This document shows positions 1 to 64,000 of a stretch of DNA of 64,000 nt, piece after piece. The stretch comes from Alistipes sp. (GTDB lineage Bacteria > Bacteroidota > Bacteroidia > Bacteroidales > Rikenellaceae). Position 1 is the stretch's first letter. Every line of letters begins with the position of its first letter. The stretch spans positions 1 to 64,000 of the forward strand of contig JAGBVG010000048.1 of NCBI GenBank assembly GCA_017630455.1. Reading direction: 5' to 3'. Both the position numbers and the translations under genes were made by a program. Below the pieces are notes generated by a model. It worked only from the letters and a program-made list of their open reading frames with translations, made no database searches and was not told where the DNA came from.

Positions 1-2
1 AA

Positions 3-80
3 AGATTTAGAGATTACAAAGGATATATTGCTATCTTAGTGGCGATGGTAAGAGATTTTAAAGACAATATTAGAATATAA
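3..80 (+). CDS. C-terminal tail of an unidentified gene (5' end outside window)
   Basis: An open frame runs from the left edge to a TAA at 78-80 and encodes about 25 residues ending KDNIRI. It points toward purB and is followed by the hairpin at 121-164, as expected for the end of a gene. The remaining piece is too short to assign to a family. It could also be chance, because a 25-codon open frame is not significant by itself. Confidence 0.35.
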   Translation, partial: RFRDYKGYIAILVAMVRDFKDNIRI

Positions 81-120
81 TTTTTGATTTTATAGGAGCA
101 AATTTGTTCTATCGTAATAA

Positions 121-164
121 AAAATATCGTGGGATAGTACACGAAGTACAGCCCACGATATTTT
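121..164. terminator. Bidirectional intrinsic terminator between the left-edge gene and purB
   Basis: A perfect 13-bp inverted repeat (121-133 against 152-164) has an 18-nt loop. An A run on the left and a T run on the right let it work from both directions. It lies 38 nt beyond the purB stop and so would end the purine operon transcript. Confidence 0.8.
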
Positions 165-202
165 GTTTAGGATGGGGCAAAGATGCCCTATAAAATCGAA
201 AA

Positions 203-1498
203 TTACTCGATGCCGACGCGATCAAAGATGAAATCAACGTTTTTGAGGTAATACTCAAGAGTGAAGCAAGCATCCAACTCCTCGCGGGTGAGCACCTCCA
301 TAACTGCTGGGGTCTCAGCGAGAAGCTCCTGGTAGTCGGCACGCTCGCTCATAGCACGCATAGCAACAGGCTGCACAGTGTCGTATGCCTGCTCACGTGA
401 GAAGCCACGCTCGATGAGCGCGTTCATAACACGCTGCGCGAAGATCACCTTACGTGTGCGGTAGATATTCTCCTCCATAACATCCTTGAACACTACGAGG
501 TTCTCGAGGATACCACGGAAGCGGTTGAGCATATAGTCGAGAAGCATTGTAGCATCTGGGAGGATGATACGCTCTGAAGATGAGTGTGAGATATCACGCT
601 CGTGCCAGAGGGCTACGTTCTCGTAGAAGGCTGCCATATAACCACGCATCACACGTGCGCAACCACACATATTCTCCGAAGAGATAGGGTTACGCTTGTG
701 AGGCATAGCCGAAGAACCCTTCTGACCCTTGCCAAATGACTCCTCCACCTCGTGAACCTCGGTACGCTGGAGGTTACGAATCTCCATAGACATCTGCTCG
801 ATGCTCGATGCGATAACTGCCAAGGTAGCCATATAGTAGGCGTGGCGGTCGCGCTGAATAACCTGTGTAGAGATGTTTGCGCTGTCGATGCCGAGCTTCT
901 CGCATACGTAGTCCTGGATAAATGGAGGGATGTTTGCGAAGTTACCCACAGCTCCAGAGATCTTACCAACCTCTACGCCACGTGATGCAGCGATGAAACG
1001 TGTGAGGTTGCGCTTCATCTCCTCGTACCACAATGCCCACTTGAGACCGAAGCTTGTGATATCGGCGTGGATACCGTGAGTACGACCGATGCAAGGTGTA
1101 TTCTTGAACTCGATAGCACGGTTACGCAACACCTCGAGCATCTTCTCGATATCCTCCAAGAGGATAGAGTTTGCCTGCTTGAGGAGGTAGCCGTTAGCGG
1201 TATCTACAACATCGGTACTTGTGAGACCATAGTGCACCCACTTACGCTCCTCGCCGAGAGTCTCGCTCACGGCGCGTGTGAAGGCTACAATATCGTGGCG
1301 TGTCTGCTGCTCGATCTCATAGATGCGGTTGATATCAAACGACGCACTCTTCCACAACTTCTCTACATCCTCCTTTGGCACTACGCCAAGCTGGCTCCAC
1401 GCCTCTGAGGCAAGAATCTCAACGCGAAGGTAGGCATCAAACTTATTCTGCTCGGTCCACACCTTACGCATAATCTCTCTACTATATCTCTCAATCAT
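203..1498 (-). CDS. purB: Adenylosuccinate lyase
   Basis: PurB catalyses two fumarate-releasing steps: SAICAR to AICAR in IMP synthesis, and adenylosuccinate to AMP. It is a cytosolic homotetramer. The 431-aa length matches the Bacillus-type family. The fumarase/ASL superfamily signature [10 protein letters not shown] lies at about residues 262-271 with its flexible catalytic loop, TRHD (His68) and GRTHG (about 138-142) are present, and the C-terminal helical domain is intact. It is the last gene of the minus-strand purine operon, 22 nt after folD, and is followed by the terminator at 121-164. The start is the ATG at 1498. Confidence 0.97.
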
Positions 1499-1520
1499 AA
1501 TAAAGATAGGTTTGGGTTAA

Positions 1521-2378
1521 TTATTTTGTTACTTTTTTGATAAAACTCTCAACTGTATTCTCCATCAGGCACGCGATGGTCATAGGACCTACACCACCAG
1601 GTACGGGGGTGATATATGCTGCAACCTCCTTTGATGGTTCAAAGTCTACATCGCCACAAAGCTTTCCTGTCCGGCTGTCGCGGTTTACACCCACGTCGAT
1701 AACCACAGCACCAGGCTTAATCATATCTGCCGTCACCAAACGCTCACGACCGATAGCCACAACAAGGATATCGGCACGACGTGTCACCTCTCCGAGGTTG
1801 TGGGTGCGTGAGTGCGCGATGGTCACTGTAGCGTTGTTATCGAGGAGCAACTTCGCAACAGGAAGACCTACGATATTGCTGCGACCTACGACAACAGCCT
1901 CCTTACCCGCAATCTCCATACCTGTCTCCTTGAGGAGCTTGATGATACCCTTTGGAGTACAAGGCTGTGTGCAAGGCTTCTTAAGCCAGAGGTTTGCCAC
2001 GTTCGATGGGTGGAACGCATCGACATCCTTCTCCACAGCGATAGCGTCGATAACCTTCTGCTCGTCGATATGCTTTGGGAGTGGCAACTGCACAAGAATG
2101 CCGTCGACATCCTCATCCGCATTAAGCTTCGCGATAATCTCGAGCAACTCCGCCTCGGTGATAGTCTCGGGATAGCGGAGAGTGGTATTGCGAATACCTA
2201 CCTCTGTTGCCGCCTTAGCCTTACCCGTAACATACGACACGCTTCCGGGATCCTCGCCGACAAGGATTACAACCAAATTAGGGGTGCGGCCGTACTTCGC
2301 ATCGAGCTCTGCTATCTGCTTAGCAAGAGCCTCACGCAACGACTTCGCAACCTCTTTTCCATTAATTATTTCACTCAT
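1521..2378 (-). CDS. folD: Bifunctional methylenetetrahydrofolate dehydrogenase / cyclohydrolase
   Basis: FolD interconverts 5,10-methylene-THF, methenyl-THF and 10-formyl-THF. It supplies the 10-formyl-THF used by PurN and PurH, which are encoded in the same operon. The family's Tyr-x-x-x-Lys catalytic pair (SYVTGK, near residue 50), QLPLP near residue 100, the NADP-binding GRSNIVGLP stretch and the C-terminal PGGVGPMT motif are all visible. I chose the ATG at 2378 (285 aa); an upstream TTG at 2384 would add two residues. It sits between purD (10 nt upstream) and purB. Placing a one-carbon gene inside the purine cluster fits its role as cofactor supplier. Confidence 0.96.
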   Translation of the reverse strand: MSEIINGKEVAKSLREALAKQIAELDAKYGRTPNLVVILVGEDPGSVSYVTGKAKAATEVGIRNTTLRYPETITEAELLEIIAKLNADEDVDGILVQLPLPKHIDEQKVIDAIAVEKDVDAFHPSNVANLWLKKPCTQPCTPKGIIKLLKETGMEIAGKEAVVVGRSNIVGLPVAKLLLDNNATVTIAHSRTHNLGEVTRRADILVVAIGRERLVTADMIKPGAVVIDVGVNRDSRTGKLCGDVDFEPSKEVAAYITPVPGGVGPMTIACLMENTVESFIKKVTK

Positions 2379-2388
2379 ATTCAATTAC

Positions 2389-3633
2389 TTATTTAAATGC
2401 TTTGTTACCGATATCGGTACGGTGGAACAAGTTGTCACACTCGATCTTTGCGATATCCTCACGCGCCTTCTGCTGCGCTTCGCGGAGCGTTGGTGCAGAG
2501 GCCACGACAAACATCACGCGGCCGCCATTGGTTACCAACTCACCATCCTTCATCGCCGTACCCATATGGTATAACTTAGATTCCACACGCTCCGTGCCAC
2601 GAATCACAAAACCCTTAGCATAGTCGCCAGGGTAGCCCTTCGATGCAAGCACAATGCCGAGCGTAGCCTCCTCGCTCCACTCAGTCTCAGGAGCTCTGTT
2701 CTCAGCCACAGCCGTAAATACATCCACAGCATCACTCGTCAAGCGTGGCAACACAACCTCTGTCTCAGGATCGCCGAAACGTGCATTAAACTCAATAACC
2801 TTAATGCCCTGTGGGGTCTTCATCAAGCCACCATACAACACACCAGTGAAAGGAACACCCTCCTCGACCATAGCATCTGCCACGCGCTGCATAATCTTCT
2901 CCATAGCGTATGCGTGATCCTCAGCTGACACGAATGGCAACTCGGTGTAAGCACCCATACCACCAGTATTTGGACCCTCGTCATTGTCATAAGCGCGCTT
3001 GTGATCCTGCGCTACGGGCATCGCCGAGATCTTATTGCCAGCCACGAAGCACATCAACGAGAACTCCTCGCCTGTGAGGAACTCCTCGATAACCACTCTA
3101 CCCTCGCCAAACTTGGTATCGAGAAGCATATCGCGAAGCGTAGCCTCCGCCTCCTCCATTGTGGTAGCGATGACAACACCCTTACCCGCTGCCAAGCCGT
3201 CGTACTTCAATACCGTTGGAAGAGTGCCCTTACGCACGTAGTCCATAGCCTCGTCGAAAGAGGTGAAGGTAGCGTAGTCTGCCGTAGGCACATCGTACTT
3301 CTTCATAAGGCGCTTAGCAAAATCCTTGCTCGCCTCGATCTCTGCAGCAGCCTTCGTAGGGCCAAAAATCTTGAGGCCCTCGGCACGGAAAGCATCCACA
3401 ACACCCGCTGCGAGCGATGCCTCTGGACCAACAACAGTAAGCTCCACGTTATTTGCCTTGGCAAACTCCAAGAGCTTCTCTACCTCAGTATCCTTAATAG
3501 CAACACACTCGGCCAACTGTGCAATACCAGCATTACCTGGCGCTGCATATATCTTTGGGGCCTTTGGCGAGCGCGACAACGCCTCTACAATAGCGTGCTC
3601 ACGACCACCAGAACCGATAACTAATACGTTCAT
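2389..3633 (-). CDS. purD: Phosphoribosylamine-glycine ligase (GAR synthetase)
   Basis: PurD ligates glycine to phosphoribosylamine using ATP, the second step of IMP synthesis. The 414-aa protein has the N-terminal glycine-rich start VIGSGGREHA, a central ATP-grasp fold with VVIEEFLTGEEFS, the metal/ATP site NARFGDPE near residue 290, and a C-terminal domain. This is normal length for a stand-alone GAR synthetase with no fused AIR synthetase or transformylase. It lies downstream of purH across a 184-nt spacer holding two hairpins (3674-3697 and 3748-3772), the only long spacer inside the pur operon, so purD-folD-purB may be expressed at a different level from the upstream genes. Confidence 0.97.
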   Translation of the reverse strand: MNVLVIGSGGREHAIVEALSRSPKAPKIYAAPGNAGIAQLAECVAIKDTEVEKLLEFAKANNVELTVVGPEASLAAGVVDAFRAEGLKIFGPTKAAAEIEASKDFAKRLMKKYDVPTADYATFTSFDEAMDYVRKGTLPTVLKYDGLAAGKGVVIATTMEEAEATLRDMLLDTKFGEGRVVIEEFLTGEEFSLMCFVAGNKISAMPVAQDHKRAYDNDEGPNTGGMGAYTELPFVSAEDHAYAMEKIMQRVADAMVEEGVPFTGVLYGGLMKTPQGIKVIEFNARFGDPETEVVLPRLTSDAVDVFTAVAENRAPETEWSEEATLGIVLASKGYPGDYAKGFVIRGTERVESKLYHMGTAMKDGELVTNGGRVMFVVASAPTLREAQQKAREDIAKIECDNLFHRTDIGNKAFK

Positions 3634-3673
3634 TATTAACTGAAAAATTAGTAATTAGTAATTAGTAATATTA

Positions 3674-3697
3674 TCAGACGCTAAGTAGCGCGTCTGA
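3674..3697. repeat. Perfect 8-bp hairpin in the purH-purD spacer
   Basis: TCAGACGC at 3674-3681 pairs exactly with GCGTCTGA at 3690-3697 around an 8-nt loop. It lies 40 nt upstream of the purD start, beside a short tandem run of ATTAGTA units at 3648-3668. There is no T tract on the minus strand after it, so an intrinsic terminator is unlikely; a processing or stability site is possible. Confidence 0.5.
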
Positions 3698-3747
3698 CTA
3701 ATTGTCAGAAAGGGTTAGATTTGGTGCCAAGCGAAATTGACACGGAA

Positions 3748-3780
3748 GGGGGTGTACTTGGCGTACATCCCCTTTCGGGG
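3748..3780 (-). repeat. TTGGC-loop hairpin with an alternative fold, purH-purD spacer
   Basis: Ten base pairs (3748-3757 with 3763-3772, one G-U) close a 5-nt loop TTGGC (GCCAA in the transcript). The right arm CCCC (3769-3772) can instead pair with GGGG at 3777-3780 around a 4-nt loop, so two mutually exclusive hairpins exist just after the purH stop. A hairpin with the same loop and a different stem occurs at 51965-52009, which suggests a dispersed structured element. Confidence 0.5.
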
Positions 3781-3817
3781 CAATAAACTTGGTGCCGAAG
3801 ATGACCCTTTATCACAA

Positions 3818-5347
3818 TTAGTGTTTGAAGTGACGCATACCTGTAACAAGCATCGTCATTCCAAACTCATTAGCCTTCTTCACAGAATCCTCGTCACGAA
3901 CAGAGCCACCAGGCTGAACAAGGGCTGTAACGCCATATTTCTCAGCAAGAGTAACGGTGTCGTCGAATGGGAAGAAACCATCCGATGCAAGGACAAGACC
4001 CTCGGTGAAGCCTGCAGCCTGAGCCTGCTTGAGAGCAATCTCCGCAGAGCCTACACGGTTCATCTGACCAGCTCCTACACCTACGGTGTGACCATTCTTA
4101 ACCGCAACAATAGCGTTCGACTTCACGTGCTTCACGATACGCCAACCAAAGTTCATATCCTTCAACTCCTCGGCCGATGGCTTACGCTCTGTGACGCACA
4201 TATCGGCAACAACCTCCTTAGTGTCGGTGTCGAGCTGCTGAACGAGGAGACCGCCGTTTACAGATACGTACTGAGTCTGAACACTCTCCAACTCACCCAT
4301 ATCCACCTGCAAGAGACGCAAGTTCTTCTTAGTGCAGAGAATCTCGAGAGCCTCAGCAGAGAATGATGGAGCCATAATAATCTCCAAGAAGATAGGCTTC
4401 ATAAGCTCGGCAACCTCCTTTGTAAGCTCACGGTTTACAGCCACGATACCTCCAAAGATGCTCACCTTATCAGCCTCATAAGCCTTCTCCCACGCCTCGC
4501 GGATATCCTTGCCAATAGCAGCACCACAAGGGTTCATATGCTTAAGACCTACAGCAAAAGGCTCCTTAAACTCACGAACGATGTTCAACGCAGCGTTTGC
4601 ATCCTGGATATTGTTATAAGACATCTCCTTGCCATTGAGCTGCTTAGCGGTAGCCAAAGAGTATGGCACACGCTCCTGCGATGCGTAGAACTTAGCCTCC
4701 TGGTGAGGGTTCTCGCCATAGCGCAACGTCTGCACGAGGTCGAACGATGCAAACAACTTCTCGTTCAACTCCGCCTGCTTACGCATATATGTTGCGATGC
4801 ACATATCATACTCTGCGGTGTGGGTATAGGCCTTTGCCGAGAGCTGCAAGCGTGTCTCAACAGTAGTGTTGCCACCAGCCTCGATCTCCGAGATGATGCG
4901 AGCATAATCCTCTGGGTCGCAAACAACAGTTACGTCGCGATAGTTCTTCGCTGCAGAACGCAACATTGATGGACCACCGATGTCGATATTCTCAATGGCA
5001 TCCTCCATCTTCACATCAGGCTTCGAGATAGTCTGACGGAAAGGATACAAATTTACACAAACCATATCGATGAACTCGATATTGTTCTGGCGCAATGCCT
5101 CGAGATGGCTCTCATCGTCGCGGCGAGCCAACAAACCACCGTGAACCTTTGGGTGAAGAGTCTTTACACGGCCATCGCAGATCTCCGGAAAGCCCGTAAC
5201 ATCGCTGATACCGATTGTCTCCACGCCACTCTCATCGAGGAGCTTCTGAGTACCTCCTGTGGCAATAATCTCCCAACCCAGGCGGCGAAGATTCTTACAA
5301 AAATCTACAACGCCTCGCTTATCGCTAACACTTACTAATGCTCGCAT
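3818..5347 (-). CDS. purH: Bifunctional AICAR transformylase / IMP cyclohydrolase
   Basis: PurH performs the last two steps to IMP: formylation of AICAR with 10-formyl-THF and ring closure. The N-terminal MGS-like IMP cyclohydrolase domain covers about residues 1-195 (start ALVSVSDKRGV, then TGGTQKLL). The transformylase half contains LRYGENPHQ and the KHMNPCGAA catalytic region near residue 265. At 509 aa it is full length. It follows purN at 13 nt and precedes the hairpin-bearing spacer before purD. The start is the ATG at 5347. Confidence 0.97.
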   Translation of the reverse strand: MRALVSVSDKRGVVDFCKNLRRLGWEIIATGGTQKLLDESGVETIGISDVTGFPEICDGRVKTLHPKVHGGLLARRDDESHLEALRQNNIEFIDMVCVNLYPFRQTISKPDVKMEDAIENIDIGGPSMLRSAAKNYRDVTVVCDPEDYARIISEIEAGGNTTVETRLQLSAKAYTHTAEYDMCIATYMRKQAELNEKLFASFDLVQTLRYGENPHQEAKFYASQERVPYSLATAKQLNGKEMSYNNIQDANAALNIVREFKEPFAVGLKHMNPCGAAIGKDIREAWEKAYEADKVSIFGGIVAVNRELTKEVAELMKPIFLEIIMAPSFSAEALEILCTKKNLRLLQVDMGELESVQTQYVSVNGGLLVQQLDTDTKEVVADMCVTERKPSAEELKDMNFGWRIVKHVKSNAIVAVKNGHTVGVGAGQMNRVGSAEIALKQAQAAGFTEGLVLASDGFFPFDDTVTLAEKYGVTALVQPGGSVRDEDSVKKANEFGMTMLVTGMRHFKH

Positions 5348-5360
5348 ATTTAGATTCTGT

Positions 5361-5936
5361 TTAGTGTTTCTTTGAAATAAGTTTGTTAATAGTCTTTACG
5401 TAGAGCTTATGCTCGATGTTGTGGATGAGGTTTGTAAGCTCCTCGATGTCGCTGCCCTCGTAGACAATAGCACCCTGGTCGATGATGCGACCGCCGTCCA
5501 AAGTCTCGTCAACGAAGTGTGTTGTGACACCGAAGATCTTAACACCGTAATCCACAGCATCCTGAATGGCGTGCGCACCCTTGAACGATGGCAACAGCGA
5601 TGGGTGAATATTCACGATACGCTGCTCGTAACGCTCCAAGAGCACCTTGCCAACGATACGCATATATCCCGCAAGGCACACGAAGTCAACCTTACGCTCA
5701 TCGAGCATATCGGCCAACACCGTCTCATACTCCTCGCGCGACGCATAATCCTTAGGCGAGAAGGCGAAACTCTCTGTGCCATAACGCTTAGCACGCTCCA
5801 ACACCTTTGCCCCAGGCTTGTCACACACAAGGAGAACCACCTCGGCATCTATCCTACCATCGAGACACGCCTCGACAATAGCCTGGTAGTTGCTACCACT
5901 ACCACTTGCAAATACCGCTAAACGGGCTTTTTTCAT
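5361..5936 (-). CDS. purN: Phosphoribosylglycinamide formyltransferase
   Basis: PurN transfers the formyl group of 10-formyl-THF to GAR (third step). The 191-aa protein begins with the glycine-rich nucleotide-binding motif FASGSGSN. The catalytic Asn-His pair is in NIHPSLLPSF near residue 110, and the catalytic Asp is in the VDETLDGG segment. No second, formate-dependent enzyme (PurT) is seen here, so this folate-dependent route probably serves the operon, which agrees with the adjacent folD. Gaps are 17 nt to purM and 13 nt to purH. Confidence 0.96.
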   Translation of the reverse strand: MKKARLAVFASGSGSNYQAIVEACLDGRIDAEVVLLVCDKPGAKVLERAKRYGTESFAFSPKDYASREEYETVLADMLDERKVDFVCLAGYMRIVGKVLLERYEQRIVNIHPSLLPSFKGAHAIQDAVDYGVKIFGVTTHFVDETLDGGRIIDQGAIVYEGSDIEELTNLIHNIEHKLYVKTINKLISKKH

Positions 5937-5953
5937 AGTTCTACGTTTTGAGA

Positions 5954-6982
5954 TTAAAGAATTGTCACACCCTCGCCATCGACTACACGACCGATAACCG
6001 AAGCACGCTCACCCTCAGCCTCGAGGATTGCGATAGCCTTCTGGGCATCAGCCTCTGGAAGTGCGATAACCATACCGATACCCATATTGAAGATGTTGAA
6101 CATCTCGCGGTGGCCAACCTTACCATACTTCTCCAAAAGGCGGAATACAGGAAGAATCTCCCAGCTACCCTCCTTAACCTCAACACCCTGACCTTCGTTC
6201 AAGATACGTGGGATGTTCTCATCGAAACCACCACCTGTGATGTGGCTAATACCGTGTACGTCACACTCTGCGATAACCTTCAACACCTGCTTAACGTAGA
6301 TGCGTGTAGGAGTCAACAGCGCCTCGCCGAGCTTGCGACCCTCCAACTCCGGATATGTCTCGTCGAGCTTAAGATTGTTGTCGCTAACTACCTTACGTAC
6401 AAGGCTAAAGCCGTTAGAGTGAACACCGCTCGATGCGATACCCACCAACACATCACCAGTCTTTACACGCTCACCAGCGTCGATGAGCTTCGAACGCTCT
6501 ACAACACCTACTGTGAAACCTGCAATATCATACTCGCCATCCTGATACATACCAGGCATCTCGGCAGTCTCGCCACCTACGAGTGCGCAACCAGCCTGAC
6601 GGCAACCCTCTGCAACACCTGCAACGATAGCCTCCACCTTTGCAGGCTCGTTGTGACCCACAGCCACATAATCCAAGAATACCAAAGGCTCTGCACCCTG
6701 CGCCAACACATCGTTAACGCACATTGCAACAGCGTCGATACCGATAGTATCGTGCTTATCCATCTCAAATGCGAGCTTCAACTTAGTACCCACGCCATCA
6801 GTACCACTAACCAACACAGGCTCCTTGATATTCAACTCTGCGAGGTTAAACATACCGCCGAAAGCACCAATATTACCCATACTTCCGCGACGCTTTGTAG
6901 ATGAAACGTGTGACTTAATACGTCTTACAACTTCGTAACCGGCCTCGAGGTTTACACCAGCCGCTTCGTAACTTTTTGCCAT
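5954..6982 (-). CDS. purM: Phosphoribosylformylglycinamidine cyclo-ligase (AIR synthetase)
   Basis: PurM closes the imidazole ring of FGAM with ATP to give AIR. The protein is 342 aa. [12 protein letters not shown] near residue 60 is the conserved phosphate/ATP-binding element of the PurM/SelD/HypE fold, and [13 protein letters not shown] in the C-terminal half is also typical. It lies 18 nt after purF and 17 nt before purN in the operon. The ATG at 6982 gives the usual family N-terminus [13 protein letters not shown]. Confidence 0.97.
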
Positions 6983-7000
6983 ACCTATATATATTATTAT

Positions 7001-8404
7001 TTATTCTTTATTCAATTTATTCTGATACAACGATGTTGGATAGCAGCCATTGAAGCACGCCATACACAACTCCGAGCGGTTACCCGCCTTGAGAAGAGAC
7101 TCCTCGCTGAGGAACTCCAACGAGTCGGCCTCAATCTTACGGCAAGCCTCCTCCTTATTCATACGTGCCGAGAGCAACTCCTCGCGTGTCGACATATCAA
7201 TACCATAGAAGCAAGGATGTGTGATAGCAGGGCTCGCGATACGCACGTGAATCTCCTTCGCACCCGCCTCACGCAACAGACGCACGATACGCAACGATGT
7301 TGTTCCACGCACAATAGAGTCGTCGATAAGCACCACCGACTTACCCTTAACCAACGAGCGCACTGCCGAGAGCTTCATACGCACACCCTTCTCGCGCATC
7401 TCCTGCGATGGCTGGATGAAGGTACGTGCGATATACTTATTCTTGACAAGACCCATCTCGTAAGGGATACCGCTCGCCTCGGAGTAACCGATAGCTGCAC
7501 TGATACTCGAATCTGGCACACCGATAACCACATCGGCCTTAGTAGGACACTGCTCATAGAGGTAGCGACCTGTAAGCTTACGGAACGAGTGAACGTTGCA
7601 ACCCTCGATATCGCTATCGGGACGTGCGAAGTAGATATACTCCATAGCACACATCAGGTGACGCTGATACTGTGAGTAGCGGCTCGAGCGAATGCCGTGG
7701 TGGTCGATAGTAACAACTTCACCCGGCTCGATATCGCGAACATACTCAGCACCGATGATATCCAACGCACAGGTCTCCGAGCTAATGACATAGCCCTCGC
7801 CGAGCTTACCGAGAACCAACGGACGCAAGCCGTGCTTATCGCGGCAAGCGTAGATGCGGTTCTTAGTCATAATGAGGAACGCAAAGGCACCCTCGAGCAT
7901 ATTCAACGCCTCCATAATGTTGTTGATACGCATATCCTCACTCTTATCCTTCTTCACGAGGTGGGCCAACAGTTCACTGTCGCTCGACGAGTGGAACAAC
8001 GAGCCACGCACCTCGAGATAGTGCGCCAACTCCTTAGAGTTTACCAAGTTACCATTATGCGCCAATGCGAAATCGCCCGTATAGTGGTGGAACGAGAATG
8101 GCTGCACGTTCATAGCACCTCCGCCACCAGTTGTAGAGTAGCGAACGTGACCAATAGCAATATGACCCGAGAGTTTATCGAGTTTCTGCTGGTTAAAGAC
8201 CTCGGTTACAAGACCCTCACCCTTAACCGTAGTGAGTTTATCGCCATCGAAAGCCGAGATACCACAAGCCTCCTGACCACGATGCTGCAGGGCGTGGAGA
8301 CCATAGTAGGCAAGGTTTGGAGCATTCTCAACACCAAACACACCGAACACACCGCACTCCTCGTGCAGGTCATCGCCATATATATCCAATGAATCTTTTA
8401 GCAT
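7001..8404 (-). CDS. purF: Amidophosphoribosyltransferase
   Basis: PurF makes phosphoribosylamine from PRPP and glutamine and is the committed, feedback-regulated step. Residues 1-16 look like a propeptide. Cleavage before Cys17 (EECGVFGV) would expose the Ntn-type catalytic cysteine of the glutaminase domain. The PRPP-binding loop VVLIDDSIVRGTTS is near residue 330. Cysteines in EGCNV, HPCFYGI and the C-terminal ELCMACFNGCYPT match the positions that ligate a 4Fe-4S cluster in the Bacillus-type enzyme, so I infer the oxygen-sensitive cluster form. It lies 6 nt downstream of purC. Confidence 0.97.
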   Translation of the reverse strand: MLKDSLDIYGDDLHEECGVFGVFGVENAPNLAYYGLHALQHRGQEACGISAFDGDKLTTVKGEGLVTEVFNQQKLDKLSGHIAIGHVRYSTTGGGGAMNVQPFSFHHYTGDFALAHNGNLVNSKELAHYLEVRGSLFHSSSDSELLAHLVKKDKSEDMRINNIMEALNMLEGAFAFLIMTKNRIYACRDKHGLRPLVLGKLGEGYVISSETCALDIIGAEYVRDIEPGEVVTIDHHGIRSSRYSQYQRHLMCAMEYIYFARPDSDIEGCNVHSFRKLTGRYLYEQCPTKADVVIGVPDSSISAAIGYSEASGIPYEMGLVKNKYIARTFIQPSQEMREKGVRMKLSAVRSLVKGKSVVLIDDSIVRGTTSLRIVRLLREAGAKEIHVRIASPAITHPCFYGIDMSTREELLSARMNKEEACRKIEADSLEFLSEESLLKAGNRSELCMACFNGCYPTSLYQNKLNKE

Positions 8405-8410
8405 ACCTAT

Positions 8411-9130
8411 TTATTTATTAAGTGCGTTGTGTAGACGTTTTGCAACCTCCTCGTAGGCCTCTCTTACGCGACCCATATCTCTGCGGAAACGATCCTTATC
8501 CAAAGGCTCACCGCTCTCGACATCCCAAAGACGGCAAGTGTCGGGCGTAAGTTCGTCGGCAAGATACAATGTTCCATCCTCAGCGCGACCAAACTCTATC
8601 TTGAAGTCAACTAACTTAACGCCAACCTTAGCATATAGCTCCACAAGGAGAGAGTTGATACGTGCCGAAGCCTCGTAAATCTCAGCCAACTCCTCATATG
8701 TTGCGATGCCGAGTGCCACGGCGTGGTGGTCGTTGATAAGAGGATCGCCAAGGTGCTGGTCCATAAGGCAAAGGTCGAAAATTGTGTTCTCAGGAACAAT
8801 ACCATCCTCGATGCCAAGACGCTTAGCCATAGAGCCAGCGATGACATTGCGAACGATAACCTCCACTGGGATATGTTTCACAACTTTGCAGAGCTGCGCC
8901 TCGTCATCGAGGCGCTCTACAAAGTGAGTTTTAACGCCATTCTCATTCAGGTAGCCGAGCACCATAGATGAGATGTCGCAGTTCATACGTGCCTTATTCT
9001 GAATTATGGCACGCTTGATATTATAGAATGCTGTAGCATCGTCCTTGAAGCGTACTACGATACGCTCTGCACTATCGGTGGCATAGATAAGCTTGCTCTT
9101 GCCCTCGTACAGAAGTTCTAACTGCTTCAT
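8411..9130 (-). CDS. purC: SAICAR synthetase
   Basis: PurC joins aspartate to CAIR with ATP. The 239-aa sequence shows the family N-terminus LLYEGKSKLIYATD, the substrate/metal region VDFKIEFGRA and the downstream LADELTPDTCRLWD motif. This is normal length for a monofunctional enzyme. It is spaced 3 nt from purL and 6 nt from purF, so translational coupling is likely. Confidence 0.97.
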   Translation of the reverse strand: MKQLELLYEGKSKLIYATDSAERIVVRFKDDATAFYNIKRAIIQNKARMNCDISSMVLGYLNENGVKTHFVERLDDEAQLCKVVKHIPVEVIVRNVIAGSMAKRLGIEDGIVPENTIFDLCLMDQHLGDPLINDHHAVALGIATYEELAEIYEASARINSLLVELYAKVGVKLVDFKIEFGRAEDGTLYLADELTPDTCRLWDVESGEPLDKDRFRRDMGRVREAYEEVAKRLHNALNK

Positions 9131-9133
9131 ACT

Positions 9134-12100
9134 CTATCGTTTCATAAAATAGTTAACGGCATTTGCGAAGATATCCTGAATCTTCTCGCCGTGAATATTC
9201 TTCATAAGGTCACGCTCGTAACGCTCAGTGTGGCCCATCTTACCGAGAATCTGACCCGATGGATCGATGATACCCTCGATAGCGAAGCTTGAGCCGTTAG
9301 GGTTATATGGAGCGTCGGTTGTAGGGCGACCCTCAGCATCGACATACTGGAACGCCACCTGACCATTGCGGAACAACTCCTCTGCCAACTCATCCGATAC
9401 CACGAACTTACCCTCGCCGTGGCTCACAGCAATAGAGTGAAGATCACCCACCTGGAACGAACGCAACCAAGGTGATGCCACAGTACCCACGCGAGTAGAG
9501 ACAATCTGCGAGATATGGCGGTTGATATCGTTGCGGAAGAGGGTTGGTGATGCCTTAGTGACCATACCCAAGCGGCCGTATGGCAACAAGCCCGACTTAA
9601 CGAGAGCCTGGAAGCCGTTACAGATACCGAGCATCAAGCCGCCACGATCCAAAAGTGCGTGGATAGCATCTGCCACATCCTTATTATTAAGAACATTTGC
9701 AATGAACTTACCGCTACCATCAGGCTCGTCACCCGCAGAGAAACCACCTGCCAAAGCCATAATATGGCACTTAGCAATCTGCTCGGTCATCTCCTTGATA
9801 GATGCGATGACATCCTCGCCAGTGAGGTTTTTGAATACACCGAGCGTTACCTCTGCACCAGCACGCTCAAAGGCACGTGCAGTGTCGTAGTCGCAGTTAG
9901 TACCTGGGAATACAGGGATATATACCTTAACCTTATCGACCTTCTCGCCTGTGTACTCCTTCATATGGATCTTACCATCGCTCACACGTGTAGGCTCGCC
10001 ACTCTTACCACGGTCGGCATATACGGTTGTATACTTCTCGGTATTAGCCTCCAGCAACTCCTCCAAAGGAAGACGAGTGCCATTTACGAAGATAGCCTCC
10101 TTAGCCAAAGTGTTACCTATATACTCGGCAGATGGGTGGTTGAGTGTGCGTCGTGACTCCACAACAATAGAGCCATACGAGTAGTTGTACAACATCTGCT
10201 CGTCGCACTCCAACTCAGCACCAATCTTATTACCGAACGACATCTTAGCCACAGCCTCGGCAACACCACCAAAGCCTACAGCCCACGCCGACACAATATC
10301 GCCCTGAGCAATCTTCTCGCTCACGAAGTCGAAGTTAGCCTTCAACTGGTCGGTATCTGGCATATAGTTATCCTTAGCCGTGTGGCGGATTACATATATC
10401 TTATGTCCACCCTCCTTGAACTCTGGGCTGATGACGTTACGCGCATCAACAGTAGTGATACCGAAAGCCATAAGCATTGGAGGGACGTTGATATCGCGGA
10501 ATGTACCGCTCATAGAGTCCTTACCACCGATAGATGGCAAGCCGAGCTCCACCTGCATCTTCAACGCGCCGAGCAACGCCGCAAGAGGCTTACCCCACGA
10601 CTTGTCGTCGGTCATACGCTCGAAATACTCCTGGTATGAGAAGCGCATATCGTTGTAACGAGCACCCGCAGCAACAACCTTAGCACAAGCATCCACAACG
10701 GCGTATGCAGCACCGTGGTATGGACTCCACTTTGCGATGTATGGATTGTAGCCGTAGGCCATAATGCTGGCAGTATTTGTGAAGCCACCACCCACAGGGA
10801 GCTTCTGCACCGATACCTGAGTCTCGGTACACTGTGTCTTACCACCATAAGGCATCAACACTGTCGATGCGCCGATGGTAGAGTCGAACATCTCGATAAG
10901 GCCCTTCTGCGATACTACGTTATCATCCGAAAGGTTTGTCTTCATACGCTTGGTAGTTGTAGCACCCTCAATCTTACGCTCGAAAGGATTTACATTCTCA
11001 ACACCGCCCAAGCGCACCTTTGTGTAGTGCTTAGCACCTGCCGAGTCGATGAAGTCGCGCGAAAGGTCTACAACAACCTTATCGCCCCAATACATACGCA
11101 TACGGCGAGTGTCTGTAACATCGGCAACGTATGTAACCTCCACATTCTCCTCGTGGCAGAGAGCCATAAACTGCTCCATATCCTTTCGCTCGATAACTAC
11201 CGACATACGCTCCTGCGACTCGCTGATGGCAAGCTCCGAGAAGTTCAAGCCCTTATATTTTGTAGGTACGCGATCGAGGTAGATATCCAGACCATCGGTC
11301 AACTCACCAATTGCCACGCTAACACCACCGGCACCGAAGTCGTTAGATTTCTTAATAAGGCGTGTTACATCACCACGACGGAACAATCGTGCCAATTTAC
11401 GTTCCTCTGGTGCATTACCCTTCTGCACCTCCGAGCTACACTCCTCCAACGAACTGAGGGTATGCTCCTTAGATGAACCTGTAGCACCACCAACGCCATC
11501 ACGACCAGTGCGACCACCGAGCAACAATACAACATCGCCCGCAGCAGGAGACTCACGGCGAACGTTCTCGGCCTTCACAGCACCTACAACAGCACCTACC
11601 TCCAAACGCTTAGCGACATAATCTGGGTGATAAACCTCGCGAACGTGGGTTGTAGCAAGACCAATCTGGTTACCATAGCTTGAGTAACCTGCAGCAGCCT
11701 TGGTAGAGATGATACGCTGTGGGAGCTTACCCGCCATAGTCTCCGATACTGGCTTGTAGATATCGCCAGCACCTGTTACGCGCATAGCCTGGTAAACGTA
11801 GCTACGGCCTGACAATGGGTCACGAATAGCGCCGCCAAGACAGGTTGATGCGCCGCCGAATGGCTCAATCTCTGTTGGGTGGTTATGGGTCTCATTCTTG
11901 AACTGCAACAACCACTTCTCCATAACGCCATCCACGTCGACATTCACAAAGATAGAGCAAGCGTTATTCTCCTCGCTCTGCTCCATATCGTCGAGTTTAC
12001 CCATCTTCTTGAGGTAGCGAGCACCAATAGTAGCAAGCTCCATCAAGCAGAGGCTCTTCTCCTCACGACCAAGCTCCGCGCGAATCTTGCGCATCAAATC

Positions 12101-12841
12101 CAAAGACTCCTCGAACTCCGCCTTCATAAACGAGTCGTCGAGGGTAATCTCCTCAATCTCGGTGGTAAATGTGGTGTGGCGACAGTGGTCACTCCAGTAT
12201 GTATCTAGGATACGAAGCTCCGTTTCGATAGGATCGCGACCCTCCTCACGGAAGTAGCGAACTACCTCGCGAAGGTCATCGGCATTCATAGCCAAGCCAT
12301 TCTCCTTGCAGTATGGAGCCAAATCCTCCTCCTTCATCTCGCGGAAGCCCTCCAAAACAGCTACAGGCTTCACATCTGCGCTCTCATTATCCGACAACAC
12401 CTCGAGGTTCTTCTTGCGTGACTCTACGGCGTTGATAAGATACTTCTCGATGCGAGCCATATCCTCCGCAGTGACGCTCTTATCGAAGATATAGAGGCGT
12501 GATGACTTAATCTTAACCTCGGCATTAGGCTCGATGAGGTGTACACAATCTACAGCCGAAGCAGCACGCTGGTCGAACTGACCAGGCAAGAACTCAACGG
12601 CGAGGAAAGGCATACCCTCCATATCGCACTCATCGGTAACCGAGTCGGTAACAACCTCACCAAAAACCGAGTAGCGGCTCTTCTCCAACAACTCATCAGA
12701 GAAGCCAAAGAGGTCGTAAACATTTACAAAGCGAAGATGCTCGATACTTAGACCCAAGTTGGTATTCAACTCCTTGCGAAGCGTATCGGCCTCCACCTCG
12801 AATCGAGCGTATTTCTCGACATATATGCGGCGATTCTTCAT
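9134..12841 (-). CDS. purL: Phosphoribosylformylglycinamidine synthase, single-chain large form
   Basis: This enzyme converts FGAR to FGAM using glutamine and ATP. At 1235 aa it is the single-polypeptide form, so separate purS and purQ genes are not needed. In order: an N-terminal domain, a linker, two tandem PurM-like halves (the FKNETHNHPTEIEPFGG substrate/ATP site at about residue 315), and a C-terminal class I glutaminase. The glutaminase nucleophile is in GICNGFQALVKSGLLPYG, with a catalytic His in SHGEGKF. It follows purE at 36 nt and precedes purC at 3 nt. The start is the ATG at 12841. Confidence 0.97.
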   Translation of the reverse strand: MKNRRIYVEKYARFEVEADTLRKELNTNLGLSIEHLRFVNVYDLFGFSDELLEKSRYSVFGEVVTDSVTDECDMEGMPFLAVEFLPGQFDQRAASAVDCVHLIEPNAEVKIKSSRLYIFDKSVTAEDMARIEKYLINAVESRKKNLEVLSDNESADVKPVAVLEGFREMKEEDLAPYCKENGLAMNADDLREVVRYFREEGRDPIETELRILDTYWSDHCRHTTFTTEIEEITLDDSFMKAEFEESLDLMRKIRAELGREEKSLCLMELATIGARYLKKMGKLDDMEQSEENNACSIFVNVDVDGVMEKWLLQFKNETHNHPTEIEPFGGASTCLGGAIRDPLSGRSYVYQAMRVTGAGDIYKPVSETMAGKLPQRIISTKAAAGYSSYGNQIGLATTHVREVYHPDYVAKRLEVGAVVGAVKAENVRRESPAAGDVVLLLGGRTGRDGVGGATGSSKEHTLSSLEECSSEVQKGNAPEERKLARLFRRGDVTRLIKKSNDFGAGGVSVAIGELTDGLDIYLDRVPTKYKGLNFSELAISESQERMSVVIERKDMEQFMALCHEENVEVTYVADVTDTRRMRMYWGDKVVVDLSRDFIDSAGAKHYTKVRLGGVENVNPFERKIEGATTTKRMKTNLSDDNVVSQKGLIEMFDSTIGASTVLMPYGGKTQCTETQVSVQKLPVGGGFTNTASIMAYGYNPYIAKWSPYHGAAYAVVDACAKVVAAGARYNDMRFSYQEYFERMTDDKSWGKPLAALLGALKMQVELGLPSIGGKDSMSGTFRDINVPPMLMAFGITTVDARNVISPEFKEGGHKIYVIRHTAKDNYMPDTDQLKANFDFVSEKIAQGDIVSAWAVGFGGVAEAVAKMSFGNKIGAELECDEQMLYNYSYGSIVVESRRTLNHPSAEYIGNTLAKEAIFVNGTRLPLEELLEANTEKYTTVYADRGKSGEPTRVSDGKIHMKEYTGEKVDKVKVYIPVFPGTNCDYDTARAFERAGAEVTLGVFKNLTGEDVIASIKEMTEQIAKCHIMALAGGFSAGDEPDGSGKFIANVLNNKDVADAIHALLDRGGLMLGICNGFQALVKSGLLPYGRLGMVTKASPTLFRNDINRHISQIVSTRVGTVASPWLRSFQVGDLHSIAVSHGEGKFVVSDELAEELFRNGQVAFQYVDAEGRPTTDAPYNPNGSSFAIEGIIDPSGQILGKMGHTERYERDLMKNIHGEKIQDIFANAVNYFMKR

Positions 12842-12877
12842 AATCGTTTGTTTTTCTATGTTTGTAGGTTAGGGGAA

Positions 12878-13345
12878 TTACAACTCTGCTGCGAGAACCT
12901 TCTCGGTCTGCGCCTTGCGGAAGGCGATAAGACGCTCCTCGAGAGCCTTATCGGTAAGGGCAAAGATTGATGCTGCGATAAGCGCTGCGTTCTTTGCGCC
13001 GTTGATAGCAGTTGTAGAAACTGGAATACCGCCAGGCATCTGAACAATTGAGAGCAAAGAGTCCATACCTCCGAGGGCCGAAGTCTTGATAGGTACACCG
13101 ATAACAGGAACTGTTGTGAGGGCTGCGGTAACACCTGCTACGTGTGCTGCACCACCTGCACCCGCGATAATAGCACCGATACCACGCTCACGAGCCGACT
13201 CGGCATACTCAACCATAAGGTGAGGTGTGCGGTGAGCAGAGATAACGCGCTTCTCATACTCGATACCCAACTCCTCCAAAGTCTCGACTGCGGCCTTCAT
13301 AACATCCCAGTCGCTGGTAGAACCCATAATAACTGCTACTTTCAT
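12878..13345 (-). CDS. purE: N5-carboxyaminoimidazole ribonucleotide mutase
   Basis: PurE produces CAIR. The 155-aa protein shows the family start [14 protein letters not shown], the SAHRTPHLM motif with its catalytic His, and the [11 protein letters not shown] loop. It is the first large gene of the operon. A purK (N5-CAIR synthetase) partner is not in the cluster. It either lies elsewhere or this PurE uses AIR plus CO2 directly as class II enzymes do; I cannot decide this by eye. Upstream is a hairpin (13396-13426) and a small leaderless ORF that may share its promoter. Confidence 0.96.
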
Positions 13346-13395
13346 AATTTTGATCTGTTTAAATTATATTATTTCTCTAATTTATTTCAAAGCAA

Positions 13396-13426
13396 AGACC
13401 GCCAACACCCTAAGTATCAGCGGTCT
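13396..13426 (-). terminator. Hairpin between the leader ORF and purE (possible attenuator)
   Basis: AGACCGC (13396-13402) pairs with GCGGTCT (13420-13426) around a 17-nt loop. Read on the minus strand the stem is followed by TTGCTTTG, a weak U-rich tract. It stands 51 nt upstream of the purE start and just after the small ORF, so it may end a short leader transcript or attenuate the pur operon. Confidence 0.5.
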
Positions 13427-13431
13427 ATCCA

Positions 13432-13584
13432 TTATATTCCCGTATTTTTATTGCACTCTGCACCCTTGCTATAGATGCCAGCCGTCCCACGCTCCTCGGT
13501 CGCATAATGCGCAAGCCTCGGATTTCGCTCCAACGTCTCCACGTTAAGCACTTTCAAGCGGGGATTAGCAATACTATAATTCAT
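13432..13584 (-). CDS. Small leaderless ORF upstream of the purine operon
   Basis: From the ATG at 13584 the frame encodes 50 residues starting MNYSIANPRLKVLNVETLER. I do not recognise the family. The chosen start lies only 4 nt after the promoter -7 box TATCTTTG (minus strand, 13589-13596), so the mRNA would begin at or almost at the start codon. Longer upstream starts would lie inside or before the promoter. It is charged, has no signal peptide, and is followed by the hairpin at 13396-13426 and then purE. It could be an independent small protein, a leader peptide for the pur operon, or a chance frame in a long 5' UTR. Confidence 0.45.
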   Translation of the reverse strand: MNYSIANPRLKVLNVETLERNPRLAHYATEERGTAGIYSKGAECNKNTGI

Positions 13585-13588
13585 ACGA

Positions 13589-13596
13589 CAAAGATA
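13589..13596 (-). promoter_or_regulatory. Promoter -7 box upstream of the leader ORF and pur operon
   Basis: The minus-strand sequence TATCTTTG matches the Bacteroidetes -7 consensus TAnnTTTG. A TTTG lies further upstream, but at 27 nt instead of the usual 19-21. It is the only good -7 box I find ahead of purE. Confidence 0.6.
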
Positions 13597-13665
13597 GTAT
13601 TTATTTCCCGATTTTAAAAGTGTCAAACGCTCTTTTTTTCAACTTTTTTTAAACATTCTCGACGA

Positions 13666-14259
13666 TTATTTATCCTCACTCTCCGTGCCACCACCCTTTC
13701 GCACCTCACGCATCCATCTTATATAACCCACAACAGCAAGGACGCAGTAGACCAAATAGAGGCAACCCGTAATGGGAATACCCTTGTAGAAGTATAGTCC
13801 GACACTTATCGCATCCACAACCAACCACACCAGCCACTGCTCAACGAGTTTGCGCGACAACATCCACATCGCAACGATACTCAACGCCGTAGAGATCGAA
13901 TCGAAGAGTGGAACTTGGCTATCAGTAAACTCCGTAAGCAAGAAATAGAGCGCAATATTTAGCATAACGTATACCAAAACCAGCGGTAACACCCAGCCTA
14001 TGGGCGTATGTGTGATAGCCATCTCCTTTTTCGCAGAACTACCACGCCTCCAGACACATAAACCATATATACCCGCAAGCACATAATAGAGTTGCATCGC
14101 AGCATCGGCATAGATGCCCGACTGGAGATATAGCACACCGTGAACCATCGGCATCAAAGCACCGACAACCCACAACCATATATTAGCCTTATACTCCAAC
14201 CATAGGTACAAAAATCCCAACGTAGTTCCTACGATTTGCAAAACAAGAGACCAATCCAT
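13666..14259 (-). CDS. pnuT: PnuC-family transporter, probably thiamine (PnuT)
   Basis: This is a 197-aa integral membrane protein with about seven hydrophobic helices and the Trp/Tyr-rich features of the PnuC family (YLWLEYKANIWLWVVGALMP, then QLYYVLAGIYGLCVW). PnuC proteins carry nicotinamide riboside, and PnuT relatives carry thiamine. Its position 26 nt behind a TPP-riboswitch-controlled outer-membrane receptor makes thiamine or a precursor the likely substrate; that is inference from context. The ATG at 14259 is preferred over a GTG one codon earlier. Bacteroides clusters often add a thiamine pyrophosphokinase gene; none is present here. Confidence 0.85.
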   Translation of the reverse strand: MDWSLVLQIVGTTLGFLYLWLEYKANIWLWVVGALMPMVHGVLYLQSGIYADAAMQLYYVLAGIYGLCVWRRGSSAKKEMAITHTPIGWVLPLVLVYVMLNIALYFLLTEFTDSQVPLFDSISTALSIVAMWMLSRKLVEQWLVWLVVDAISVGLYFYKGIPITGCLYLVYCVLAVVGYIRWMREVRKGGGTESEDK

Positions 14260-14285
14260 CACGCTCTACTTTTTTTTATAATTTG

Positions 14286-16526
14286 TTAAAAATTTACAGT
14301 TACATTGGCAAGCACATTAATAGGCGCTTGAGGAAAGTAAAACGCCTCGTCATAGCGCACACCATCCCACATATACGAGTAGCCATAACCATTTGACTCA
14401 TACAATGTTGAGAAAAGGTTATTCACTGCCACACCAAAGCGCACCGAGCGACCATCGCCCATATCGAACAGATAACCCAAATCGAGATTAGTCACACAGT
14501 AGGCATCGAGCGACAAAGCCTCTATTTCATTATTCGTAAAATACTGTTTTCCAACATACTGCGTATTCCACATCAGGCTAAAACGCTTAACGTGAAAATC
14601 CGCCAAGACTGAGCCTATAACAGATGGTGAATAAGAGATAGTCATATCGCCGAGATTTTGACCATAAGTTGGACTATCTCGCAACTCATCAACATAATCC
14701 TCAATACGGTTCTGCGAGAGGGTGACATTACCAGACAAAGTGAGCCATTTTGCAGTTTTCCACGACGCCATAAGCTCCACGCCACGACGATAGCTCTTAT
14801 CCACATTTACATTGAGTGCATCATCGCCATCGTTGACCATACCCGTTGCCACCAACTGATTGTGATAGAGCATATAATACAGGTTTACCCCAAGCGTTAG
14901 TCGAGGTGAGATATAGGTGTATCCCAACTCAAAATCTACGAGTCGCTCAGGCTCGGGATATCTATCATCAGCAGCAAACATATATCTATCCGTGAAGTCT
15001 GATCGTGTAGGCTCGCGGTGCGCCACAGCCACCGACGCGAAGAGGTTGTGATTGTGGTGAATATAGCTAACTCCCACTCGCGGATTGAAGAAGTTGTACT
15101 GCTTATCGACATCTATAGGCTGCATCGCCACAGAGCCATCATCACCCCACACAGCATTGTCATTCACGCCCCACGCGTGATATCCAACATAGCGATACTG
15201 CAGATCACCAAAGAGGTGTAACTCGTTATCCCCAAAACCCCTAAGCAGAGTCCAATCGGCACGCGCAAAGAGGTTACCATCCCACTTCACAACATCGTTG
15301 TCGTACCACTTACCGCCGATATCCTCAACGCCATCTACCCACGAGATCGTTCCCCAATGCGGAGAGTTGTAATAGCTCATCGAGCCACCAAACGTGAGAT
15401 CGAGATTGCGTGTACGGTAGTTTGCCGCGATGTTAGCTCCGCCGAGGTGGTTATCCATCAGCTTATGACGAATAAGATCTGCTTCGCCACCCCTACCGAG
15501 ATTGAGATACTCCGCCAGATCGGCATCATCGCGATACTGATTGTAAAAACCATAACCGTAGGTATAGAAGAGCGTAGAGTTGAGACTCCAGCTATGATTG
15601 AAGGTATGGTTTATCACAAGTTGGTTATTGATTTGAAGGTAGTTATCCGTCTGATCGTCATAATAATCGACGTGCGTACCATCCTCCAAGACATAAGGAC
15701 CATCGGAGGTTTCATACTCTCCAGAGTTGTGGTATCGGCGACCATAACGCTCCATATCGGCGCGCGACACACCATTATAGGTGAGATAGGTCTTTGCCGT
15801 GCCACCAAACGAGAGCAGCTTCACCTTGGTGCTCGAGCCATAATAACCCACCTGTGCCATATAACTCTTCAGATTCGTTGAGCCTCGCTCGATGTAACCA
15901 TCCGATCCGATATGCGACAAACGGGCATCTACAACCCAGTGGTCGCGCATAAGACCCGATGAGAGGTGTAGTGACTGCTTATTGGTGTTATACGAGCCAT
16001 ACGACAACGATGCCGAGCCACCAAAATCGGGCGAGAGAGCATCGGTAGTCATAGCCACCGAGCCACCAAAAGCTCCCGAACCATTGGTTGAGACACCTGC
16101 ACCACGCTGCACCTGAACACTGCCTACTGAGGAGATAAGATCTGGAGTATCGTACCAATACATAGAGTGCGAATCGGGATTGTTCATCGCCACGCCATTT
16201 ATCGTGACGTTGATACGCGTAGCATCCGTACCACGCAGGCGAATCGACGTTGCACCGATACCGATACCCGTCTCATTGGTAGCCAACATAGATGGCGTAA
16301 GTGCGAGAGCCGAGGGTAGGTCCGTGCCATAACCCGAGCGCACTATCTCGCTTTTGTCGAGGTTATCCTGAGCCACGGGCGTGGTACGCTTGGCATAGGT
16401 TGTAATAACCTCCACGGTCTCCACCTCGTAGACCTTCGTCGTATCCAACTTGGGATAGAAATCCTGTGCCGCAACATTGACACACACGATGAGCATAGAT
16501 GCCCAAAAAGAAAAAATCCTTTTCAT
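14286..16526 (-). CDS. TonB-dependent outer-membrane receptor under TPP-riboswitch control
   Basis: From the ATG at 16526 this encodes 746 aa: a signal peptide (MKRIFSFW to VNVAAQ), a plug domain with SIRLRGTDATRINVTINGV, then a long Tyr/Asn/Asp-rich beta-barrel ending in VTVNF with the terminal Phe expected for BAM-dependent insertion. There is no CarboxypepD_reg-like extension, so it is a classical TonB receptor and not a SusC. The upstream TPP riboswitch and downstream PnuT-like gene indicate uptake of thiamine or a thiamine precursor. An in-frame GTG at 16625 would extend the protein through the riboswitch and is rejected as a start. Confidence 0.93.
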   Translation of the reverse strand: MKRIFSFWASMLIVCVNVAAQDFYPKLDTTKVYEVETVEVITTYAKRTTPVAQDNLDKSEIVRSGYGTDLPSALALTPSMLATNETGIGIGATSIRLRGTDATRINVTINGVAMNNPDSHSMYWYDTPDLISSVGSVQVQRGAGVSTNGSGAFGGSVAMTTDALSPDFGGSASLSYGSYNTNKQSLHLSSGLMRDHWVVDARLSHIGSDGYIERGSTNLKSYMAQVGYYGSSTKVKLLSFGGTAKTYLTYNGVSRADMERYGRRYHNSGEYETSDGPYVLEDGTHVDYYDDQTDNYLQINNQLVINHTFNHSWSLNSTLFYTYGYGFYNQYRDDADLAEYLNLGRGGEADLIRHKLMDNHLGGANIAANYRTRNLDLTFGGSMSYYNSPHWGTISWVDGVEDIGGKWYDNDVVKWDGNLFARADWTLLRGFGDNELHLFGDLQYRYVGYHAWGVNDNAVWGDDGSVAMQPIDVDKQYNFFNPRVGVSYIHHNHNLFASVAVAHREPTRSDFTDRYMFAADDRYPEPERLVDFELGYTYISPRLTLGVNLYYMLYHNQLVATGMVNDGDDALNVNVDKSYRRGVELMASWKTAKWLTLSGNVTLSQNRIEDYVDELRDSPTYGQNLGDMTISYSPSVIGSVLADFHVKRFSLMWNTQYVGKQYFTNNEIEALSLDAYCVTNLDLGYLFDMGDGRSVRFGVAVNNLFSTLYESNGYGYSYMWDGVRYDEAFYFPQAPINVLANVTVNF

Positions 16527-16561
16527 ACTTTTAAAATTTAAGTTGAAAAGGGGCCTAGTAA

Positions 16562-16642
16562 GATATGTTCCAATCCTGGTCTCGGCATTACCCGTATCCA
16601 GTACAATGGGTATCATCTCAGCCACCCCGCGTTAAACATCCC
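16562..16642 (-). promoter_or_regulatory. TPP riboswitch (THI element)
   Basis: On the minus strand the order GGGGTGGCTGAGATGATACC, then CTGGATACGGGTAATGCCG, then ACCAGG reproduces the conserved TPP-aptamer core. CTGAGA is at 16616-16621, the P4 helix is CTGG/CCAG, and P5 is CGG-GTAATG-CCG. P1 can form between ATGTT near 16633-16638 and AACAT near 16563-16569. It sits 36 nt upstream of the receptor start. In this family TPP binding lowers expression of the downstream uptake genes. No P3a extension is seen. Confidence 0.88.
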
Positions 16643-16690
16643 TGCTGCAGTCAGCAATGCCTCACACTGGATAGCACCCCTTAGTTGGGG

Positions 16691-16721
16691 CAAATATAGT
16701 GAAAATTTCGCAAACGACAAA
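16691..16721 (-). promoter_or_regulatory. Promoter of the thiamine uptake operon
   Basis: On the minus strand TTTG, 19 nt and TATATTTG match the Bacteroidetes promoter consensus. The predicted transcript starts near 16685 and carries the TPP riboswitch in its leader. Confidence 0.7.
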
Positions 16722-16747
16722 ATAGTGGTTTCGCTTATGACATCCTG

Positions 16748-16778
16748 TTTGTTTTTTGCAGAAATTTTCATACCTTTG
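16748..16778 (+). promoter_or_regulatory. Promoter of the rpe operon
   Basis: TTTG, 19 nt and TACCTTTG match the Bacteroidetes sigma consensus. It diverges from the thiamine promoter and leaves a leader of about 70 nt before rpe. Confidence 0.75.
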
Positions 16779-16853
16779 TGAGATAATAACGATGACCACG
16801 ATTTTTGGTCATAAACAACCCATTTCGACATAGATTTTAAAACAAAAAATATT

Positions 16854-17507
16854 ATGAAACGAATCATTGCTCCGTCGGTTCTCTCTGCCGACTTTGGAAA
16901 CCTCAACCGCGATATGGAGATGCTCAATCGCTCGCAGGCTGAGTGGGTACACGTGGATGTTATGGATGGTGTCTTTGTACCAAACATCTCATTCGGTTTC
17001 CCTCTTATGAAGCCACTTCGCAAGGGCACTGAGAAGGTCCTCGACGTGCATCTTATGATTACCGCACCTGAGAAGTATGTAACTCGCTTTGTGGAGGCTG
17101 GCGCCGACTACGTGACATTCCACTACGAGGCTACGGAGAACATTCAGGAGTGTATAGACCTTATCCGCAAGGCTGGCGCAAAGGTGGGTATCTCTATCAA
17201 GCCAGGCACCGAGCCAGAGGTTTTGGATAAGTGGCTCGACCAGCTCGACCTTATCCTCGTTATGAGCGTAGAGCCAGGCTTCGGCGGTCAGAAGTTTATG
17301 CCATCGTCGATTGCTAAGTGTGAGTATCTCACAAAGAAGAAGCAGGAGTTGGGTCTCGAGGATCTTATCATCGAGGTAGATGGTGGTATCTCTGCCGCAA
17401 ACTCACGTCTGCTCTTCGACGCTGGTGCTGAGGCTTTGGTTGCTGGAAGCTCGGTATTTGGTGCTCCAGATCCAGAACAGGCTATTGTAGATATGCTCAA
17501 GTCATAA
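16854..17507 (+). CDS. rpe: Ribulose-phosphate 3-epimerase
   Basis: Rpe interconverts ribulose-5-phosphate and xylulose-5-phosphate in the pentose phosphate pathway. The 217-aa TIM barrel has the family N-terminus IAPSVLSADFGNL, the metal/catalytic segments HVDVMDG and LDVHLMI, VMSVEPGFGGQ, and EVDGGIS with the phosphate-binding end. These carry the His/Asp residues that bind the catalytic metal in the family. It is first in a plus-strand operon; the next gene starts 1 nt after its stop. Confidence 0.97.
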   Translation: MKRIIAPSVLSADFGNLNRDMEMLNRSQAEWVHVDVMDGVFVPNISFGFPLMKPLRKGTEKVLDVHLMITAPEKYVTRFVEAGADYVTFHYEATENIQECIDLIRKAGAKVGISIKPGTEPEVLDKWLDQLDLILVMSVEPGFGGQKFMPSSIAKCEYLTKKKQELGLEDLIIEVDGGISAANSRLLFDAGAEALVAGSSVFGAPDPEQAIVDMLKS

Positions 17508-17508
17508 T

Positions 17509-19446
17509 ATGATTTCATTAGACAACCTTACCATAAGTTACGGCGGCTGGACACTCTTTGACGGCATATCGTTTATGATTAACCCCAAGGATCGCATAGG
17601 TCTTGTGGGTAAGAATGGTGCGGGAAAGACTACGCTTCTGCGTGTCATAACTGGTGAGCAGCAGCCCACCGAGGGTGCTGTGACCATAAACGGTGAGTGC
17701 ACAATAGGCTACCTGCCGCAGCAGATGCGTGTGGCAGATACCACAACCCTCGTTGCCGAGACCGCAAAGGCTTTCGACGAGGTGCTGCGCATAGAGGCCG
17801 AGATAGAGCGTCTCACAGCCGAGATAGCATCGCGTACCGACTACGAGAGTGCCGAGTATGAGGAGTTGATACACCGCCTTAGCGTGGCTAACGACCGATA
17901 TCACATCCTCGGTGGCGACACCCGCGAGGCGGATATCGAGCGTACACTCCTCGGTTTGGGATTCAAGCGCACGGACTTCGAACGTCCTACACGCGAGTTC
18001 TCGGGAGGCTGGCGTATGCGTATCGAGTTGGCGAAGTTGCTACTAAAGCGACCCTCTATATTCCTCCTCGACGAGCCTACCAACCACCTCGACATCGAGA
18101 GTATCCAGTGGCTCGAGGAGTATCTCAAAAACTACAATGGCGCGGTGCTGCTCATATCGCACGATAGAGCATTCCTCGACAATGTCACCACACGCACCAT
18201 AGAGTTGTCACTGGGTAAGGTCTACGACTATAAAGTTCCCTACTCGAAGTTTGTTGTGCTACGCGCCGAGCGCCGCGAGCAGCAGATGGCAGCGTATGAG
18301 AATCAGCAGCGACTTATCGAGAAGACCGAGGAGTTTATCGAGAAGTTCCGCTACAAGCCTACAAAGAGTAATCAGGTGCAGTCGCGCGTGAAGCAGCTCG
18401 AGAAGCTGGAGCGCATAGAGGTTGACGAGGAGGATTTGTCACGCCTAAACATCAAGTTTCCACCTGCGCCACGCTCGGGACAGATTGTTGCCGACATTAA
18501 GGGTGTGGGTAAGGCATTTGGCGAGAAACGCATCTTCGCGGGTGCGGAGTTTACCATCGAGCGCGGACAGAAGATAGCCCTTGTAGGACGTAACGGCGAG
18601 GGTAAGACCACCTTTGCCCGTATGCTTATCGGCGAGTTGGAGGCCACGGAGGGCGAGATAAAGGTGGGTGCTAATGTAAATATAGGTTACTACGCGCAGA
18701 ATCAGGATGACCTGATGGATGGTGAGTTCACGGTATTCGACACCCTCGACCGTGTGGCTGTGGGCGATGTGCGCACACGCCTCAGAGACATCCTCGGAGC
18801 CTTTCTCTTCCGCGGCGAGGATATCGACAAAAAGGTAAAGGTGCTCTCGGGCGGTGAGCGTTCACGATTGGCGATGGCGCGTCTGATGCTCGAGCCTTAC
18901 AACCTCCTTGTTCTCGATGAGCCTACCAACCATATGGATATGCGCTCGAAGGATATCCTCAAGGATGCCCTGCAGAAGTTTGACGGCACTGTGGTAGTAG
19001 TATCGCACGACCGTGAGTTCTTGGATGGTCTTGTAGACCGCATCTATGAGTTCCGCGATGGTGGCGTCAGGGAGTATCTCGGCGATATCTGGTACTTCCT
19101 CGAGAAGCGCAAGGTGGAGTCGTTGCAGGAGATTGAGCGCCACGACAAGCCAACAACGCCGACAGCAAAGGGCGAGGAGACCCCCGCAGCAGGAAAACTC
19201 TCATACGAGCAGAAGAAGGAGCAGGAGAAGCTCGTGCGCAAGCTCCGCAAGGCAGTGGAGAGCGTGGAGGAGGAGTTGGCAAAGGTAGAGAAGGAGATTG
19301 CCGACTACGACGCGCGTTTTGCCGTGGCTACGGAGTACAACGCCGATGACTACGCCAAGTATAACGCACTCAAGGAGCGTTACGACCACCTTATGCACGA
19401 GTGGGAGAAGGCATCCTATGAGTTGGAGATAACCGAACAAAGCTAA
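17509..19446 (+). CDS. ABC-F family ATPase (Uup/EttA-like)
   Basis: This is a 645-aa soluble protein with two ABC ATPase domains and no membrane segments. The first Walker A is GKNGAGKTTLL near residue 37 with signature FSGGWRMRIELAK. The second is GRNGEGKTT with signature LSGGERSRLAMAR. Both have DEPTNH followed by a D-loop Asp. Between them is the charged ABC-F linker (FRYKPTKSNQVQSRVKQLE). The C-terminal 100 residues form a Glu/Lys-rich coiled coil as in Uup. Family members act on ribosomes or DNA-replication intermediates; the exact role is unknown here. It starts 1 nt after rpe and is followed by rlmB at 8 nt. Confidence 0.93.
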   Translation: MISLDNLTISYGGWTLFDGISFMINPKDRIGLVGKNGAGKTTLLRVITGEQQPTEGAVTINGECTIGYLPQQMRVADTTTLVAETAKAFDEVLRIEAEIERLTAEIASRTDYESAEYEELIHRLSVANDRYHILGGDTREADIERTLLGLGFKRTDFERPTREFSGGWRMRIELAKLLLKRPSIFLLDEPTNHLDIESIQWLEEYLKNYNGAVLLISHDRAFLDNVTTRTIELSLGKVYDYKVPYSKFVVLRAERREQQMAAYENQQRLIEKTEEFIEKFRYKPTKSNQVQSRVKQLEKLERIEVDEEDLSRLNIKFPPAPRSGQIVADIKGVGKAFGEKRIFAGAEFTIERGQKIALVGRNGEGKTTFARMLIGELEATEGEIKVGANVNIGYYAQNQDDLMDGEFTVFDTLDRVAVGDVRTRLRDILGAFLFRGEDIDKKVKVLSGGERSRLAMARLMLEPYNLLVLDEPTNHMDMRSKDILKDALQKFDGTVVVVSHDREFLDGLVDRIYEFRDGGVREYLGDIWYFLEKRKVESLQEIERHDKPTTPTAKGEETPAAGKLSYEQKKEQEKLVRKLRKAVESVEEELAKVEKEIADYDARFAVATEYNADDYAKYNALKERYDHLMHEWEKASYELEITEQS

Positions 19447-19454
19447 TACAAAAT

Positions 19455-20192
19455 ATGGAGAAGGAGAATATTATTTTCGGTATTCGCCCTGTTGCCGAGG
19501 CCATTGAGGCACGCAAGCAGATTGAGCGAATATACATTAAGAAGGGTGCCGAGGGTGCGCTTATGAACGACCTTAAGGACCTTATGGCTCGCCACCACTT
19601 GCGTTGGCAGGAGGTACCTATCGAGAAGCTAAACCGCCTCACACGTGGCAACCACCAGGGCGTTGTGGCGCAAATGGCCGCTATCGACTACGTATCGGTG
19701 GAGGATATCTTGGAGCGCGTTCCAGAGGATGAAACACCACTTATCGTGGTATTTGACGGCGTTACCGACGTCCGTAACTTCGGCGGTATAGCACGTTCTG
19801 CGGAGTGCGCTGGTGCTCACGGTCTTATCACTCCGTTGAAGAACTCTGCACCTGTAAATGGCGATGCTATTCGTTCGTCGGCTGGTGCGTTGAACAACAT
19901 CCCTGTATGCCGCGTAGGCTCTATCCGCAATACGCTTAAGGCGCTTCAGACCGATGGGTTCCAGATTGTTGCGGCTACGGAGAAGAGTCGCAAACTTCTC
20001 TACGATGCAGATTTCCGCAAGCCTACGGTGATTGTTATGGGTGCCGAGGATAAGGGCATCTCAAAGGAGGTTCTCAAGCTCTGCGACGAGCAGCTTGCAA
20101 TTCCACTTATCGGCCGTACAGAGTCGTTGAATGTTGCTGCCGCAGCGGCTATTATGCTCTTCGAGGTGGTGCGTCAGCGTATCGGCGAATAA
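19455..20192 (+). CDS. rlmB: 23S rRNA 2'-O-methyltransferase, RlmB/TrmH (SPOUT) family
   Basis: The 245-aa protein has an N-terminal L30e-like substrate-binding domain (FGIRPVAEAIEA) and a C-terminal knotted SPOUT domain. The three SpoU motifs are DGVTDVRNFGGIARSAECAG, VMGAEDKGIS and PLIGRTESLNVAAAAAI. RlmB modifies a guanosine in the peptidyl-transferase region of 23S rRNA using SAM. Assignment to RlmB and not another TrmH paralogue rests on length and the N-terminal domain. It lies between the ABC-F gene and a YgjP-like gene with gaps of 8 and 3 nt. Confidence 0.9.
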   Translation: MEKENIIFGIRPVAEAIEARKQIERIYIKKGAEGALMNDLKDLMARHHLRWQEVPIEKLNRLTRGNHQGVVAQMAAIDYVSVEDILERVPEDETPLIVVFDGVTDVRNFGGIARSAECAGAHGLITPLKNSAPVNGDAIRSSAGALNNIPVCRVGSIRNTLKALQTDGFQIVAATEKSRKLLYDADFRKPTVIVMGAEDKGISKEVLKLCDEQLAIPLIGRTESLNVAAAAAIMLFEVVRQRIGE

Positions 20193-20195
20193 CAA

Positions 20196-20762
20196 ATGTC
20201 TATCATAAGACATAGATTAGGAGATATAGAGTGTGTGCGATCACTTCGCGCACGCTCTATTCGTCTTATGGTGCGTAGCGACGGCTCGTTGCGCGTCACC
20301 TACCCTATCTTCGCATCGCGCGCCAAAGCCATAGCCTTCGTGGAGAGCAAGGAGGCGTGGATAGTAGCCACACGTGAACGTATGGAGCAGCGCCGCACGA
20401 ACTACCCTACAATAACCCAAGAGGATGTTAAGCGACTTCGCAAGGAGGCACGCGCAACACTACCCTCGCTTATAGCAGAGTTAGCCGCGAAGTACGACTT
20501 TAACTACACATCACTGCGCATCTCTTCGGCCCACACACGCTGGGGGTCGTGCAGCGGCAATAATGGCATATCACTCTCGCTATTTATAATGCTTCTACCA
20601 CAACACCTACGCGAGTTTATCATCCTCCACGAGCTATGCCATACTCGACATCACAACCACTCCAAGGCGTTTCACACCCTACTTGACTCGCTCGTTGGTG
20701 GCAAAGAGAAGGCCCTCAACCGTGAGTTGAAGGCCTATCGTATTCCACGTGTTGTGGAGTAA
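20196..20762 (+). CDS. YgjP-like (DUF45) metallopeptidase family protein
   Basis: The 188-aa protein contains the zinc-binding motif HELCHTRHHNHSKAFH near residue 148, with a Glu next to the first His and the third His seven residues on, as in the SprT/YgjP-type gluzincin-like families. The preceding HTRWGSCSGNNGISLS segment is also characteristic of DUF45. No signal peptide is present, so it should be cytosolic. Function in the family is poorly defined. Its stop is separated by only one base from the convergent ispE stop, so the two transcripts must overlap at their 3' ends. Confidence 0.88.
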   Translation: MSIIRHRLGDIECVRSLRARSIRLMVRSDGSLRVTYPIFASRAKAIAFVESKEAWIVATRERMEQRRTNYPTITQEDVKRLRKEARATLPSLIAELAAKYDFNYTSLRISSAHTRWGSCSGNNGISLSLFIMLLPQHLREFIILHELCHTRHHNHSKAFHTLLDSLVGGKEKALNRELKAYRIPRVVE

Positions 20763-20763
20763 A

Positions 20764-21570
20764 CTACAACTGCTCGACGTGAGAGAAGAGACCCGCAAAA
20801 TCTATATCAGGTCTTTCGCGAAATAATCCAAATACCGCAGAGCCAGAGCCAGACATCGAGGCGTAAATAGCACCCGATGCAAGGAGCTTATCTTTGAGCA
20901 TCGCGATATCGCTATGCGCAGCGAGGATATGTGGCTCGAAATCATTAGTGACACTCGTCTGCCACTCCTCGATAGGTCGCTTAAGCAACTCCACAAGGCG
21001 AGTCACAGGAGGCGCTGGCTTCACATCACGATAGGCCTCGGCAGTAGAGACACCCTCATCGGGTTTCGCAACAACAAGCCACAACCCATTTAAATCTATA
21101 TCCACAGGCGACATAATCTCGCCCCTACCCTCGCACAACATCGCACGGTTGTAGACAAAAAATGGAGTATCGCTACCCAACTCTGCAGCGAGGGATGCAA
21201 GCGTAGGTTTATCCAGACCGAGTTTGTAAATCTCGTTTATCGCCATAATAACCGCCGTAGCATCCGACGAGCCACCTCCCAAACCTGCACCAAAAGGGAC
21301 ACGTTTGTCGAGGGTTATCGCAACACCACCAATGCCATAACGCTCCTGCATTAGGCGTGCGGCACGCACACAGAGATTCTTCTCCATAGGGCAATCCACA
21401 ACAATACCCTCACCTCGAAACTCAACGCCCTCGTCTGCACGCTCCACATCAATAACATCGTAGAGCCCCACGACAGGGAGCATCACAGTTTCAAGGTCGT
21501 GATAACCATCATCCCTACGGCGCAAAACATCGAGGCCGAGATTTATCTTGCAATTAGCCCTATACCTCAT
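20764..21570 (-). CDS. ispE: 4-diphosphocytidyl-2-C-methyl-D-erythritol kinase
   Basis: IspE phosphorylates CDP-methylerythritol in the MEP isoprenoid pathway. The GHMP-kinase fold is shown by CKINLGLDVLRRRDDGYHDL at the N-terminus, the ATP loop PFGAGLGGGSSDA near residue 95, and the C-terminal MSGSGSAVFG. I use the ATG at 21570 (268 aa); an upstream TTG at 21582 adds four residues. The start overlaps the 3' end of the upstream zinc-ribbon/CD225 gene by 11 nt, so translational coupling is likely. Confidence 0.95.
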   Translation of the reverse strand: MRYRANCKINLGLDVLRRRDDGYHDLETVMLPVVGLYDVIDVERADEGVEFRGEGIVVDCPMEKNLCVRAARLMQERYGIGGVAITLDKRVPFGAGLGGGSSDATAVIMAINEIYKLGLDKPTLASLAAELGSDTPFFVYNRAMLCEGRGEIMSPVDIDLNGLWLVVAKPDEGVSTAEAYRDVKPAPPVTRLVELLKRPIEEWQTSVTNDFEPHILAAHSDIAMLKDKLLASGAIYASMSGSGSAVFGLFRERPDIDFAGLFSHVEQL

Positions 21571-21955
21571 AACAAAGCGCAAACGAGAAGAATAGGAAGA
21601 ATATCAAAAGTGAGATTACGATAGAGATAACTGCAATCCATATAGATGCCTTTGCCCAACGTACAGAGGTAGCTCCTGCACTCTCCGCACCTGCAACATC
21701 GCCATTACACCAACTGGAGTCGGACTTCAAGTAGTAGATAAGCGACACGATACCGCAAGGCCAAAAGAGAATTAACGAGATTATTCCCCACGCTATGCTA
21801 TTGTATGGATTCTCACCGCGAGGCGCACTCTTAGGAGCATTATCACTTGACTTGTTATCATTTACCGCACCCTCGAAGCGATAGCCACAATGAGGACACA
21901 CATTGATGGTCGAAGCTACAAGACCACCACATTCAGGACAATTACGTGCTGACAT
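21560..21955 (-). CDS. Zinc-ribbon plus CD225/dispanin-like membrane protein
   Basis: This is a 131-aa protein. Residues 1-25 form a zinc ribbon with two CxxC knuckles (NCPECGG and VCPHCGY). After a polar linker, residues 49-118 resemble the CD225/dispanin domain (PYNSIAWGIISLILFWPCGI, then a variable loop, then AKASIWIAVISIVIS) with two membrane segments. A third short hydrophobic stretch ends the protein. Bacterial members have no well-established function. It is co-transcribed with ispE, whose start it overlaps. A minus-strand -7 box TATCTTTG lies at 21979-21986. Confidence 0.8.
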   Translation of the reverse strand: MSARNCPECGGLVASTINVCPHCGYRFEGAVNDNKSSDNAPKSAPRGENPYNSIAWGIISLILFWPCGIVSLIYYLKSDSSWCNGDVAGAESAGATSVRWAKASIWIAVISIVISLLIFFLFFSFALCYEV

Positions 21956-21978
21956 AGTTCTAAATATTAGGTTTATTA

Positions 21979-21986
21979 CAAAGATA
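21979..21986 (-). promoter_or_regulatory. Promoter -7 box for the zinc-ribbon/CD225-ispE operon
   Basis: The minus-strand TATCTTTG matches TAnnTTTG, 23 nt before the start codon. No clear -33 element is visible at the standard spacing. Confidence 0.5.
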
Positions 21987-22078
21987 CGAAAAATTTTACT
22001 TTTCTATCACCCACACCGCATATTTATTATAATGTATAACGCAGCAGTGGATATATAAGCAAATAAATAACCAAAATA

Positions 22079-22110
22079 TTTGGAAAAATAGATTGGTTTA
22101 TGTATCTTTG
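22079..22110 (+). promoter_or_regulatory. Promoter of the 93-aa conserved gene
   Basis: TTTG, 20 nt and TATCTTTG give a full consensus promoter, 32 nt upstream of the ATG at 22143. Confidence 0.75.
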
Positions 22111-22142
22111 CATAATAGCAAATTTTAATAAAACTAAATATT

Positions 22143-22424
22143 ATGGCAAATCTTAGATTTTTAAAGAAGGAGATTGACTACCGTTTGGAGGAGTTCGCAT
22201 TTGACTGTCATATGGCTATCTTCGTACAGCCAAACAAGGAGGAGGCTATCGTTGAGTTGATGTCTCGTGGTGTGGAGTTGCGCAATGCCCTCTACCACGC
22301 CGCTAACAACCCTGCTGAGCCTAAGAACCGCTCACTCGTGAAGAAGCACTATGCAGCATTGCGCCGCGATATGGATTCAAGTTTCGCATCGCTCTTCGCT
22401 GACCTCAGCGCAGTGTGTGAGTAA
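22143..22424 (+). CDS. Conserved small protein of unknown function
   Basis: This is a 93-aa soluble, probably all-helical protein (FLKKEIDYRLEEFAFDCHMA, later KKHYAALRRDMDSSFASLF). I recall similar proteins as conserved hypotheticals in Bacteroidales but cannot name a domain. It is monocistronic, with its own consensus promoter at 22079-22110 and a strong terminator at 22448-22479. That arrangement and its codon use argue for a real, well-expressed gene. It is convergent with dnaA. Confidence 0.8.
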   Translation: MANLRFLKKEIDYRLEEFAFDCHMAIFVQPNKEEAIVELMSRGVELRNALYHAANNPAEPKNRSLVKKHYAALRRDMDSSFASLFADLSAVCE

Positions 22425-22447
22425 CCCGCCTAACGGCAAGAGTTTAC

Positions 22448-22479
22448 GGAGACTATCTTTCAAGGTAGTCTCCTTTTTT
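22448..22479 (+). terminator. Intrinsic terminator after the 93-aa gene
   Basis: GGAGACTATC (22448-22457) pairs with GGTAGTCTCC (22464-22473, one G-U) and is followed by six T residues on the plus strand. Confidence 0.85.
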
Positions 22480-22494
22480 GTACCACAAAACAAG

Positions 22495-22528
22495 AGTGAC
22501 TACCCAACAAGGCTGTTGGATAGTCACT
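22495..22528 (-). terminator. Terminator hairpin after dnaA
   Basis: A stem of about 14 bp (22495-22507 with 22514-22528, one mismatch) lies 20 nt beyond the dnaA stop. The T tract is weak on the minus strand. Confidence 0.6.
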
Positions 22529-22547
22529 TATTTATAAAATCACAACT

Positions 22548-23948
22548 TTACTTACCCAAAACAAGTTTCTCAATCTCCTCAATCTGCGACTTAAACGACT
22601 TATCGGTATCCATCATATCAACAACAGCCTTGCAGCTATGGAGTACAGTGGCGTGGTTACGACCACCTATCGACGAGCCGATTACCGTGAGCGGCGCCTT
22701 GGTATGCTGCTTGGCAAGATACATAGCCACCTGACGAGCCTGCGCCACATCGCGTGTACGCTTCGAAGAGTTGAACGTATCCTCCTCGATGTTGTAATAC
22801 TCACACACCGTGCGCACGATATGCTCGATGGTAATCTCTCGCTGAGTAAGCTTCACATACACCTTCAAGATATCCTTTGCCAAAGAGATAGTCACCTTGC
22901 GACCAAGGAACGAAGCATTGGCAATAAGCGACGACAACGCACCCTCAATCTCTCGCACGTTTGCCGAGATATTATCCGCAAGATAAGCTACAACCTCCTC
23001 TGGGATATTGGCTCCGAGACGCTTAGCCTTAGCGCGAATAATCTTCAACTTCGTCTCATAATCGGGGACATTGAGGTGTGCCGAGAGACCCCACTTGAAA
23101 CGGGTAAGGAGTCGCTGCTCGATATCCTTCAACTCCACAGGCGGCTTATCCGAGGTAAGGATCAGCTGCTTACCTGCAAGCTGCAAGTGGTTGAAGATGT
23201 TAAAAAAGGCATTCTGAGTACCAGTCTTTCCCGTAAGCTCCTGAATATCGTCGATGATAAGCACATCGACCATCTGGTAGAAGTGAATGAAATCGGTAAT
23301 CTCACCATTCTTATAAGCCGTCTGGAACTGCGCCTGAAACTTATTCATCGAGACATAGAGCACCTGAAGCTCTGGATGACGCTGGCGAACCTCGTGACCA
23401 ATAGCTTGCACGATATGGGTCTTACCGAGACCCGAATCACCATAAATATAGAGCGGGTTGAAAGCGTTTGTACCCGGCGTAACAGCGATAGCCATACCTG
23501 CCGAACGCGCCAAGCGGTTACACTCACCCTCGATATGATTGTCGAATGTATAGTTGGGATTGAGCTGCGGGTCGAACATTATGCGACGCAAGCCCGGGAT
23601 CACAAACGGATTCTTGATATTTGCCGTGTCGGTAGGCTTCGAGAACTGCGGCACCGAGGCATTTACGCTCTCCGTAGGCTGCTGCTGAGCCTTGCGAGGC
23701 ACGGCATAATGAAGCTGAGTATCAGCACCGTACAGCTCTGAGATAATAGGACGAAGGTGCTGCAAGTAGCGTTTCTCAATACTTGCCACGAAGCTCTCAT
23801 TAGGCACACGGAGACGGAGATTCGCACCATCGAAACCGATAGGCCATATAGGCTTGAACCACTTGACAAACTCCTCCTCCGTAATTGTGGATTTGAGTCT
23901 ATCCAAGCAGTCTTGCCACACCTCGTTATATCTCTCTGTCTGCATCAT
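22548..23948 (-). CDS. dnaA: Chromosomal replication initiator DnaA
   Basis: DnaA binds DnaA boxes and opens oriC. From the ATG at 23948 it has 466 aa. In order: domain I (NEVWQDCLDRLK), a linker, the AAA+ domain with Walker A GDSGLGKTH and Walker B LIIDDIQ, and domain IV with the DnaA signature around SSIGGRNHATVLHSCKAV. An adjacent second ATG (23945) is equally possible; upstream non-ATG starts add an unlike N-terminus. The upstream region holds a perfect DnaA box (24136-24144), suggesting autoregulation. It stands alone, without dnaN next to it. Confidence 0.97.
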   Translation of the reverse strand: MMQTERYNEVWQDCLDRLKSTITEEEFVKWFKPIWPIGFDGANLRLRVPNESFVASIEKRYLQHLRPIISELYGADTQLHYAVPRKAQQQPTESVNASVPQFSKPTDTANIKNPFVIPGLRRIMFDPQLNPNYTFDNHIEGECNRLARSAGMAIAVTPGTNAFNPLYIYGDSGLGKTHIVQAIGHEVRQRHPELQVLYVSMNKFQAQFQTAYKNGEITDFIHFYQMVDVLIIDDIQELTGKTGTQNAFFNIFNHLQLAGKQLILTSDKPPVELKDIEQRLLTRFKWGLSAHLNVPDYETKLKIIRAKAKRLGANIPEEVVAYLADNISANVREIEGALSSLIANASFLGRKVTISLAKDILKVYVKLTQREITIEHIVRTVCEYYNIEEDTFNSSKRTRDVAQARQVAMYLAKQHTKAPLTVIGSSIGGRNHATVLHSCKAVVDMMDTDKSFKSQIEEIEKLVLGK

Positions 23949-24135
23949 AAAATGTAAGCCTCGTTTATCGAACTTCGTCAAAAATCGTTATCTTTGTCGT
24001 TTCAGCATTAGGCGATAATCCCCCTGAAACAGCTTTCACCTCTCTGTTTCAAATAGTTATGTTTTCTACCTTATTTGTTTGCTAAAATCGCCTGTGGCAG
24101 CCGTTGCTGTTATGGCGTTTTCGACAGTGCAAAGA

Positions 24136-24144
24136 TGTGGATAA
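24136..24144 (-). promoter_or_regulatory. DnaA box in the dnaA promoter region
   Basis: The minus strand reads TTATCCACA, the exact high-affinity DnaA-box sequence. Its last two bases are shared with a -7-like CATCTTTG (24130-24137), so DnaA bound here would block the promoter. It is the only perfect box I find between dnaA and the next gene. Confidence 0.7.
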
Positions 24145-24265
24145 TTTTATAAAAATAAACTAAAAAAAGAGTTGCAAAATTCATTTTTTTTAATATGGAT
24201 TTCGGAGGCATTTTTTTGGCATAAAATTTAATTCGTTGATACTATTATATATTAGGAATTTTTCG

Positions 24266-24273
24266 TATATTTG
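24266..24273 (+). promoter_or_regulatory. Promoter -7 box of the phosphohexomutase gene
   Basis: TATATTTG fits TAnnTTTG, 56 nt upstream of the ATG. No -33 element at ideal spacing is seen. Confidence 0.55.
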
Positions 24274-24329
24274 CATAATACAAATTTCGTATAGAAAATT
24301 TTTAAACCATAAATACAACTTATATCACT

Positions 24330-26075
24330 ATGGCAAATAATTTAGATCCTCAGGTATTGGCTAAGGCACAGGCGTGGCTCGATGGCAAGTATGATGATGC
24401 TACCAAGGAGCAGGTGCGTCTGCTTATTGAGAACAATCCTAACGAGCTTGTAGAGAGCTTCTACAAAGATCTCGAGTTTGGCACAGGTGGTCTTCGCGGC
24501 ATTATGGGTGTCGGCACAAACCGTATGAACATCTACACAGTAGGCGCTGCTACTCAGGGACTTGCAAACTACCTCAAGATCAACTTCGCAGGCGAGGAGA
24601 TCAAAGTTGCCATCTCTCACGACAGCCGCAACAACTCTCGTATGTTTGCCGAGCGTGTGGCCGACATCTTCGCTTCGAACGGCTTTATCGTATATCTCTT
24701 CGATGCTTTGCGTCCTACCCCAGAGCTTAGCTTCGCCATACGCGAGCTTGGCTGCCAGTCGGGTGTTATGGTAACAGCGTCACACAACCCAAAGGAGTAT
24801 AACGGCTACAAGGCATACTGGAACGACGGCTCGCAGGTAACATCTCCACACGATGTGAATATCATCGCCGAGGTGCAGAAGGTGACCGACGTAGAGCAGG
24901 TGCTCACAGGCAAGAACCCAGAGAATATCCACATCCTCGGCGAGGAGTTCGATCAGCGTTATTTGGCTGCTATCAAGGCTCTGTCGCTCTCTCCAGAGGC
25001 TGTTGCAAAGTATAACGATATGAAGATCGTCTACACACCTCTGCACGGTGCTGGTGTGAAGCTCGTACCACAGTCGTTGCGCAACTATGGCTTCAACAAC
25101 ATCATCTGCGTAGAGGAGCAGATGGTTCTCGACGGTAACTTCCCTACTGTAGCATCTCCAAACCCAGAGGAGCGCAAGACTATGGCTATGGCCATCGAGC
25201 TTGCTGAGAAGGAGGGTGCCGACTTTGCAATGGCTACTGACCCTGATGCCGACCGCTTGGGCGTGGCACTTCGCACTGGCAAGGGCGACTACGTACTTCT
25301 CAACGGCAACCAGACCCTTGTGCTGCTTATGTGCTACCAGCTCACACGCTGGGCAGAGCTTGGCAAGATCACAGGCAAGGAGTTTGTGGTAAAGACCATC
25401 GTTACATCTATGATGCCTGACGCTGTGGCAGAGCATTTCGGCGTTAAGTGCTACAACTGCCTCACAGGATTTAAGTATATCGCAAAGATCATCCGCGAGC
25501 AGGAGGGCTTGACTAAGTATATCGGCGGTGGTGAGGAGTCATTCGGCTACCTCCCTGGCGACTTCGTTCGCGACAAGGATGGTGTTGCAGCTATCACACT
25601 CGTTGCCGAGGCTGCGGCGTGGGCACGCGACACTATGGGCATCACGCTCTATGAGTGGTTGCAGCAGCTCTACGTGAAGTATGGCTTCTTCCGCGAGGGC
25701 TTGGTAAACGTGGTTCGCAAGGGTAAGGATGGTGCTGCAGAGATTCAGCAGATGATGGTAGACTTCCGCGCTAACCCTCCAAAGTCATTGCTTGGATCAC
25801 CTGTTGTTAAGATCCTCGACTACAAGACCTTGGAGGAGATCGACGTTCTTAGCGGCGAGCGCAAGCCTATCGAGGGTATCGACGACAAGAGTAATGTACT
25901 CCAGTGGCTCACCGAGGATGGCACAAAGGTGTCGGTGCGTCCATCTGGTACCGAGCCAAAGATCAAGTTCTACTTCGGCGTTAAGGCTCAGCTCGAGAGC
26001 GTTGAGAAGTTCGACGAGACCTTGGCGGCTCTCGACGCTAAGATCGAGGCTTTGGCTAAGGAGTTGAAGCTATAA
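24330..26075 (+). CDS. Phosphoglucomutase / phosphomannomutase (PGM2-like)
   Basis: The 581-aa alpha-D-phosphohexomutase interconverts hexose 1- and 6-phosphates. Its four domains are marked by the phosphoserine loop TASHNPKEYNGYK near residue 150, the Mg-binding loop DPDADRLGVA near residue 307, the sugar-specificity loop GGGEESFGYLPGD near residue 405, and the C-terminal phosphate-binding RPSGTEPKIKFY. The length fits the larger PGM2/PgcA type, not the 450-aa GlmM type. Substrate (glucose or mannose phosphate) cannot be fixed from sequence alone. It is monocistronic with the terminator at 26110-26147. Confidence 0.93.
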   Translation: MANNLDPQVLAKAQAWLDGKYDDATKEQVRLLIENNPNELVESFYKDLEFGTGGLRGIMGVGTNRMNIYTVGAATQGLANYLKINFAGEEIKVAISHDSRNNSRMFAERVADIFASNGFIVYLFDALRPTPELSFAIRELGCQSGVMVTASHNPKEYNGYKAYWNDGSQVTSPHDVNIIAEVQKVTDVEQVLTGKNPENIHILGEEFDQRYLAAIKALSLSPEAVAKYNDMKIVYTPLHGAGVKLVPQSLRNYGFNNIICVEEQMVLDGNFPTVASPNPEERKTMAMAIELAEKEGADFAMATDPDADRLGVALRTGKGDYVLLNGNQTLVLLMCYQLTRWAELGKITGKEFVVKTIVTSMMPDAVAEHFGVKCYNCLTGFKYIAKIIREQEGLTKYIGGGEESFGYLPGDFVRDKDGVAAITLVAEAAAWARDTMGITLYEWLQQLYVKYGFFREGLVNVVRKGKDGAAEIQQMMVDFRANPPKSLLGSPVVKILDYKTLEEIDVLSGERKPIEGIDDKSNVLQWLTEDGTKVSVRPSGTEPKIKFYFGVKAQLESVEKFDETLAALDAKIEALAKELKL

Positions 26076-26109
26076 AAAACCGCTTATAGGATACTCCTAT
26101 ATATAATGT

Positions 26110-26147
26110 ACGTAGCCGACATCCGCGAGTGTCGGCTACGTTTTTTT
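26110..26147 (+). terminator. Intrinsic terminator after the phosphohexomutase gene
   Basis: A perfect 12-bp stem (26110-26121 with 26130-26141), an 8-nt loop and seven T residues (26141-26147). Confidence 0.9.
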
Positions 26148-26200
26148 ATCCTATCATTCGTTATAACATTTCAGCTGGTGGTTTATAAGCGCGCACAAGG

Positions 26201-26232
26201 TTTGGGGAATTAAACAAAATTCACTACATTTG
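26201..26232 (+). promoter_or_regulatory. Promoter of the LytS/LytTR pair (leaderless mRNA)
   Basis: TTTG, 20 nt and TACATTTG. The ATG at 26238 is only 5 nt after the -7 box, so transcription should begin at or beside the start codon. Confidence 0.7.
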
Positions 26233-26237
26233 CGTTT

Positions 26238-27293
26238 ATGAAACTCCTTAGAAGATGGGAACTGGGCGAGAATATGCTCTACTCGTTGGTGTGGGTGGCG
26301 ATATTCCTTATTCCCTTTATGAATGCCCAGCTGATGTCGGAGCACGAGATTGACTTCAACAAGGTTATCATCTCGTGGGTGAAGGTTATGCCATACTTCA
26401 CAATCTTCCTTGTGAACAACATTCTCCTCGCTCCAAAACTTCTACTTCGCAACCGCTACTGGATATATAGCATCCTGCTCCTTGTGATGCTATTCTCAAT
26501 ATTTGGCACTATCGAGATTCTCGACTTTCGCTATTGGCAGTCTAATGATGAGTTGCGCGATAAGGCCTCGTTTACCGACCTCGAGTGGTACTGGAATGTG
26601 CTTCTCGGCGTGTTTATGGCGGGTGCAAACTCTATGATCAAACTCTACTACCGCGCCCTCGACACCGACCGCCGTATGGCAGTATTGGAGAAGCAGAACA
26701 TCGAGACACAGATGGAGTATCTGAAGTATCAGATAAACCCCCACTTCCTGATGAACACCCTCAATAACATCCACGCGCTGATAGACTTCGACACCACAAT
26801 GGCAAAGGGTTGCGTGATGGAGCTATCGCATATGCTGCGCCATATACTCTACGACTCGAGCGAGAGCTCTACGACACTCGATAAGGAGATTACCTTCCTC
26901 GAGAGCTACATCAAGCTGATGCGCATACGCTATATCGACGAGGTGAACATCACCTTCACCCACCCCGACATCGCCTCGTGTGCACGTATCAAGCTCCCGC
27001 CGCTGCTGCTTATCGTATTGGTGGAGAACGCCTTTAAGCACGGCATCAGCTACAAAAACAGCTCGTTCATAAACATCAACATCTCGATTGACAACCAAGA
27101 GCTTACGTGTGTGGTAGCCAACAGTCGCCACGACAGCGATCAGCATAACGCCGAGCGCAGCGGCATAGGCCTTAATAACATCATCAAGCGTATGGATATA
27201 CTTTTTGGTGATAAATACTCACTCACGGCAGATAGCACAGATAATAACGTATATATAGTAGAATTGGTAATACCTGTAACAACAAATAAATAG
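26238..27293 (+). CDS. LytS-type sensor histidine kinase
   Basis: The 351-aa inner-membrane kinase has four hydrophobic segments in the first 150 residues (SLVWVAIFLIPFMNAQ; FTIFLVNNILLAP; IYSILLLVMLFSIF; VLLGVFMAGANSMI). A short coiled coil precedes the His_kinase domain. The phospho-acceptor His is in NPHFLMNTLNNIHALI near residue 169. The HATPase part shows PPLLLIVLVENAFKHG and a shortened G box GIGLNNIIKRMDILFG. No extracellular sensor domain is present, so the stimulus may be sensed in the membrane. It is paired 1 nt upstream of a LytTR response regulator, and its predicted mRNA is leaderless. Confidence 0.93.
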   Translation: MKLLRRWELGENMLYSLVWVAIFLIPFMNAQLMSEHEIDFNKVIISWVKVMPYFTIFLVNNILLAPKLLLRNRYWIYSILLLVMLFSIFGTIEILDFRYWQSNDELRDKASFTDLEWYWNVLLGVFMAGANSMIKLYYRALDTDRRMAVLEKQNIETQMEYLKYQINPHFLMNTLNNIHALIDFDTTMAKGCVMELSHMLRHILYDSSESSTTLDKEITFLESYIKLMRIRYIDEVNITFTHPDIASCARIKLPPLLLIVLVENAFKHGISYKNSSFININISIDNQELTCVVANSRHDSDQHNAERSGIGLNNIIKRMDILFGDKYSLTADSTDNNVYIVELVIPVTTNK

Positions 27294-27294
27294 T

Positions 27295-28023
27295 ATGGTA
27301 AGATGTATCGCAATAGACGATGAGCCTCTCGCACTTCGTCAGATAAAGAGCTACATAGAGCGCACCGAGACTCTCGAGTTGGTTGCCACGTGCCGCAATG
27401 CCTACGAGGCACAGCAGGTGCTCCAGCAGCAGAGCGTAGACCTCATATTCGTGGATATCAATATGCCCGATATGAACGGCTTGGACTTCGTGCGCTCGCT
27501 GACCACCACACACTACATCGTCTTTACCACCGCCCACGCTGAGTTTGCCCTCGAGGGTTTCAAGCTCAACGCCATAGACTACCTCCTCAAGCCATTCTCG
27601 TACGAGGAGTTTATGAAGGCTGCACAGAAAGTTGCCTCGCTGGTAGACCTCGTGGAGCGTTGCCACGCCGCTGAGAGTGCCATAGCCCAGAACGAGGCCG
27701 AGGAGGCAGACAAGGAGTTTATATCGGTTAAGGCTGATTATAAGACGCAGCTGGTGAAGATTGCCGACATCGTATATTTGGAGAGTGCTGGCGAGTATGT
27801 GCGTCTACACATAGAGGGCAGCTCGACCATTACCACACTCTTCCGCCTGAAGAATATGGAAACCACCCTACCGCAGGATACCTTCCTACGTGTTCACCGC
27901 TCCTACATCGTCAACATCAAGCGCATTGCGAGCTACACCAAGGGCCGCATCTTCCTCGACAATGGCGAGTATATCCCGTTGGGCGAGAACTACAAGGAGC
28001 GCTTCTTCGAGATATTCCAGTAG
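27295..28023 (+). CDS. LytTR-family response regulator
   Basis: The 242-aa regulator has an N-terminal receiver (IAIDDEPLALRQI; phosphorylated Asp in FVDINMPDMNG near residue 56; conserved Lys in YLLKPFSYEEF) and a C-terminal LytTR DNA-binding domain (YLESAGEYVRLHI, then TFLRVHRSYIVNIKRI). It is the partner of the kinase one base upstream. No obvious target gene adjoins, since the next gene is convergent. The transcript ends at the hairpin 28082-28115. Confidence 0.95.
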   Translation: MVRCIAIDDEPLALRQIKSYIERTETLELVATCRNAYEAQQVLQQQSVDLIFVDINMPDMNGLDFVRSLTTTHYIVFTTAHAEFALEGFKLNAIDYLLKPFSYEEFMKAAQKVASLVDLVERCHAAESAIAQNEAEEADKEFISVKADYKTQLVKIADIVYLESAGEYVRLHIEGSSTITTLFRLKNMETTLPQDTFLRVHRSYIVNIKRIASYTKGRIFLDNGEYIPLGENYKERFFEIFQ

Positions 28024-28073
28024 CCACACGACAACTGCGACCAACGACTGCGCTACTTGCGCGACATATCGAC

Positions 28074-28116
28074 ACAAAAAAACAGGGCCGTACCAAAATA
28101 CGCCCTGTCTTTTTTT
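28074..28116. terminator. Bidirectional terminator between the LytTR regulator and oadB
   Basis: ACAGGGC (28082-28088) pairs with GCCCTGT (28102-28108). It is flanked by an A run on the left and a T run on the right, and lies between convergent genes. Confidence 0.85.
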
Positions 28117-28132
28117 GTTGCGATGCTTCCGC

Positions 28133-29551
28133 TTAGATTGGGAGGAAGGCAAGAAGAATACCCGCCGCCACCGCCGAACCGATAACACCTGCTACGTTAG
28201 GACCCATAGCGTGCATCAAAAGGAAGTTACCTGGGTTATACTTCTGACCTACGGTCTGCGATACACGAGCAGCCATAGGAACTGCAGATACACCAGCCGA
28301 ACCAATAAGTGGGTTGATCTTCTCCTTAGAAAATAGGTTCATCAACTTAGCCAAGAGCACACCACTTGCAGAGCCGCAAGAGAATGCTACAACACCAAGG
28401 GTAAGGATACCCAAAGTCTGCCAGTTAAGGAACGAATCTGCTGTTGTTGTAGCACCTACTGAGATACCGAGGAAGATGGTAACGATGTTCATCAACTCGT
28501 TCTGAACGGTCTTTGACAAACGCTCGGTAACACCACACTCCTTCATCAAGTTACCCAACATCAAGCAACCGATAAGTGGTGCTGCTGATGGCAACAAAAT
28601 GGCGATGATAACGGTGATAACGATAGGGAAGATAATCTTCTCGCGCTTTGATACAGAACGCAACTGCTTCATCTCAATCTTACGCTCCTTGTCAGTTGTC
28701 AAAAGCTTCATGATAGGAGGCTGGATAACTGGAACAAGAGCCATATAAGAGTAAGCCGCAACAGCGATAGGACCCAACAAGTGTGGAGCGAGCTTCGATG
28801 TGAGGTAGATAGCCGTAGGACCATCAGCACCACCGATGATACCGATAGAACCAGACTCCCAGTAGTTGAAGCCCAATGCCAAAGCACCGAGGAATGTAGC
28901 GAAGATACCGATCTGCGCTGCAGCACCGAGGAGCAAGCTCTTAGGGTTAGCGATAAGTGGTGCGAAGTCGGTCATAGCACCTACACCGATAAAGATCAAG
29001 CAAGGGTAGATACCGAGCTTAACACCGAGGTAGAGGTAGTCCAACAAACCTGCTGAGCCAAGTGCGAAGTTATCCCAGTGTACGTGACCACCAGCAAAGA
29101 ACTCCGAGTGGAACATATCAGCACCAGGGAGGTTGGTGAGCAACATACCAAATGCGATAGGCATAAGCAACAATGGCTCAAACTGCTTAACGATAGCGAG
29201 ATAGAGCAATACGAATGAGATAAGAATCATCACCGCAAAGCGCCAATCCTCGGCAAAGCCCTTGAAACCAGACTGGTCGACAAAGTCGCTAAGAGCCTTA
29301 CCAACGCTGAACTCTGCGTCGATATCGGCATTGTCACGACCCTGCGTACCCTGCACCGAAGCTGCAACGGCAGCCTCTGCGCCCTCATCAACTACTGCGA
29401 CAGCCTCAGCCTCGGCAACCTCAGCAATAGCCTCGATCTCTGCCTGCGCCTGCGCCTCCGCCTGCGCCTCGTCCTGTGCCATAGCCGGCATAGCAACCGA
29501 GAGCATAACAGCAGAGAGTAGCAATGAGAAATAGAATTTTACACTCTTCAT
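28133..29551 (-). CDS. oadB: Sodium-translocating decarboxylase subunit beta (OadB/MmdB family)
   Basis: This integral membrane subunit couples decarboxylation of the carboxybiotin carrier to Na+ export. From the ATG at 29551 it has 472 aa. An apparent signal peptide ([20 protein letters not shown], end near residue 25) is followed by about 45 residues of Ala/Glu/Gln/Val low-complexity sequence, then the canonical beta subunit with many helices, including [20 protein letters not shown] and [14 protein letters not shown], which contribute the Na+/proton pathway in the family. The N-terminal extension is longer than in classical OadB. It is the last gene of the mce-mmdA-oadG-carrier-oadB operon. 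Confidence 0.92.
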
Positions 29552-29576
29552 CTTATTTACAGTTAAAGAGTTAGAA

Positions 29577-30005
29577 TTAAGCGATGTCGATAAGAGCCTC
29601 GCCCTGCTGAACAGCCTTACCCTCAGCAACGTAAATCTTCTTAACAGTACCAGCGCCTGGAGCCATAATCTCGTTCTCCATCTTCATAGCCTCCAAGGTC
29701 ATAAGAACCTCACCAGCCTTAACAGCCTGACCCTCCTTAACGAGAATCTTAGACACATTACCTGGAAGTGGCGACTTGATAGAACCAGCGTTACCTGTAA
29801 CAGGCTGCTGTGGAGCCTCTACGAAATCTGAACCGCCAGCCGATGGCTTAACAGCTGCAATCTTTGGAGACACGATAGCCTCCTCCTTCTCAACCTGAAC
29901 GGTATAGCTCTTGCCGTTAAGCTCAACGCGAGCAACACCGCGGTCGATCTCCTCAACAACGGCCTCGTAACCCTTACCGTCAATATTGAACTTAAATTTC
30001 TGCAT
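29577..30005 (-). CDS. Biotin carboxyl carrier subunit of the decarboxylase
   Basis: This is a 142-aa biotin acceptor protein. The C-terminal lipoyl/biotinyl domain carries EAMKMEN, whose central Lys is the biotinylation site, about 35 residues before the end as usual. The N-terminal half is a small beta-domain ([18 protein letters not shown]) joined by a Ser/Gly/Pro/Gln-rich hinge. It shuttles carboxybiotin from MmdA to the membrane beta subunit. Its neighbours are OadG-like (41 nt upstream) and oadB (25 nt downstream). Confidence 0.94.
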
Positions 30006-30046
30006 AACTTATTTTTCTCTGTTAGTTTTTAAGTGTGTGTGGTTTA

Positions 30047-30361
30047 CTAAAGCTGCTTGTGGATATTACGAACCTGCCAAGCAGAAACATCGTGATTCTG
30101 GCGGAATGTCAAAATGTCGCTCTCCTCATCGTGACGGTTGAAGAAGAGGTTGACAGCCATAGCGATGGCTGCCACCTCCTCGTCAGATATAGCGTCAAAT
30201 GATGCAACGGGACCTGCTACTGCAGCCTTCTTCTTCTCAGCGAAGATAACTCCAAAGAGCTTCAAAACATAGATGAGAAGAATCAACACGACAAATACCA
30301 GCATGATGCTGACAAGTGCCATAAGGCCTGCATTTCCCCAGTTTGTTGCAAGTATCATCAT
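30047..30361 (-). CDS. OadG-family gamma subunit of the decarboxylase
   Basis: The 104-aa protein has a single N-terminal membrane helix (ALVSIMLVFVVLILLIYVLK, about residues 15-36) followed by a Lys/Ala-rich linker and a cytoplasmic tail. This is the layout of OadG/MmdD subunits, which anchor the carboxyltransferase to the beta subunit. The tail (SDEEVAAIAMAVNLFFNRHD) is seen in related anaerobes. It sits between mmdA and the biotin carrier. Confidence 0.87.
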   Translation of the reverse strand: MMILATNWGNAGLMALVSIMLVFVVLILLIYVLKLFGVIFAEKKKAAVAGPVASFDAISDEEVAAIAMAVNLFFNRHDEESDILTFRQNHDVSAWQVRNIHKQL

Positions 30362-30385
30362 AACTCTGTTACCTATGTTTAATTA

Positions 30386-31948
30386 TTACAATGGAATGTT
30401 GTTATGACGCTTTGCAGGATTCTCCAAACGCTTGTTGCGCAAAGACTCCAAAGCACGGATCACACGGAAACGTGTGTTGCGTGGCTCGATAACATCGTCG
30501 ATGTAGCCGTAGCGTGCAGCGTTGTATGGGTTAGAGAACTTGTCGCGGTACTCCTGCTCCTTCTCTGCAACGAACTTAGCCTTATCCTCCTTGTTCTCGA
30601 ATGCAGACAATGCCTTAGCGTGCAATACCTCAACAGCACCACTTGCACCCATAACTGCGATCTCAGCAGTTGGCCAAGCGTAGTTAACATCACCACGGAT
30701 GTGCTTAGATGACATAACGATGTATGCACCACCGTAAGCCTTACGCAATGTAACAGTTACCTTTGGCACTGTAGCCTCGCAGTATGCGAAGAGAAGCTTA
30801 GCACCGTGGGTGATAACACCACCGTACTCCTGAGCTGTACCAGGCAAGAAGCCAGGAACGTCAACCAAAGTTACGAGTGGAATGTTGAACGCGTCGCAGA
30901 AACGTACGAAACGTGCAGCCTTACGTGAAGCGTTGATATCGAGAACACCCGCCATAAACTTAGGCTGGTTAGCGATGATACCTACACTCTGGCCGTTGAA
31001 ACGTGCGAAACCTGTGATGATGTTCTTAGCGTATGCCGCTGCAGACTCCAAGAACTCGCCATTGTCGACGATAGCCTTGATAACCTCCATCATATCGTAT
31101 GGCTTGTTAGGGTTATCAGGGATGATCTCGTTGAGGATATCCTCCTTACGCGCGATATCATCGGTGCAAGGCTGATCTGGTACGAGAGCTGTGTAGTTCT
31201 GTGGCATATATGAGAGAAGGTCGCGAATAAGCTTAAGACCCTCCTCCTCTGAATCTACTGCAAACTGAGCAACACCCGACTTTGTTGTGTGCATATTAGC
31301 ACCACCCAACTGCTCCTGAGTTACATCCTCACCAGTCACGGTCTTAACAACCTTAGGACCTGTCAAGAACATATTTGATGTCTCGCGGCGCATAATGATG
31401 AAGTCGGTCAACGCTGGAGAGTATACAGCACCACCTGCGCAAGGACCAAAGATAGCAGAGATCTGTGGGATAACACCTGATGCCATAACGTTACGCTGGA
31501 AGATGTTTGCGTAACCAGCCAAAGCGTTAACACCCTCCTGGATACGTGCACCACCAGAGTCGTTCAAACCGATGCAAGGAGCACCATTGCGAACTGCCAT
31601 ATCCATAACCTTGCAAATCTTGTCTGCCAAAGAGATAGACAAAGAACCTGCTGTTACGGTGAAGTCCTGTGCAAATACATATACCAAACGGCCAGCGATG
31701 GTACCATAACCTGTTACAACGCCATCACCGAATGTATGCTTAGCATCCATACCGAAGTCGTAGCAGCGGTGAGTAACGAACATATCGAACTCCTCGAAGC
31801 TACCCTCGTCCAACAACATAGCGATACGCTCACGAGCAGTATACTTACCCTTCTCGTGCTGCTTGTCGATAGCCTTCTGGCCACCACCCATACGAGCAGT
31901 CTGACGGTTATCCATCAACTTCTCAATTGCTTTCTGAATTTCGCTCAT
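30386..31948 (-). CDS. mmdA: Methylmalonyl-CoA decarboxylase alpha subunit / acyl-CoA carboxyltransferase
   Basis: The 520-aa carboxyltransferase has two crotonase-like halves. [20 protein letters not shown] and [16 protein letters not shown] mark the acyl-CoA site; [20 protein letters not shown] and [14 protein letters not shown] mark the carboxybiotin half. The same family includes propionyl-CoA carboxylase beta. I favour the decarboxylase because the operon encodes the membrane beta and gamma pump subunits and a biotin carrier but no biotin carboxylase. The reaction would be (S)-methylmalonyl-CoA to propionyl-CoA plus CO2, driving Na+ export. It lies downstream of mce across a 196-nt spacer containing structured element A. 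Confidence 0.93.
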
Positions 31949-32029
31949 AGTGAAATTTTATTATTAGTTTTAGTTTATTTCAGTTTGTGTGAAGTAGCCT
32001 AACATCAGAGACGGCCACTCCGTTTGTTT

Positions 32030-32153
32030 AATAAATGATATAATTTGAGTTAGTTTTAGGCGCGCAAAGTTCGAGAAACCGCAGTTTACTCGACGTAAAT
32101 GAGGATTTCGAGAACGAGTGCAACGCCAAAATAACCAAATTATATTATTTATT
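32030..32153 (+). repeat. Structured dispersed element, copy A
   Basis: This 124-bp imperfect palindrome has outer arms 32030-32046 and 32137-32153, then GTTAGTTTT/AAAATAAC, then an inner stem GTTC (32069-32072)/GAAC (32112-32115) and a tip AGTTTAC/GTAAAT. The core matches copies at 34476-34600 and 51817-51941. Its right arm overlaps the mce stop codon, so it lies in the mce-mmdA intercistronic RNA. Confidence 0.75.
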
Positions 32154-32555
32154 CTTGTTCTCGCAGAGCTCTGTAAGGATACCCTGAGTAGACTTTGGGT
32201 GAAGGAACGCGATAGTAAGCCCCTCAGCACCCTTACGTGGAGTCTTGTCGATAAGGCGGATGCCGTGAGCCTCAGCGTCTGCCAACTGCTCCTCGATGTT
32301 CTCGCAAGCGAGAGCCATATGGTGAATACCAACACCCTTATTCTCGATATACTTAGCGATTGTAGACTCAGGAGATGTAGGCTCCAAGAGCTCAATCTTA
32401 GTCTGACCAAGCATAAAGAATGCGGTCTTAACCTTCTGGTCAGCTACCTCCTCGATAGCGTAACACTTCAAACCGAGTACATTCTCCCAATAAGGAATTG
32501 CCTCCTCGAGGCTGTTTACTGCGATACCAAGATGCTCAATGTGTGATACTTTCAT
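32145..32555 (-). CDS. mce: Methylmalonyl-CoA epimerase
   Basis: Mce interconverts (R)- and (S)-methylmalonyl-CoA, linking the B12-dependent mutase to the decarboxylase. The 136-aa vicinal-oxygen-chelate protein has two beta-alpha-beta modules. HIEHLGIAVNSLEEAIPYWE supplies the first metal His, GIHHMALACENIEEQL the second, and the C-terminal GAEGLTIAFLHPKS ends the fold. It is first in the decarboxylase operon with a -7 box TACCTTTG at 32633-32640. Its stop codon falls inside the right arm of structured element A. Confidence 0.95.
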   Translation of the reverse strand: MKVSHIEHLGIAVNSLEEAIPYWENVLGLKCYAIEEVADQKVKTAFFMLGQTKIELLEPTSPESTIAKYIENKGVGIHHMALACENIEEQLADAEAHGIRLIDKTPRKGAEGLTIAFLHPKSTQGILTELCENKNK

Positions 32556-32632
32556 AGTAGTTAAATTTTTATAAAGTTTAGTATAATATTTTTTTGTTGC
32601 TGTCCTGATAATTTTATTACATAAAAATCACT

Positions 32633-32640
32633 CAAAGGTA
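32633..32640 (-). promoter_or_regulatory. Promoter -7 box of the mce-mmdA-oadB operon
   Basis: The minus strand reads TACCTTTG, 77 nt upstream of the mce start. The -33 element is not clear. Confidence 0.5.
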
Positions 32641-32766
32641 GTCCAACTTTTTGAAACAACGAAATATTTTCGACTCTTTTTTTGATATTATTTCAACTTT
32701 TACGCTACCGCGGCAAAATATCGATTAAAAATCATAACTATCGCACAAAAAAAGCAAACCCGTAGC

Positions 32767-32796
32767 TTGATATTTGGAGAAAAATAGCTACCTTCG
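32767..32796 (+). promoter_or_regulatory. Putative promoter of the thioredoxin-like gene
   Basis: TTG, 19 nt and TACCTTCG, one mismatch from TAnnTTTG, 20 nt upstream of the ATG. Confidence 0.5.
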
Positions 32797-32816
32797 CAAA
32801 ACAAACCCTACAGCTT

Positions 32817-33269
32817 ATGAGATACACGCTGATCATACTGAGCCTGCTGCTGAGCTTCGCCACCGAAGTTTCGGCACAGCGTGTACGCATAGGCGAGCGT
32901 ATCCCCGACATCGAGGTACAATCGGAGTATGGTCCCAAACTTGAGTATATCGAAAATGACTACACCTGCTTGGTGTTCATTAACTCACACAGCGCGCCCT
33001 GCATAGAGGCTCTGAAGCACATAAACAGCGATATGCTCTACGACACGGACATAGTGCTTGTGACGAAGGAGAAGCCAGAGAATCACTCCGAAATCGTGAA
33101 GCGTCTCGGCACCGATCAATACACCATAGCATACGATGTCGAGGGTAAGACATACCGCTCCTTTGGTGTCAACTACGTACCTTTCAGCGTCATATACAGC
33201 ACCAAGCGCAAGCGTGTTGAGAGCTTCGGGTCGGTAGAATATTTATGCAACGGATCCTATTGCGAATAG
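32817..33269 (+). CDS. Secreted thioredoxin-fold protein with degenerate active site
   Basis: The 150-aa protein has a cleavable signal peptide (MRYTLIILSLLLSFATEVSA). The rest resembles the TlpA/AhpC-TSA type of thioredoxin fold: GERIPDIEV, a strand CLVFINSH, the active-site position SAPCIEAL, and later VNYVPFSVIYSTKRK with the cis-Pro region. The usual WCxxC is replaced by a single Cys (HSAPC), so disulfide exchange would need another mechanism or is lost. Two further cysteines sit at the C-terminus (YLCNGSYCE). It lies 33 nt upstream of meaB and is probably co-transcribed, but no functional link to MeaB is evident. Confidence 0.75.
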   Translation: MRYTLIILSLLLSFATEVSAQRVRIGERIPDIEVQSEYGPKLEYIENDYTCLVFINSHSAPCIEALKHINSDMLYDTDIVLVTKEKPENHSEIVKRLGTDQYTIAYDVEGKTYRSFGVNYVPFSVIYSTKRKRVESFGSVEYLCNGSYCE

Positions 33270-33302
33270 AGAAACCTGATAACCTAAAACATTGATATAG
33301 AT

Positions 33303-34409
33303 ATGTCATACACAAAAATAGAACACTACGAGAAGGAGTATATTGATGCTCACCACGACAGTGCACTAAACGTCACAGACGGCGTGGAGAGCCAGCCTGT
33401 TGTAAACCCATATTTCGTGCGTAAGAAGCGCCGTCAGATGACCACCGACGAGTATGTTGCGGGAATCCTCGAGGGTAACATCACAATCCTTGCTCAGGCA
33501 ATCACACTCATCGAGAGCAACAACCCTACGCACTACGCTCAGGCACAGGAGATTATCGAGAAGTGTCTACCCCACTCTGGTCGCTCGGTGCGTATCGGTA
33601 TTACAGGTGTTCCAGGTGCTGGTAAGTCGAGTTTCATCGAGGCTGTAGGCAATATGGTCACCTCATATAAACATAAGTTGGCCGTACTTGCTATCGACCC
33701 ATCGTCGGAGCGTAGCGGCGGCTCTATCCTCGGCGATAAGACACGTATGGAGAGCATCTGCCACAACCCTAATATCTTTGTTCGCCCTTCGCCTTCAGCA
33801 GGCTCGTTGGGTGGTGTAGCCCGCAAAACCCGCGAGACTATCGTACTCTGCGAGGCCGCAGGCTTCGATGTTATCTTCATCGAGACCGTGGGTGTAGGTC
33901 AGTCCGAGACTGCAGTACACTCTATGGTTGATATGTTTATGATGCTACAAATTTCGGGTGCTGGCGATGAGCTTCAGGGTATCAAGCGCGGTATTATGGA
34001 GATGGCCGATATGATGGTTATCACGAAGGCCGATGGTGAGAATATCCGCAAGGCGGAGCTTGCCAAGGCTCAGTATCAGGGAGCGTTGATGCTCTTCCCT
34101 ATGCCCGAGTCGGAGTGGCGTCCAAAGGTCTATACCTGCTCATCGTTGGAGGGCACAGGTCTTGAGGAGGTATGGCAGGGTGTGGAGCAGTATCTGCAAC
34201 ATATCGAACTTAACGGCTACTTCACGGCAAATCGCAACCGCCAGAATAAGTATTGGATGTACGAGACTATCAACGAGACTTTGAAGTCGAGCTTCTACAA
34301 CAACCCCGAGATTGAGGCACGTATGGCCGACATCGAGAAGCGCGTATTGGAGGCCAAGTTATCGTCGTTCATCGCCGCCAAAGAGCTTCTCGATATCTAC
34401 TTCAAGTAG
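33303..34409 (+). CDS. meaB: MeaB-type GTPase, chaperone of methylmalonyl-CoA mutase
   Basis: This 368-aa G3E-family GTPase has Walker A GVPGAGKSSFIE near residue 104, DPSSERSGGSILGDKTRM, FIETVGVGQSE for the G3 region and TKADGENIRK for base recognition. MeaB protects and reloads the adenosylcobalamin cofactor of methylmalonyl-CoA mutase. The mutase genes are not in this window, but the epimerase and decarboxylase are divergently encoded upstream, completing the succinate-to-propionate theme. It ends at the terminator 34436-34467. Confidence 0.95.
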   Translation: MSYTKIEHYEKEYIDAHHDSALNVTDGVESQPVVNPYFVRKKRRQMTTDEYVAGILEGNITILAQAITLIESNNPTHYAQAQEIIEKCLPHSGRSVRIGITGVPGAGKSSFIEAVGNMVTSYKHKLAVLAIDPSSERSGGSILGDKTRMESICHNPNIFVRPSPSAGSLGGVARKTRETIVLCEAAGFDVIFIETVGVGQSETAVHSMVDMFMMLQISGAGDELQGIKRGIMEMADMMVITKADGENIRKAELAKAQYQGALMLFPMPESEWRPKVYTCSSLEGTGLEEVWQGVEQYLQHIELNGYFTANRNRQNKYWMYETINETLKSSFYNNPEIEARMADIEKRVLEAKLSSFIAAKELLDIYFK

Positions 34410-34435
34410 AGCGATATGCAATTAACTAAAATAAA

Positions 34436-34467
34436 GAGGGTGTCCAACAAGTTTTATGGACACCCTC
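34436..34467. terminator. Hairpin after meaB
   Basis: A perfect 10-bp stem GAGGGTGTCC (34436-34445) with GGACACCCTC (34458-34467). The T run is weak. The loop sequence resembles the terminator after ffh at 59461-59495 (both have GTGTCCAA, a TTTT loop, GGACAC), so they may be related units. Confidence 0.7.
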
Positions 34468-34475
34468 AATTGTTT

Positions 34476-34600
34476 AAGAAGTTGTATAACAAAGGTTAGT
34501 TTTAGGCACACGAAGCACGAAAAAGCGGAGTTTACTAATCGTAAATGAGCATTTTGAGTGCGAGTACAACGAGAAAATAACCTTGTTAGACAGCCTCTTT
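34476..34600 (+). repeat. Structured dispersed element, copy B
   Basis: This 125-bp imperfect palindrome has outer arms near 34476-34494 and 34581-34600, then GTTAGTTTT/AAAATAAC, an inner stem GCAC (34515-34518)/GTGC (34558-34561) and a tip AGTTTAC/GTAAAT. It directly abuts the stop codon of the gene at 34602 with the same polarity as copies A and C. Confidence 0.75.
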
Positions 34601-34601
34601 T

Positions 34602-35120
34602 CTATTTAAATATGTCTATAACAACACGCTCCTCCAATCGAAGAATCTCATCCACCCTCGCCATCATCTTACACGATAGCACAGGGCAGCCGAAGCTACC
34701 TACCGTAGAGAGAGGAAATATCGGAAAGGAGGTGGTATACTCCCAGCCGTGAAGCACCACGCAGCGTGAGCGGAGGTTGGAGTTCGTAGCATCAAGACCG
34801 TCGAGCCTATATGCCACGCCATAGCGACCCTCATAACGCTCGGCAACCACAGCACGACCCTCACTCGAGAGGTGCGAGCCATCCTCATTCGAGAGACGCG
34901 CGTAGGCAGAGCGGACGTGCGACCTCTGTGCACCACTGCCGTGACTAACAGGCGCGATAAGCATAGGCTCGTTGCGCTCCATATCCCACACCACGAAGCG
35001 ATTTCTACCCGAGTGGCGCGACAGGTCTACAAACATCGCCACACGGGTGTTATAACCCTCACGCGCACAAAACTCCCTGAGCACCACGGCACGCTCCACC
35101 ACCCTACTTTGCAAGCTCAT
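34602..35120 (-). CDS. Murein L,D-transpeptidase catalytic-domain-like protein
   Basis: The 172-aa protein resembles the YkuD_2-type L,D-transpeptidase family: RFVVWDMERNEPMLIAPVSHG, then EDGSHLSSEGRAVV, RYGVAYRLDGLD, the conserved His in VVLHGWEY and the catalytic Cys in STVGSFGCPVLS. No signal peptide is visible, which is odd for a periplasmic cell-wall enzyme. The true start might lie upstream, or the protein is cytosolic or non-classical. Its ATG overlaps the 3' end of the sirtuin gene by 17 nt. Structured element B begins at its stop codon. Confidence 0.78.
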   Translation of the reverse strand: MSLQSRVVERAVVLREFCAREGYNTRVAMFVDLSRHSGRNRFVVWDMERNEPMLIAPVSHGSGAQRSHVRSAYARLSNEDGSHLSSEGRAVVAERYEGRYGVAYRLDGLDATNSNLRSRCVVLHGWEYTTSFPIFPLSTVGSFGCPVLSCKMMARVDEILRLEERVVIDIFK

Positions 35121-35811
35121 CTCTCAGCTGCTCTATAAGTTGCGGAACACCCACTGCGCCACGCTCCTTGATATGCGTAAGCGGATTGCGAATCATAGCA
35201 GTATCGGGCGCTCCAGGGTCTACCAAGTAGATAGGCACCTGACGATCACGAACATAGTACACCAACGATGCTGCAGGGTATACAGCAAGCGACGTACCCA
35301 CGACAATGAGAATATCCGCCGAGGCAACAATCTGGCACGCGGCATCGAACATCGGTACCGACTCACCAAAGAATACGATATGTGGACGCAAGAGCGCACC
35401 ATCCTCGCCACGCGCATCTAAATCCTGCTCCCAGCCGTCGTTTATATCATAGATAAGCCCTGGGTTACGCTCCGAGCGCAACTTCATAAGCTCGCCGTGG
35501 AGATGCAGAACTCGCGTAGAGCCCGCCTGCTCGTGGAGATTATCCACATTCTGCGTCACGACACACACATCGGCCCACTGCTCCATCTCGGCAATGGCGA
35601 TATGCCCTGCGTTAGGCTTCTTGGTGAGCGACTCCCTGCGGCGCATATTGTAGAACTCGATAACCTGAGCGCGGTTATTTTTCAATGCCTCGGGGGTACA
35701 CACATCCTCGATACGGTAGTTTGCCCAGAGGCCATCCGAATCACGGAACGTAGAGATACCGCTATCGGCACTCACACCCGCACCCGTGAAAACAACAATT
35801 CGCTTTTTCAT
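35104..35811 (-). CDS. cobB: NAD-dependent protein deacylase, sirtuin family
   Basis: The 235-aa class III sirtuin begins VVFTGAGVSADSGISTFRD (NAD-binding). It has TQNVDNLHEQAG with the catalytic His in HLHGELM, and PHIVFFGESVP. The zinc-binding Cys pairs expected between HG and PHIVFFGE are absent; the segment reads MKLRSERNPGLIYDINDGWE. It is therefore a zinc-less type, as in some bacterial CobB-like proteins. Removal of acyl groups from lysines, consuming NAD, is the family reaction. The ATG at 35811 is chosen over a TTG at 35820. It is translationally coupled to the transpeptidase-like gene. Confidence 0.9.
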   Translation of the reverse strand: MKKRIVVFTGAGVSADSGISTFRDSDGLWANYRIEDVCTPEALKNNRAQVIEFYNMRRRESLTKKPNAGHIAIAEMEQWADVCVVTQNVDNLHEQAGSTRVLHLHGELMKLRSERNPGLIYDINDGWEQDLDARGEDGALLRPHIVFFGESVPMFDAACQIVASADILIVVGTSLAVYPAASLVYYVRDRQVPIYLVDPGAPDTAMIRNPLTHIKERGAVGVPQLIEQLRDELAK

Positions 35812-35831
35812 ATCTCTCAATTTTACTCCCC

Positions 35832-35839
35832 CAAAGTTA
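35832..35839 (-). promoter_or_regulatory. Promoter -7 box of the cobB operon
   Basis: The minus strand TAACTTTG fits TAnnTTTG, 20 nt before the start codon. Confidence 0.5.
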
Positions 35840-35889
35840 CAAAATATTATACAAATACTCTATTGTTGCTCGTTTTTTATCGGCTGAGG

Positions 35890-35920
35890 TTGTCACTTTT
35901 AACTAAAAGCACTACCTTTG
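35890..35920 (+). promoter_or_regulatory. Promoter of the dicarboxylate symporter gene
   Basis: TTG, 20 nt and TACCTTTG, 23 nt upstream of the ATG at 35944. Confidence 0.7.
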
Positions 35921-35943
35921 TCGCAAATGTAACTATTTAACAG

Positions 35944-37167
35944 ATGAAAAAGGCTCTCAAAAATCTTGGTTTATGGATAATCATTGCGATGATTATCGGT
36001 ATTATCGTTGGTATAGCAATGGGTCCGGATGCTTCGGTATTCAAGCCTCTCGGCGACCTATTTATCCAACTCATTAAGATGCTCGTTGTACCACTCGTAT
36101 TGGTATCGATCATCAGCGGTGCTGCGGCACTCGGCGAGACAAAGTCGGCAGGTAAGATCGGTTTTATAAGTATCGGCTTTATGCTCGTTACCACAGCCAT
36201 CTCAATTGTTGTTGCTTTGGTGCTTGGCGAGATGTTCCAGCCAGGAGCTTCGATCGACCAGTCAACCGTGGCTACCCTTGCCGAGGGTTATGAGGTGGCA
36301 CAGCAGACCGCACCAGCACCTATGGGCTTCTGGGATACGGTTATTGGTATGATTCCTGCCAATCCTATCGCGGCTTTGACAGAGGGTAATATCCTCCAAA
36401 TCATCATCTTCGGTCTTTTCTTTGGTTTCGGAGTTTCTGCCCTTGAGCGTGAGAAGCGCACCAAGATCTCTAACGGATTGAATATGATTCTCGATGCGCT
36501 GATATGGTGTATCGGCAAGGTGATGCTCGTTGCGCCATTTGGTGTATTCGGTCTTATCGCCGACGCTACGGGCACCTTCGGCTTCGAGATTTTGTTGCAG
36601 GTGGCAAACGTACTCTGGATCGACATCCTCGCCATCGCCATCATCGGTCTCGGCTTATACCCTATGTGCGTATCACTCTTCTCACGTGTGAAGCTTAGTG
36701 ACTACTTCCGCGCTATGGTCAAGCCTCAGATTGTATCGTTCTCGACAGCATCGTCACTCGCCACACTGCCTGTGAATATGAGTGCGTGTGACGAGATGGG
36801 CATCTCGAAGCAGACTTCGGGCTTCGTGCTTCCTCTCGGTGCGACAATCAATATGGCGGGTAACGCTATCTACTACGCCCTCCTTGCGGTCTTCTTCGCA
36901 CAGTTCTACGGCATCGACCTACAGATGGCCGACTACGTCTCGATAACCATCGTATGCACCCTCGGTGCTATTGGTCAGGCTGGTGTTCCAGGCCCTACGC
37001 TCCTTGCCGCAGCGGTACTCGTAGCAGCAGGCATCCCTCTCGAGGGTCTGCCACTCTTCTATGCCCTCGACCGAATCTTTGATATGATGCGTACAACGCT
37101 CAACATCACTGGCGATGCTGCCTGCGCCGCAGTTGTCGACCGCTTCGTGAAGGAGGAGCAAGAGTAG
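35944..37167 (+). CDS. Dicarboxylate/amino acid:cation symporter (DAACS family)
   Basis: The 407-aa inner-membrane carrier has eight hydrophobic helices plus two re-entrant hairpins typical of GltPh/DctA. Visible motifs are FIQLIKMLVVPLVLVSIISG, the Ser-rich hairpin FSTASSLATLPVN, the NMAGN-like cation site ATINMAGNAIYYAL, and AGVPGPTLLAAAVLVAAGIP. Substrate is glutamate, aspartate or a C4-dicarboxylate; sequence alone does not separate these. It has its own consensus promoter. The next gene lies 48 nt downstream across an inverted repeat. Confidence 0.93.
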   Translation: MKKALKNLGLWIIIAMIIGIIVGIAMGPDASVFKPLGDLFIQLIKMLVVPLVLVSIISGAAALGETKSAGKIGFISIGFMLVTTAISIVVALVLGEMFQPGASIDQSTVATLAEGYEVAQQTAPAPMGFWDTVIGMIPANPIAALTEGNILQIIIFGLFFGFGVSALEREKRTKISNGLNMILDALIWCIGKVMLVAPFGVFGLIADATGTFGFEILLQVANVLWIDILAIAIIGLGLYPMCVSLFSRVKLSDYFRAMVKPQIVSFSTASSLATLPVNMSACDEMGISKQTSGFVLPLGATINMAGNAIYYALLAVFFAQFYGIDLQMADYVSITIVCTLGAIGQAGVPGPTLLAAAVLVAAGIPLEGLPLFYALDRIFDMMRTTLNITGDAACAAVVDRFVKEEQE

Positions 37168-37187
37168 CGATATCGTGGTATAATAAT

Positions 37188-37225
37188 TGCGTCTCATAGA
37201 GTAAACACATATTCTATGAGACGCA
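37188..37225 (+). promoter_or_regulatory. Perfect 13-bp hairpin burying the start codon of the DUF4251 gene
   Basis: TGCGTCTCATAGA (37188-37200) is exactly complementary to TCTATGAGACGCA (37213-37225), with a 12-nt loop. The ATG (37216-37218) is inside the right arm, so folding would hide it from ribosomes. There is no T tract, which argues against a plain terminator for the symporter gene. Confidence 0.65.
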
Positions 37226-37773
37226 TCTATTTTATCTTTGCCACACTCGCAATCGTAGCGATGGGCATAACAGCAACAATCGTAGCGCAGAGTGACGACA
37301 AGGCTGCCAAGAAGGCACAGCACACCGCAGCACAGAATCTACGCCAGCAGCATCGTGCAGAGCGTATGGCGGCATACGAGAAATATCTCGACTCGCTTGT
37401 TATGTCGCACAACTTCAGATTTATACCTCAGACCATACAGCAGCTTCCGGCGGGTATGATGCGTAACCTCGCAAATCCCGCCTACGAGGTTGTGATACGC
37501 AACGAGGATGTCGACGTGTGTATCCCCTACATCAAGGGTCTCACACCGCCCTACTACCCTGTGGTATTCAACTACGTACTCCCCTACGTGTCGGGCTACA
37601 CCGCCGAGCAGGCTTCCGACGGGTGGAACGTAACATTCAGCACCACAATGTTTTCATCCACCGACTACACCTTCCACCTCGAGATTAACTCTCACTATGG
37701 CGGCGCAATGCTCACCATAAGCTCGCCATTCTACAACTCGGTGCAGTACACCGGAAACGTAATGGGAATATAA
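37216..37773 (+). CDS. DUF4251-family exported protein
   Basis: The 185-aa protein has an N-terminal signal peptide (MRRIYFIFATLAIVAMGITA), a charged Lys/Gln/Arg-rich segment (KAAKKAQHTAAQNLRQQHRA), then a beta-rich domain like DUF4251 (FRFIPQTIQQLPAG, YPVVFNYVLPYVSGY, STDYTFHLEINSHYGGAMLTISSPFYNSVQYTG given here only in part). This family is common in Bacteroidales periplasms and has no known function. The start codon is the right arm of a perfect hairpin (37188-37225). No promoter is seen between it and the upstream symporter gene. Confidence 0.82.
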   Translation: MRRIYFIFATLAIVAMGITATIVAQSDDKAAKKAQHTAAQNLRQQHRAERMAAYEKYLDSLVMSHNFRFIPQTIQQLPAGMMRNLANPAYEVVIRNEDVDVCIPYIKGLTPPYYPVVFNYVLPYVSGYTAEQASDGWNVTFSTTMFSSTDYTFHLEINSHYGGAMLTISSPFYNSVQYTGNVMGI

Positions 37774-37803
37774 GCAAAGGGGAAAGGGAAGTAGTTTACC
37801 ATT

Positions 37804-37912
37804 TATGTCATTCTGAGCGTAGTGAAACGAAGTCGAAGAATCTCCTTGTTGCCCACTAAATATCAGTGTGTTGCATATCAGGAGATCCTTCGACTACGCT
37901 CAGGATGACATA
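37804..37912. repeat. Long inverted repeat of the TGTCATyCTGAGCG type
   Basis: The left unit (37804-37846) and the right unit (37878-37912, inverted) match over about 33 positions, apart from an 8-nt insertion in the left unit and a few mismatches. The unit sequence TGTCATCCTGAGCG...GTCGAAGGATCTC is a dispersed intergenic repeat that I recall from many bacterial genomes. It lies between the convergent DUF4251 gene and uvrA and could act as a terminator hairpin. Confidence 0.75.
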
Positions 37913-37971
37913 CTACTATACTCGTGCGATGCACTCCCTACTTTTCACCTTTCACCTCTCCCTTTTCACCT

Positions 37972-40791
37972 CTAATGTAGCACCTGCTTAAGATAGTGTC
38001 CTGTATAACTCTCAGGGGTATTGGCGATGGTTTCGGGCGTACCCTCGGCAACCACCATACCGCCATCACGGCCACCCTCGGGACCCATATCTATAATCCA
38101 GTCGGCAACCTTGATAACATCTAAGTTATGCTCGATGACTATCGCCGTGTTGCCGCAATCCACAAGGCGGTTTATAACACCCAACAACTGACGAATATCC
38201 TCGAAATGGAGACCCGTAGTAGGCTCGTCAAGGATATAGAGCGTGCGTCCCGTATCGCGCTTCGAGAGCTCCGTGGCGAGTTTTATACGCTGCGACTCTC
38301 CTCCCGAAAGCGTGGTGCAGGGCTGTCCCAAGGTGAGATATCCCAAGCCCACCTCCTGAATAGCACGTAGCTTCTGATATATCGAGGGGATATGCTCGAA
38401 GAACTCCACAGCCATATTGATGGTCATATTCAGCACATCGTTGATGCTCTTACCCTTATACTTCACCTCCAAGGTCTCGCGGTTGTAGCGATTGCCGCCA
38501 CACGCCCTACATTTCACATAGACATCGGGCAGGAAGTTCATCTCTATAGTCTGAAAACCCGCACCTCGACACTCCTCACAGCGACCACCCTTGACATTAA
38601 ATGAGAAGCGTCCCGCCTTATAGCCACGAATCTGCGCATCGGGCGTCATCTCAAAGAGTTTGCGGATGTCGGCAAAGAGATTGGTGTATGTAGCGGGGTT
38701 GCTACGTGGCGTACGGCCGATGGGCGACTGATCGACAACAACGAGTTTGTCGATATGCTCCAACCCCTCGATAGCCTCATACTTAAGTGGCTGGTCGTAG
38801 GAGCGATATAGATGGCGTGAGAGGATAGGTCTTAGCGTGCCGTTTATGAGCGACGACTTACCCGAACCCGATACTCCCGTGACGCATACGAATTTTCCGA
38901 GCGGGATTCTCACATCCACACCCTTCAGATTGTGTCCCGAAGCACCACGCAACGTAAGGTACTCACCACTACCCTCGCGCAACGTCTCGGGAATCTCAAT
39001 CCTTCGGCGACCCGTAAGATAGTCCGCCGTGATGCTGTCGCTACTGCAGATATCCTCGAATGTTCCCGCAGCGACAATCTTTCCGCCACGGCGACCAGCC
39101 AAAGGACCTACATCGACGATATAATCCGCCTCGCGCATCATATCCTCGTCGTGCTCCACAACAACAACCGAGTTACCCGCATCGCGCAGCGACTTGAGGC
39201 TATCTATAAGTTTGCGATTATCCCTCTGGTGGAGTCCAATGCTCGGTTCATCGAGGATATACAACACATTGACAAGCTTAGAGCCAATCTGCGTAGCAAG
39301 ACGTATGCGCTGCGCCTCACCGCCCGAAATGGTACGCGATGCGCGCGACAACGACAGATATCCCAATCCTACATCCACAAGGAATCCTGTGCGCTCGCGA
39401 ATCTCCTTGATGATATCACGCGCGATGGTGCGCTCCTTATCGTTCAAGCACTCCTCGACACCCGCAATCCACGCCTGGAACTCGAGGATGGACATTGCCG
39501 ACACCTCGGCGATATTCATATCTCCAATACGGAAGTGGAGCGCCTCATCCTTCAACCTCGAGCCTCCACACTTAGGACAATTCTCCATAACGAGGAACTG
39601 CTCGCGCCACTTCTCACCACGCTTCGACTCCTCATCGACGTTGCGCATAAGCCACTCCGAGAGTCCCATCCACTGACACATTGTGTTACCGCCACTGAGC
39701 GAGAACTCCGACGTGTTGATGGTCATAGGCTCGGCATCGCCATAGAGGATTACGTTCATAGCCTCGGTGGAGAGGGTATCGACAGGATCGTCGAGCGAGA
39801 AGTCGTGACGGCGTCCCAGCACCTCCAACATCGCAAAGAGCATATTGTTACGATGCTTACCCAGCGGCTCTATACCTCCCTCACGCAGCGACAACGTGCC
39901 ATCGGGGGCAATCTTACGGATATCAAACACCGCACGCTCACCCAAACCATTACACTCTGGGCAGGCGCCCTTTGGCGAGTTGAACGAGAAGGTATGTGGC
40001 TGTGGCTCCTCGAAGGCCTCGCCCGTAGTAGGACACATCAGATTTCGAGAGTAGTAACGTACACCCTCGGTAGCATAGTCGTAGAGCATCATCGTACCCT
40101 TACCCTGACGCATCGCCTCACCCAGCGATGTCATCATACGCTCACGGTGTGCATCACCCACCACAAGGCGGTCGACAACCAAATCTATCGTATGAATCTT
40201 ATATCGGTCGAGCTTCATACCTGGCGAAATCTCACGTATCTCACCATCAATGCGGGCATAGATATATCCCTTGCGCGACATAGTCTCAAAGAGCTCCCTA
40301 TAATGGCCCTTACGTCCCTTAACCACAGGGGCAAGGAACGCCACACGACGACCATCGAAGCCCTCTATCATAAGGTTGCATATCTGCTCGTCGCTATAAC
40401 GCACCATAAGTTCACCCGTATATGGTGAGTAGGCACGCGACGCACGAGCGTACAACAATCGAAGGAAGTCGTTAATCTCGGTTACAGTACCCACCGTCGA
40501 ACGTGGGTTCTTATTTGTTGTCTTCTGCTCGATAGCCACAACAGGGCTGAGGCCCGTGATGTGGTCCACATCGGGGCGCTCCATATTTCCTACGAACTGA
40601 CGTGCGTAGGCCGACAAGGTCTCCATATATCGGCGCTGACCCTCAGCATAGATGGTATCGAAGGCGAGTGACGACTTGCCCGACCCCGAGAGTCCCGTGA
40701 TGACGACAAGAGAGTCACGCGGGATGGCGACATCCACATTCTTGAGATTGTGGACACGCGCACCTATAACCTCTATCTGCTTCTTAGCCAT
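37972..40791 (-). CDS. uvrA: Excinuclease ABC subunit A
   Basis: UvrA recognises DNA damage for nucleotide excision repair. The 939-aa protein has two ABC ATPase modules: Walker [15 protein letters not shown] near residue 33 and [14 protein letters not shown] near residue 635. Signatures are [19 protein letters not shown] and [16 protein letters not shown]. Zinc modules include ACPECNGLG and [13 protein letters not shown]...[10 protein letters not shown]. It is the last gene of a minus-strand operon after the TSUP transporter (6 nt). UvrB and UvrC are not in the window. Confidence 0.97.
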
Positions 40792-40797
40792 ACCCCA

Positions 40798-41574
40798 CTA
40801 CAACAATTGCGACAATATCGTCTGGAGCGAGATCCACCCCATAAGGTCAATAAAGAATACCACGATGATAAAGAGCGTGAACCAGCGCACAAACTTCACA
40901 CCCCAGTTCATCGCCCAATGCGATGCCATAACCGCACCCACTATATTTCCTGCGCCGTGCAATAAGCCCGCCATCCACTCTACCTGACCGTTGTAGATGA
41001 ACACCGCAAGGGCAAAGGGCGTGGATAGGAAGATAACAAAGCCCTTTATTACATTGGCCGTGACGATATCCAAATCCATAGACCATATCGTGATGGCAAG
41101 GATCAGAAAGCCAAGACCGATATAGATATATCCGCCATAGAAGCCTATGATGAAGAACCAAACATAGTGCCACCACTTGATATTAAGGCCGTGGCCACCC
41201 GAAACCTGCTGCTTATCCTTACCCAAGATGAGATATATGAGGATGATGGCAAGCACCGCGCTGAGACATATCTTAAACACCGACTCACTCACCTCCGTAG
41301 CCACCAAAGCTCCAAAGATATTACCAACGATAGCAGGAATAGAGAGCAGCACGCCACTCCTCAGATGCAACATTCCCTTACGCAGGAACGACACCGTAGC
41401 CGACAGGTTCTGCAGCAGCACCGCGATACGATTTGTTCCGTTGGCAATACCGATAGGCATACCCATAGCCATAAACAGTGACATCGTAATAACCGAGCCA
41501 CCGCCACCAAGCGTATTGATAATACCAACAATAACTCCCGACACGAGGAGCAAAACAATCTCATTAACACTCAT
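40798..41574 (-). CDS. TSUP (TauE/SafE) family membrane transporter
   Basis: The 258-aa integral membrane protein has about eight helices in two related halves. The family start [19 protein letters not shown] is followed by [19 protein letters not shown]. The second half has [18 protein letters not shown] and [23 protein letters not shown] proteins export sulfite, sulfoacetate or other small anions; substrate unknown here. It lies between a nitrilase-like gene (7 nt) and uvrA (6 nt). Confidence 0.9.
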
Positions 41575-41581
41575 ATTCTCA

Positions 41582-42337
41582 CTACTTTATTTCAAAATTA
41601 TCGGCATCCGCAGAGACATTAAACTTCTCCCTGAAATGCTGCAATGCCACAACATCCAACTCCACAATCGCGACACCCTCGCGCGATGCCATATCCACAA
41701 CATCACGACCGCAGTAATCCACAACTGCCGAGTCTCCCGAGTACTCCAAACCTGGCTCGCAACCTATGCGATTGACACCCACGGCGTATGCCTGATTCTC
41801 GATAGCCCTGGCACGAAGCAGCGTTCGCCACACCTCCCTACGTGGCTTGGGCCATAGGGCGACATAGAGTATCGCATCGTAGTCGCCACGCTGGCGGCTC
41901 CACACTGGAAAACGAAGGTCGTAGCAGACAGCCAGAAAGTATCTCACTCCGCGCCACGATACCACCTTACGCTCCGCACCCGCCTTATACCTCAGATGCT
42001 CGCCACCAACCGAAAATAAATGGTGCTTATCGTACCACTCCACGCCACCATCGGGCTTCACAAAATACATACGATTGTAGTGGTCATCACCCGCCTTCAC
42101 CGACACCGAGCCTACGATAGCGGCATCCATCTTTGCAGCCATACGCTGCATCCAGCAAAGCGTAGAGCCACAATCCGACACCCCCTCTGGCTCTGTGACA
42201 AAGCCCGTCTGGAACATCTCCGACAGCACCACGACATCGGCATCCACACCCTCGAGCATCTGCTCCAAGGCCTTCAAATTGGCATCGACATCTCGCCACG
42301 CGATATCGCGCTGAACTATAGCCACGCGCTGCTTCAT
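41582..42337 (-). CDS. Nitrilase-superfamily amidohydrolase (YafV/omega-amidase-like)
   Basis: The 251-aa protein carries the Glu-Lys-Cys triad of the C-N hydrolase fold: Glu in VVLSEMFQTGF near residue 43, Lys in WYDKHHLF near residue 105, and Cys in VCYDLRFPVWSR near residue 138. The set FQTGF plus DLRFPVW resembles omega-amidases of the YafV/Nit2 group, which hydrolyse alpha-ketoglutaramate-type amides. The exact substrate is inference. The ATG at 42337 overlaps the upstream stop by one base (TGATG), indicating re-initiation. Confidence 0.87.
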   Translation of the reverse strand: MKQRVAIVQRDIAWRDVDANLKALEQMLEGVDADVVVLSEMFQTGFVTEPEGVSDCGSTLCWMQRMAAKMDAAIVGSVSVKAGDDHYNRMYFVKPDGGVEWYDKHHLFSVGGEHLRYKAGAERKVVSWRGVRYFLAVCYDLRFPVWSRQRGDYDAILYVALWPKPRREVWRTLLRARAIENQAYAVGVNRIGCEPGLEYSGDSAVVDYCGRDVVDMASREGVAIVELDVVALQHFREKFNVSADADNFEIK

Positions 42338-43095
42338 CACTTAGTAGCTATATAAAAGAGGTCGAAACACCTCGGGTGAACATCCACAACCTTATAGTCC
42401 TCCATCTTAATACCCTCCGTAAGGCTCCTATTAGCACTATGGAGCTTGCGGCGGTTAAGACGATTCAAAATATCATACGGGATCTGCAGCAGCCAGCGCG
42501 GCAACCACCACTGCATACGCAACACATCGAAGCGCATAATACGACTTACCGACTCGCTATTCTTGGTATAGTACTCCCATACACGCTCATTACCCTCCAC
42601 GCCGCGCGCCACAACATCCGAGAACGCCGCGAGCAACGCTCCAAACTCCGATGCGGTATACTCCCTCACGTGCCACGGATTGCGCGTGAGCGACATAGGT
42701 TTGTTGGGCGTGCTGACAATGAACTTTCCTCCTGGCTTCAGCACTCTGAGCACCTCCGCGACAAAAGCTCTGTCATTGCGGATATGCTCGATAACCTGAA
42801 ACGACACCACATAGTCGAACGTATTGTCAGCAAACGGTAGCGGCGGCACCTTAGCCTCCACAAACTCGACACTTGCAGGCAACACACCCAACTCCTCGGA
42901 GCGGGTTTTATCAACAGTCGTGAAGTGCTCGGCAAAGGGGGCTATGATCTCCGCGCCATAACCCGTACCAGTACCAACCTCCAACACACGACCCGAGACC
43001 ATCTGCGACGCTGCGACATACGCCAGCCGCGAACGCTGGAATACGTAGTTGTCGCTAACATCGCGCGATACCCTCTCTGCGGTTTTGAGTGCCAT
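42337..43095 (-). CDS. Class I SAM-dependent methyltransferase
   Basis: The 252-aa protein has SAM motif I VLEVGTGTGYGAEI near residue 36, an acidic loop after strand 2, motif II-like FDYVVSFQVIEHI and motif III-like LRVLKPGGKFIVSTPN, as in the Methyltransf_11/UbiE-like group. The C-terminal part is rich in Arg and Trp (MRFDVLRMQWWLPRWLLQIP) and could contact a lipid or membrane. The substrate cannot be identified. It lies between cvfB (12 nt) and the nitrilase-like gene. Confidence 0.88.
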   Translation of the reverse strand: MALKTAERVSRDVSDNYVFQRSRLAYVAASQMVSGRVLEVGTGTGYGAEIIAPFAEHFTTVDKTRSEELGVLPASVEFVEAKVPPLPFADNTFDYVVSFQVIEHIRNDRAFVAEVLRVLKPGGKFIVSTPNKPMSLTRNPWHVREYTASEFGALLAAFSDVVARGVEGNERVWEYYTKNSESVSRIMRFDVLRMQWWLPRWLLQIPYDILNRLNRRKLHSANRSLTEGIKMEDYKVVDVHPRCFDLFYIATK

Positions 43096-43107
43096 TCTCT
43101 TACGATT

Positions 43108-43944
43108 TTACTTTATTACCTCGATGCCATACTCCGTCTGGCGCACCTTACCCTGCTTCAGAAGCATACCGAGTGCACGCTTAAAGACCTTCTTGCTCAT
43201 ACCCGTAAGACGCGCAACATCCTGGGGATCTGTCTTATCGTTCGCACTCAGAACGCCACCGTGAGCCTTAAGCAGAGCCTCGAGCTTCACAACCGAAGTC
43301 TCCACCTCTGCCAAGCCCGTCTGCTGGAGGCTGACGTCGATACGCATATCCTCCGTGATCTTACGAATCCAACCCTTGCAGCGGTCTCCGATGCGAATAG
43401 GACGGAAGAGCTGATTCTTATATATCATACCCCAGTGACGGTTGTTAAGCACAACGCGATAACCGATAGGTGTCTCGTATGCCACAAAGACATCCACCTC
43501 GTCGTTAACCTTCACCGTGAGAGTCTCATCGTTGTAGACAAACGGCTTTATCTTGTTGGTAGCCACGCAGCGTCCTGTACGCTCGTCGACATACATATAG
43601 ACCACGGTTCTCTGACCCGCTACGACACCACCCTGCTGATTACGATTAGGGAGAAAGAGATGCTTACCCGAGAGTCCCCAATCGAGGAACGCACCGTGAA
43701 TACTCTTATCCACAACCTTCAGCGCAGCAACCTCGCCAACCTTGATAAGTGGAGTTTCAGTAGAGGCCACAAGGCGATCCTCAGAGTCGTGATATACGAA
43801 CACCTCAACCTCGTCACCCTCCTTCATATCGAGGCGTGTGAAGCGATTTGGGAGCAACACCTCGTTGCCCTCGTCATCCCTAAGATATAGTCCGAAGTCG
43901 GATATTCGGCCCACGTGCAGTCTCTGTATCTCTCCTGTTCTCAT
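43108..43944 (-). CDS. cvfB: S1-like RNA-binding protein, CvfB family
   Basis: The 278-aa protein has tandem S1-type OB folds (LHVGRISDFGLYLRDDEGNE; VVDKSIHGAFLDWGLSGKHL; INDEVDVFVAYETPIGYRVV-like region) and a C-terminal winged helix (DPQDVARLTGMSKKVFKRAL, then GKVRQTEYGIEVI). This is the CvfB/YitL layout. Members bind RNA and affect virulence or stress gene expression in Firmicutes; the role in Bacteroidetes is unknown. It is first in the operon that ends with uvrA. A near-consensus -7 box TATCTTTA lies at 43988-43995. The ATG at 43944 is preferred over a TTG at 43953. Confidence 0.87.
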   Translation of the reverse strand: MRTGEIQRLHVGRISDFGLYLRDDEGNEVLLPNRFTRLDMKEGDEVEVFVYHDSEDRLVASTETPLIKVGEVAALKVVDKSIHGAFLDWGLSGKHLFLPNRNQQGGVVAGQRTVVYMYVDERTGRCVATNKIKPFVYNDETLTVKVNDEVDVFVAYETPIGYRVVLNNRHWGMIYKNQLFRPIRIGDRCKGWIRKITEDMRIDVSLQQTGLAEVETSVVKLEALLKAHGGVLSANDKTDPQDVARLTGMSKKVFKRALGMLLKQGKVRQTEYGIEVIK

Positions 43945-44068
43945 AGCTTGCAATGTTATTTCGTTGTACTAAATATGCTTTATCGGGTAAAGATACGAAT
44001 TTTCTCGCAGAAAACAAAATTATGCATTATTATTGGAGAATAAACACAAGGTTATACGGATATAGGAC

Positions 44069-44103
44069 AAAAAAAGAATAGGCTGTATAAAATCCATACA
44101 GCC
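44069..44103 (-). terminator. Terminator of the histone-like gene
   Basis: GGCTGTAT (44081-44088) pairs with ATACAGCC (44096-44103). On the minus strand it is followed by a T-rich tract (44069-44076). Confidence 0.8.
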
Positions 44104-44146
44104 CAATATTATGAGGCAGAATCGGCCTCTATAACGAACAAAGATA

Positions 44147-44323
44147 TTACTTCTTTGCCTCAGCTACAGACTCAGCACGGAACTCCTTCAAGAGCTTTGA
44201 AAGCTCCAACGCAGCCTTACGTGCGCGAGTACCTGCAGCCTTATTATTTTTCTCTACCTGCAATGCTGCGTTAGCTGAAAATGCCTCATACTGAGCAGCG
44301 ATCTTCTCTACCAATGTCTTCAT
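44147..44323 (-). CDS. Small histone H1-like (Hc1-like) protein
   Basis: The 58-aa basic helical protein starts MKTLVEKIAAQYEAFSANAA and contains the Lys/Arg/Ala-rich core NNKAAGTRARKAALELSKLL followed by KEFRAESVAEAKK. This matches the small H1-like proteins I recall as common and abundant in Bacteroidetes. The likely role is nucleoid or RNA binding through the basic face. It has its own promoter (TAACTTTG, minus, 44355-44362) and terminator, so it is monocistronic. Confidence 0.85.
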   Translation of the reverse strand: MKTLVEKIAAQYEAFSANAALQVEKNNKAAGTRARKAALELSKLLKEFRAESVAEAKK

Positions 44324-44635
44324 ATCAATAAAATTTTTAAGGTTTTTCGTTATGCAAAGTTATAAATTATTTTTATTCTGCAAATTTTTTACCTCTTATT
44401 TTATTCATAATGTGGTGATTTTACAACAAATCAACCATTTTTACAGCATCGCGTAGTGGCAAAAAGGGGAGCTCCTTAAAGCGATATTAGCAATACCACA
44501 CAACTATCGCCATTGCCCAATGCGCAACACATCATAGTGAGCATAAAATCCCCAATAATGGGGATTGCGTAGCGGCGCAAAATTCCATACCTTTGTGGTC
44601 ATTAAATAACGAAATAGATAAACTAACAAATATAG
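44324..44635. other. 312-nt divergent intergenic region histone-like / feoAB
   Basis: No gene is visible. On the left is the histone-like promoter (minus-strand TAACTTTG at 44355-44362, TTTG at 44381-44384). On the right is the feoAB promoter (44565-44595), overlapped by a 7-bp palindrome AATCCCC/GGGGATT (44547-44566). I see nothing recognisable between 44400 and 44540. Confidence 0.7.
44547..44595 (+). promoter_or_regulatory. feoAB promoter with overlapping palindrome
   Basis: TTG (44565-44567), 20 nt and TACCTTTG (44588-44595) form the promoter. The palindrome AATCCCC-aataat-GGGGATT (44547-44566) ends on the -33 element, as an operator for an iron-responsive repressor would. Confidence 0.6.
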
Positions 44636-47002
44636 ATGCGTCTAAGCGAACTTAAAACTGGAGAAAAAGCCATAGTGGTTAAGGTGTTGGGCTACGGAGG
44701 TTTCCGCCGCCGAATTATGGAGATGGGCTTCGTGCGCGGTCAAGAGGTGACGGTAATCCTCGATGCACCGCTCAAGGACCCTATCGAGTACCACATTATG
44801 GGATACGATATATCCCTCCGACGCAAGGAGGCGGAGATGATCGTGGTGATGACACACAAAGAGGCTTCGAAGCTCTCAGAGGTGGAGTCCTCGACACTCG
44901 TAAACAACGACGAGATCCTTGTGGAGGCGGTACGTAGCAGCCACAAACACATAAGCGTAGGATTGGTGGGCAACCCCAACTCGGGCAAGACATCGCTCTT
45001 CAACACCCTCTGCGGACGTAGCGAGCACGTGGGAAACTACAGCGGCGTGACGGTGGATGCCAAACGCGGAACACTCGAATACAAGGGCTACACGCTGGAG
45101 ATCACCGACCTACCTGGCACATACGCCCTCTCGGCATACTCACCCGAGGAGGTATACGTGCGCAGGCATATCGTCGAGAACACCCCCGATGTTATCATCA
45201 ATACCGTTGTAGCCTCAAACCTCGAGCGCAACCTCTACCTCACCACCGAGCTTATCGACATAAGCCCGAAGATGGTCATAGCACTCAATATGTACGATGA
45301 GCTGGAGCGCGGCGGTGCGAAATTCGACCACGAGAGCCTCGGTGGTATGATTGGCGTTCCGATGATCCCTGTCGTAGCACCCTCGGCGCGCGGCATCGAG
45401 GAGCTTCTCGATGCGGTGATTGCGGTATATGAGAACCGCGACCCTCGAGTGCGCCACATACACATCGGCTACGGCTCGATTATCGAGGAGCATCTCGCAA
45501 CACTAAACGCCGAGATGCGCGAACATCGCGAGGAGCTTATTGCACACTTCCCGCCACGCTACTACGCCCTGAAGCTCATCGAGGGCGACAAGGAGGTTAT
45601 GGATCTCATCGCCTCATCGCCCCACGCCAAGCGTTGGCGAAGAATGGCCGACCGCGCAAGAGTAAATATCGAGGATGCCTTAGGCGAGGATATCGAGACA
45701 GCGTTGGCTAATCAGAAGTATGGTTTCATATCGGGAGCAATGAAGGAGACCTATACGGCTGCGGAGCGTAAGCGTAACACCCTCGGCGATAAGCTCGATG
45801 CCATCGTCACACACCGCGTATGGGGATTCCCGATATTCTTTGCCCTTATGTGGTTTATGTTCTACTGCACCTTCACCCTCGGTGCCTATCCGCAAGGATG
45901 GATAGAGTCGGGCGTGGAGTGGCTCTACAACACCGTTCACGGTATGATGAGCGCAGGAGCGTTGCGCGATATGCTCACCGATGGTGTTATCAGCGGCGTG
46001 GGCAGCGTCCTTGTCTTCCTGCCCAATATTATGATCCTCTACCTCTTCATATCGCTCTTGGAGGATTCGGGATACTTGGCACGCGCGGCATTTATTATGG
46101 ATAAGGTTATGCACCATATGGGTGTTCACGGCAAGTCGTTCATACCTATGGTTATGGGCTTCGGCTGCAACGTTCCAGCAGTTATGGCGTGCAGAACCAT
46201 CGAGTGCACCACATCGCGTATCATAACCATTATGGTTGTACCGTTTATGTCGTGCAGCGCGCGCCTACCTATATATATGATGATAGTAGGCACGTTCTTC
46301 CCTGCGTATGCTGGCACAGCACTATTTCTGCTATATGTCGGGGGTATGATAATGGCCGTGATCTCGGCACGCCTGATGCGTAGGTTTATGTTCCGCGAGC
46401 AGGAGGCTCCGTTTGTTATGGAGCTTTCGCCATACCGCATACCTACGACTGTGACCACCATACGCCATATGTGGTCGAAGTGTGCGCAGTATCTCAAGAA
46501 GATGGGCGGCTTAATACTCATAGCCTCTATCGTGGTGTGGTTGCTGAGCTACTATCCTCGCCCCGAGGCCGACACCACGGAGCAGAATATGCCACGCTAC
46601 GAGCAGTCGTATATGGGACATATAGGCAAGTTCTGCGAGCCTGTGTTTGCCCCTATGGATATGGAGTGGCAGGCTACGGTAGCCCTCATATCGGGTATTC
46701 CAGCGAAGGAGATTGTAGTAAGCACTATGAACGTTCTCTATGCTCATCCAAGCGACGAGGAGGCTGCCAACGACGAGGAGCTGTCGCCATCGGCAACAAA
46801 GCGCATAGCCGAGAGTATGTCGATACCTACCGCCGTGGCATTCCTGATATTCTCACTCCTCTATCTCCCTTGCGTAGCCACCATTATGGCCATAGGCGCG
46901 GAGCTGAATTGGAAGTGGGCCGTGGGTTCGGCACTCTACAACACCGCCGTGGCGTGGGTCGTAGCGTGGATAGGATTCCTAATAACCTCATTAATTATGT
47001 AG
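44636..47002 (+). CDS. feoAB: FeoA-FeoB fusion ferrous iron transporter
   Basis: The 788-aa protein imports Fe2+ across the inner membrane. Residues 1-75 form an SH3-like FeoA domain (RLSELKTGEKAIVVKVLGY, RIMEMGFVRGQ). Residues from about 105 form the FeoB G domain: G1 GNPNSGKTSLFN (112-123), G3 DLPGTYALSAYSPEE, G4 NMYDE. The rest is the membrane part with gate motifs (FGCNVPAVMACRTIE; SGIPAKEIVVSTMNVLY). Fusion of FeoA to FeoB is common in Bacteroidales. The short Cys-rich partner starts 4 nt after its stop. Confidence 0.96.
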   Translation: MRLSELKTGEKAIVVKVLGYGGFRRRIMEMGFVRGQEVTVILDAPLKDPIEYHIMGYDISLRRKEAEMIVVMTHKEASKLSEVESSTLVNNDEILVEAVRSSHKHISVGLVGNPNSGKTSLFNTLCGRSEHVGNYSGVTVDAKRGTLEYKGYTLEITDLPGTYALSAYSPEEVYVRRHIVENTPDVIINTVVASNLERNLYLTTELIDISPKMVIALNMYDELERGGAKFDHESLGGMIGVPMIPVVAPSARGIEELLDAVIAVYENRDPRVRHIHIGYGSIIEEHLATLNAEMREHREELIAHFPPRYYALKLIEGDKEVMDLIASSPHAKRWRRMADRARVNIEDALGEDIETALANQKYGFISGAMKETYTAAERKRNTLGDKLDAIVTHRVWGFPIFFALMWFMFYCTFTLGAYPQGWIESGVEWLYNTVHGMMSAGALRDMLTDGVISGVGSVLVFLPNIMILYLFISLLEDSGYLARAAFIMDKVMHHMGVHGKSFIPMVMGFGCNVPAVMACRTIECTTSRIITIMVVPFMSCSARLPIYMMIVGTFFPAYAGTALFLLYVGGMIMAVISARLMRRFMFREQEAPFVMELSPYRIPTTVTTIRHMWSKCAQYLKKMGGLILIASIVVWLLSYYPRPEADTTEQNMPRYEQSYMGHIGKFCEPVFAPMDMEWQATVALISGIPAKEIVVSTMNVLYAHPSDEEAANDEELSPSATKRIAESMSIPTAVAFLIFSLLYLPCVATIMAIGAELNWKWAVGSALYNTAVAWVVAWIGFLITSLIM

Positions 47003-47006
47003 CCTT

Positions 47007-47204
47007 ATGACGTGGCAGGATTGGAGCGTGGCGGCTATAGCCATTGTCGTTACGATAATATTGGTACGCCGCATCTGGCGATTCTTCGTATGCGGCGACA
47101 CGGCAAGCAGCTGCGAGGGTTGCAACAAGGAGTGTAGCCACCGCAAGCGAAGTAAGCGCGAAGAGAAGTGATTGATAAGTTTAAAAATACACAGGGAGTT
47201 TAAG
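47007..47204 (+). CDS. FeoB-associated Cys-rich membrane protein
   Basis: The 65-aa protein has one N-terminal helix (WSVAAIAIVVTIILVRRIW) followed by a Cys-rich tail (FVCGDTASSCEGCNKECSHR) and a basic end. This matches the small FeoB-associated Cys-rich proteins often found right after feoB, thought to act like FeoC or as an iron-handling accessory. It starts 4 nt after feoAB. Its last codons and stop run into the terminator stem at 47186-47231. Confidence 0.75.
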
Positions 47205-47231
47205 AGACATCTTAAACTCCCTGTGTATTTC
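47186..47231. terminator. Strong terminator between the feo operon and cdaA
   Basis: A perfect 21-bp stem (47186-47206 with 47211-47231) has a GACA tetraloop and lies between convergent genes. The left arm contains the stop codon of the Cys-rich gene. Confidence 0.85.
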
Positions 47232-47242
47232 ATTTTGCAGCG

Positions 47243-48046
47243 CTACTTTTTATCGCTCTCCTCGCGACGTTTATCATTTTTGCGCATAAGCTTGCGAATG
47301 GCCGAGGCGAGATTCTGAGGGTCGATATTTCGCTTTATCACCGACGAGTGTGCCAGCGAAATCTGACCCGTCTCCTCCGACACAGCAATGATAATAGCAT
47401 CCGAAACCTCGCTCATACCGAGTGCCGCTCGGTGACGCATACCATACGACTTTGGTACCTCCTGCTGCGTAGATGGAAGCACACACTTCGCCGCAACAAC
47501 TCTGCTGCCGTGGATGACCATAGCGCCGTCGTGAAGCGGCGCATTCTTGAAAAAGACATTTTCGATAAGCGGCGTCGACACCTTTGCATCTATCGAGATG
47601 CCGCTCTCCTCGATGACACTGAGGTCGCTCGACTGCTTGAGGATAATCAGCGCACCGACCTTATCGGCTCCCATCTCCTGGCAAGCCAAGACAATAGGAT
47701 CGAGATCAATATCCGACTCCTGGCGACGGTTGCGGAAGTTGAAGATGCGCGACAGCCACTCGAAGCGTTCGCGCTGGCGGCCGATAACCTGCAGGAAGTG
47801 GCGAATCTCAGGCTGGAAGATGATGAGGATGGCGATGACACCGACCGAGATAATCTGCCCGAGGATTGTAGAGAAAAGAACCAAGTTGAAGGTCTTGACG
47901 AGAATCCAGACAAGGTAGATGATGAAGATACCCATAATGATGTATGGCGCAGATGTTCCCCTCATCGCACGATATACTCCATAGAGCAGCGATGCCACCA
48001 AGACGATGTCAATAACGTCAACAAATGTGAATGGTATAAATCCCAT
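47243..48046 (-). CDS. cdaA: Membrane diadenylate cyclase CdaA
   Basis: CdaA makes cyclic di-AMP from two ATP. The 267-aa protein has three N-terminal helices (VDVIDIVLVASLLYGVY; YIIMGIFIIYLVWILV; VLFSTILGQIISVGVIAIL) and then the DAC domain with the catalytic DGAMVIHG and RHRAALG motifs near residues 172 and 206. A C-terminal basic tail follows. CdaA often neighbours cell-wall genes; here it stands between the feo operon and an OmpH-like gene. A minus -7 box TATTTTTG lies at 48096-48103. Confidence 0.95.
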   Translation of the reverse strand: MGFIPFTFVDVIDIVLVASLLYGVYRAMRGTSAPYIIMGIFIIYLVWILVKTFNLVLFSTILGQIISVGVIAILIIFQPEIRHFLQVIGRQRERFEWLSRIFNFRNRRQESDIDLDPIVLACQEMGADKVGALIILKQSSDLSVIEESGISIDAKVSTPLIENVFFKNAPLHDGAMVIHGSRVVAAKCVLPSTQQEVPKSYGMRHRAALGMSEVSDAIIIAVSEETGQISLAHSSVIKRNIDPQNLASAIRKLMRKNDKRREESDKK

Positions 48047-48095
48047 TATTCTAAATATTTTACTGAAACCCTAAGATAGTCGATAAATAACGGAG

Positions 48096-48103
48096 CAAAA
48101 ATA
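48096..48103 (-). promoter_or_regulatory. Promoter -7 box of cdaA
   Basis: The minus strand TATTTTTG fits TAnnTTTG, 49 nt before the start codon. Confidence 0.45.
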
Positions 48104-48161
48104 ATAAAAAAAAGCCGATAAGCAAACGCAAATCGGCAATTTTATAACGTTGTTATAACGC

Positions 48162-48845
48162 TTACTCCAAAGCACCCGCCTCGTAAAGCTCGTCAACCTT
48201 CTTAAGAACAAGATCTGAGATGTTGAGCGAAGGATCAGCATCGACAACAGATACAGCGTTGATAATCATCTTGTAACGTCTATCAGCATTAAGCTCCTCG
48301 ATAGCCTTGCGAGCGATGCTCTGAAAGCGATTCATAAGCACCATCTGCTCCTCGGCAAGAGCCTGCTCCTCGGTCTGGAGCTTCTGACCCTCGGTCTGAA
48401 CTGTGGTCTGGAGAGCTGTCATACGAGTCTGGATAGACTCACCCTTCTTCTGCAACTCTGCCTGACGCTCCTGAGCCTTGAGAGTGGTAACAAGACCCTT
48501 CTCATAATCCTGCTGGAGCTTCATCGCCTCATTCTGAAGCTTATTGTACTCCTGAGCCAAGCTCTGCTCCTTCTTTGCCCAGCCATCCTGCGCCTCTGCG
48601 GCACGCACCTGGAACTCCTGCATCTTGGTCTCCAAAGCCTTACCCTCCGAAGCATAGAGCTTGCTTGATGACATAATATAGTCGAGATCAACATATACGA
48701 CATCGCCACTTGCTACACACTCCACGGTGCGAACCTCGGTGCTGTCGCTTGCTGTCACGTTCTTGTCCGCGTTACCACTTGCAGAACCTGCACAAGAGGC
48801 CATCAATGCCGACGCAGCCAAGATAAAGAAAAGACTCTTTTTCAT
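48162..48845 (-). CDS. OmpH/Skp-family lipoprotein
   Basis: The 227-aa protein has a lipoprotein signal (LAASALMASC, Cys18). After a short linker comes the Skp pattern: a first strand (GDVVYVDLDYIMSSSKLYAS), a long Gln/Glu/Lys-rich coiled coil of about 100 residues, and a C-terminal strand (YKMIINAVSVVDADPSLNI). Skp proteins hold unfolded outer-membrane proteins in the periplasm; a lipid anchor makes this a membrane-tethered variant. It is monocistronic, with a -7 box TACCTTTG at 48889-48896 (minus). Confidence 0.87.
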   Translation of the reverse strand: MKKSLFFILAASALMASCAGSASGNADKNVTASDSTEVRTVECVASGDVVYVDLDYIMSSSKLYASEGKALETKMQEFQVRAAEAQDGWAKKEQSLAQEYNKLQNEAMKLQQDYEKGLVTTLKAQERQAELQKKGESIQTRMTALQTTVQTEGQKLQTEEQALAEEQMVLMNRFQSIARKAIEELNADRRYKMIINAVSVVDADPSLNISDLVLKKVDELYEAGALE

Positions 48846-48888
48846 AATTTTTATACTTTGTTTTAGTTAATTTTCACATTTCGAAACA

Positions 48889-48896
48889 CAAAGGTA
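48889..48896 (-). promoter_or_regulatory. Promoter -7 box of the OmpH-like gene
   Basis: The minus strand TACCTTTG fits TAnnTTTG, 43 nt before the start codon. Confidence 0.5.
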
Positions 48897-48908
48897 AGAA
48901 AATTTATT

Positions 48909-48916
48909 TACTTTTG
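48909..48916 (+). promoter_or_regulatory. Promoter -7 box of ruvA
   Basis: TACTTTTG fits TAnnTTTG, 38 nt before the ATG at 48955. Confidence 0.5.
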
Positions 48917-48954
48917 TAGAAAATTTAAAATATTTTTCACTTAACGACACTATT

Positions 48955-49554
48955 ATGTACGAATATATATCAGGACAGGTTACCGAGGCGACACCCACAT
49001 ACGCGGTAATCGAGGCTGCGGGCGTGGGATATTTCATAAATATCTCGCTCAAAACCTACTCCGACATCGAGCAGGCGCAGCAGGCTCGTCTCTACGTTCA
49101 CTTCATCGTGCGCGAGGATCAGCAGGCACTCTTCGGTTTCTCCACAAAGTTGGAGCGCGAGCTATTTCGCCAGCTCATAAGTGTCTCAGGCGTAGGAGGT
49201 AACACCGCGCGTATGATACTCTCGACATACTCGTCGCACGAGCTTCAGAACATCATAGCCACCGAAAACGCCGTGCTGCTGAAGAATGTCAAAGGCCTCG
49301 GACTAAAGACCGCGCAGAAGATCATCGTGGAGCTCTCGGGCAAGATGATAGAGCTTGGAGCAAGCGATATGATGACACCGATTATCAAGGGCGCGACACC
49401 ACAAGATAACGAGACCTACAACGAGGCTTTGGCGGCCCTTGCAATGCTCGGATTCCAGAAATCGGCATCGGAGAAGGCTCTCAAAGCCATCTTTAAGGAG
49501 TCGCCCGACATCTCGGTGGAGGATGCCGTTCGCAGCGCACTGAAGAGATTGTAG
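48955..49554 (+). CDS. ruvA: Holliday junction branch migration protein RuvA
   Basis: RuvA binds four-way junctions and loads the RuvB motor. The 199-aa protein has an N-terminal OB fold (YISGQVTEATPTYAVIEAAG), tandem helix-hairpin-helix motifs (ISVSGVGGNTARMILS; VKGLGLKTAQKIIVELS), a flexible acidic linker and the C-terminal RuvB-contacting domain (NEALAALAMLGFQKSASEKA). It stands alone, without ruvB or ruvC. Confidence 0.96.
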   Translation: MYEYISGQVTEATPTYAVIEAAGVGYFINISLKTYSDIEQAQQARLYVHFIVREDQQALFGFSTKLERELFRQLISVSGVGGNTARMILSTYSSHELQNIIATENAVLLKNVKGLGLKTAQKIIVELSGKMIELGASDMMTPIIKGATPQDNETYNEALAALAMLGFQKSASEKALKAIFKESPDISVEDAVRSALKRL

Positions 49555-49597
49555 TAGCAGATTTTCAAGAAAATTTCGAGGTTTACAAAATAATTAC

Positions 49598-49605
49598 TAT
49601 CTTTG
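49598..49605 (+). promoter_or_regulatory. Promoter -7 box of the FKBP lipoprotein gene
   Basis: TATCTTTG, 12 nt before the ATG at 49618, so the mRNA leader is only a few nucleotides. Confidence 0.6.
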
Positions 49606-49617
49606 TGCGATATATAT

Positions 49618-50256
49618 ATGTGTATGGAAAGATATCGTAACATACTTCGAAAAGAGATAGTGACAGCCGTGCTGCTATGTATGGCTATCGTGTTTGTAGG
49701 GTGCAAGAATGAGACCGACACCACGCTGACACAGCAGCAGCAGTCGATAGAAAAGTACCTCACGAGTTCTCACAACCCTCGCCTGATCGAGGAGACAGAG
49801 ATCGCGAACTCACCACAGTCGAACCCTCCGTTCTACACCCGTTGGGATATGGATATCTATCGCTACATCGCCACATACTACGACGAGGGTCGCGAGAAGC
49901 TGCCCGAGATCACAAACGGCTCTACTTTTGATATTACATACACCGCATACATCTTCAACGGCAACGCACCACAAACTACGGATATGTTCGCCACAAACGA
50001 TGCGGCGCAACTCGAGGAGCTTAAGGCAATGGGACTCACACCAACGTATGAGTGGAGCACTGAACCTAAGCGTGTGACAATGGGTAAGGGAGATCTCTTC
50101 GCGAGCCTTGAGACAGCTCTTGAGAGCTGCCGCGAGGGCGACGACATCGAGGTTTACTTAACCTATCCCGAAGCGTATGGCAAAAACTACATCGGCAAAG
50201 TCCCAAGCAAGTCGGCACAGATGTGGAAGATAAAGATCGAAGAAGTCATAGAGTAA
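49618..50256 (+). CDS. FKBP-type peptidyl-prolyl isomerase-like lipoprotein
   Basis: From the ATG at 49618 this is a 212-aa protein (the ATG at 49624 is an alternative). A lipoprotein signal ends in MAIVFVGC. A Gln/Ser-rich linker is followed by a divergent FKBP domain: NGSTFDITYTAYIFNG, VTMGKGDLFASLETALESCREGDDI shortened here to its key part LFASLETALESC, YLTYPEAYGKNYIGKVPSKS, and WKIKIEEVIE at the end. It resembles gliding/OM-associated FKBPs of Bacteroidetes. Ten nt downstream lies a second, larger FKBP-like lipoprotein gene. Confidence 0.82.
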   Translation: MCMERYRNILRKEIVTAVLLCMAIVFVGCKNETDTTLTQQQQSIEKYLTSSHNPRLIEETEIANSPQSNPPFYTRWDMDIYRYIATYYDEGREKLPEITNGSTFDITYTAYIFNGNAPQTTDMFATNDAAQLEELKAMGLTPTYEWSTEPKRVTMGKGDLFASLETALESCREGDDIEVYLTYPEAYGKNYIGKVPSKSAQMWKIKIEEVIE

Positions 50257-50266
50257 AATACAGAAT

Positions 50267-51811
50267 ATGAGATACATATATAACACAATAACATTCATTA
50301 TTGCTATTACGCTCCTTAGCTCGTGTTTCAAAGAGCCAAAGGTGAGCTACGAAGATGTGGAGCGCCGCTCGCTGCGCGCGTGGATAACAGAATACCACCC
50401 CGAGCTTCTCGAGAATTACCAGGAGGAGGGTGAGTATTACGTGGAGGTACTCGACCGAGGCGTTCAGGACTCTGTTGAGGTTACCGGCAAGGATGTGTGG
50501 GTGTGGTGCGACTTCACAACACGCAACCTCGATGGCGATATCGTTGAGACACGTAATGCCGACCTCACGAAGATGGTAAACACCTTCAACAAACATACAC
50601 GCTACATCCCTGCATTCCGCTTCAGTGGCAAGGATAGCCATACGCTGATGGAGGGTACATACCTCGCGACGTTCAACAAACTCAAGATTGCCGATGAGGA
50701 GCTGATGGTGCGCTACGGCACTAAGTTGCGTCTCTACCTGCCATCTATCGTAACGGAGAGCAACGTGGCGACAAACGACGGTGGCTACGAGGGTGAATAT
50801 GCTCTCGATACAAGCAAGCCTCTGACTGTGGAGATGACAGTATATGGCCACGTGGGCAACCCTGTGGCATACGAGGGTGAGCGCGTGACAGCGTTCGCTA
50901 ATGTCAATGGCGGCGTATGCCAGGAGCATAGCACAACAACTGAGGAGGACGCTGAGACCCAGAGCTATAGCCGTCGCCGTGCGACACGTGGCGACAGCGA
51001 CGAAGAGGAGCAGGAGGAGGTAGATACACGACCTTTGGAGTTCTTCGATGGTCGCTGGCATCAACCTGTGGATACTATGAAGCACCTCTTGGTGAAGTAC
51101 TCATACTCTCCCGAGACCACTATCGACTTTGCCGGGGCGTTGGGTGTCGACACGCTCAAATACCCTTCGGAGAATATCTATAAGGCTGGTGGCGTGAATA
51201 TCGCAGACCTCGACAGCCGTATCAACGCCGCCCTCATAGAGCGTTTCGGCAGAGGAATTGATGGCGACGAGGAGATATTGGAGGCCGACTCCATAAATAC
51301 CAAGACCACTGCAAAGGTGTGGTATATAGGTCGCTTCTTGGACGGCTTTATCTTCGATACCAACATCGACGAGGTTAACGAGATTCTCTACGGCACGGTG
51401 GAGAATAAGGGCGAGGCATTGTCGTTCACAACCAACGATCCTGTGGAGGAAAACGAGTATATCTTGGCGTGGGAGTATGCCATCCCTACGCTACGCCTCG
51501 GACAGTGGGCTGCCATCGTGACGGTGTCGACATACGGCTACGGCATTTCGGGCAAGGTTGGCTCACACACCTCAACAACCACAACCGATGGCACATACGA
51601 CTACGCCAGCTACTATAACTATATGAACTATATGAACAACTACTACGGTGGTTACTATGGTTATGGTAATATGTACAACCAGGGATACTACGGCTATAAC
51701 CCCTACTACTATGGTTATACGCCACAGGTGACAACCACAACCGTCACCACCACCTCTACGGAGATCCCGGCGTTCTCGCCACTGCTGTTCCAGGTATTTG
51801 TGGAAAAGTAG
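50267..51811 (+). CDS. Large lipoprotein with divergent FKBP-like domains and a Tyr-rich insert
   Basis: The 514-aa protein has a lipobox LLSSC (Cys20). Residues 75-195 read like a degenerate FKBP domain (VWVWCDFTTRNLDGDIVETR ... GTKLRLYLPS). An acidic linker (230-255) follows. Residues 350-514 look like a second one: GRFLDGFIFDTN, then LRLGQWAAIVTVSTYGYG, and finally IPAFSPLLFQVFVEK. Between STYGYG and IPAFSP, where FKBPs have a short flap loop, there is a Thr-rich plus Tyr/Gly/Asn-rich insert (about 434-498; densest at 444-484). It follows the smaller FKBP-like gene by 10 nt. Isomerase activity is doubtful. Structured element C starts 5 nt after its stop. Confidence 0.7.
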   Translation: MRYIYNTITFIIAITLLSSCFKEPKVSYEDVERRSLRAWITEYHPELLENYQEEGEYYVEVLDRGVQDSVEVTGKDVWVWCDFTTRNLDGDIVETRNADLTKMVNTFNKHTRYIPAFRFSGKDSHTLMEGTYLATFNKLKIADEELMVRYGTKLRLYLPSIVTESNVATNDGGYEGEYALDTSKPLTVEMTVYGHVGNPVAYEGERVTAFANVNGGVCQEHSTTTEEDAETQSYSRRRATRGDSDEEEQEEVDTRPLEFFDGRWHQPVDTMKHLLVKYSYSPETTIDFAGALGVDTLKYPSENIYKAGGVNIADLDSRINAALIERFGRGIDGDEEILEADSINTKTTAKVWYIGRFLDGFIFDTNIDEVNEILYGTVENKGEALSFTTNDPVEENEYILAWEYAIPTLRLGQWAAIVTVSTYGYGISGKVGSHTSTTTTDGTYDYASYYNYMNYMNNYYGGYYGYGNMYNQGYYGYNPYYYGYTPQVTTTTVTTTSTEIPAFSPLLFQVFVEK

Positions 51812-51816
51812 TAGCG

Positions 51817-51941
51817 TAGAAGCCGCCTAAGAAGAGTTATTTTCTCGTTGCACTCGTCCTCAATATGCTCATTTACACCAAGTAAACTGCACTATTTCGG
51901 ACTTCGTGCGCCTAAAACTAACCCTTGTTATACGACTTCTA
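51817..51941 (-). repeat. Structured dispersed element, copy C
   Basis: This 125-bp imperfect palindrome has outer arms starting TAGAAG (51817) and ending CTTCTA (51941), then GTTATTTT against AAAACTAAC, an inner stem GTCC (51856-51859)/GGAC (51899-51902) and a tip ATTTAC/GTAAAC. It is in reverse orientation to copies A and B, but the same end faces the adjacent stop codon. Confidence 0.75.
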
Positions 51942-51964
51942 AAAGTTAGAGTTGAGGTAAAGAG

Positions 51965-52009
51965 AAAGAGCGGATGGGACATACTTGGCGTATTTCCCAT
52001 TCGCTCTTT
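51965..52009. repeat. TTGGC-loop hairpin, second copy
   Basis: A stem of about 19 bp with one mismatch closes the loop TTGGC (51985-51989), with ATAC/GTAT next to the loop. The hairpin at 3748-3772 has the identical loop with GTAC/GTAC next to it. Flanking A and T runs would also allow terminator function. Confidence 0.6.
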
Positions 52010-52091
52010 GGATTGAGGTGCAACAGATTGCGCCTTATCCCCAACACCGAATTTCTTGATAGAAGGTAGTAGATGCAACGCTCGGCAAAAA

Positions 52092-52140
52092 AAATGAGGA
52101 AGGGCTGTACTGATGCGTACTGCCCTTTCTCATTTATTTT
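52092..52140. terminator. Hairpin between convergent genes
   Basis: AAATGAG plus AAGGGC plus GTAC on the left pair with GTAC, GCCCTT and CTCATTT on the right (52092-52134), with T-rich sequence after it and an A run before it. It is bidirectional in form. Confidence 0.7.
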
Positions 52141-52179
52141 TTGTTAGCGGCAGCAGATGCTGCCTTATCTCAAGAAATT

Positions 52180-54762
<2,583 letters not shown>

Positions 54763-54786
54763 AAACTACGAATAACATTTAGCATT

Positions 54787-55677
54787 ATGATACAGGATAA
54801 GATTAAGGGCGTGGGTGTTGCGCTCATAACCCCTTTCAACAACTTCGAGGTGGACTACGAGGCTTTGGCACGTATGGTGGACCACATCATTGAGGGTGGT
54901 GTGGATTATATCGTTGCCTTGGGCTCTACGGCCGAGACCGCAACGCTATCGCTCAAGGAGCGTCAGGAGGTCCTCGACTTTATCGTAGAGCGCACCGCAG
55001 AGCGTGTGCCAATAGTGGCAGGTATGGGAAGTAACAACACTGCAGACCTCGTGGCACAGCTACGCTCGTTCGACCTATCGAAGTGTGTGGCGATACTCAG
55101 CGTTGTGCCATACTACAACAAACCTTCGCAGGAGGGCATCTACCGCCACTATATGGCTGTTGCCGAGGCATCACCTGTGCCAGTCATCGTCTACAACGTA
55201 CCTGGTCGCACGGGAGTGAATATGAGTGCTGAGACTACCCTGCGTCTGGCGCACGCGACGGATAAGATTGTGGCTGTGAAGGAGGCATCGGGCGACATAG
55301 AGCAGATGCAGCGAATCATAGACGGCAAGCCTGAGAACTTCTTGGTTATCTCGGGCGATGACGGCATCACAGTGGAGTTGGTAAAGCGTGGCGGTGTGGG
55401 TGTCATCTCTGTAGCTGCGAATGCCTTTCCAGAGAGCTTCTGCAGCTGCATCCACAAGGCTATGGATGGCGATATCGAGAGTGCAGAGAGGCAGATGGCG
55501 GAGCAGTTCACAGAGCCATTAAACCTCATCTTCCGCGAGGGAAACCCAACAAGTATCAAGGTGATGACCGAGACGATGGGTCTCACACGTCGCGAGGTAC
55601 GTCTGCCACTGGTGGAGGGAACAGAGCAGCTCGCCACCGACATAAAGGCTGCCGTTGCGAAATACGATTTGAAGTAG
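54787..55677 (+). CDS. dapA: 4-hydroxy-tetrahydrodipicolinate synthase
   Basis: DapA condenses pyruvate with aspartate semialdehyde, the branch point to lysine and diaminopimelate. The 296-aa TIM barrel has ALGSTAETATLSLKER, the Tyr of the catalytic triad in PVIVYNVPGRTGVN near residue 137, and the Schiff-base Lys in IVAVKEASGD near residue 165. It lies 24 nt after ligA and 30 nt before a DUF4919-like gene, probably in one transcript. Confidence 0.96.
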   Translation: MIQDKIKGVGVALITPFNNFEVDYEALARMVDHIIEGGVDYIVALGSTAETATLSLKERQEVLDFIVERTAERVPIVAGMGSNNTADLVAQLRSFDLSKCVAILSVVPYYNKPSQEGIYRHYMAVAEASPVPVIVYNVPGRTGVNMSAETTLRLAHATDKIVAVKEASGDIEQMQRIIDGKPENFLVISGDDGITVELVKRGGVGVISVAANAFPESFCSCIHKAMDGDIESAERQMAEQFTEPLNLIFREGNPTSIKVMTETMGLTRREVRLPLVEGTEQLATDIKAAVAKYDLK

Positions 55678-55707
55678 AGAGTGCGTTTATAGGGCAAAAC
55701 CTACATT

Positions 55708-56466
55708 ATGAAGCAGATAAAGAGATTGATTTTAACCCTTGTGGTAGCGGTGATGAGTACAACCTCGATCTCGGCACAAGAGGTCGAGAAGATGGTGCCA
55801 AACGAGGATGACATCCTCGCCAAGACTCTCAGCACCGCATCGCCCTACTACTATACAAACCTGATGCTGAAGTATCGCCTTGGCAACGAAGCTCTTACAG
55901 CTACGGAGTATTACTACCTATATTACGGCTTTCTCTACCAGGAGGATTATCGACCCTTTACGGAGAATAGAGCCCTCGACGAGATGTTGGGCATTATGGC
56001 GGGTATAAACCCCGAGCAGCCCACCGTGGGACAGCTCGAAGCACTCATAGAGCGCGGCCTCGAGGCTATGGAGCTCGATCCATTTAATCCCAAGATGCTC
56101 AATATGTTGGCATACGCCTACGGAGCGTTGGACGACCCCTACCGCGAGAAGCTATATTTCAACCACCTCAATGGCATCCTCGGGGCTATCGAGATGTCGG
56201 GAACGGGGCTCAAGGAGGATGATGCGTGGCACATACTGATGTTCTCGCACGCCTACGATATGGTGGCATCGAAGGGCTATACCTACAACGAGGCGCGTAT
56301 CATAAGCCGCACCACAGAGTTTGTGCCACTTATGCGCAAGCAGAATGGCATCAAGGGCTTCTACTTCGACTATAGCCGCGTCTACCGCAACAAACCCGAC
56401 GACGTAACGATAAAGCGCGACCGCACCTGGCAGATCAATGGTCTGCAACCGCAGGAGTATAAGTAG
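55708..56466 (+). CDS. Exported DUF4919-like protein
   Basis: The 252-aa protein has a signal peptide (MKQIKRLILTLVVAVMSTTS, then ISAQE). The mature part is helical and Tyr-rich (TATEYYYLYYGFLYQEDYRP) and contains a TPR-like segment (GLEAMELDPFNPKMLNMLAY). The motif around YYYLYYG matches my memory of DUF4919, a Bacteroidetes family without known function. It follows dapA at 30 nt, with no obvious metabolic link. Confidence 0.72.
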   Translation: MKQIKRLILTLVVAVMSTTSISAQEVEKMVPNEDDILAKTLSTASPYYYTNLMLKYRLGNEALTATEYYYLYYGFLYQEDYRPFTENRALDEMLGIMAGINPEQPTVGQLEALIERGLEAMELDPFNPKMLNMLAYAYGALDDPYREKLYFNHLNGILGAIEMSGTGLKEDDAWHILMFSHAYDMVASKGYTYNEARIISRTTEFVPLMRKQNGIKGFYFDYSRVYRNKPDDVTIKRDRTWQINGLQPQEYK

Positions 56467-56476
56467 CGAGGAGACC

Positions 56477-56507
56477 TTGGCAAATTGCAAGATTTTGCCT
56501 ATCTTTG
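56477..56507 (+). promoter_or_regulatory. Promoter of the clostripain-family gene
   Basis: TTG, 20 nt and TATCTTTG. It places the transcription start near 56513, which rules out the longer start at 56485. Confidence 0.7.
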
Positions 56508-56532
56508 CCGAATGTTTCACAAAAATCACACG

Positions 56533-58056
56533 ATGAAGAACTTACGTAGATTATTCACCGCCATAGTATGGATCGCGGCATCCATAGCTCTCACAGGCTG
56601 TACGGTAAAGAGCATTACGCTATATGCCATAAACGTTGACGCGGAGTTTGCCTGTCTGAATATGGCATACAACGAGTTGGTGATAACATACGCCGTAAAC
56701 GAGGAGGCGATAACCGAAGGTACCAAGTTCTCGGCTCAGGCCAGCGAGGAGTGGGTAACAATAGTCGACACATCGGAGGTGGGTAAGATTGTGCTTAGCG
56801 TGGAGGAGAACAACGGCGATAACCGCACCGCGCAGATCACCATTTCGGCTCCGGGGTGTATAACGACACACACCACACTACTTCAGTATGGCACACCGCC
56901 CGAGAAGGCAAACCACACGTTGATGTACTACTTCTTTGGCACGAGCCTCGGTGGATTCTTCAAGACCAACCTCTCGGATGCTGCAACAGCCATCGAGACA
57001 GGTATCTTGGGTAATAGCAACCGTGTGGTATTCTTCCGTCAGGAGGGCCAGTACAGCGGCTACATCGGAGAGTTGAAGTATGACGTAACAAAGAGAGAGT
57101 GTAATGAGTTCCGTATCAAGGATATAACCCTAACGGTCAACACCATAACACCTAATAGCATAGGGGAGATTATGGCCGAGATGGCCGAGGTAGCTCCTGC
57201 AGAGCGCTACGGCATTGTCTTCGCGGGACACGGCCAGGGATGGATACTTCGCGAGATTCTCGCAAGCGATAGCGACATTTCGGCTGCGGGATCAGCTGCG
57301 GCATTCAACCTTGGATACACCCCCTTCGTACCTGCTCCAGGCGCAGAGGTGACACGTGCCTTTGGCGAGAAGAATGTGCAGGTGAACATCCCTGAGTTGG
57401 CAGAGGGTATTGAACATTCGGGCGTAGAGCTCGACTATATACTCTTCGACGCCTGCTTTATGTCGAACATCGAGGCGATATACGACCTACGCAACTCGGC
57501 AAACTACATCATAGCCTCGCCTTGCGAGATTATGGGTAAGGGATTCCCATACAACCGCACACTCCCCCACCTCTTTAAGGATGAGGGTAGGACAACGGAT
57601 TATGTAGGTGCCGCCGAGAGCTATCATATCTACTATCGCGACGAGTATATCGGAAACTCGCGTTGCGGCTCTATTGCCGTCTATGACTGCTCAGAGATTG
57701 AGAGTCTCGCCGAGGCAACAAAGGATGTGATGAAGAGCGCAAAGAGTGAATATAATGCCAAGGAGCTGCAGACGTATGAAGGTGAGAACCCTCACCATTT
57801 CTACGACTTCGGAGAGTGGGTAAGGGTTGTGGCAACGGACAATGCCGCACTGCAGAGTTTCAATGAGGCTATGGCAGAGTGTGTTATCGCGAAGTACTCA
57901 CTCGCGTCGTTCTACTCGGCATACGGCACGTATGGCACATATCCTATCGACCTCGATGTATACTCTGGCGTCACCACATCTGCACCATCAAAGGCATATC
58001 CTAATGGCTGGAGAGCGACAAATTGGTATAAAGAGGTAATGGAGTTGGAAAATTAA
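56533..58056 (+). CDS. Clostripain-family (C11) cysteine peptidase lipoprotein with BACON-like domain
   Basis: From the ATG at 56533 this is a 507-aa protein with a lipoprotein signal (WIAASIALTGC). Residues about 30-120 resemble a BACON/Ig-like module (ASEEWVTIVDTS, NRTAQITISAPG). The C11 peptidase domain follows: catalytic His in GIVFAGHGQGWIL near residue 222 and catalytic Cys in ILFDACFMSNIEAIYDLR near residue 303. Clostripain-type enzymes cut after Arg, but specificity is not readable here. The lipid anchor suggests surface or periplasmic action. An ATG at 56512 is a possible alternative start just before the predicted transcription start. Confidence 0.87.
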   Translation: MKNLRRLFTAIVWIAASIALTGCTVKSITLYAINVDAEFACLNMAYNELVITYAVNEEAITEGTKFSAQASEEWVTIVDTSEVGKIVLSVEENNGDNRTAQITISAPGCITTHTTLLQYGTPPEKANHTLMYYFFGTSLGGFFKTNLSDAATAIETGILGNSNRVVFFRQEGQYSGYIGELKYDVTKRECNEFRIKDITLTVNTITPNSIGEIMAEMAEVAPAERYGIVFAGHGQGWILREILASDSDISAAGSAAAFNLGYTPFVPAPGAEVTRAFGEKNVQVNIPELAEGIEHSGVELDYILFDACFMSNIEAIYDLRNSANYIIASPCEIMGKGFPYNRTLPHLFKDEGRTTDYVGAAESYHIYYRDEYIGNSRCGSIAVYDCSEIESLAEATKDVMKSAKSEYNAKELQTYEGENPHHFYDFGEWVRVVATDNAALQSFNEAMAECVIAKYSLASFYSAYGTYGTYPIDLDVYSGVTTSAPSKAYPNGWRATNWYKEVMELEN

Positions 58057-58075
58057 GATATATTCTATATCTTTG
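58045..58075 (+). promoter_or_regulatory. Promoter of ffh
   Basis: TTG, 20 nt and TATCTTTG; the -33 element overlaps the end of the upstream gene. Confidence 0.7.
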
Positions 58076-58112
58076 CACACCTTAACAAAGAAATAATTAA
58101 AGATGATATACT

Positions 58113-59453
58113 ATGTTTGAAAATCTAACCGAGAAACTTGAACGCTCGTTTAAAATCCTCAAGGGCGAGGGTCGCATTACGGAGATTAACGTTGCCGAGA
58201 CTCTCAAGGAGATACGTCGCGCACTTATCGATGCCGATGTTAGTTACAAGGTTGCAAAATCATTCACCGACGAGGTAAAGCGTAAGGCTCTCGGTCAGGA
58301 TGTGCTCACAGCTGTGAAGCCTGGTCAGATGATGACCAAGATCGTGCGCGATGAGTTGGCACAGCTTATGGGTGGCACAGCTACGGATGTAAACCTCGAG
58401 GGTAACCCTGCCGTGGTGCTTATCGCAGGTCTCCAGGGTTCGGGTAAGACAACCTTCTCGGGTAAGTTTGCGTCGTTGCTCAAGACCAAGAAAAACCGCA
58501 AGGTGCTGCTCGTGGCTTGTGACGTTTACCGCCCTGCAGCTATCGACCAGCTCAAGATTTTGGGCGATACCGTGGGTGTGGAGGTATACACCGAGCCAGA
58601 CAACAACAACCCAGTGGAGATTGCCAAGAACTCTATCGACTACGCTCGTCAGAAGGGCTACAACACCGTGATTGTCGATACCGCGGGTCGCTTGGCTGTT
58701 GACGAGGCTATGATGGTGGAGATCACAAACATCAAGGCTGCCATCAACCCATCGGAGACACTCTTCGTGGTGGACTCTATGACAGGTCAGGATGCTGTGA
58801 ACACCGCTAAGGAGTTTAACGACCGTCTCGACTTCGACGGCGTGGTACTCACAAAGCTCGATGGTGACACTCGTGGTGGTGCTGCGATCTCTATCCGCTC
58901 GGTAGTCGACAAGCCTTTGAAGTTTATCTCTTCGGGCGAGAAGATGGATGCACTGCAGGTCTTCCACCCAGAGCGTATGGCAGACCGTATCCTCGGTATG
59001 GGTGATGTGGTGTCGCTTGTGGAGCGTGCACAGGAGCAGTTCGACGAGGAGCAGGCACGTAAGCTTAAGAAGAAGCTCATCAAGGATCAGTTCGACTTCA
59101 ACGATTTCCGCGAGCAGATTGCACAGATCAAGAAGATGGGTAACCTCAAGGACCTCGCATCGATGATTCCAGGTGTTGGCAAGGCTTTGAAGGATGTGGA
59201 TATTCCAGATGACGCATTCAAGCAGACCGAGGCCATCATCGACTCTATGACTCCTGAGGAGCGCGAGAAGCCTGAGATCATCAACTCACGCCGCAGAGAG
59301 CGCATAGCACGCGGCTCGGGAACAACGGTTGCGGATGTAAATCGTCTCTTGAAGCAGTTTGAGCAGACTCGCAAGATGATGAAGACCGTAGCCGGAGGAG
59401 GACTCCAGCAACAGATGAGACAGATGAGACGTGGCGGACATCGCCGCAGATAA
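58113..59453 (+). CDS. ffh: Signal recognition particle protein Ffh
   Basis: Ffh binds signal sequences and the 4.5S RNA for co-translational targeting. The 446-aa protein has the N domain, the G domain (GLQGSGKTTFSGKFA near residue 107, DTAGRLAVDE, TKLDGDTRGGAA) and the Met-rich M domain (IPGVGKALKDV; SRRRERIARGSG near the RNA-binding helix; terminal QQQMRQMRRGGHRRR). It has its own promoter and terminator. Confidence 0.97.
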   Translation: MFENLTEKLERSFKILKGEGRITEINVAETLKEIRRALIDADVSYKVAKSFTDEVKRKALGQDVLTAVKPGQMMTKIVRDELAQLMGGTATDVNLEGNPAVVLIAGLQGSGKTTFSGKFASLLKTKKNRKVLLVACDVYRPAAIDQLKILGDTVGVEVYTEPDNNNPVEIAKNSIDYARQKGYNTVIVDTAGRLAVDEAMMVEITNIKAAINPSETLFVVDSMTGQDAVNTAKEFNDRLDFDGVVLTKLDGDTRGGAAISIRSVVDKPLKFISSGEKMDALQVFHPERMADRILGMGDVVSLVERAQEQFDEEQARKLKKKLIKDQFDFNDFREQIAQIKKMGNLKDLASMIPGVGKALKDVDIPDDAFKQTEAIIDSMTPEEREKPEIINSRRRERIARGSGTTVADVNRLLKQFEQTRKMMKTVAGGGLQQQMRQMRRGGHRRR

Positions 59454-59460
59454 TAAGATG

Positions 59461-59495
59461 GGCGTGTCCAATAAATTTTCGGACACGTCCTTTTT
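59461..59495 (+). terminator. Intrinsic terminator after ffh
   Basis: GGCGTGTCC (59461-59469) pairs with GGACACGTC (59481-59489, one G-U), with T residues at 59491-59495. Confidence 0.85.
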
Positions 59496-59519
59496 GTTTG
59501 ATGGTTTCTTATTCCTATT

Positions 59520-60065
59520 ATGACCGACTTAGAGATCCGAGATGCACTCATACGCGGTGACGAGGAGGTGACACGCAACTTTTTCTACAGAACCTGTCGT
59601 CCTCTCCTTATCAGCGTGATACGCCGTGTGTTCAACTATACGGTCGACTACGACGAGTGCATCAATGAGCTATACCTGCACTTAATGGAGGATGATGGGC
59701 GGCGACTACGTCAGTTTGCCGGGCGAAGCACCATATACCAGTGGATAAAGATTGTGGCGACACGATTTTTCATAAATCGGCGCGGCGCAGTGATAGATAT
59801 CAACTCTTCGAACCCTCTTATGGAGAGAGTGGGTATGACTCGAGGAGCATCGCCAGAGGCGCAGAACGACGCACGAATGGATGTGGAGAGCCTCTTTGGA
59901 AGTATGAAAAACGAACGCTATGCCACGGTACTGAGGCGTCTGATAATGGACGACGCAGCACCAGAGGATGTGGCACAAGAGATGGGTATAAAGGTGGACA
60001 ACCTCTACAACATCAAGAAACGAGCTATAGCTGCGCTTATGCGCATAGCAATTGGGAAAGAGTAA
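59520..60065 (+). CDS. ECF-type RNA polymerase sigma factor
   Basis: The 181-aa protein has region 2-like sequence (FFYRTCRPLLISVIRRVFNY, then DDGRRLRQFAGRSTIYQWIK) and a region 4 helix-turn-helix (APEDVAQEMGIKVDNLYNIK near residue 150, then KRAIAALM). It is short and lacks region 3, as in ECF sigmas. The next gene, 22 nt downstream, has an N-terminal segment that could act as its anti-sigma partner. There is no TAnnTTTG box directly upstream, which may mean it reads its own promoter. Confidence 0.88.
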   Translation: MTDLEIRDALIRGDEEVTRNFFYRTCRPLLISVIRRVFNYTVDYDECINELYLHLMEDDGRRLRQFAGRSTIYQWIKIVATRFFINRRGAVIDINSSNPLMERVGMTRGASPEAQNDARMDVESLFGSMKNERYATVLRRLIMDDAAPEDVAQEMGIKVDNLYNIKKRAIAALMRIAIGKE

Positions 60066-60087
60066 TGCCTATTATAATATATAAGGT

Positions 60088-60783
60088 ATGAGAGATGATA
60101 TTATCATAAACGGCATAACCGATGATATGGTAGCTGCGCTTATGGATGGCACAGCGACGGCCGAGGAGATCAGGATGATACTTGCCGCACTACCCCACTG
60201 CAAAGAGTTGCAGGAGATCATAACTGTGGCAATAGGCGTCGACCGCGACCTTGCCCTCGGCTTTGATGTTGAGGATATGCTGCTAAAGAGGGCATACGCA
60301 GCATCGAGCAAGCGCGGAAACCTCTGCTGCTGGGAGTGTGAGAAGCATATTCTCGACAAGCACCATATCGCCTACGACGAGGCGGAGATGCTGAGCGTGG
60401 CGGAGAAGAATATGTGGATATGCGACAAGGGTACGGCGCTAAATAATATAGGCCGCTCAGCGGAGAGTTTAGGTATGAGCATCGAGCAGCGATTTATGGG
60501 CAGCTTAGAGGATCTCTGCCAAGCCTTGGAGAGTAAGAGGGATGTCATCGTGGCGGTGGATGGTGGCGAGTTGCTGGGTGACAGATGGATGGAGATGATG
60601 GAGGATATCTTCGATGGTGAGAAGCCTGACCATACGGTGGTGGTGCTTGGCTACGACAAGGAGCTTAACACCGTGACGGTCTACGACCCCAACAGCGACA
60701 ACGACACCGACAGCTACCCTATCGAGCAGTTTATGGATGCGTGGAACGACTCCAACAACTACTTCGTAACAGTGTGTAAATAA
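60088..60783 (+). CDS. Anti-sigma-like plus C39/papain-like cysteine-protease-fold protein
   Basis: I recognise two parts of this 231-aa protein with moderate confidence. Residues 1-55 (DDMVAALMDGTATAEEIRMI, LAALPHCKELQEII) look like the helical N-terminal segment of zinc-type anti-sigma factors, with a single Cys. Residues 75-231 follow the Peptidase_C39-like pattern: Cys80/Cys81 in NLCCWECEKHIL, a mid-domain LEDLCQALESKRDVIVAV, His182 in PDHTVVVLGYD and Asp200 in VTVYDPNSDND. There is no membrane segment or signal peptide. It lies between the sigma factor (22 nt) and the RyR-domain gene (23 nt). Confidence 0.7.
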   Translation: MRDDIIINGITDDMVAALMDGTATAEEIRMILAALPHCKELQEIITVAIGVDRDLALGFDVEDMLLKRAYAASSKRGNLCCWECEKHILDKHHIAYDEAEMLSVAEKNMWICDKGTALNNIGRSAESLGMSIEQRFMGSLEDLCQALESKRDVIVAVDGGELLGDRWMEMMEDIFDGEKPDHTVVVLGYDKELNTVTVYDPNSDNDTDSYPIEQFMDAWNDSNNYFVTVCK

Positions 60784-60806
60784 TCAGCTTAGAAACCCAA
60801 TTTATT

Positions 60807-61112
60807 ATGAGTGAGAAGAATAACGGATATATCCCAAGTCCGAAAGATGTCAGCGACATCGTACTTGATAGCTCGGTTATGGAGCTTGTGGAGGTTATGG
60901 CGAAGAATGTTCACGAAGTGTGGGCAGAGTCGCGCATCCGCGAGGGGTGGCGCTATGGCGTAACACGCAACGAAGAGCGTAAGGAGCACCCCTGTCTCAT
61001 CCCCTACGAGGAGCTACCAGAGAGCGAGCGTGACTACGACCGCAACACCGCCATCGGCACCCTGAAGCTTATTCACAAGCTCGGCTTTAAGATCGAAAAG
61101 CGCGAGCCATAG
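60807..61112 (+). CDS. RyR-domain protein
   Basis: This 101-aa stand-alone protein matches the ryanodine-receptor RyR domain repeat almost end to end: PSPKDVSDIVLDSSVMELVE, then MAKNVHEVWAESRIREGWRY, KEHPCLIPYEELPESERDYD, and TAIGTLKLIHKLGF. RyR domains also occur in bacteria and phages, where they are proposed ligand-binding modules; no substrate is established. It is the last gene of the sigma / C39-like / RyR set and ends at the terminator 61136-61165. Confidence 0.88.
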   Translation: MSEKNNGYIPSPKDVSDIVLDSSVMELVEVMAKNVHEVWAESRIREGWRYGVTRNEERKEHPCLIPYEELPESERDYDRNTAIGTLKLIHKLGFKIEKREP

Positions 61113-61135
61113 GGGGGGCTTTTTGCATCATTACC

Positions 61136-61165
61136 AAAAATTGCGAGACCGATCTCGCAATTTTT
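61136..61165. terminator. Bidirectional terminator between the RyR and WYL genes
   Basis: A perfect 13-bp stem (61136-61148 with 61153-61165), CCGA loop, with A and T runs on the two sides. Confidence 0.92.
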
Positions 61166-61167
61166 TT

Positions 61168-62064
61168 TTATAATCTCGATTCTGCGATCTTCGCGCGAAG
61201 AAACTCCTTAAACTCCTCACTACCCAAGACCTCGACATCATCCATCAAGCCCAACACGAAGCGTCCAACACCGCGATAGTTACAAACCAGAGTATCGAGA
61301 ATCCATCTATCCCCCTCGCGAACAATATCTCGCTCGGCCAAGGGATACTCCTCCAACAACAGGTTGCGCGCCATCATACCCAAGGCTATGCGAACGCGAT
61401 GCTGCTCGAACCCCGTCATACGGAAGACGTCAATGTGACCCTCCTGATGCCTATCCTGCGCCTGCCACGCCTCGGCAAGGAGCTCAACGCTACCAATGCG
61501 CGAGGTCTTGAAGATCTTGTTTTGCCCGCTCTCCACCTCGTAACACCACACCTGAACATAGTTAGTGGTGAAGCCAAAAGGCTCGACAACCCTATCGCGC
61601 ACAACACCAGTATTGGACGAAGCATAGTCGTGCAACACCACCCTACGCTGCTGGGTCATAGCCTCGAGGAGCATATTCACATTCGAGGCATTCTTGCCGC
61701 GCACGATACTCTGCGCCATAGATGTGCAGTCGTATATGGCGGTAAGTTTGCGGCGCAAGTTCTGCTTGAGCATATTCGTATCATCAAGAGCCTCAATAAG
61801 TTGATTCACGATATGCGCCTCCTCATCCGTGAAGTGTACCAACTGTGAGATATCCTTGAAGTAGCGACTCTCCTTACCCAATTTATATACTCCGCGGCCT
61901 CTGTTCTGCACCACAAAACCCGCATCCTTGAAAGTTTCGATATAGCGATATATGGAGCGATAAGTGGTCCCCAGACGCTGAGCGAGGTCGTTGACCGTAT
62001 AGTCAACATTTCCCGTCATCAACTTCATCAAGCGAAGCATACGTTCTAATTTCGGCTGATCCAT
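61168..62064 (-). CDS. WYL-domain transcriptional regulator
   Basis: The 298-aa protein has an N-terminal HTH_11-type winged helix (MTGNVDYTVNDLAQRLGTTY, RSIYRYIETFKDAGFVVQNR), a helical linker, then the WYL domain at about residues 135-215 (RRVVLHDYASSNTGVVRDRV, EPFGFTTNYVQVWCYE, FKTSRIGSVELL) and the C-terminal WCX extension. WYL regulators sense ligands, possibly nucleic-acid-derived, and often control stress or defence loci. Its promoter is covered by three 20-bp-spaced repeats (62101-62153), so autoregulation is likely. It converges on the RyR gene. Confidence 0.9.
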   Translation of the reverse strand: MDQPKLERMLRLMKLMTGNVDYTVNDLAQRLGTTYRSIYRYIETFKDAGFVVQNRGRGVYKLGKESRYFKDISQLVHFTDEEAHIVNQLIEALDDTNMLKQNLRRKLTAIYDCTSMAQSIVRGKNASNVNMLLEAMTQQRRVVLHDYASSNTGVVRDRVVEPFGFTTNYVQVWCYEVESGQNKIFKTSRIGSVELLAEAWQAQDRHQEGHIDVFRMTGFEQHRVRIALGMMARNLLLEEYPLAERDIVREGDRWILDTLVCNYRGVGRFVLGLMDDVEVLGSEEFKEFLRAKIAESRL

Positions 62065-62095
62065 ATCTTAGTGCTTTAAACAACAATGCAATTCA

Positions 62096-62126
62096 CAAAG
62101 CTACAACAAATCCTACTAAACTACAA
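62096..62126 (-). promoter_or_regulatory. Promoter of the WYL regulator gene
   Basis: The minus strand reads TTG, 20 nt and TAGCTTTG (62096-62103), 31 nt upstream of the start codon. Confidence 0.65.
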
Positions 62127-62153
62127 CAAATCCCTCAAAACTATAATAAAATA
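62101..62153. promoter_or_regulatory. Three phased repeats over the WYL promoter (candidate operator)
   Basis: CTACAACAAATCC occurs at 62101-62113 and identically at 62121-62133. A degenerate third copy CTATAATAAAATA lies at 62141-62153. The exact 20-bp period is about two helical turns, and the first two copies overlap the -7 and -33 elements. Confidence 0.65.
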
Positions 62154-62175
62154 GGACCTGCACACTTGCACATAC

Positions 62176-62207
62176 AACAAAAAAAGCAACAGATAAAATC
62201 TGCTGCT
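62176..62207 (-). terminator. Terminator of the tRNA-Lys gene
   Basis: AGCAACAGAT (62185-62194) pairs with ATCTGCTGCT (62198-62207, one G-U). On the minus strand it is followed by an eight-base T run. Confidence 0.85.
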
Positions 62208-62217
62208 CGTTAAATCT

Positions 62218-62293
62218 TGGTGAATCCGCCGGGGCTCGAACCCGGGACCCCAACATTAAAAGTGTTGTGCTCTACCTGCTGAGCTACGGATTC
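62218..62293 (-). tRNA. tRNA-Lys (anticodon UUU)
   Basis: On the minus strand the acceptor arms GAATCCG and CGGATTC are followed by A and an encoded CCA (62218-62220). The D arm GTAGCTCAGCAGGTAGAGCA, the anticodon arm CAACA-CTTTTAA-TGTTG (anticodon TTT at 62258-62260) and the T arm CCGGGTTCGAGCCCCGG are all canonical. It has its own promoter and terminator. Confidence 0.97.
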
Positions 62294-62319
62294 TCCGATA
62301 CCAATTTTATTTGGTGCTG

Positions 62320-62350
62320 CAAAGATAATCAAAAATTTCGTTCTAACAAA
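62320..62350 (-). promoter_or_regulatory. Promoter of tRNA-Lys
   Basis: The minus strand reads TTTG, 19 nt and TATCTTTG, 27 nt upstream of the mature 5' end. Confidence 0.7.
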
Positions 62351-62400
62351 TATATCTACAAAATATATCTGATAAATATCCCCTTTTAGTCTATAAATTC

Positions 62401-62565
62401 CTAATCACGCAATAGTTCGTCGGGGGTAAGGCGCACTATCTCTCCGTCGCGCACAACCACCAAGTCGCCGTTATCCCTACGGGTGCGCTCTATGAGGCGA
62501 CGCTGCGCCAAGAGGATACCTGCATCTATACGTTCTTGAAGCTCTCGAATCTCAAACTCACTCAT
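62401..62565 (-). CDS. Small protein overlapping the zeta-like kinase gene
   Basis: The 54-aa protein has an N-terminal helix (MSEFEIRELQERIDAGILLA, then QRRLIERTRRDN) followed by a short beta-like end (GDLVVVRDGEIVRLTPDELL). Its ATG lies inside the end of the kinase gene (8-nt overlap, ATGAGTGA), so the two are translationally coupled. I do not recognise the family by name. Size, charge and coupling suggest an antitoxin or partner subunit of the kinase; that is inference. Confidence 0.72.
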   Translation of the reverse strand: MSEFEIRELQERIDAGILLAQRRLIERTRRDNGDLVVVRDGEIVRLTPDELLRD

Positions 62566-63130
62566 AACTCAATATTTTCTGATAAGCTAACGCATCAACG
62601 ACCTCTTTTATTTCGCCCTTTGAGCCATAGGCTATCTTCTTTACACCCTCAGCGGTGGAGTTATCGTATATTACCCAGTAGTCGCAAATAGGAACATAGA
62701 GCTTCGTAAGATTGCGCATACTGCTCTCGTAGCGACGACGGATGGTGTTAGTCGGGATGTTGTGTCCTCCCAGACTCACACGCTTTGCAACACGCTGTAT
62801 AGCTTGCTCGGGGGTGGGCAACCAGAAATACAATAGCGACACGAAGTAGCCCTTCTCGTGGGCGCGCTCGATGAATTTCTGGTATGTACGTGTGGAAAGT
62901 GTGGTCTCGAATGCAAAGTCAGAACCCTCCTCTAACAGGTCGTTTATGCGGCGCAACATCAGACGTCCCGCCTCGATAGCCATACTATCGGGATTAAACG
63001 GCGAGAGGCCGCGCGCAATTTCATCCGCGTTGACAAATTCGTGGCAGTGCAACAACTCGGGCAACATAGTGTAGGATGCCGTTGTCTTGCCTGCGCCATT
63101 ACAGCCTGCTATGATATAGAGTTTCTGCAT
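62558..63130 (-). CDS. Zeta-toxin-like P-loop kinase
   Basis: This is a 190-aa P-loop protein: Walker A AGCNGAGKTTAS near residue 8, then the zeta-type FVNADEIARGLSPFNPDSMA, AFETTLSTRTYQKFIERAHE and YFWLPTPEQAIQRVAKRVSL, with an Arg-rich segment NTIRRRYESSMRN. Zeta toxins phosphorylate UDP-N-acetylglucosamine; shorter homologues like this one may act on other substrates. It has a full consensus promoter (63175-63205) and is followed by the 54-aa gene. No epsilon-type antitoxin precedes it. Confidence 0.85.
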   Translation of the reverse strand: MQKLYIIAGCNGAGKTTASYTMLPELLHCHEFVNADEIARGLSPFNPDSMAIEAGRLMLRRINDLLEEGSDFAFETTLSTRTYQKFIERAHEKGYFVSLLYFWLPTPEQAIQRVAKRVSLGGHNIPTNTIRRRYESSMRNLTKLYVPICDYWVIYDNSTAEGVKKIAYGSKGEIKEVVDALAYQKILSYE

Positions 63131-63174
63131 AATATATCTGTTGCGGCCTATGGATTTTTCGATAGGCGTTGTCG

Positions 63175-63205
63175 CAAAGATAATATATTTTGAGGTAATA
63201 GCAAA
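63175..63205 (-). promoter_or_regulatory. Promoter of the zeta-like kinase pair
   Basis: The minus strand reads TTTG, 19 nt and TATCTTTG. The -33 element lies 5 nt beyond the stop of the acyl-CoA reductase gene. Confidence 0.7.
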
Positions 63206-63209
63206 ATTT

Positions 63210-64000
63210 TTATAGTAGGAACTTCATACTATCCACCCCATCGGCGTAGTCCGTCAAAGTTGGATATTGCGCCCTACCAAATGGCACACACCCCTCGATA
63301 TCGGCGTGCGACACCACACACTGCAGCTCCTCGCGATGCTCCGCAATCCACTCTCTAACCTCCTTAATATCACGATATCTACATATAGCTATCTCGGCGA
63401 GAGAGGTCGAAAATGCCGTAGCCTCGAGAGCAAGAAATGCGCCATAATCCTTATAAGGCTTGCCCTGAAGCGTATACAACGCCCTGCGCTGGGCAATATT
63501 GTTTCGGAGTTTCGGGTTCTGAGCCTTCGACTTCGGTAGCCTCAACTCGCAGTCCTCGGGGAGAAAGAGCATCGACACCGAGCGGCATCCAAGACCCGAA
63601 TAGGATGTTATGTCCGACAAAAGTCCCTGCAACTCCGCGTCACTCTCCGTACCATCCAGCACTGCAACCGAGTGGCGGCTACCACGCAGAAGGTGGCGCG
63701 TACCCTCGAAGTGCTGACGGAAGTAGGCATTGGCCTCGTCACCACCCGTGGCAATTGCCATATCGTACCTATCCTCGCTGTTATATTTATATATAGGAAT
63801 CTCGGTCTCGATGTCACGCAACAGGTCTATAATATACTCCATAAGCACCTTATCCTTGCTTGATGGTTTCACATAGAGCTTATGGCCACTGCACACCACA
63901 CACAACAGATCGAAGAAGCCTACCAACGGAATATTACCCGCCATAATCACCGCAACACGCTGTGGCACAGAGACTGGGGTGTAGTGCGCAAGCCACGCTG
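63210..64000 (-). CDS. Acyl-CoA reductase (LuxC-like), 5' end outside window
   Basis: The frame is open to the window edge (263 codons including the stop); the N-terminal part is missing. Visible features are VAVIMAGNIPLVGFFDLLCV, KLYVKPSSKD, GLGCRSVSMLFLPED with the catalytic-type Cys, and a C-terminal GCVPFGRAQYPTLTDYADGV. These match the LuxC-type acyl-CoA reductase family of aldehyde dehydrogenases, which reduce acyl-CoA or acyl-protein to aldehydes. No luciferase genes are present, so a lipid or aldehyde-metabolism role is more likely. Internal GTG at 63968 is not the start. Confidence 0.87.
   Translation of the reverse strand, partial: AWLAHYTPVSVPQRVAVIMAGNIPLVGFFDLLCVVCSGHKLYVKPSSKDKVLMEYIIDLLRDIETEIPIYKYNSEDRYDMAIATGGDEANAYFRQHFEGTRHLLRGSRHSVAVLDGTESDAELQGLLSDITSYSGLGCRSVSMLFLPEDCELRLPKSKAQNPKLRNNIAQRRALYTLQGKPYKDYGAFLALEATAFSTSLAEIAICRYRDIKEVREWIAEHREELQCVVSHADIEGCVPFGRAQYPTLTDYADGVDSMKFLL

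Follow-up and report, generated by a model that had tools for sequence, protein, structure and literature searches.

What is the palindrome of about 125 bp that recurs at gene ends in this stretch of Alistipes DNA: an RNA structure maintained behind coding sequences, or a piece of DNA that moves? We analyzed the whole stretch of 64,000 nucleotides, here called the window, and refer to the palindrome as el1 and to the host genome (2.0 Mb) as G000. The three copies given in a preliminary description were confirmed at their coordinates, as were their inner stems GTTC/GAAC, GCAC/GTGC and GTCC/GGAC, each within a span of exactly 47 nt, and their same-polarity placement at stop codons, copy A overlapping its stop codon. 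The copies and adjoining features are listed below, with scores from the covariance models R1 and R2 introduced further on.

30386-31948, (-): mmdA (label used here), carboxyl transferase gene, the next same-strand gene after copy A
32030..32153, (-), the strand on which its neighbor gene 32145-32555 reads: el1 copy A, R1 140.3 bits
32055..32127, (-): conserved core of copy A, R2 59.6 bits
32145-32555, (-): mce (label used here), glyoxalase fold by Pfam, taken as methylmalonyl-CoA epimerase
34436..34467, (-): hairpin GAGGGTGTCC..GGACACCCTC, resembling an intrinsic terminator and lying downstream of copy B along its gene's strand
34476..34600, (-): el1 copy B, 1 nt after the stop codon 34602-34604, R1 139.5 bits
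34501..34573, (-): conserved core of copy B, CGTT ... CTCATTTAC-loop-GTAAACTCCGC ... GCCT, R2 64.2 bits, E 1.6e-13
34602-35120, (-): gene of an L,D-transpeptidase-like protein, adjoining copy B
50267-51811, (+): copy C gene, without Pfam match
51817..51941, (+): el1 copy C, starting 5 nt past the stop codon that closes gene 50267-51811(+), R1 130.6 bits
51844..51916, (+): conserved core of copy C, R2 55.6 bits

In the window el1 is 124-125 bp long and, in the direction of the gene that it adjoins, is built roughly as GAAGCCGTCTAACAAGG-TTATTTTGGCGTTGCACTCG-stem-CTCAAAATCCTCATTTAC-loop-GTAAACTCCGG..-stem-CTTCGTGCGCCTAAAACTAAC-TCTTGTTATACGACTTC. Its core, set within a long imperfect palindrome, consists of CGTT, a variable stem, CTCAAAATGCTCATTTAC, a 4-nt loop, GTAAACTCCGCTTTTTC, a variable stem and GCCTT. 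At copy A the outer arm overlaps the end of gene 32145-32555(-), where AAT AAA TAA forms the last two codons and the stop. The exact 12-mer TTAGTTTTAGGC occurs 11 times in G000, while the reversed control gave 0 occurrences, and the covariance model R1 returned 30 rows, 8 of which were the same places on the other strand, leaving 22 distinct places (10 above 130 bits and 12 weaker, the weakest with an E-value of 0.05, these E-values being rough). Pairing of the arms breaks off sharply where the unit ends, at GAAG..CTTC; one pair further out, the bases are complementary in 51 of 88 cases. Duplication of the flanks as inverted copies beyond the arms was considered and rejected, as pairing stops within 1-2 nt.

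We then asked how regularly el1 is placed. For 95 copies (91 loci, 18 genomes; best-scoring copies only, with a crude, home-made ORF caller), the nearest upstream ORF had the same sense as el1 in 80 and lay on the opposite strand in 15, a bias with a chance of 3e-12 under random orientation, where about half would be expected, if relatedness is ignored. In 68 of those 80 same-sense copies, el1 started between -13 and +33 nt of the stop codon. In other Bacteroidales families, 43 core copies in 40 chosen stretches (15 genomes) gave ++ in 17 cases, -- in 10, -+ in 7 and +- in 3, the remaining 6 having an ORF on one side only. Across the GTDB genomes, 61 copies gave, with crude ORF calls, ++ in 21, -- in 18, +- in 11 and -+ in 11. 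The polar, stop-abutting placement that had been claimed from three copies therefore holds in this genus but not as a general rule, being looser in other Bacteroidales families.

The window holds three further palindromes at stop codons, listed here with their genes.

78..205, (-): el5 palindrome, tip TACTTCGTGTA in gene sense, overlapping the purB stop
203-1498, (-): purB, adjoining the el5 palindrome
3697..3822, (-): el3 palindrome, tip TACGCCAAGTA in gene sense, the same kind of tip, overlapping the purH stop
3818-5347, (-): purH, adjoining the el3 palindrome
52049..52180, (-): el2/el4-type palindrome, tip TACGCATCAGTA in gene sense, ending at the stop of gene 52180-52494(-) and convergent with copy C

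Among 18 loci of the families el2 to el5 (tip TACGC..AGTA in gene sense), hand-picked as hairpin tips from 38 after removal of duplicates, of el1 and nested copies and of matches without a hairpin, the gene was on the expected strand in 17, and in 13 of those 17 the stop lay 53-68 nt from the tip. The tip TACTNNGCGTA alone was mildly enriched, with 33 matches against 19 in the reversed control. The stop-codon habit is common to other palindrome families of the host genome. In the arms of el2 to el5, AGAT or something close to it occurs on both strands and would give tandem G-A mismatches at an equivalent position in every palindrome (3697-3822, 52049-52180, 78-205; L043, L032).

Other repeats and hairpins were seen beside these. 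Positions 37804-37912 hold a long inverted repeat, TATGTCATTCTGAGCGTAGTG..ACTACGCTCAGGATGACATA, which we take to be a widespread bacterial repeat; a similar sequence follows the copy C gene in the related genome G021 (L358). Positions 47185-47230 form a perfect 21-bp inverted repeat with a 4-nt loop, and a near-perfect hairpin with 20-bp arms, AAAGAGCGGATGGGACATACTTGGCGTAT.., lies at 51965-52009, in the interval separating copy C from the el2/el4-type palindrome; for portions of 51958-52180, numerous matching places exist in six related genomes. Several terminator-like hairpins have a common core like TGTCCAACA..TGTTGGACA and outer stems that differ yet pair (L005, L007, L008 and L010 of G000; L262 and L267 of G001), and these may be a repeat family of their own.

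One alternative is that el1 is an intrinsic terminator or part of one. A terminator-like hairpin is indeed often found 10-17 nt downstream of el1, and G001 has nearly the same hairpin accompanying identical copies of the palindrome wherever the contig continues. However, no U tract follows el1 itself, and copy A lies between two same-strand genes, with no terminator seen between it and the mmdA gene 30386-31948. Moreover, likely orthologous ends without el1 have a terminator-like hairpin of their own: in G336, G022, G017 and G011, the likely orthologues of the copy C gene (protein identity 59-73%; compared by eye after alignment) end in a stop codon, a short gap and such a hairpin, indicating that el1 occupies that gap. 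We therefore regard a terminator as very improbable.

A palindrome at stop codons in one orientation also recalls the attC sites of integron cassettes, here dispersed over the genome. The consensus boxes of attC are RYYYAAC and GTTRRRY, and the left arm of el1 is often GTCTAAC, which fits the first. The right arm is GTTATAC, which does not fit the second, copy A has neither box, and the copies are dispersed. No integron integrase (TIGR02249) exceeded the curated cut-off in any of 31 genus genomes, sub-threshold matches being found in 31/31 of these and in 14/14 controls alike. It is thus extremely improbable that el1 is an attC site.

The weightier alternative is that el1 is a 3'-UTR RNA element selected in place: once transcribed, the hairpin would protect the mRNA, serve in its processing or bind a regulator, and compensatory changes would preserve the RNA fold. 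Its polar placement behind stop codons and its stable folds agree with this, and so does its pairing. In the 95-copy alignment (A2, which is fitted to the model), 92.5% of 4173 cells were paired, and 34 of the 44 pairs showed change on both sides, compared with 19.1 +- 1.8 in shuffles, 0 of 500 of which reached that number, and 14-21 for slid structures. The genome-wide excess of compensatory changes on which the preliminary description had staked its case was therefore present.

Strong covariation in dispersed repeats can, however, have its source in mobile DNA that is palindromic and, taken alone, is no evidence that an RNA is functional. A way to separate the two is a sense-strand wobble test: if the sense-strand RNA were selected, G-U should outnumber A-C. 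In the variable pairs, counted on the sense strand, GT accounted for 55 cells and AC for 96 when two mostly G-T columns were left out, and for 211 and 96 when they were included. Changes within clusters of close copies, which are recent, were balanced at threshold 8 (11 GT, 10 AC and 12 other single changes, 6 double and 62 unpaired), giving 6 doubles against 33 singles; at the looser thresholds 10 and 12, the GT to AC ratios were 14:12 and 14:15, with 11 and 18 doubles. By comparison, a control set of 85 terminator-like hairpins from the loci analyzed, with symmetric scoring, gave 53 GT and 26 AC. Set against this control, the counts give no clear sign of sense-strand selection in el1. An Rfam search of the window at gathering score returned a single tRNA and no match at el1.

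Some observations point the other way. Among close copies, change was roughly threefold rarer at paired than at unpaired sites. Only three orthologous el1 pairs were found; they are diverged (flank identity 70-83%) and showed 21 double Watson-Crick to Watson-Crick changes against 17 single ones. Together with the doubles among close copies, this makes constraint in place, or exchange of whole modules, possible. By eye, an arm that lies inside a coding end also matched a synonymous codon difference, AAA/AAG in mce and CAC/CAT in purH, something not expected if resident copies simply decayed. The covariation seen here is nonetheless no demonstration of RNA function, and the matching arms look like a property of mobile DNA.

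We next compared the same gene ends between genomes. R1 found 2-79 matches in 18 of 25 genus genomes, where one place may count on both strands, and none in the other 7; outside this family but within the order, matches occurred in 7 of 16 genomes, six of these having a single one. The mce 3' end carried an el1-type core in only 4 of the 27 genomes with a match (G000, G021, G336 and G005) and lacked it in 23, as judged by eye. Filled and empty states both occur among the five genomes whose Mce protein is identical: in G011, G004 and G017 the protein is identical to that of G000 and the el1-type core is absent. At the end of the copy C gene, G336, G022, G017 and G011 had no el1 in the sense of that gene, G011 had one of opposite polarity beyond the terminator-like hairpin, and G021 kept the outer arms with the interior lost. 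At the purH end, again by eye, G000 and G021 have common outer arms and differing interiors, still other interiors occur in G011, G336, G017, G022 and G020, and the remaining genomes (30 with a match) have other spacers, many of them short.

A second palindrome is nested in some el1 copies; at mce it is present in G021 and absent from G000, with the junction GGCGT|TGCAC in the G021 copy and the same junction in L001 and L007. In G001, several identical el1 copies stand behind different genes, and a number of copies lie at contig ends. By eye, no direct target duplication was seen at el1. Two loci of G000 (L041 and L064, contig C54) are mosaics in which an el1 tip module sits within el3-type arms.

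Filled and empty orthologous ends, identical copies behind different genes and nested palindromes all argue for mobile DNA. The preliminary description had weighed a 3'-UTR RNA structure against a mobile hairpin that targets gene ends; the latter is favored, and the former loses ground because of presence/absence, nested modules and the missing sense-strand G-T excess. We consider it unlikely that el1 is an RNA element selected in place, although an effect on mRNA 3' ends is possible. In our judgment el1 is probably a small, non-autonomous, MITE-like mobile DNA hairpin that some enzyme would move and that is possibly related to ERIC. In keeping with the generic traits of MITEs, it is non-autonomous, has inverted repeats and shows presence/absence polymorphism, the last between species only. 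We propose that el1 moves as a DNA hairpin and that the enzyme would recognize the conserved tip and the CGTT and GCCTT segments. Mobility would require pairing, which would persist in multiplying lineages or be restored when one arm serves as template for the other, whereas resident copies would drift. The 3'-end placement may reflect either targeting or selective survival in the gap between stop codon and terminator.

No mobilizing enzyme was found for el1 with the profiles PF01797 and TIGR02249 in the 31 genus genomes. The first of these bears on a further explanation, that el1 is a REP or REPIN moved by a RAYT, a Y1 (IS200-like) transposase. Like REPs, which lie mostly downstream of coding regions according to PMC3733652, el1 is palindromic, intergenic and often behind genes. 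Yet PF01797 was found in 0 of the 31 genus genomes, the control being positive in 5 of 14, and el1 measures 125 bp as against 20-40 bp, so we give this explanation very little credence. As 7 of 25 genus genomes have no el1 match and others have up to 79, a search for the enzyme by gene content is feasible.

Relatives of el1 were sought beyond the genus. The tip pattern was found in at least 119 stretches of GTDB genomes, and the taxa of the 80 named matches listed comprise many Pseudomonas, Halomonas and relatives, other Proteobacteria, Alistipes, Rikenellaceae and other Bacteroidota; the named contigs that carry near relatives of el1 belong to Alistipes/Rikenellaceae. Among the matches listed there were 125 tips, the tip itself being the search pattern; of the 118 with enough flank, 95 had CGTT, 81 had GCCTY and 69 had both. 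From 33 of these 69 copies, with no ERIC included, we built the core model R2, which matched in 41 of 149 Bacteroidales genomes (the host genome included) and 39 of 133 genera. A strict search for the exact tip pattern over 296 genomes of the phylum, with only two others of the order sampled, matched G000 alone. In 18 loci of Pseudomonas, Halomonas and relatives, the Rfam matches were to tRNAs (four) and to the P17 sRNA (one), and no element coincided with any of them. Proteobacterial copies carry small extra hairpins or inserts near GGC|TC and before CCTTGC (L137, L144, L180, L184 and L187; Pseudomonas and Halomonas), and Pseudomonas copies have YTAG ends, whose reading as IS5-like duplications was set aside.

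The preliminary description knew of no name for the element. This was incomplete, since ERIC and YPAL are close precedents. ERIC (also IRU or RU-1) is, like el1, an imperfect palindrome of high and variable copy number, 127 bp long compared with 124-125 bp, and el1 shares with it the trait of many intergenic copies (22 places in G000). The two may have a core register in common, CGTT..TCAYTTAC-N4-GTAARCTCC..TTC..GCCTT, and R2 ranked E. coli ERIC first in 4 of 4 distinct loci in the same register, with 14.2-17.8 bits for four copies that are not independent (E 0.011-0.086 in 12.4 kb; best other match 12.1 bits). Chance alone reached 16.5 bits in the 64-kb window, at 48090-48162, which is an ordinary terminator, so that the ERIC scores by themselves are no proof of homology. 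Three of the four ERICs start 1, 6 and 5 nt behind the stops of ybhI, cusC and ubiV, in the same polarity as el1, whereas the one at pgk-fbaA has no such placement. The inner stem and arms differ between ERIC and el1, and the 5'-TA-3' termini and target duplication with which ERIC is listed in PMC2229807 are neither of them seen consistently in el1. From this comparison of sequences, el1 may be a distant relative of ERIC; the link is weak, and such a homology is likely enough to be worth testing, though not proven.

ERIC is treated in PMC10969869 as a repeat of Enterobacteriaceae and Vibrionaceae, with published effects on transcript levels when at 3' ends. Such effects, like the possible influence of YPAL on RNA stability reviewed in PMC2229807, would also suit an RNA element. 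More tentatively, mobile hairpin elements of Bacteroidota and Proteobacteria might form one superfamily, with ERIC as its branch in enterobacteria, in which an enzyme would recognize the apical hairpin and CGTT/GCCTT, insertion at stop codons would have fixed polarity in some lineages, and evolution would proceed by nesting, module exchange and arm templating; these processes would yield double changes without selection at the RNA level. We hold this extension to be possible, though short of probable.

YPAL is the closest precedent for the behavior of el1. It is reported to occur just behind stop codons at terminators, and the YPAL-type trait of insertion close behind genes at hairpin or terminator targets was found in el1 as well. 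YPAL (RU-2, Yersinia) is described in PMC2229807 as a palindromic mobile unit that goes with upstream genes and targets sites at or next to dyad symmetry, both filled and empty sites being known. It differs from el1 in length (about 168 bp versus 124-125 bp), in its target duplications of 3-26 bp, none of which are seen at el1, and in sequence, since by eye the YPAL given in Table 1b of PMC2759123 is without the el1 tip CTCATTTAC..GTAAACT.

Other repeats resemble el1 less closely. REP/REPIN and CGTC repeats are likewise hairpins mostly downstream of genes, but are 20-40 bp long with GTAG or CGTC tags; CGTC-tagged repeats are without a known transposase according to PMC3733652. Correia/NEMIS, RUP and other MITEs are like el1 in size class, inverted repeats and transcription with their neighbors, and Correia and RUP are listed with target duplications and TA termini (PMC2229807, Table 1). 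The Pseudomonas stem-loop families (such as Pae-1 and Ppu-9; PMC2267715) are likened to el1 for their size class and inverted repeats, and some of the Pseudomonas copies may already be catalogued under such names. No description of el1 was found in the literature covered on ERIC, YPAL, Bacteroidetes or Alistipes repeats, and ERIC-like repeats of Pseudomonas and Bacteroidetes, which was mostly other than subscription papers; among the matches listed for papers containing el1 core strings, no title concerned el1, and the excerpts covered gave no answer as to how such repeats move. In sum, el1 belongs to a known general kind of repeat, spanning more widely and keeping to its polarity more strictly than in the descriptions covered.
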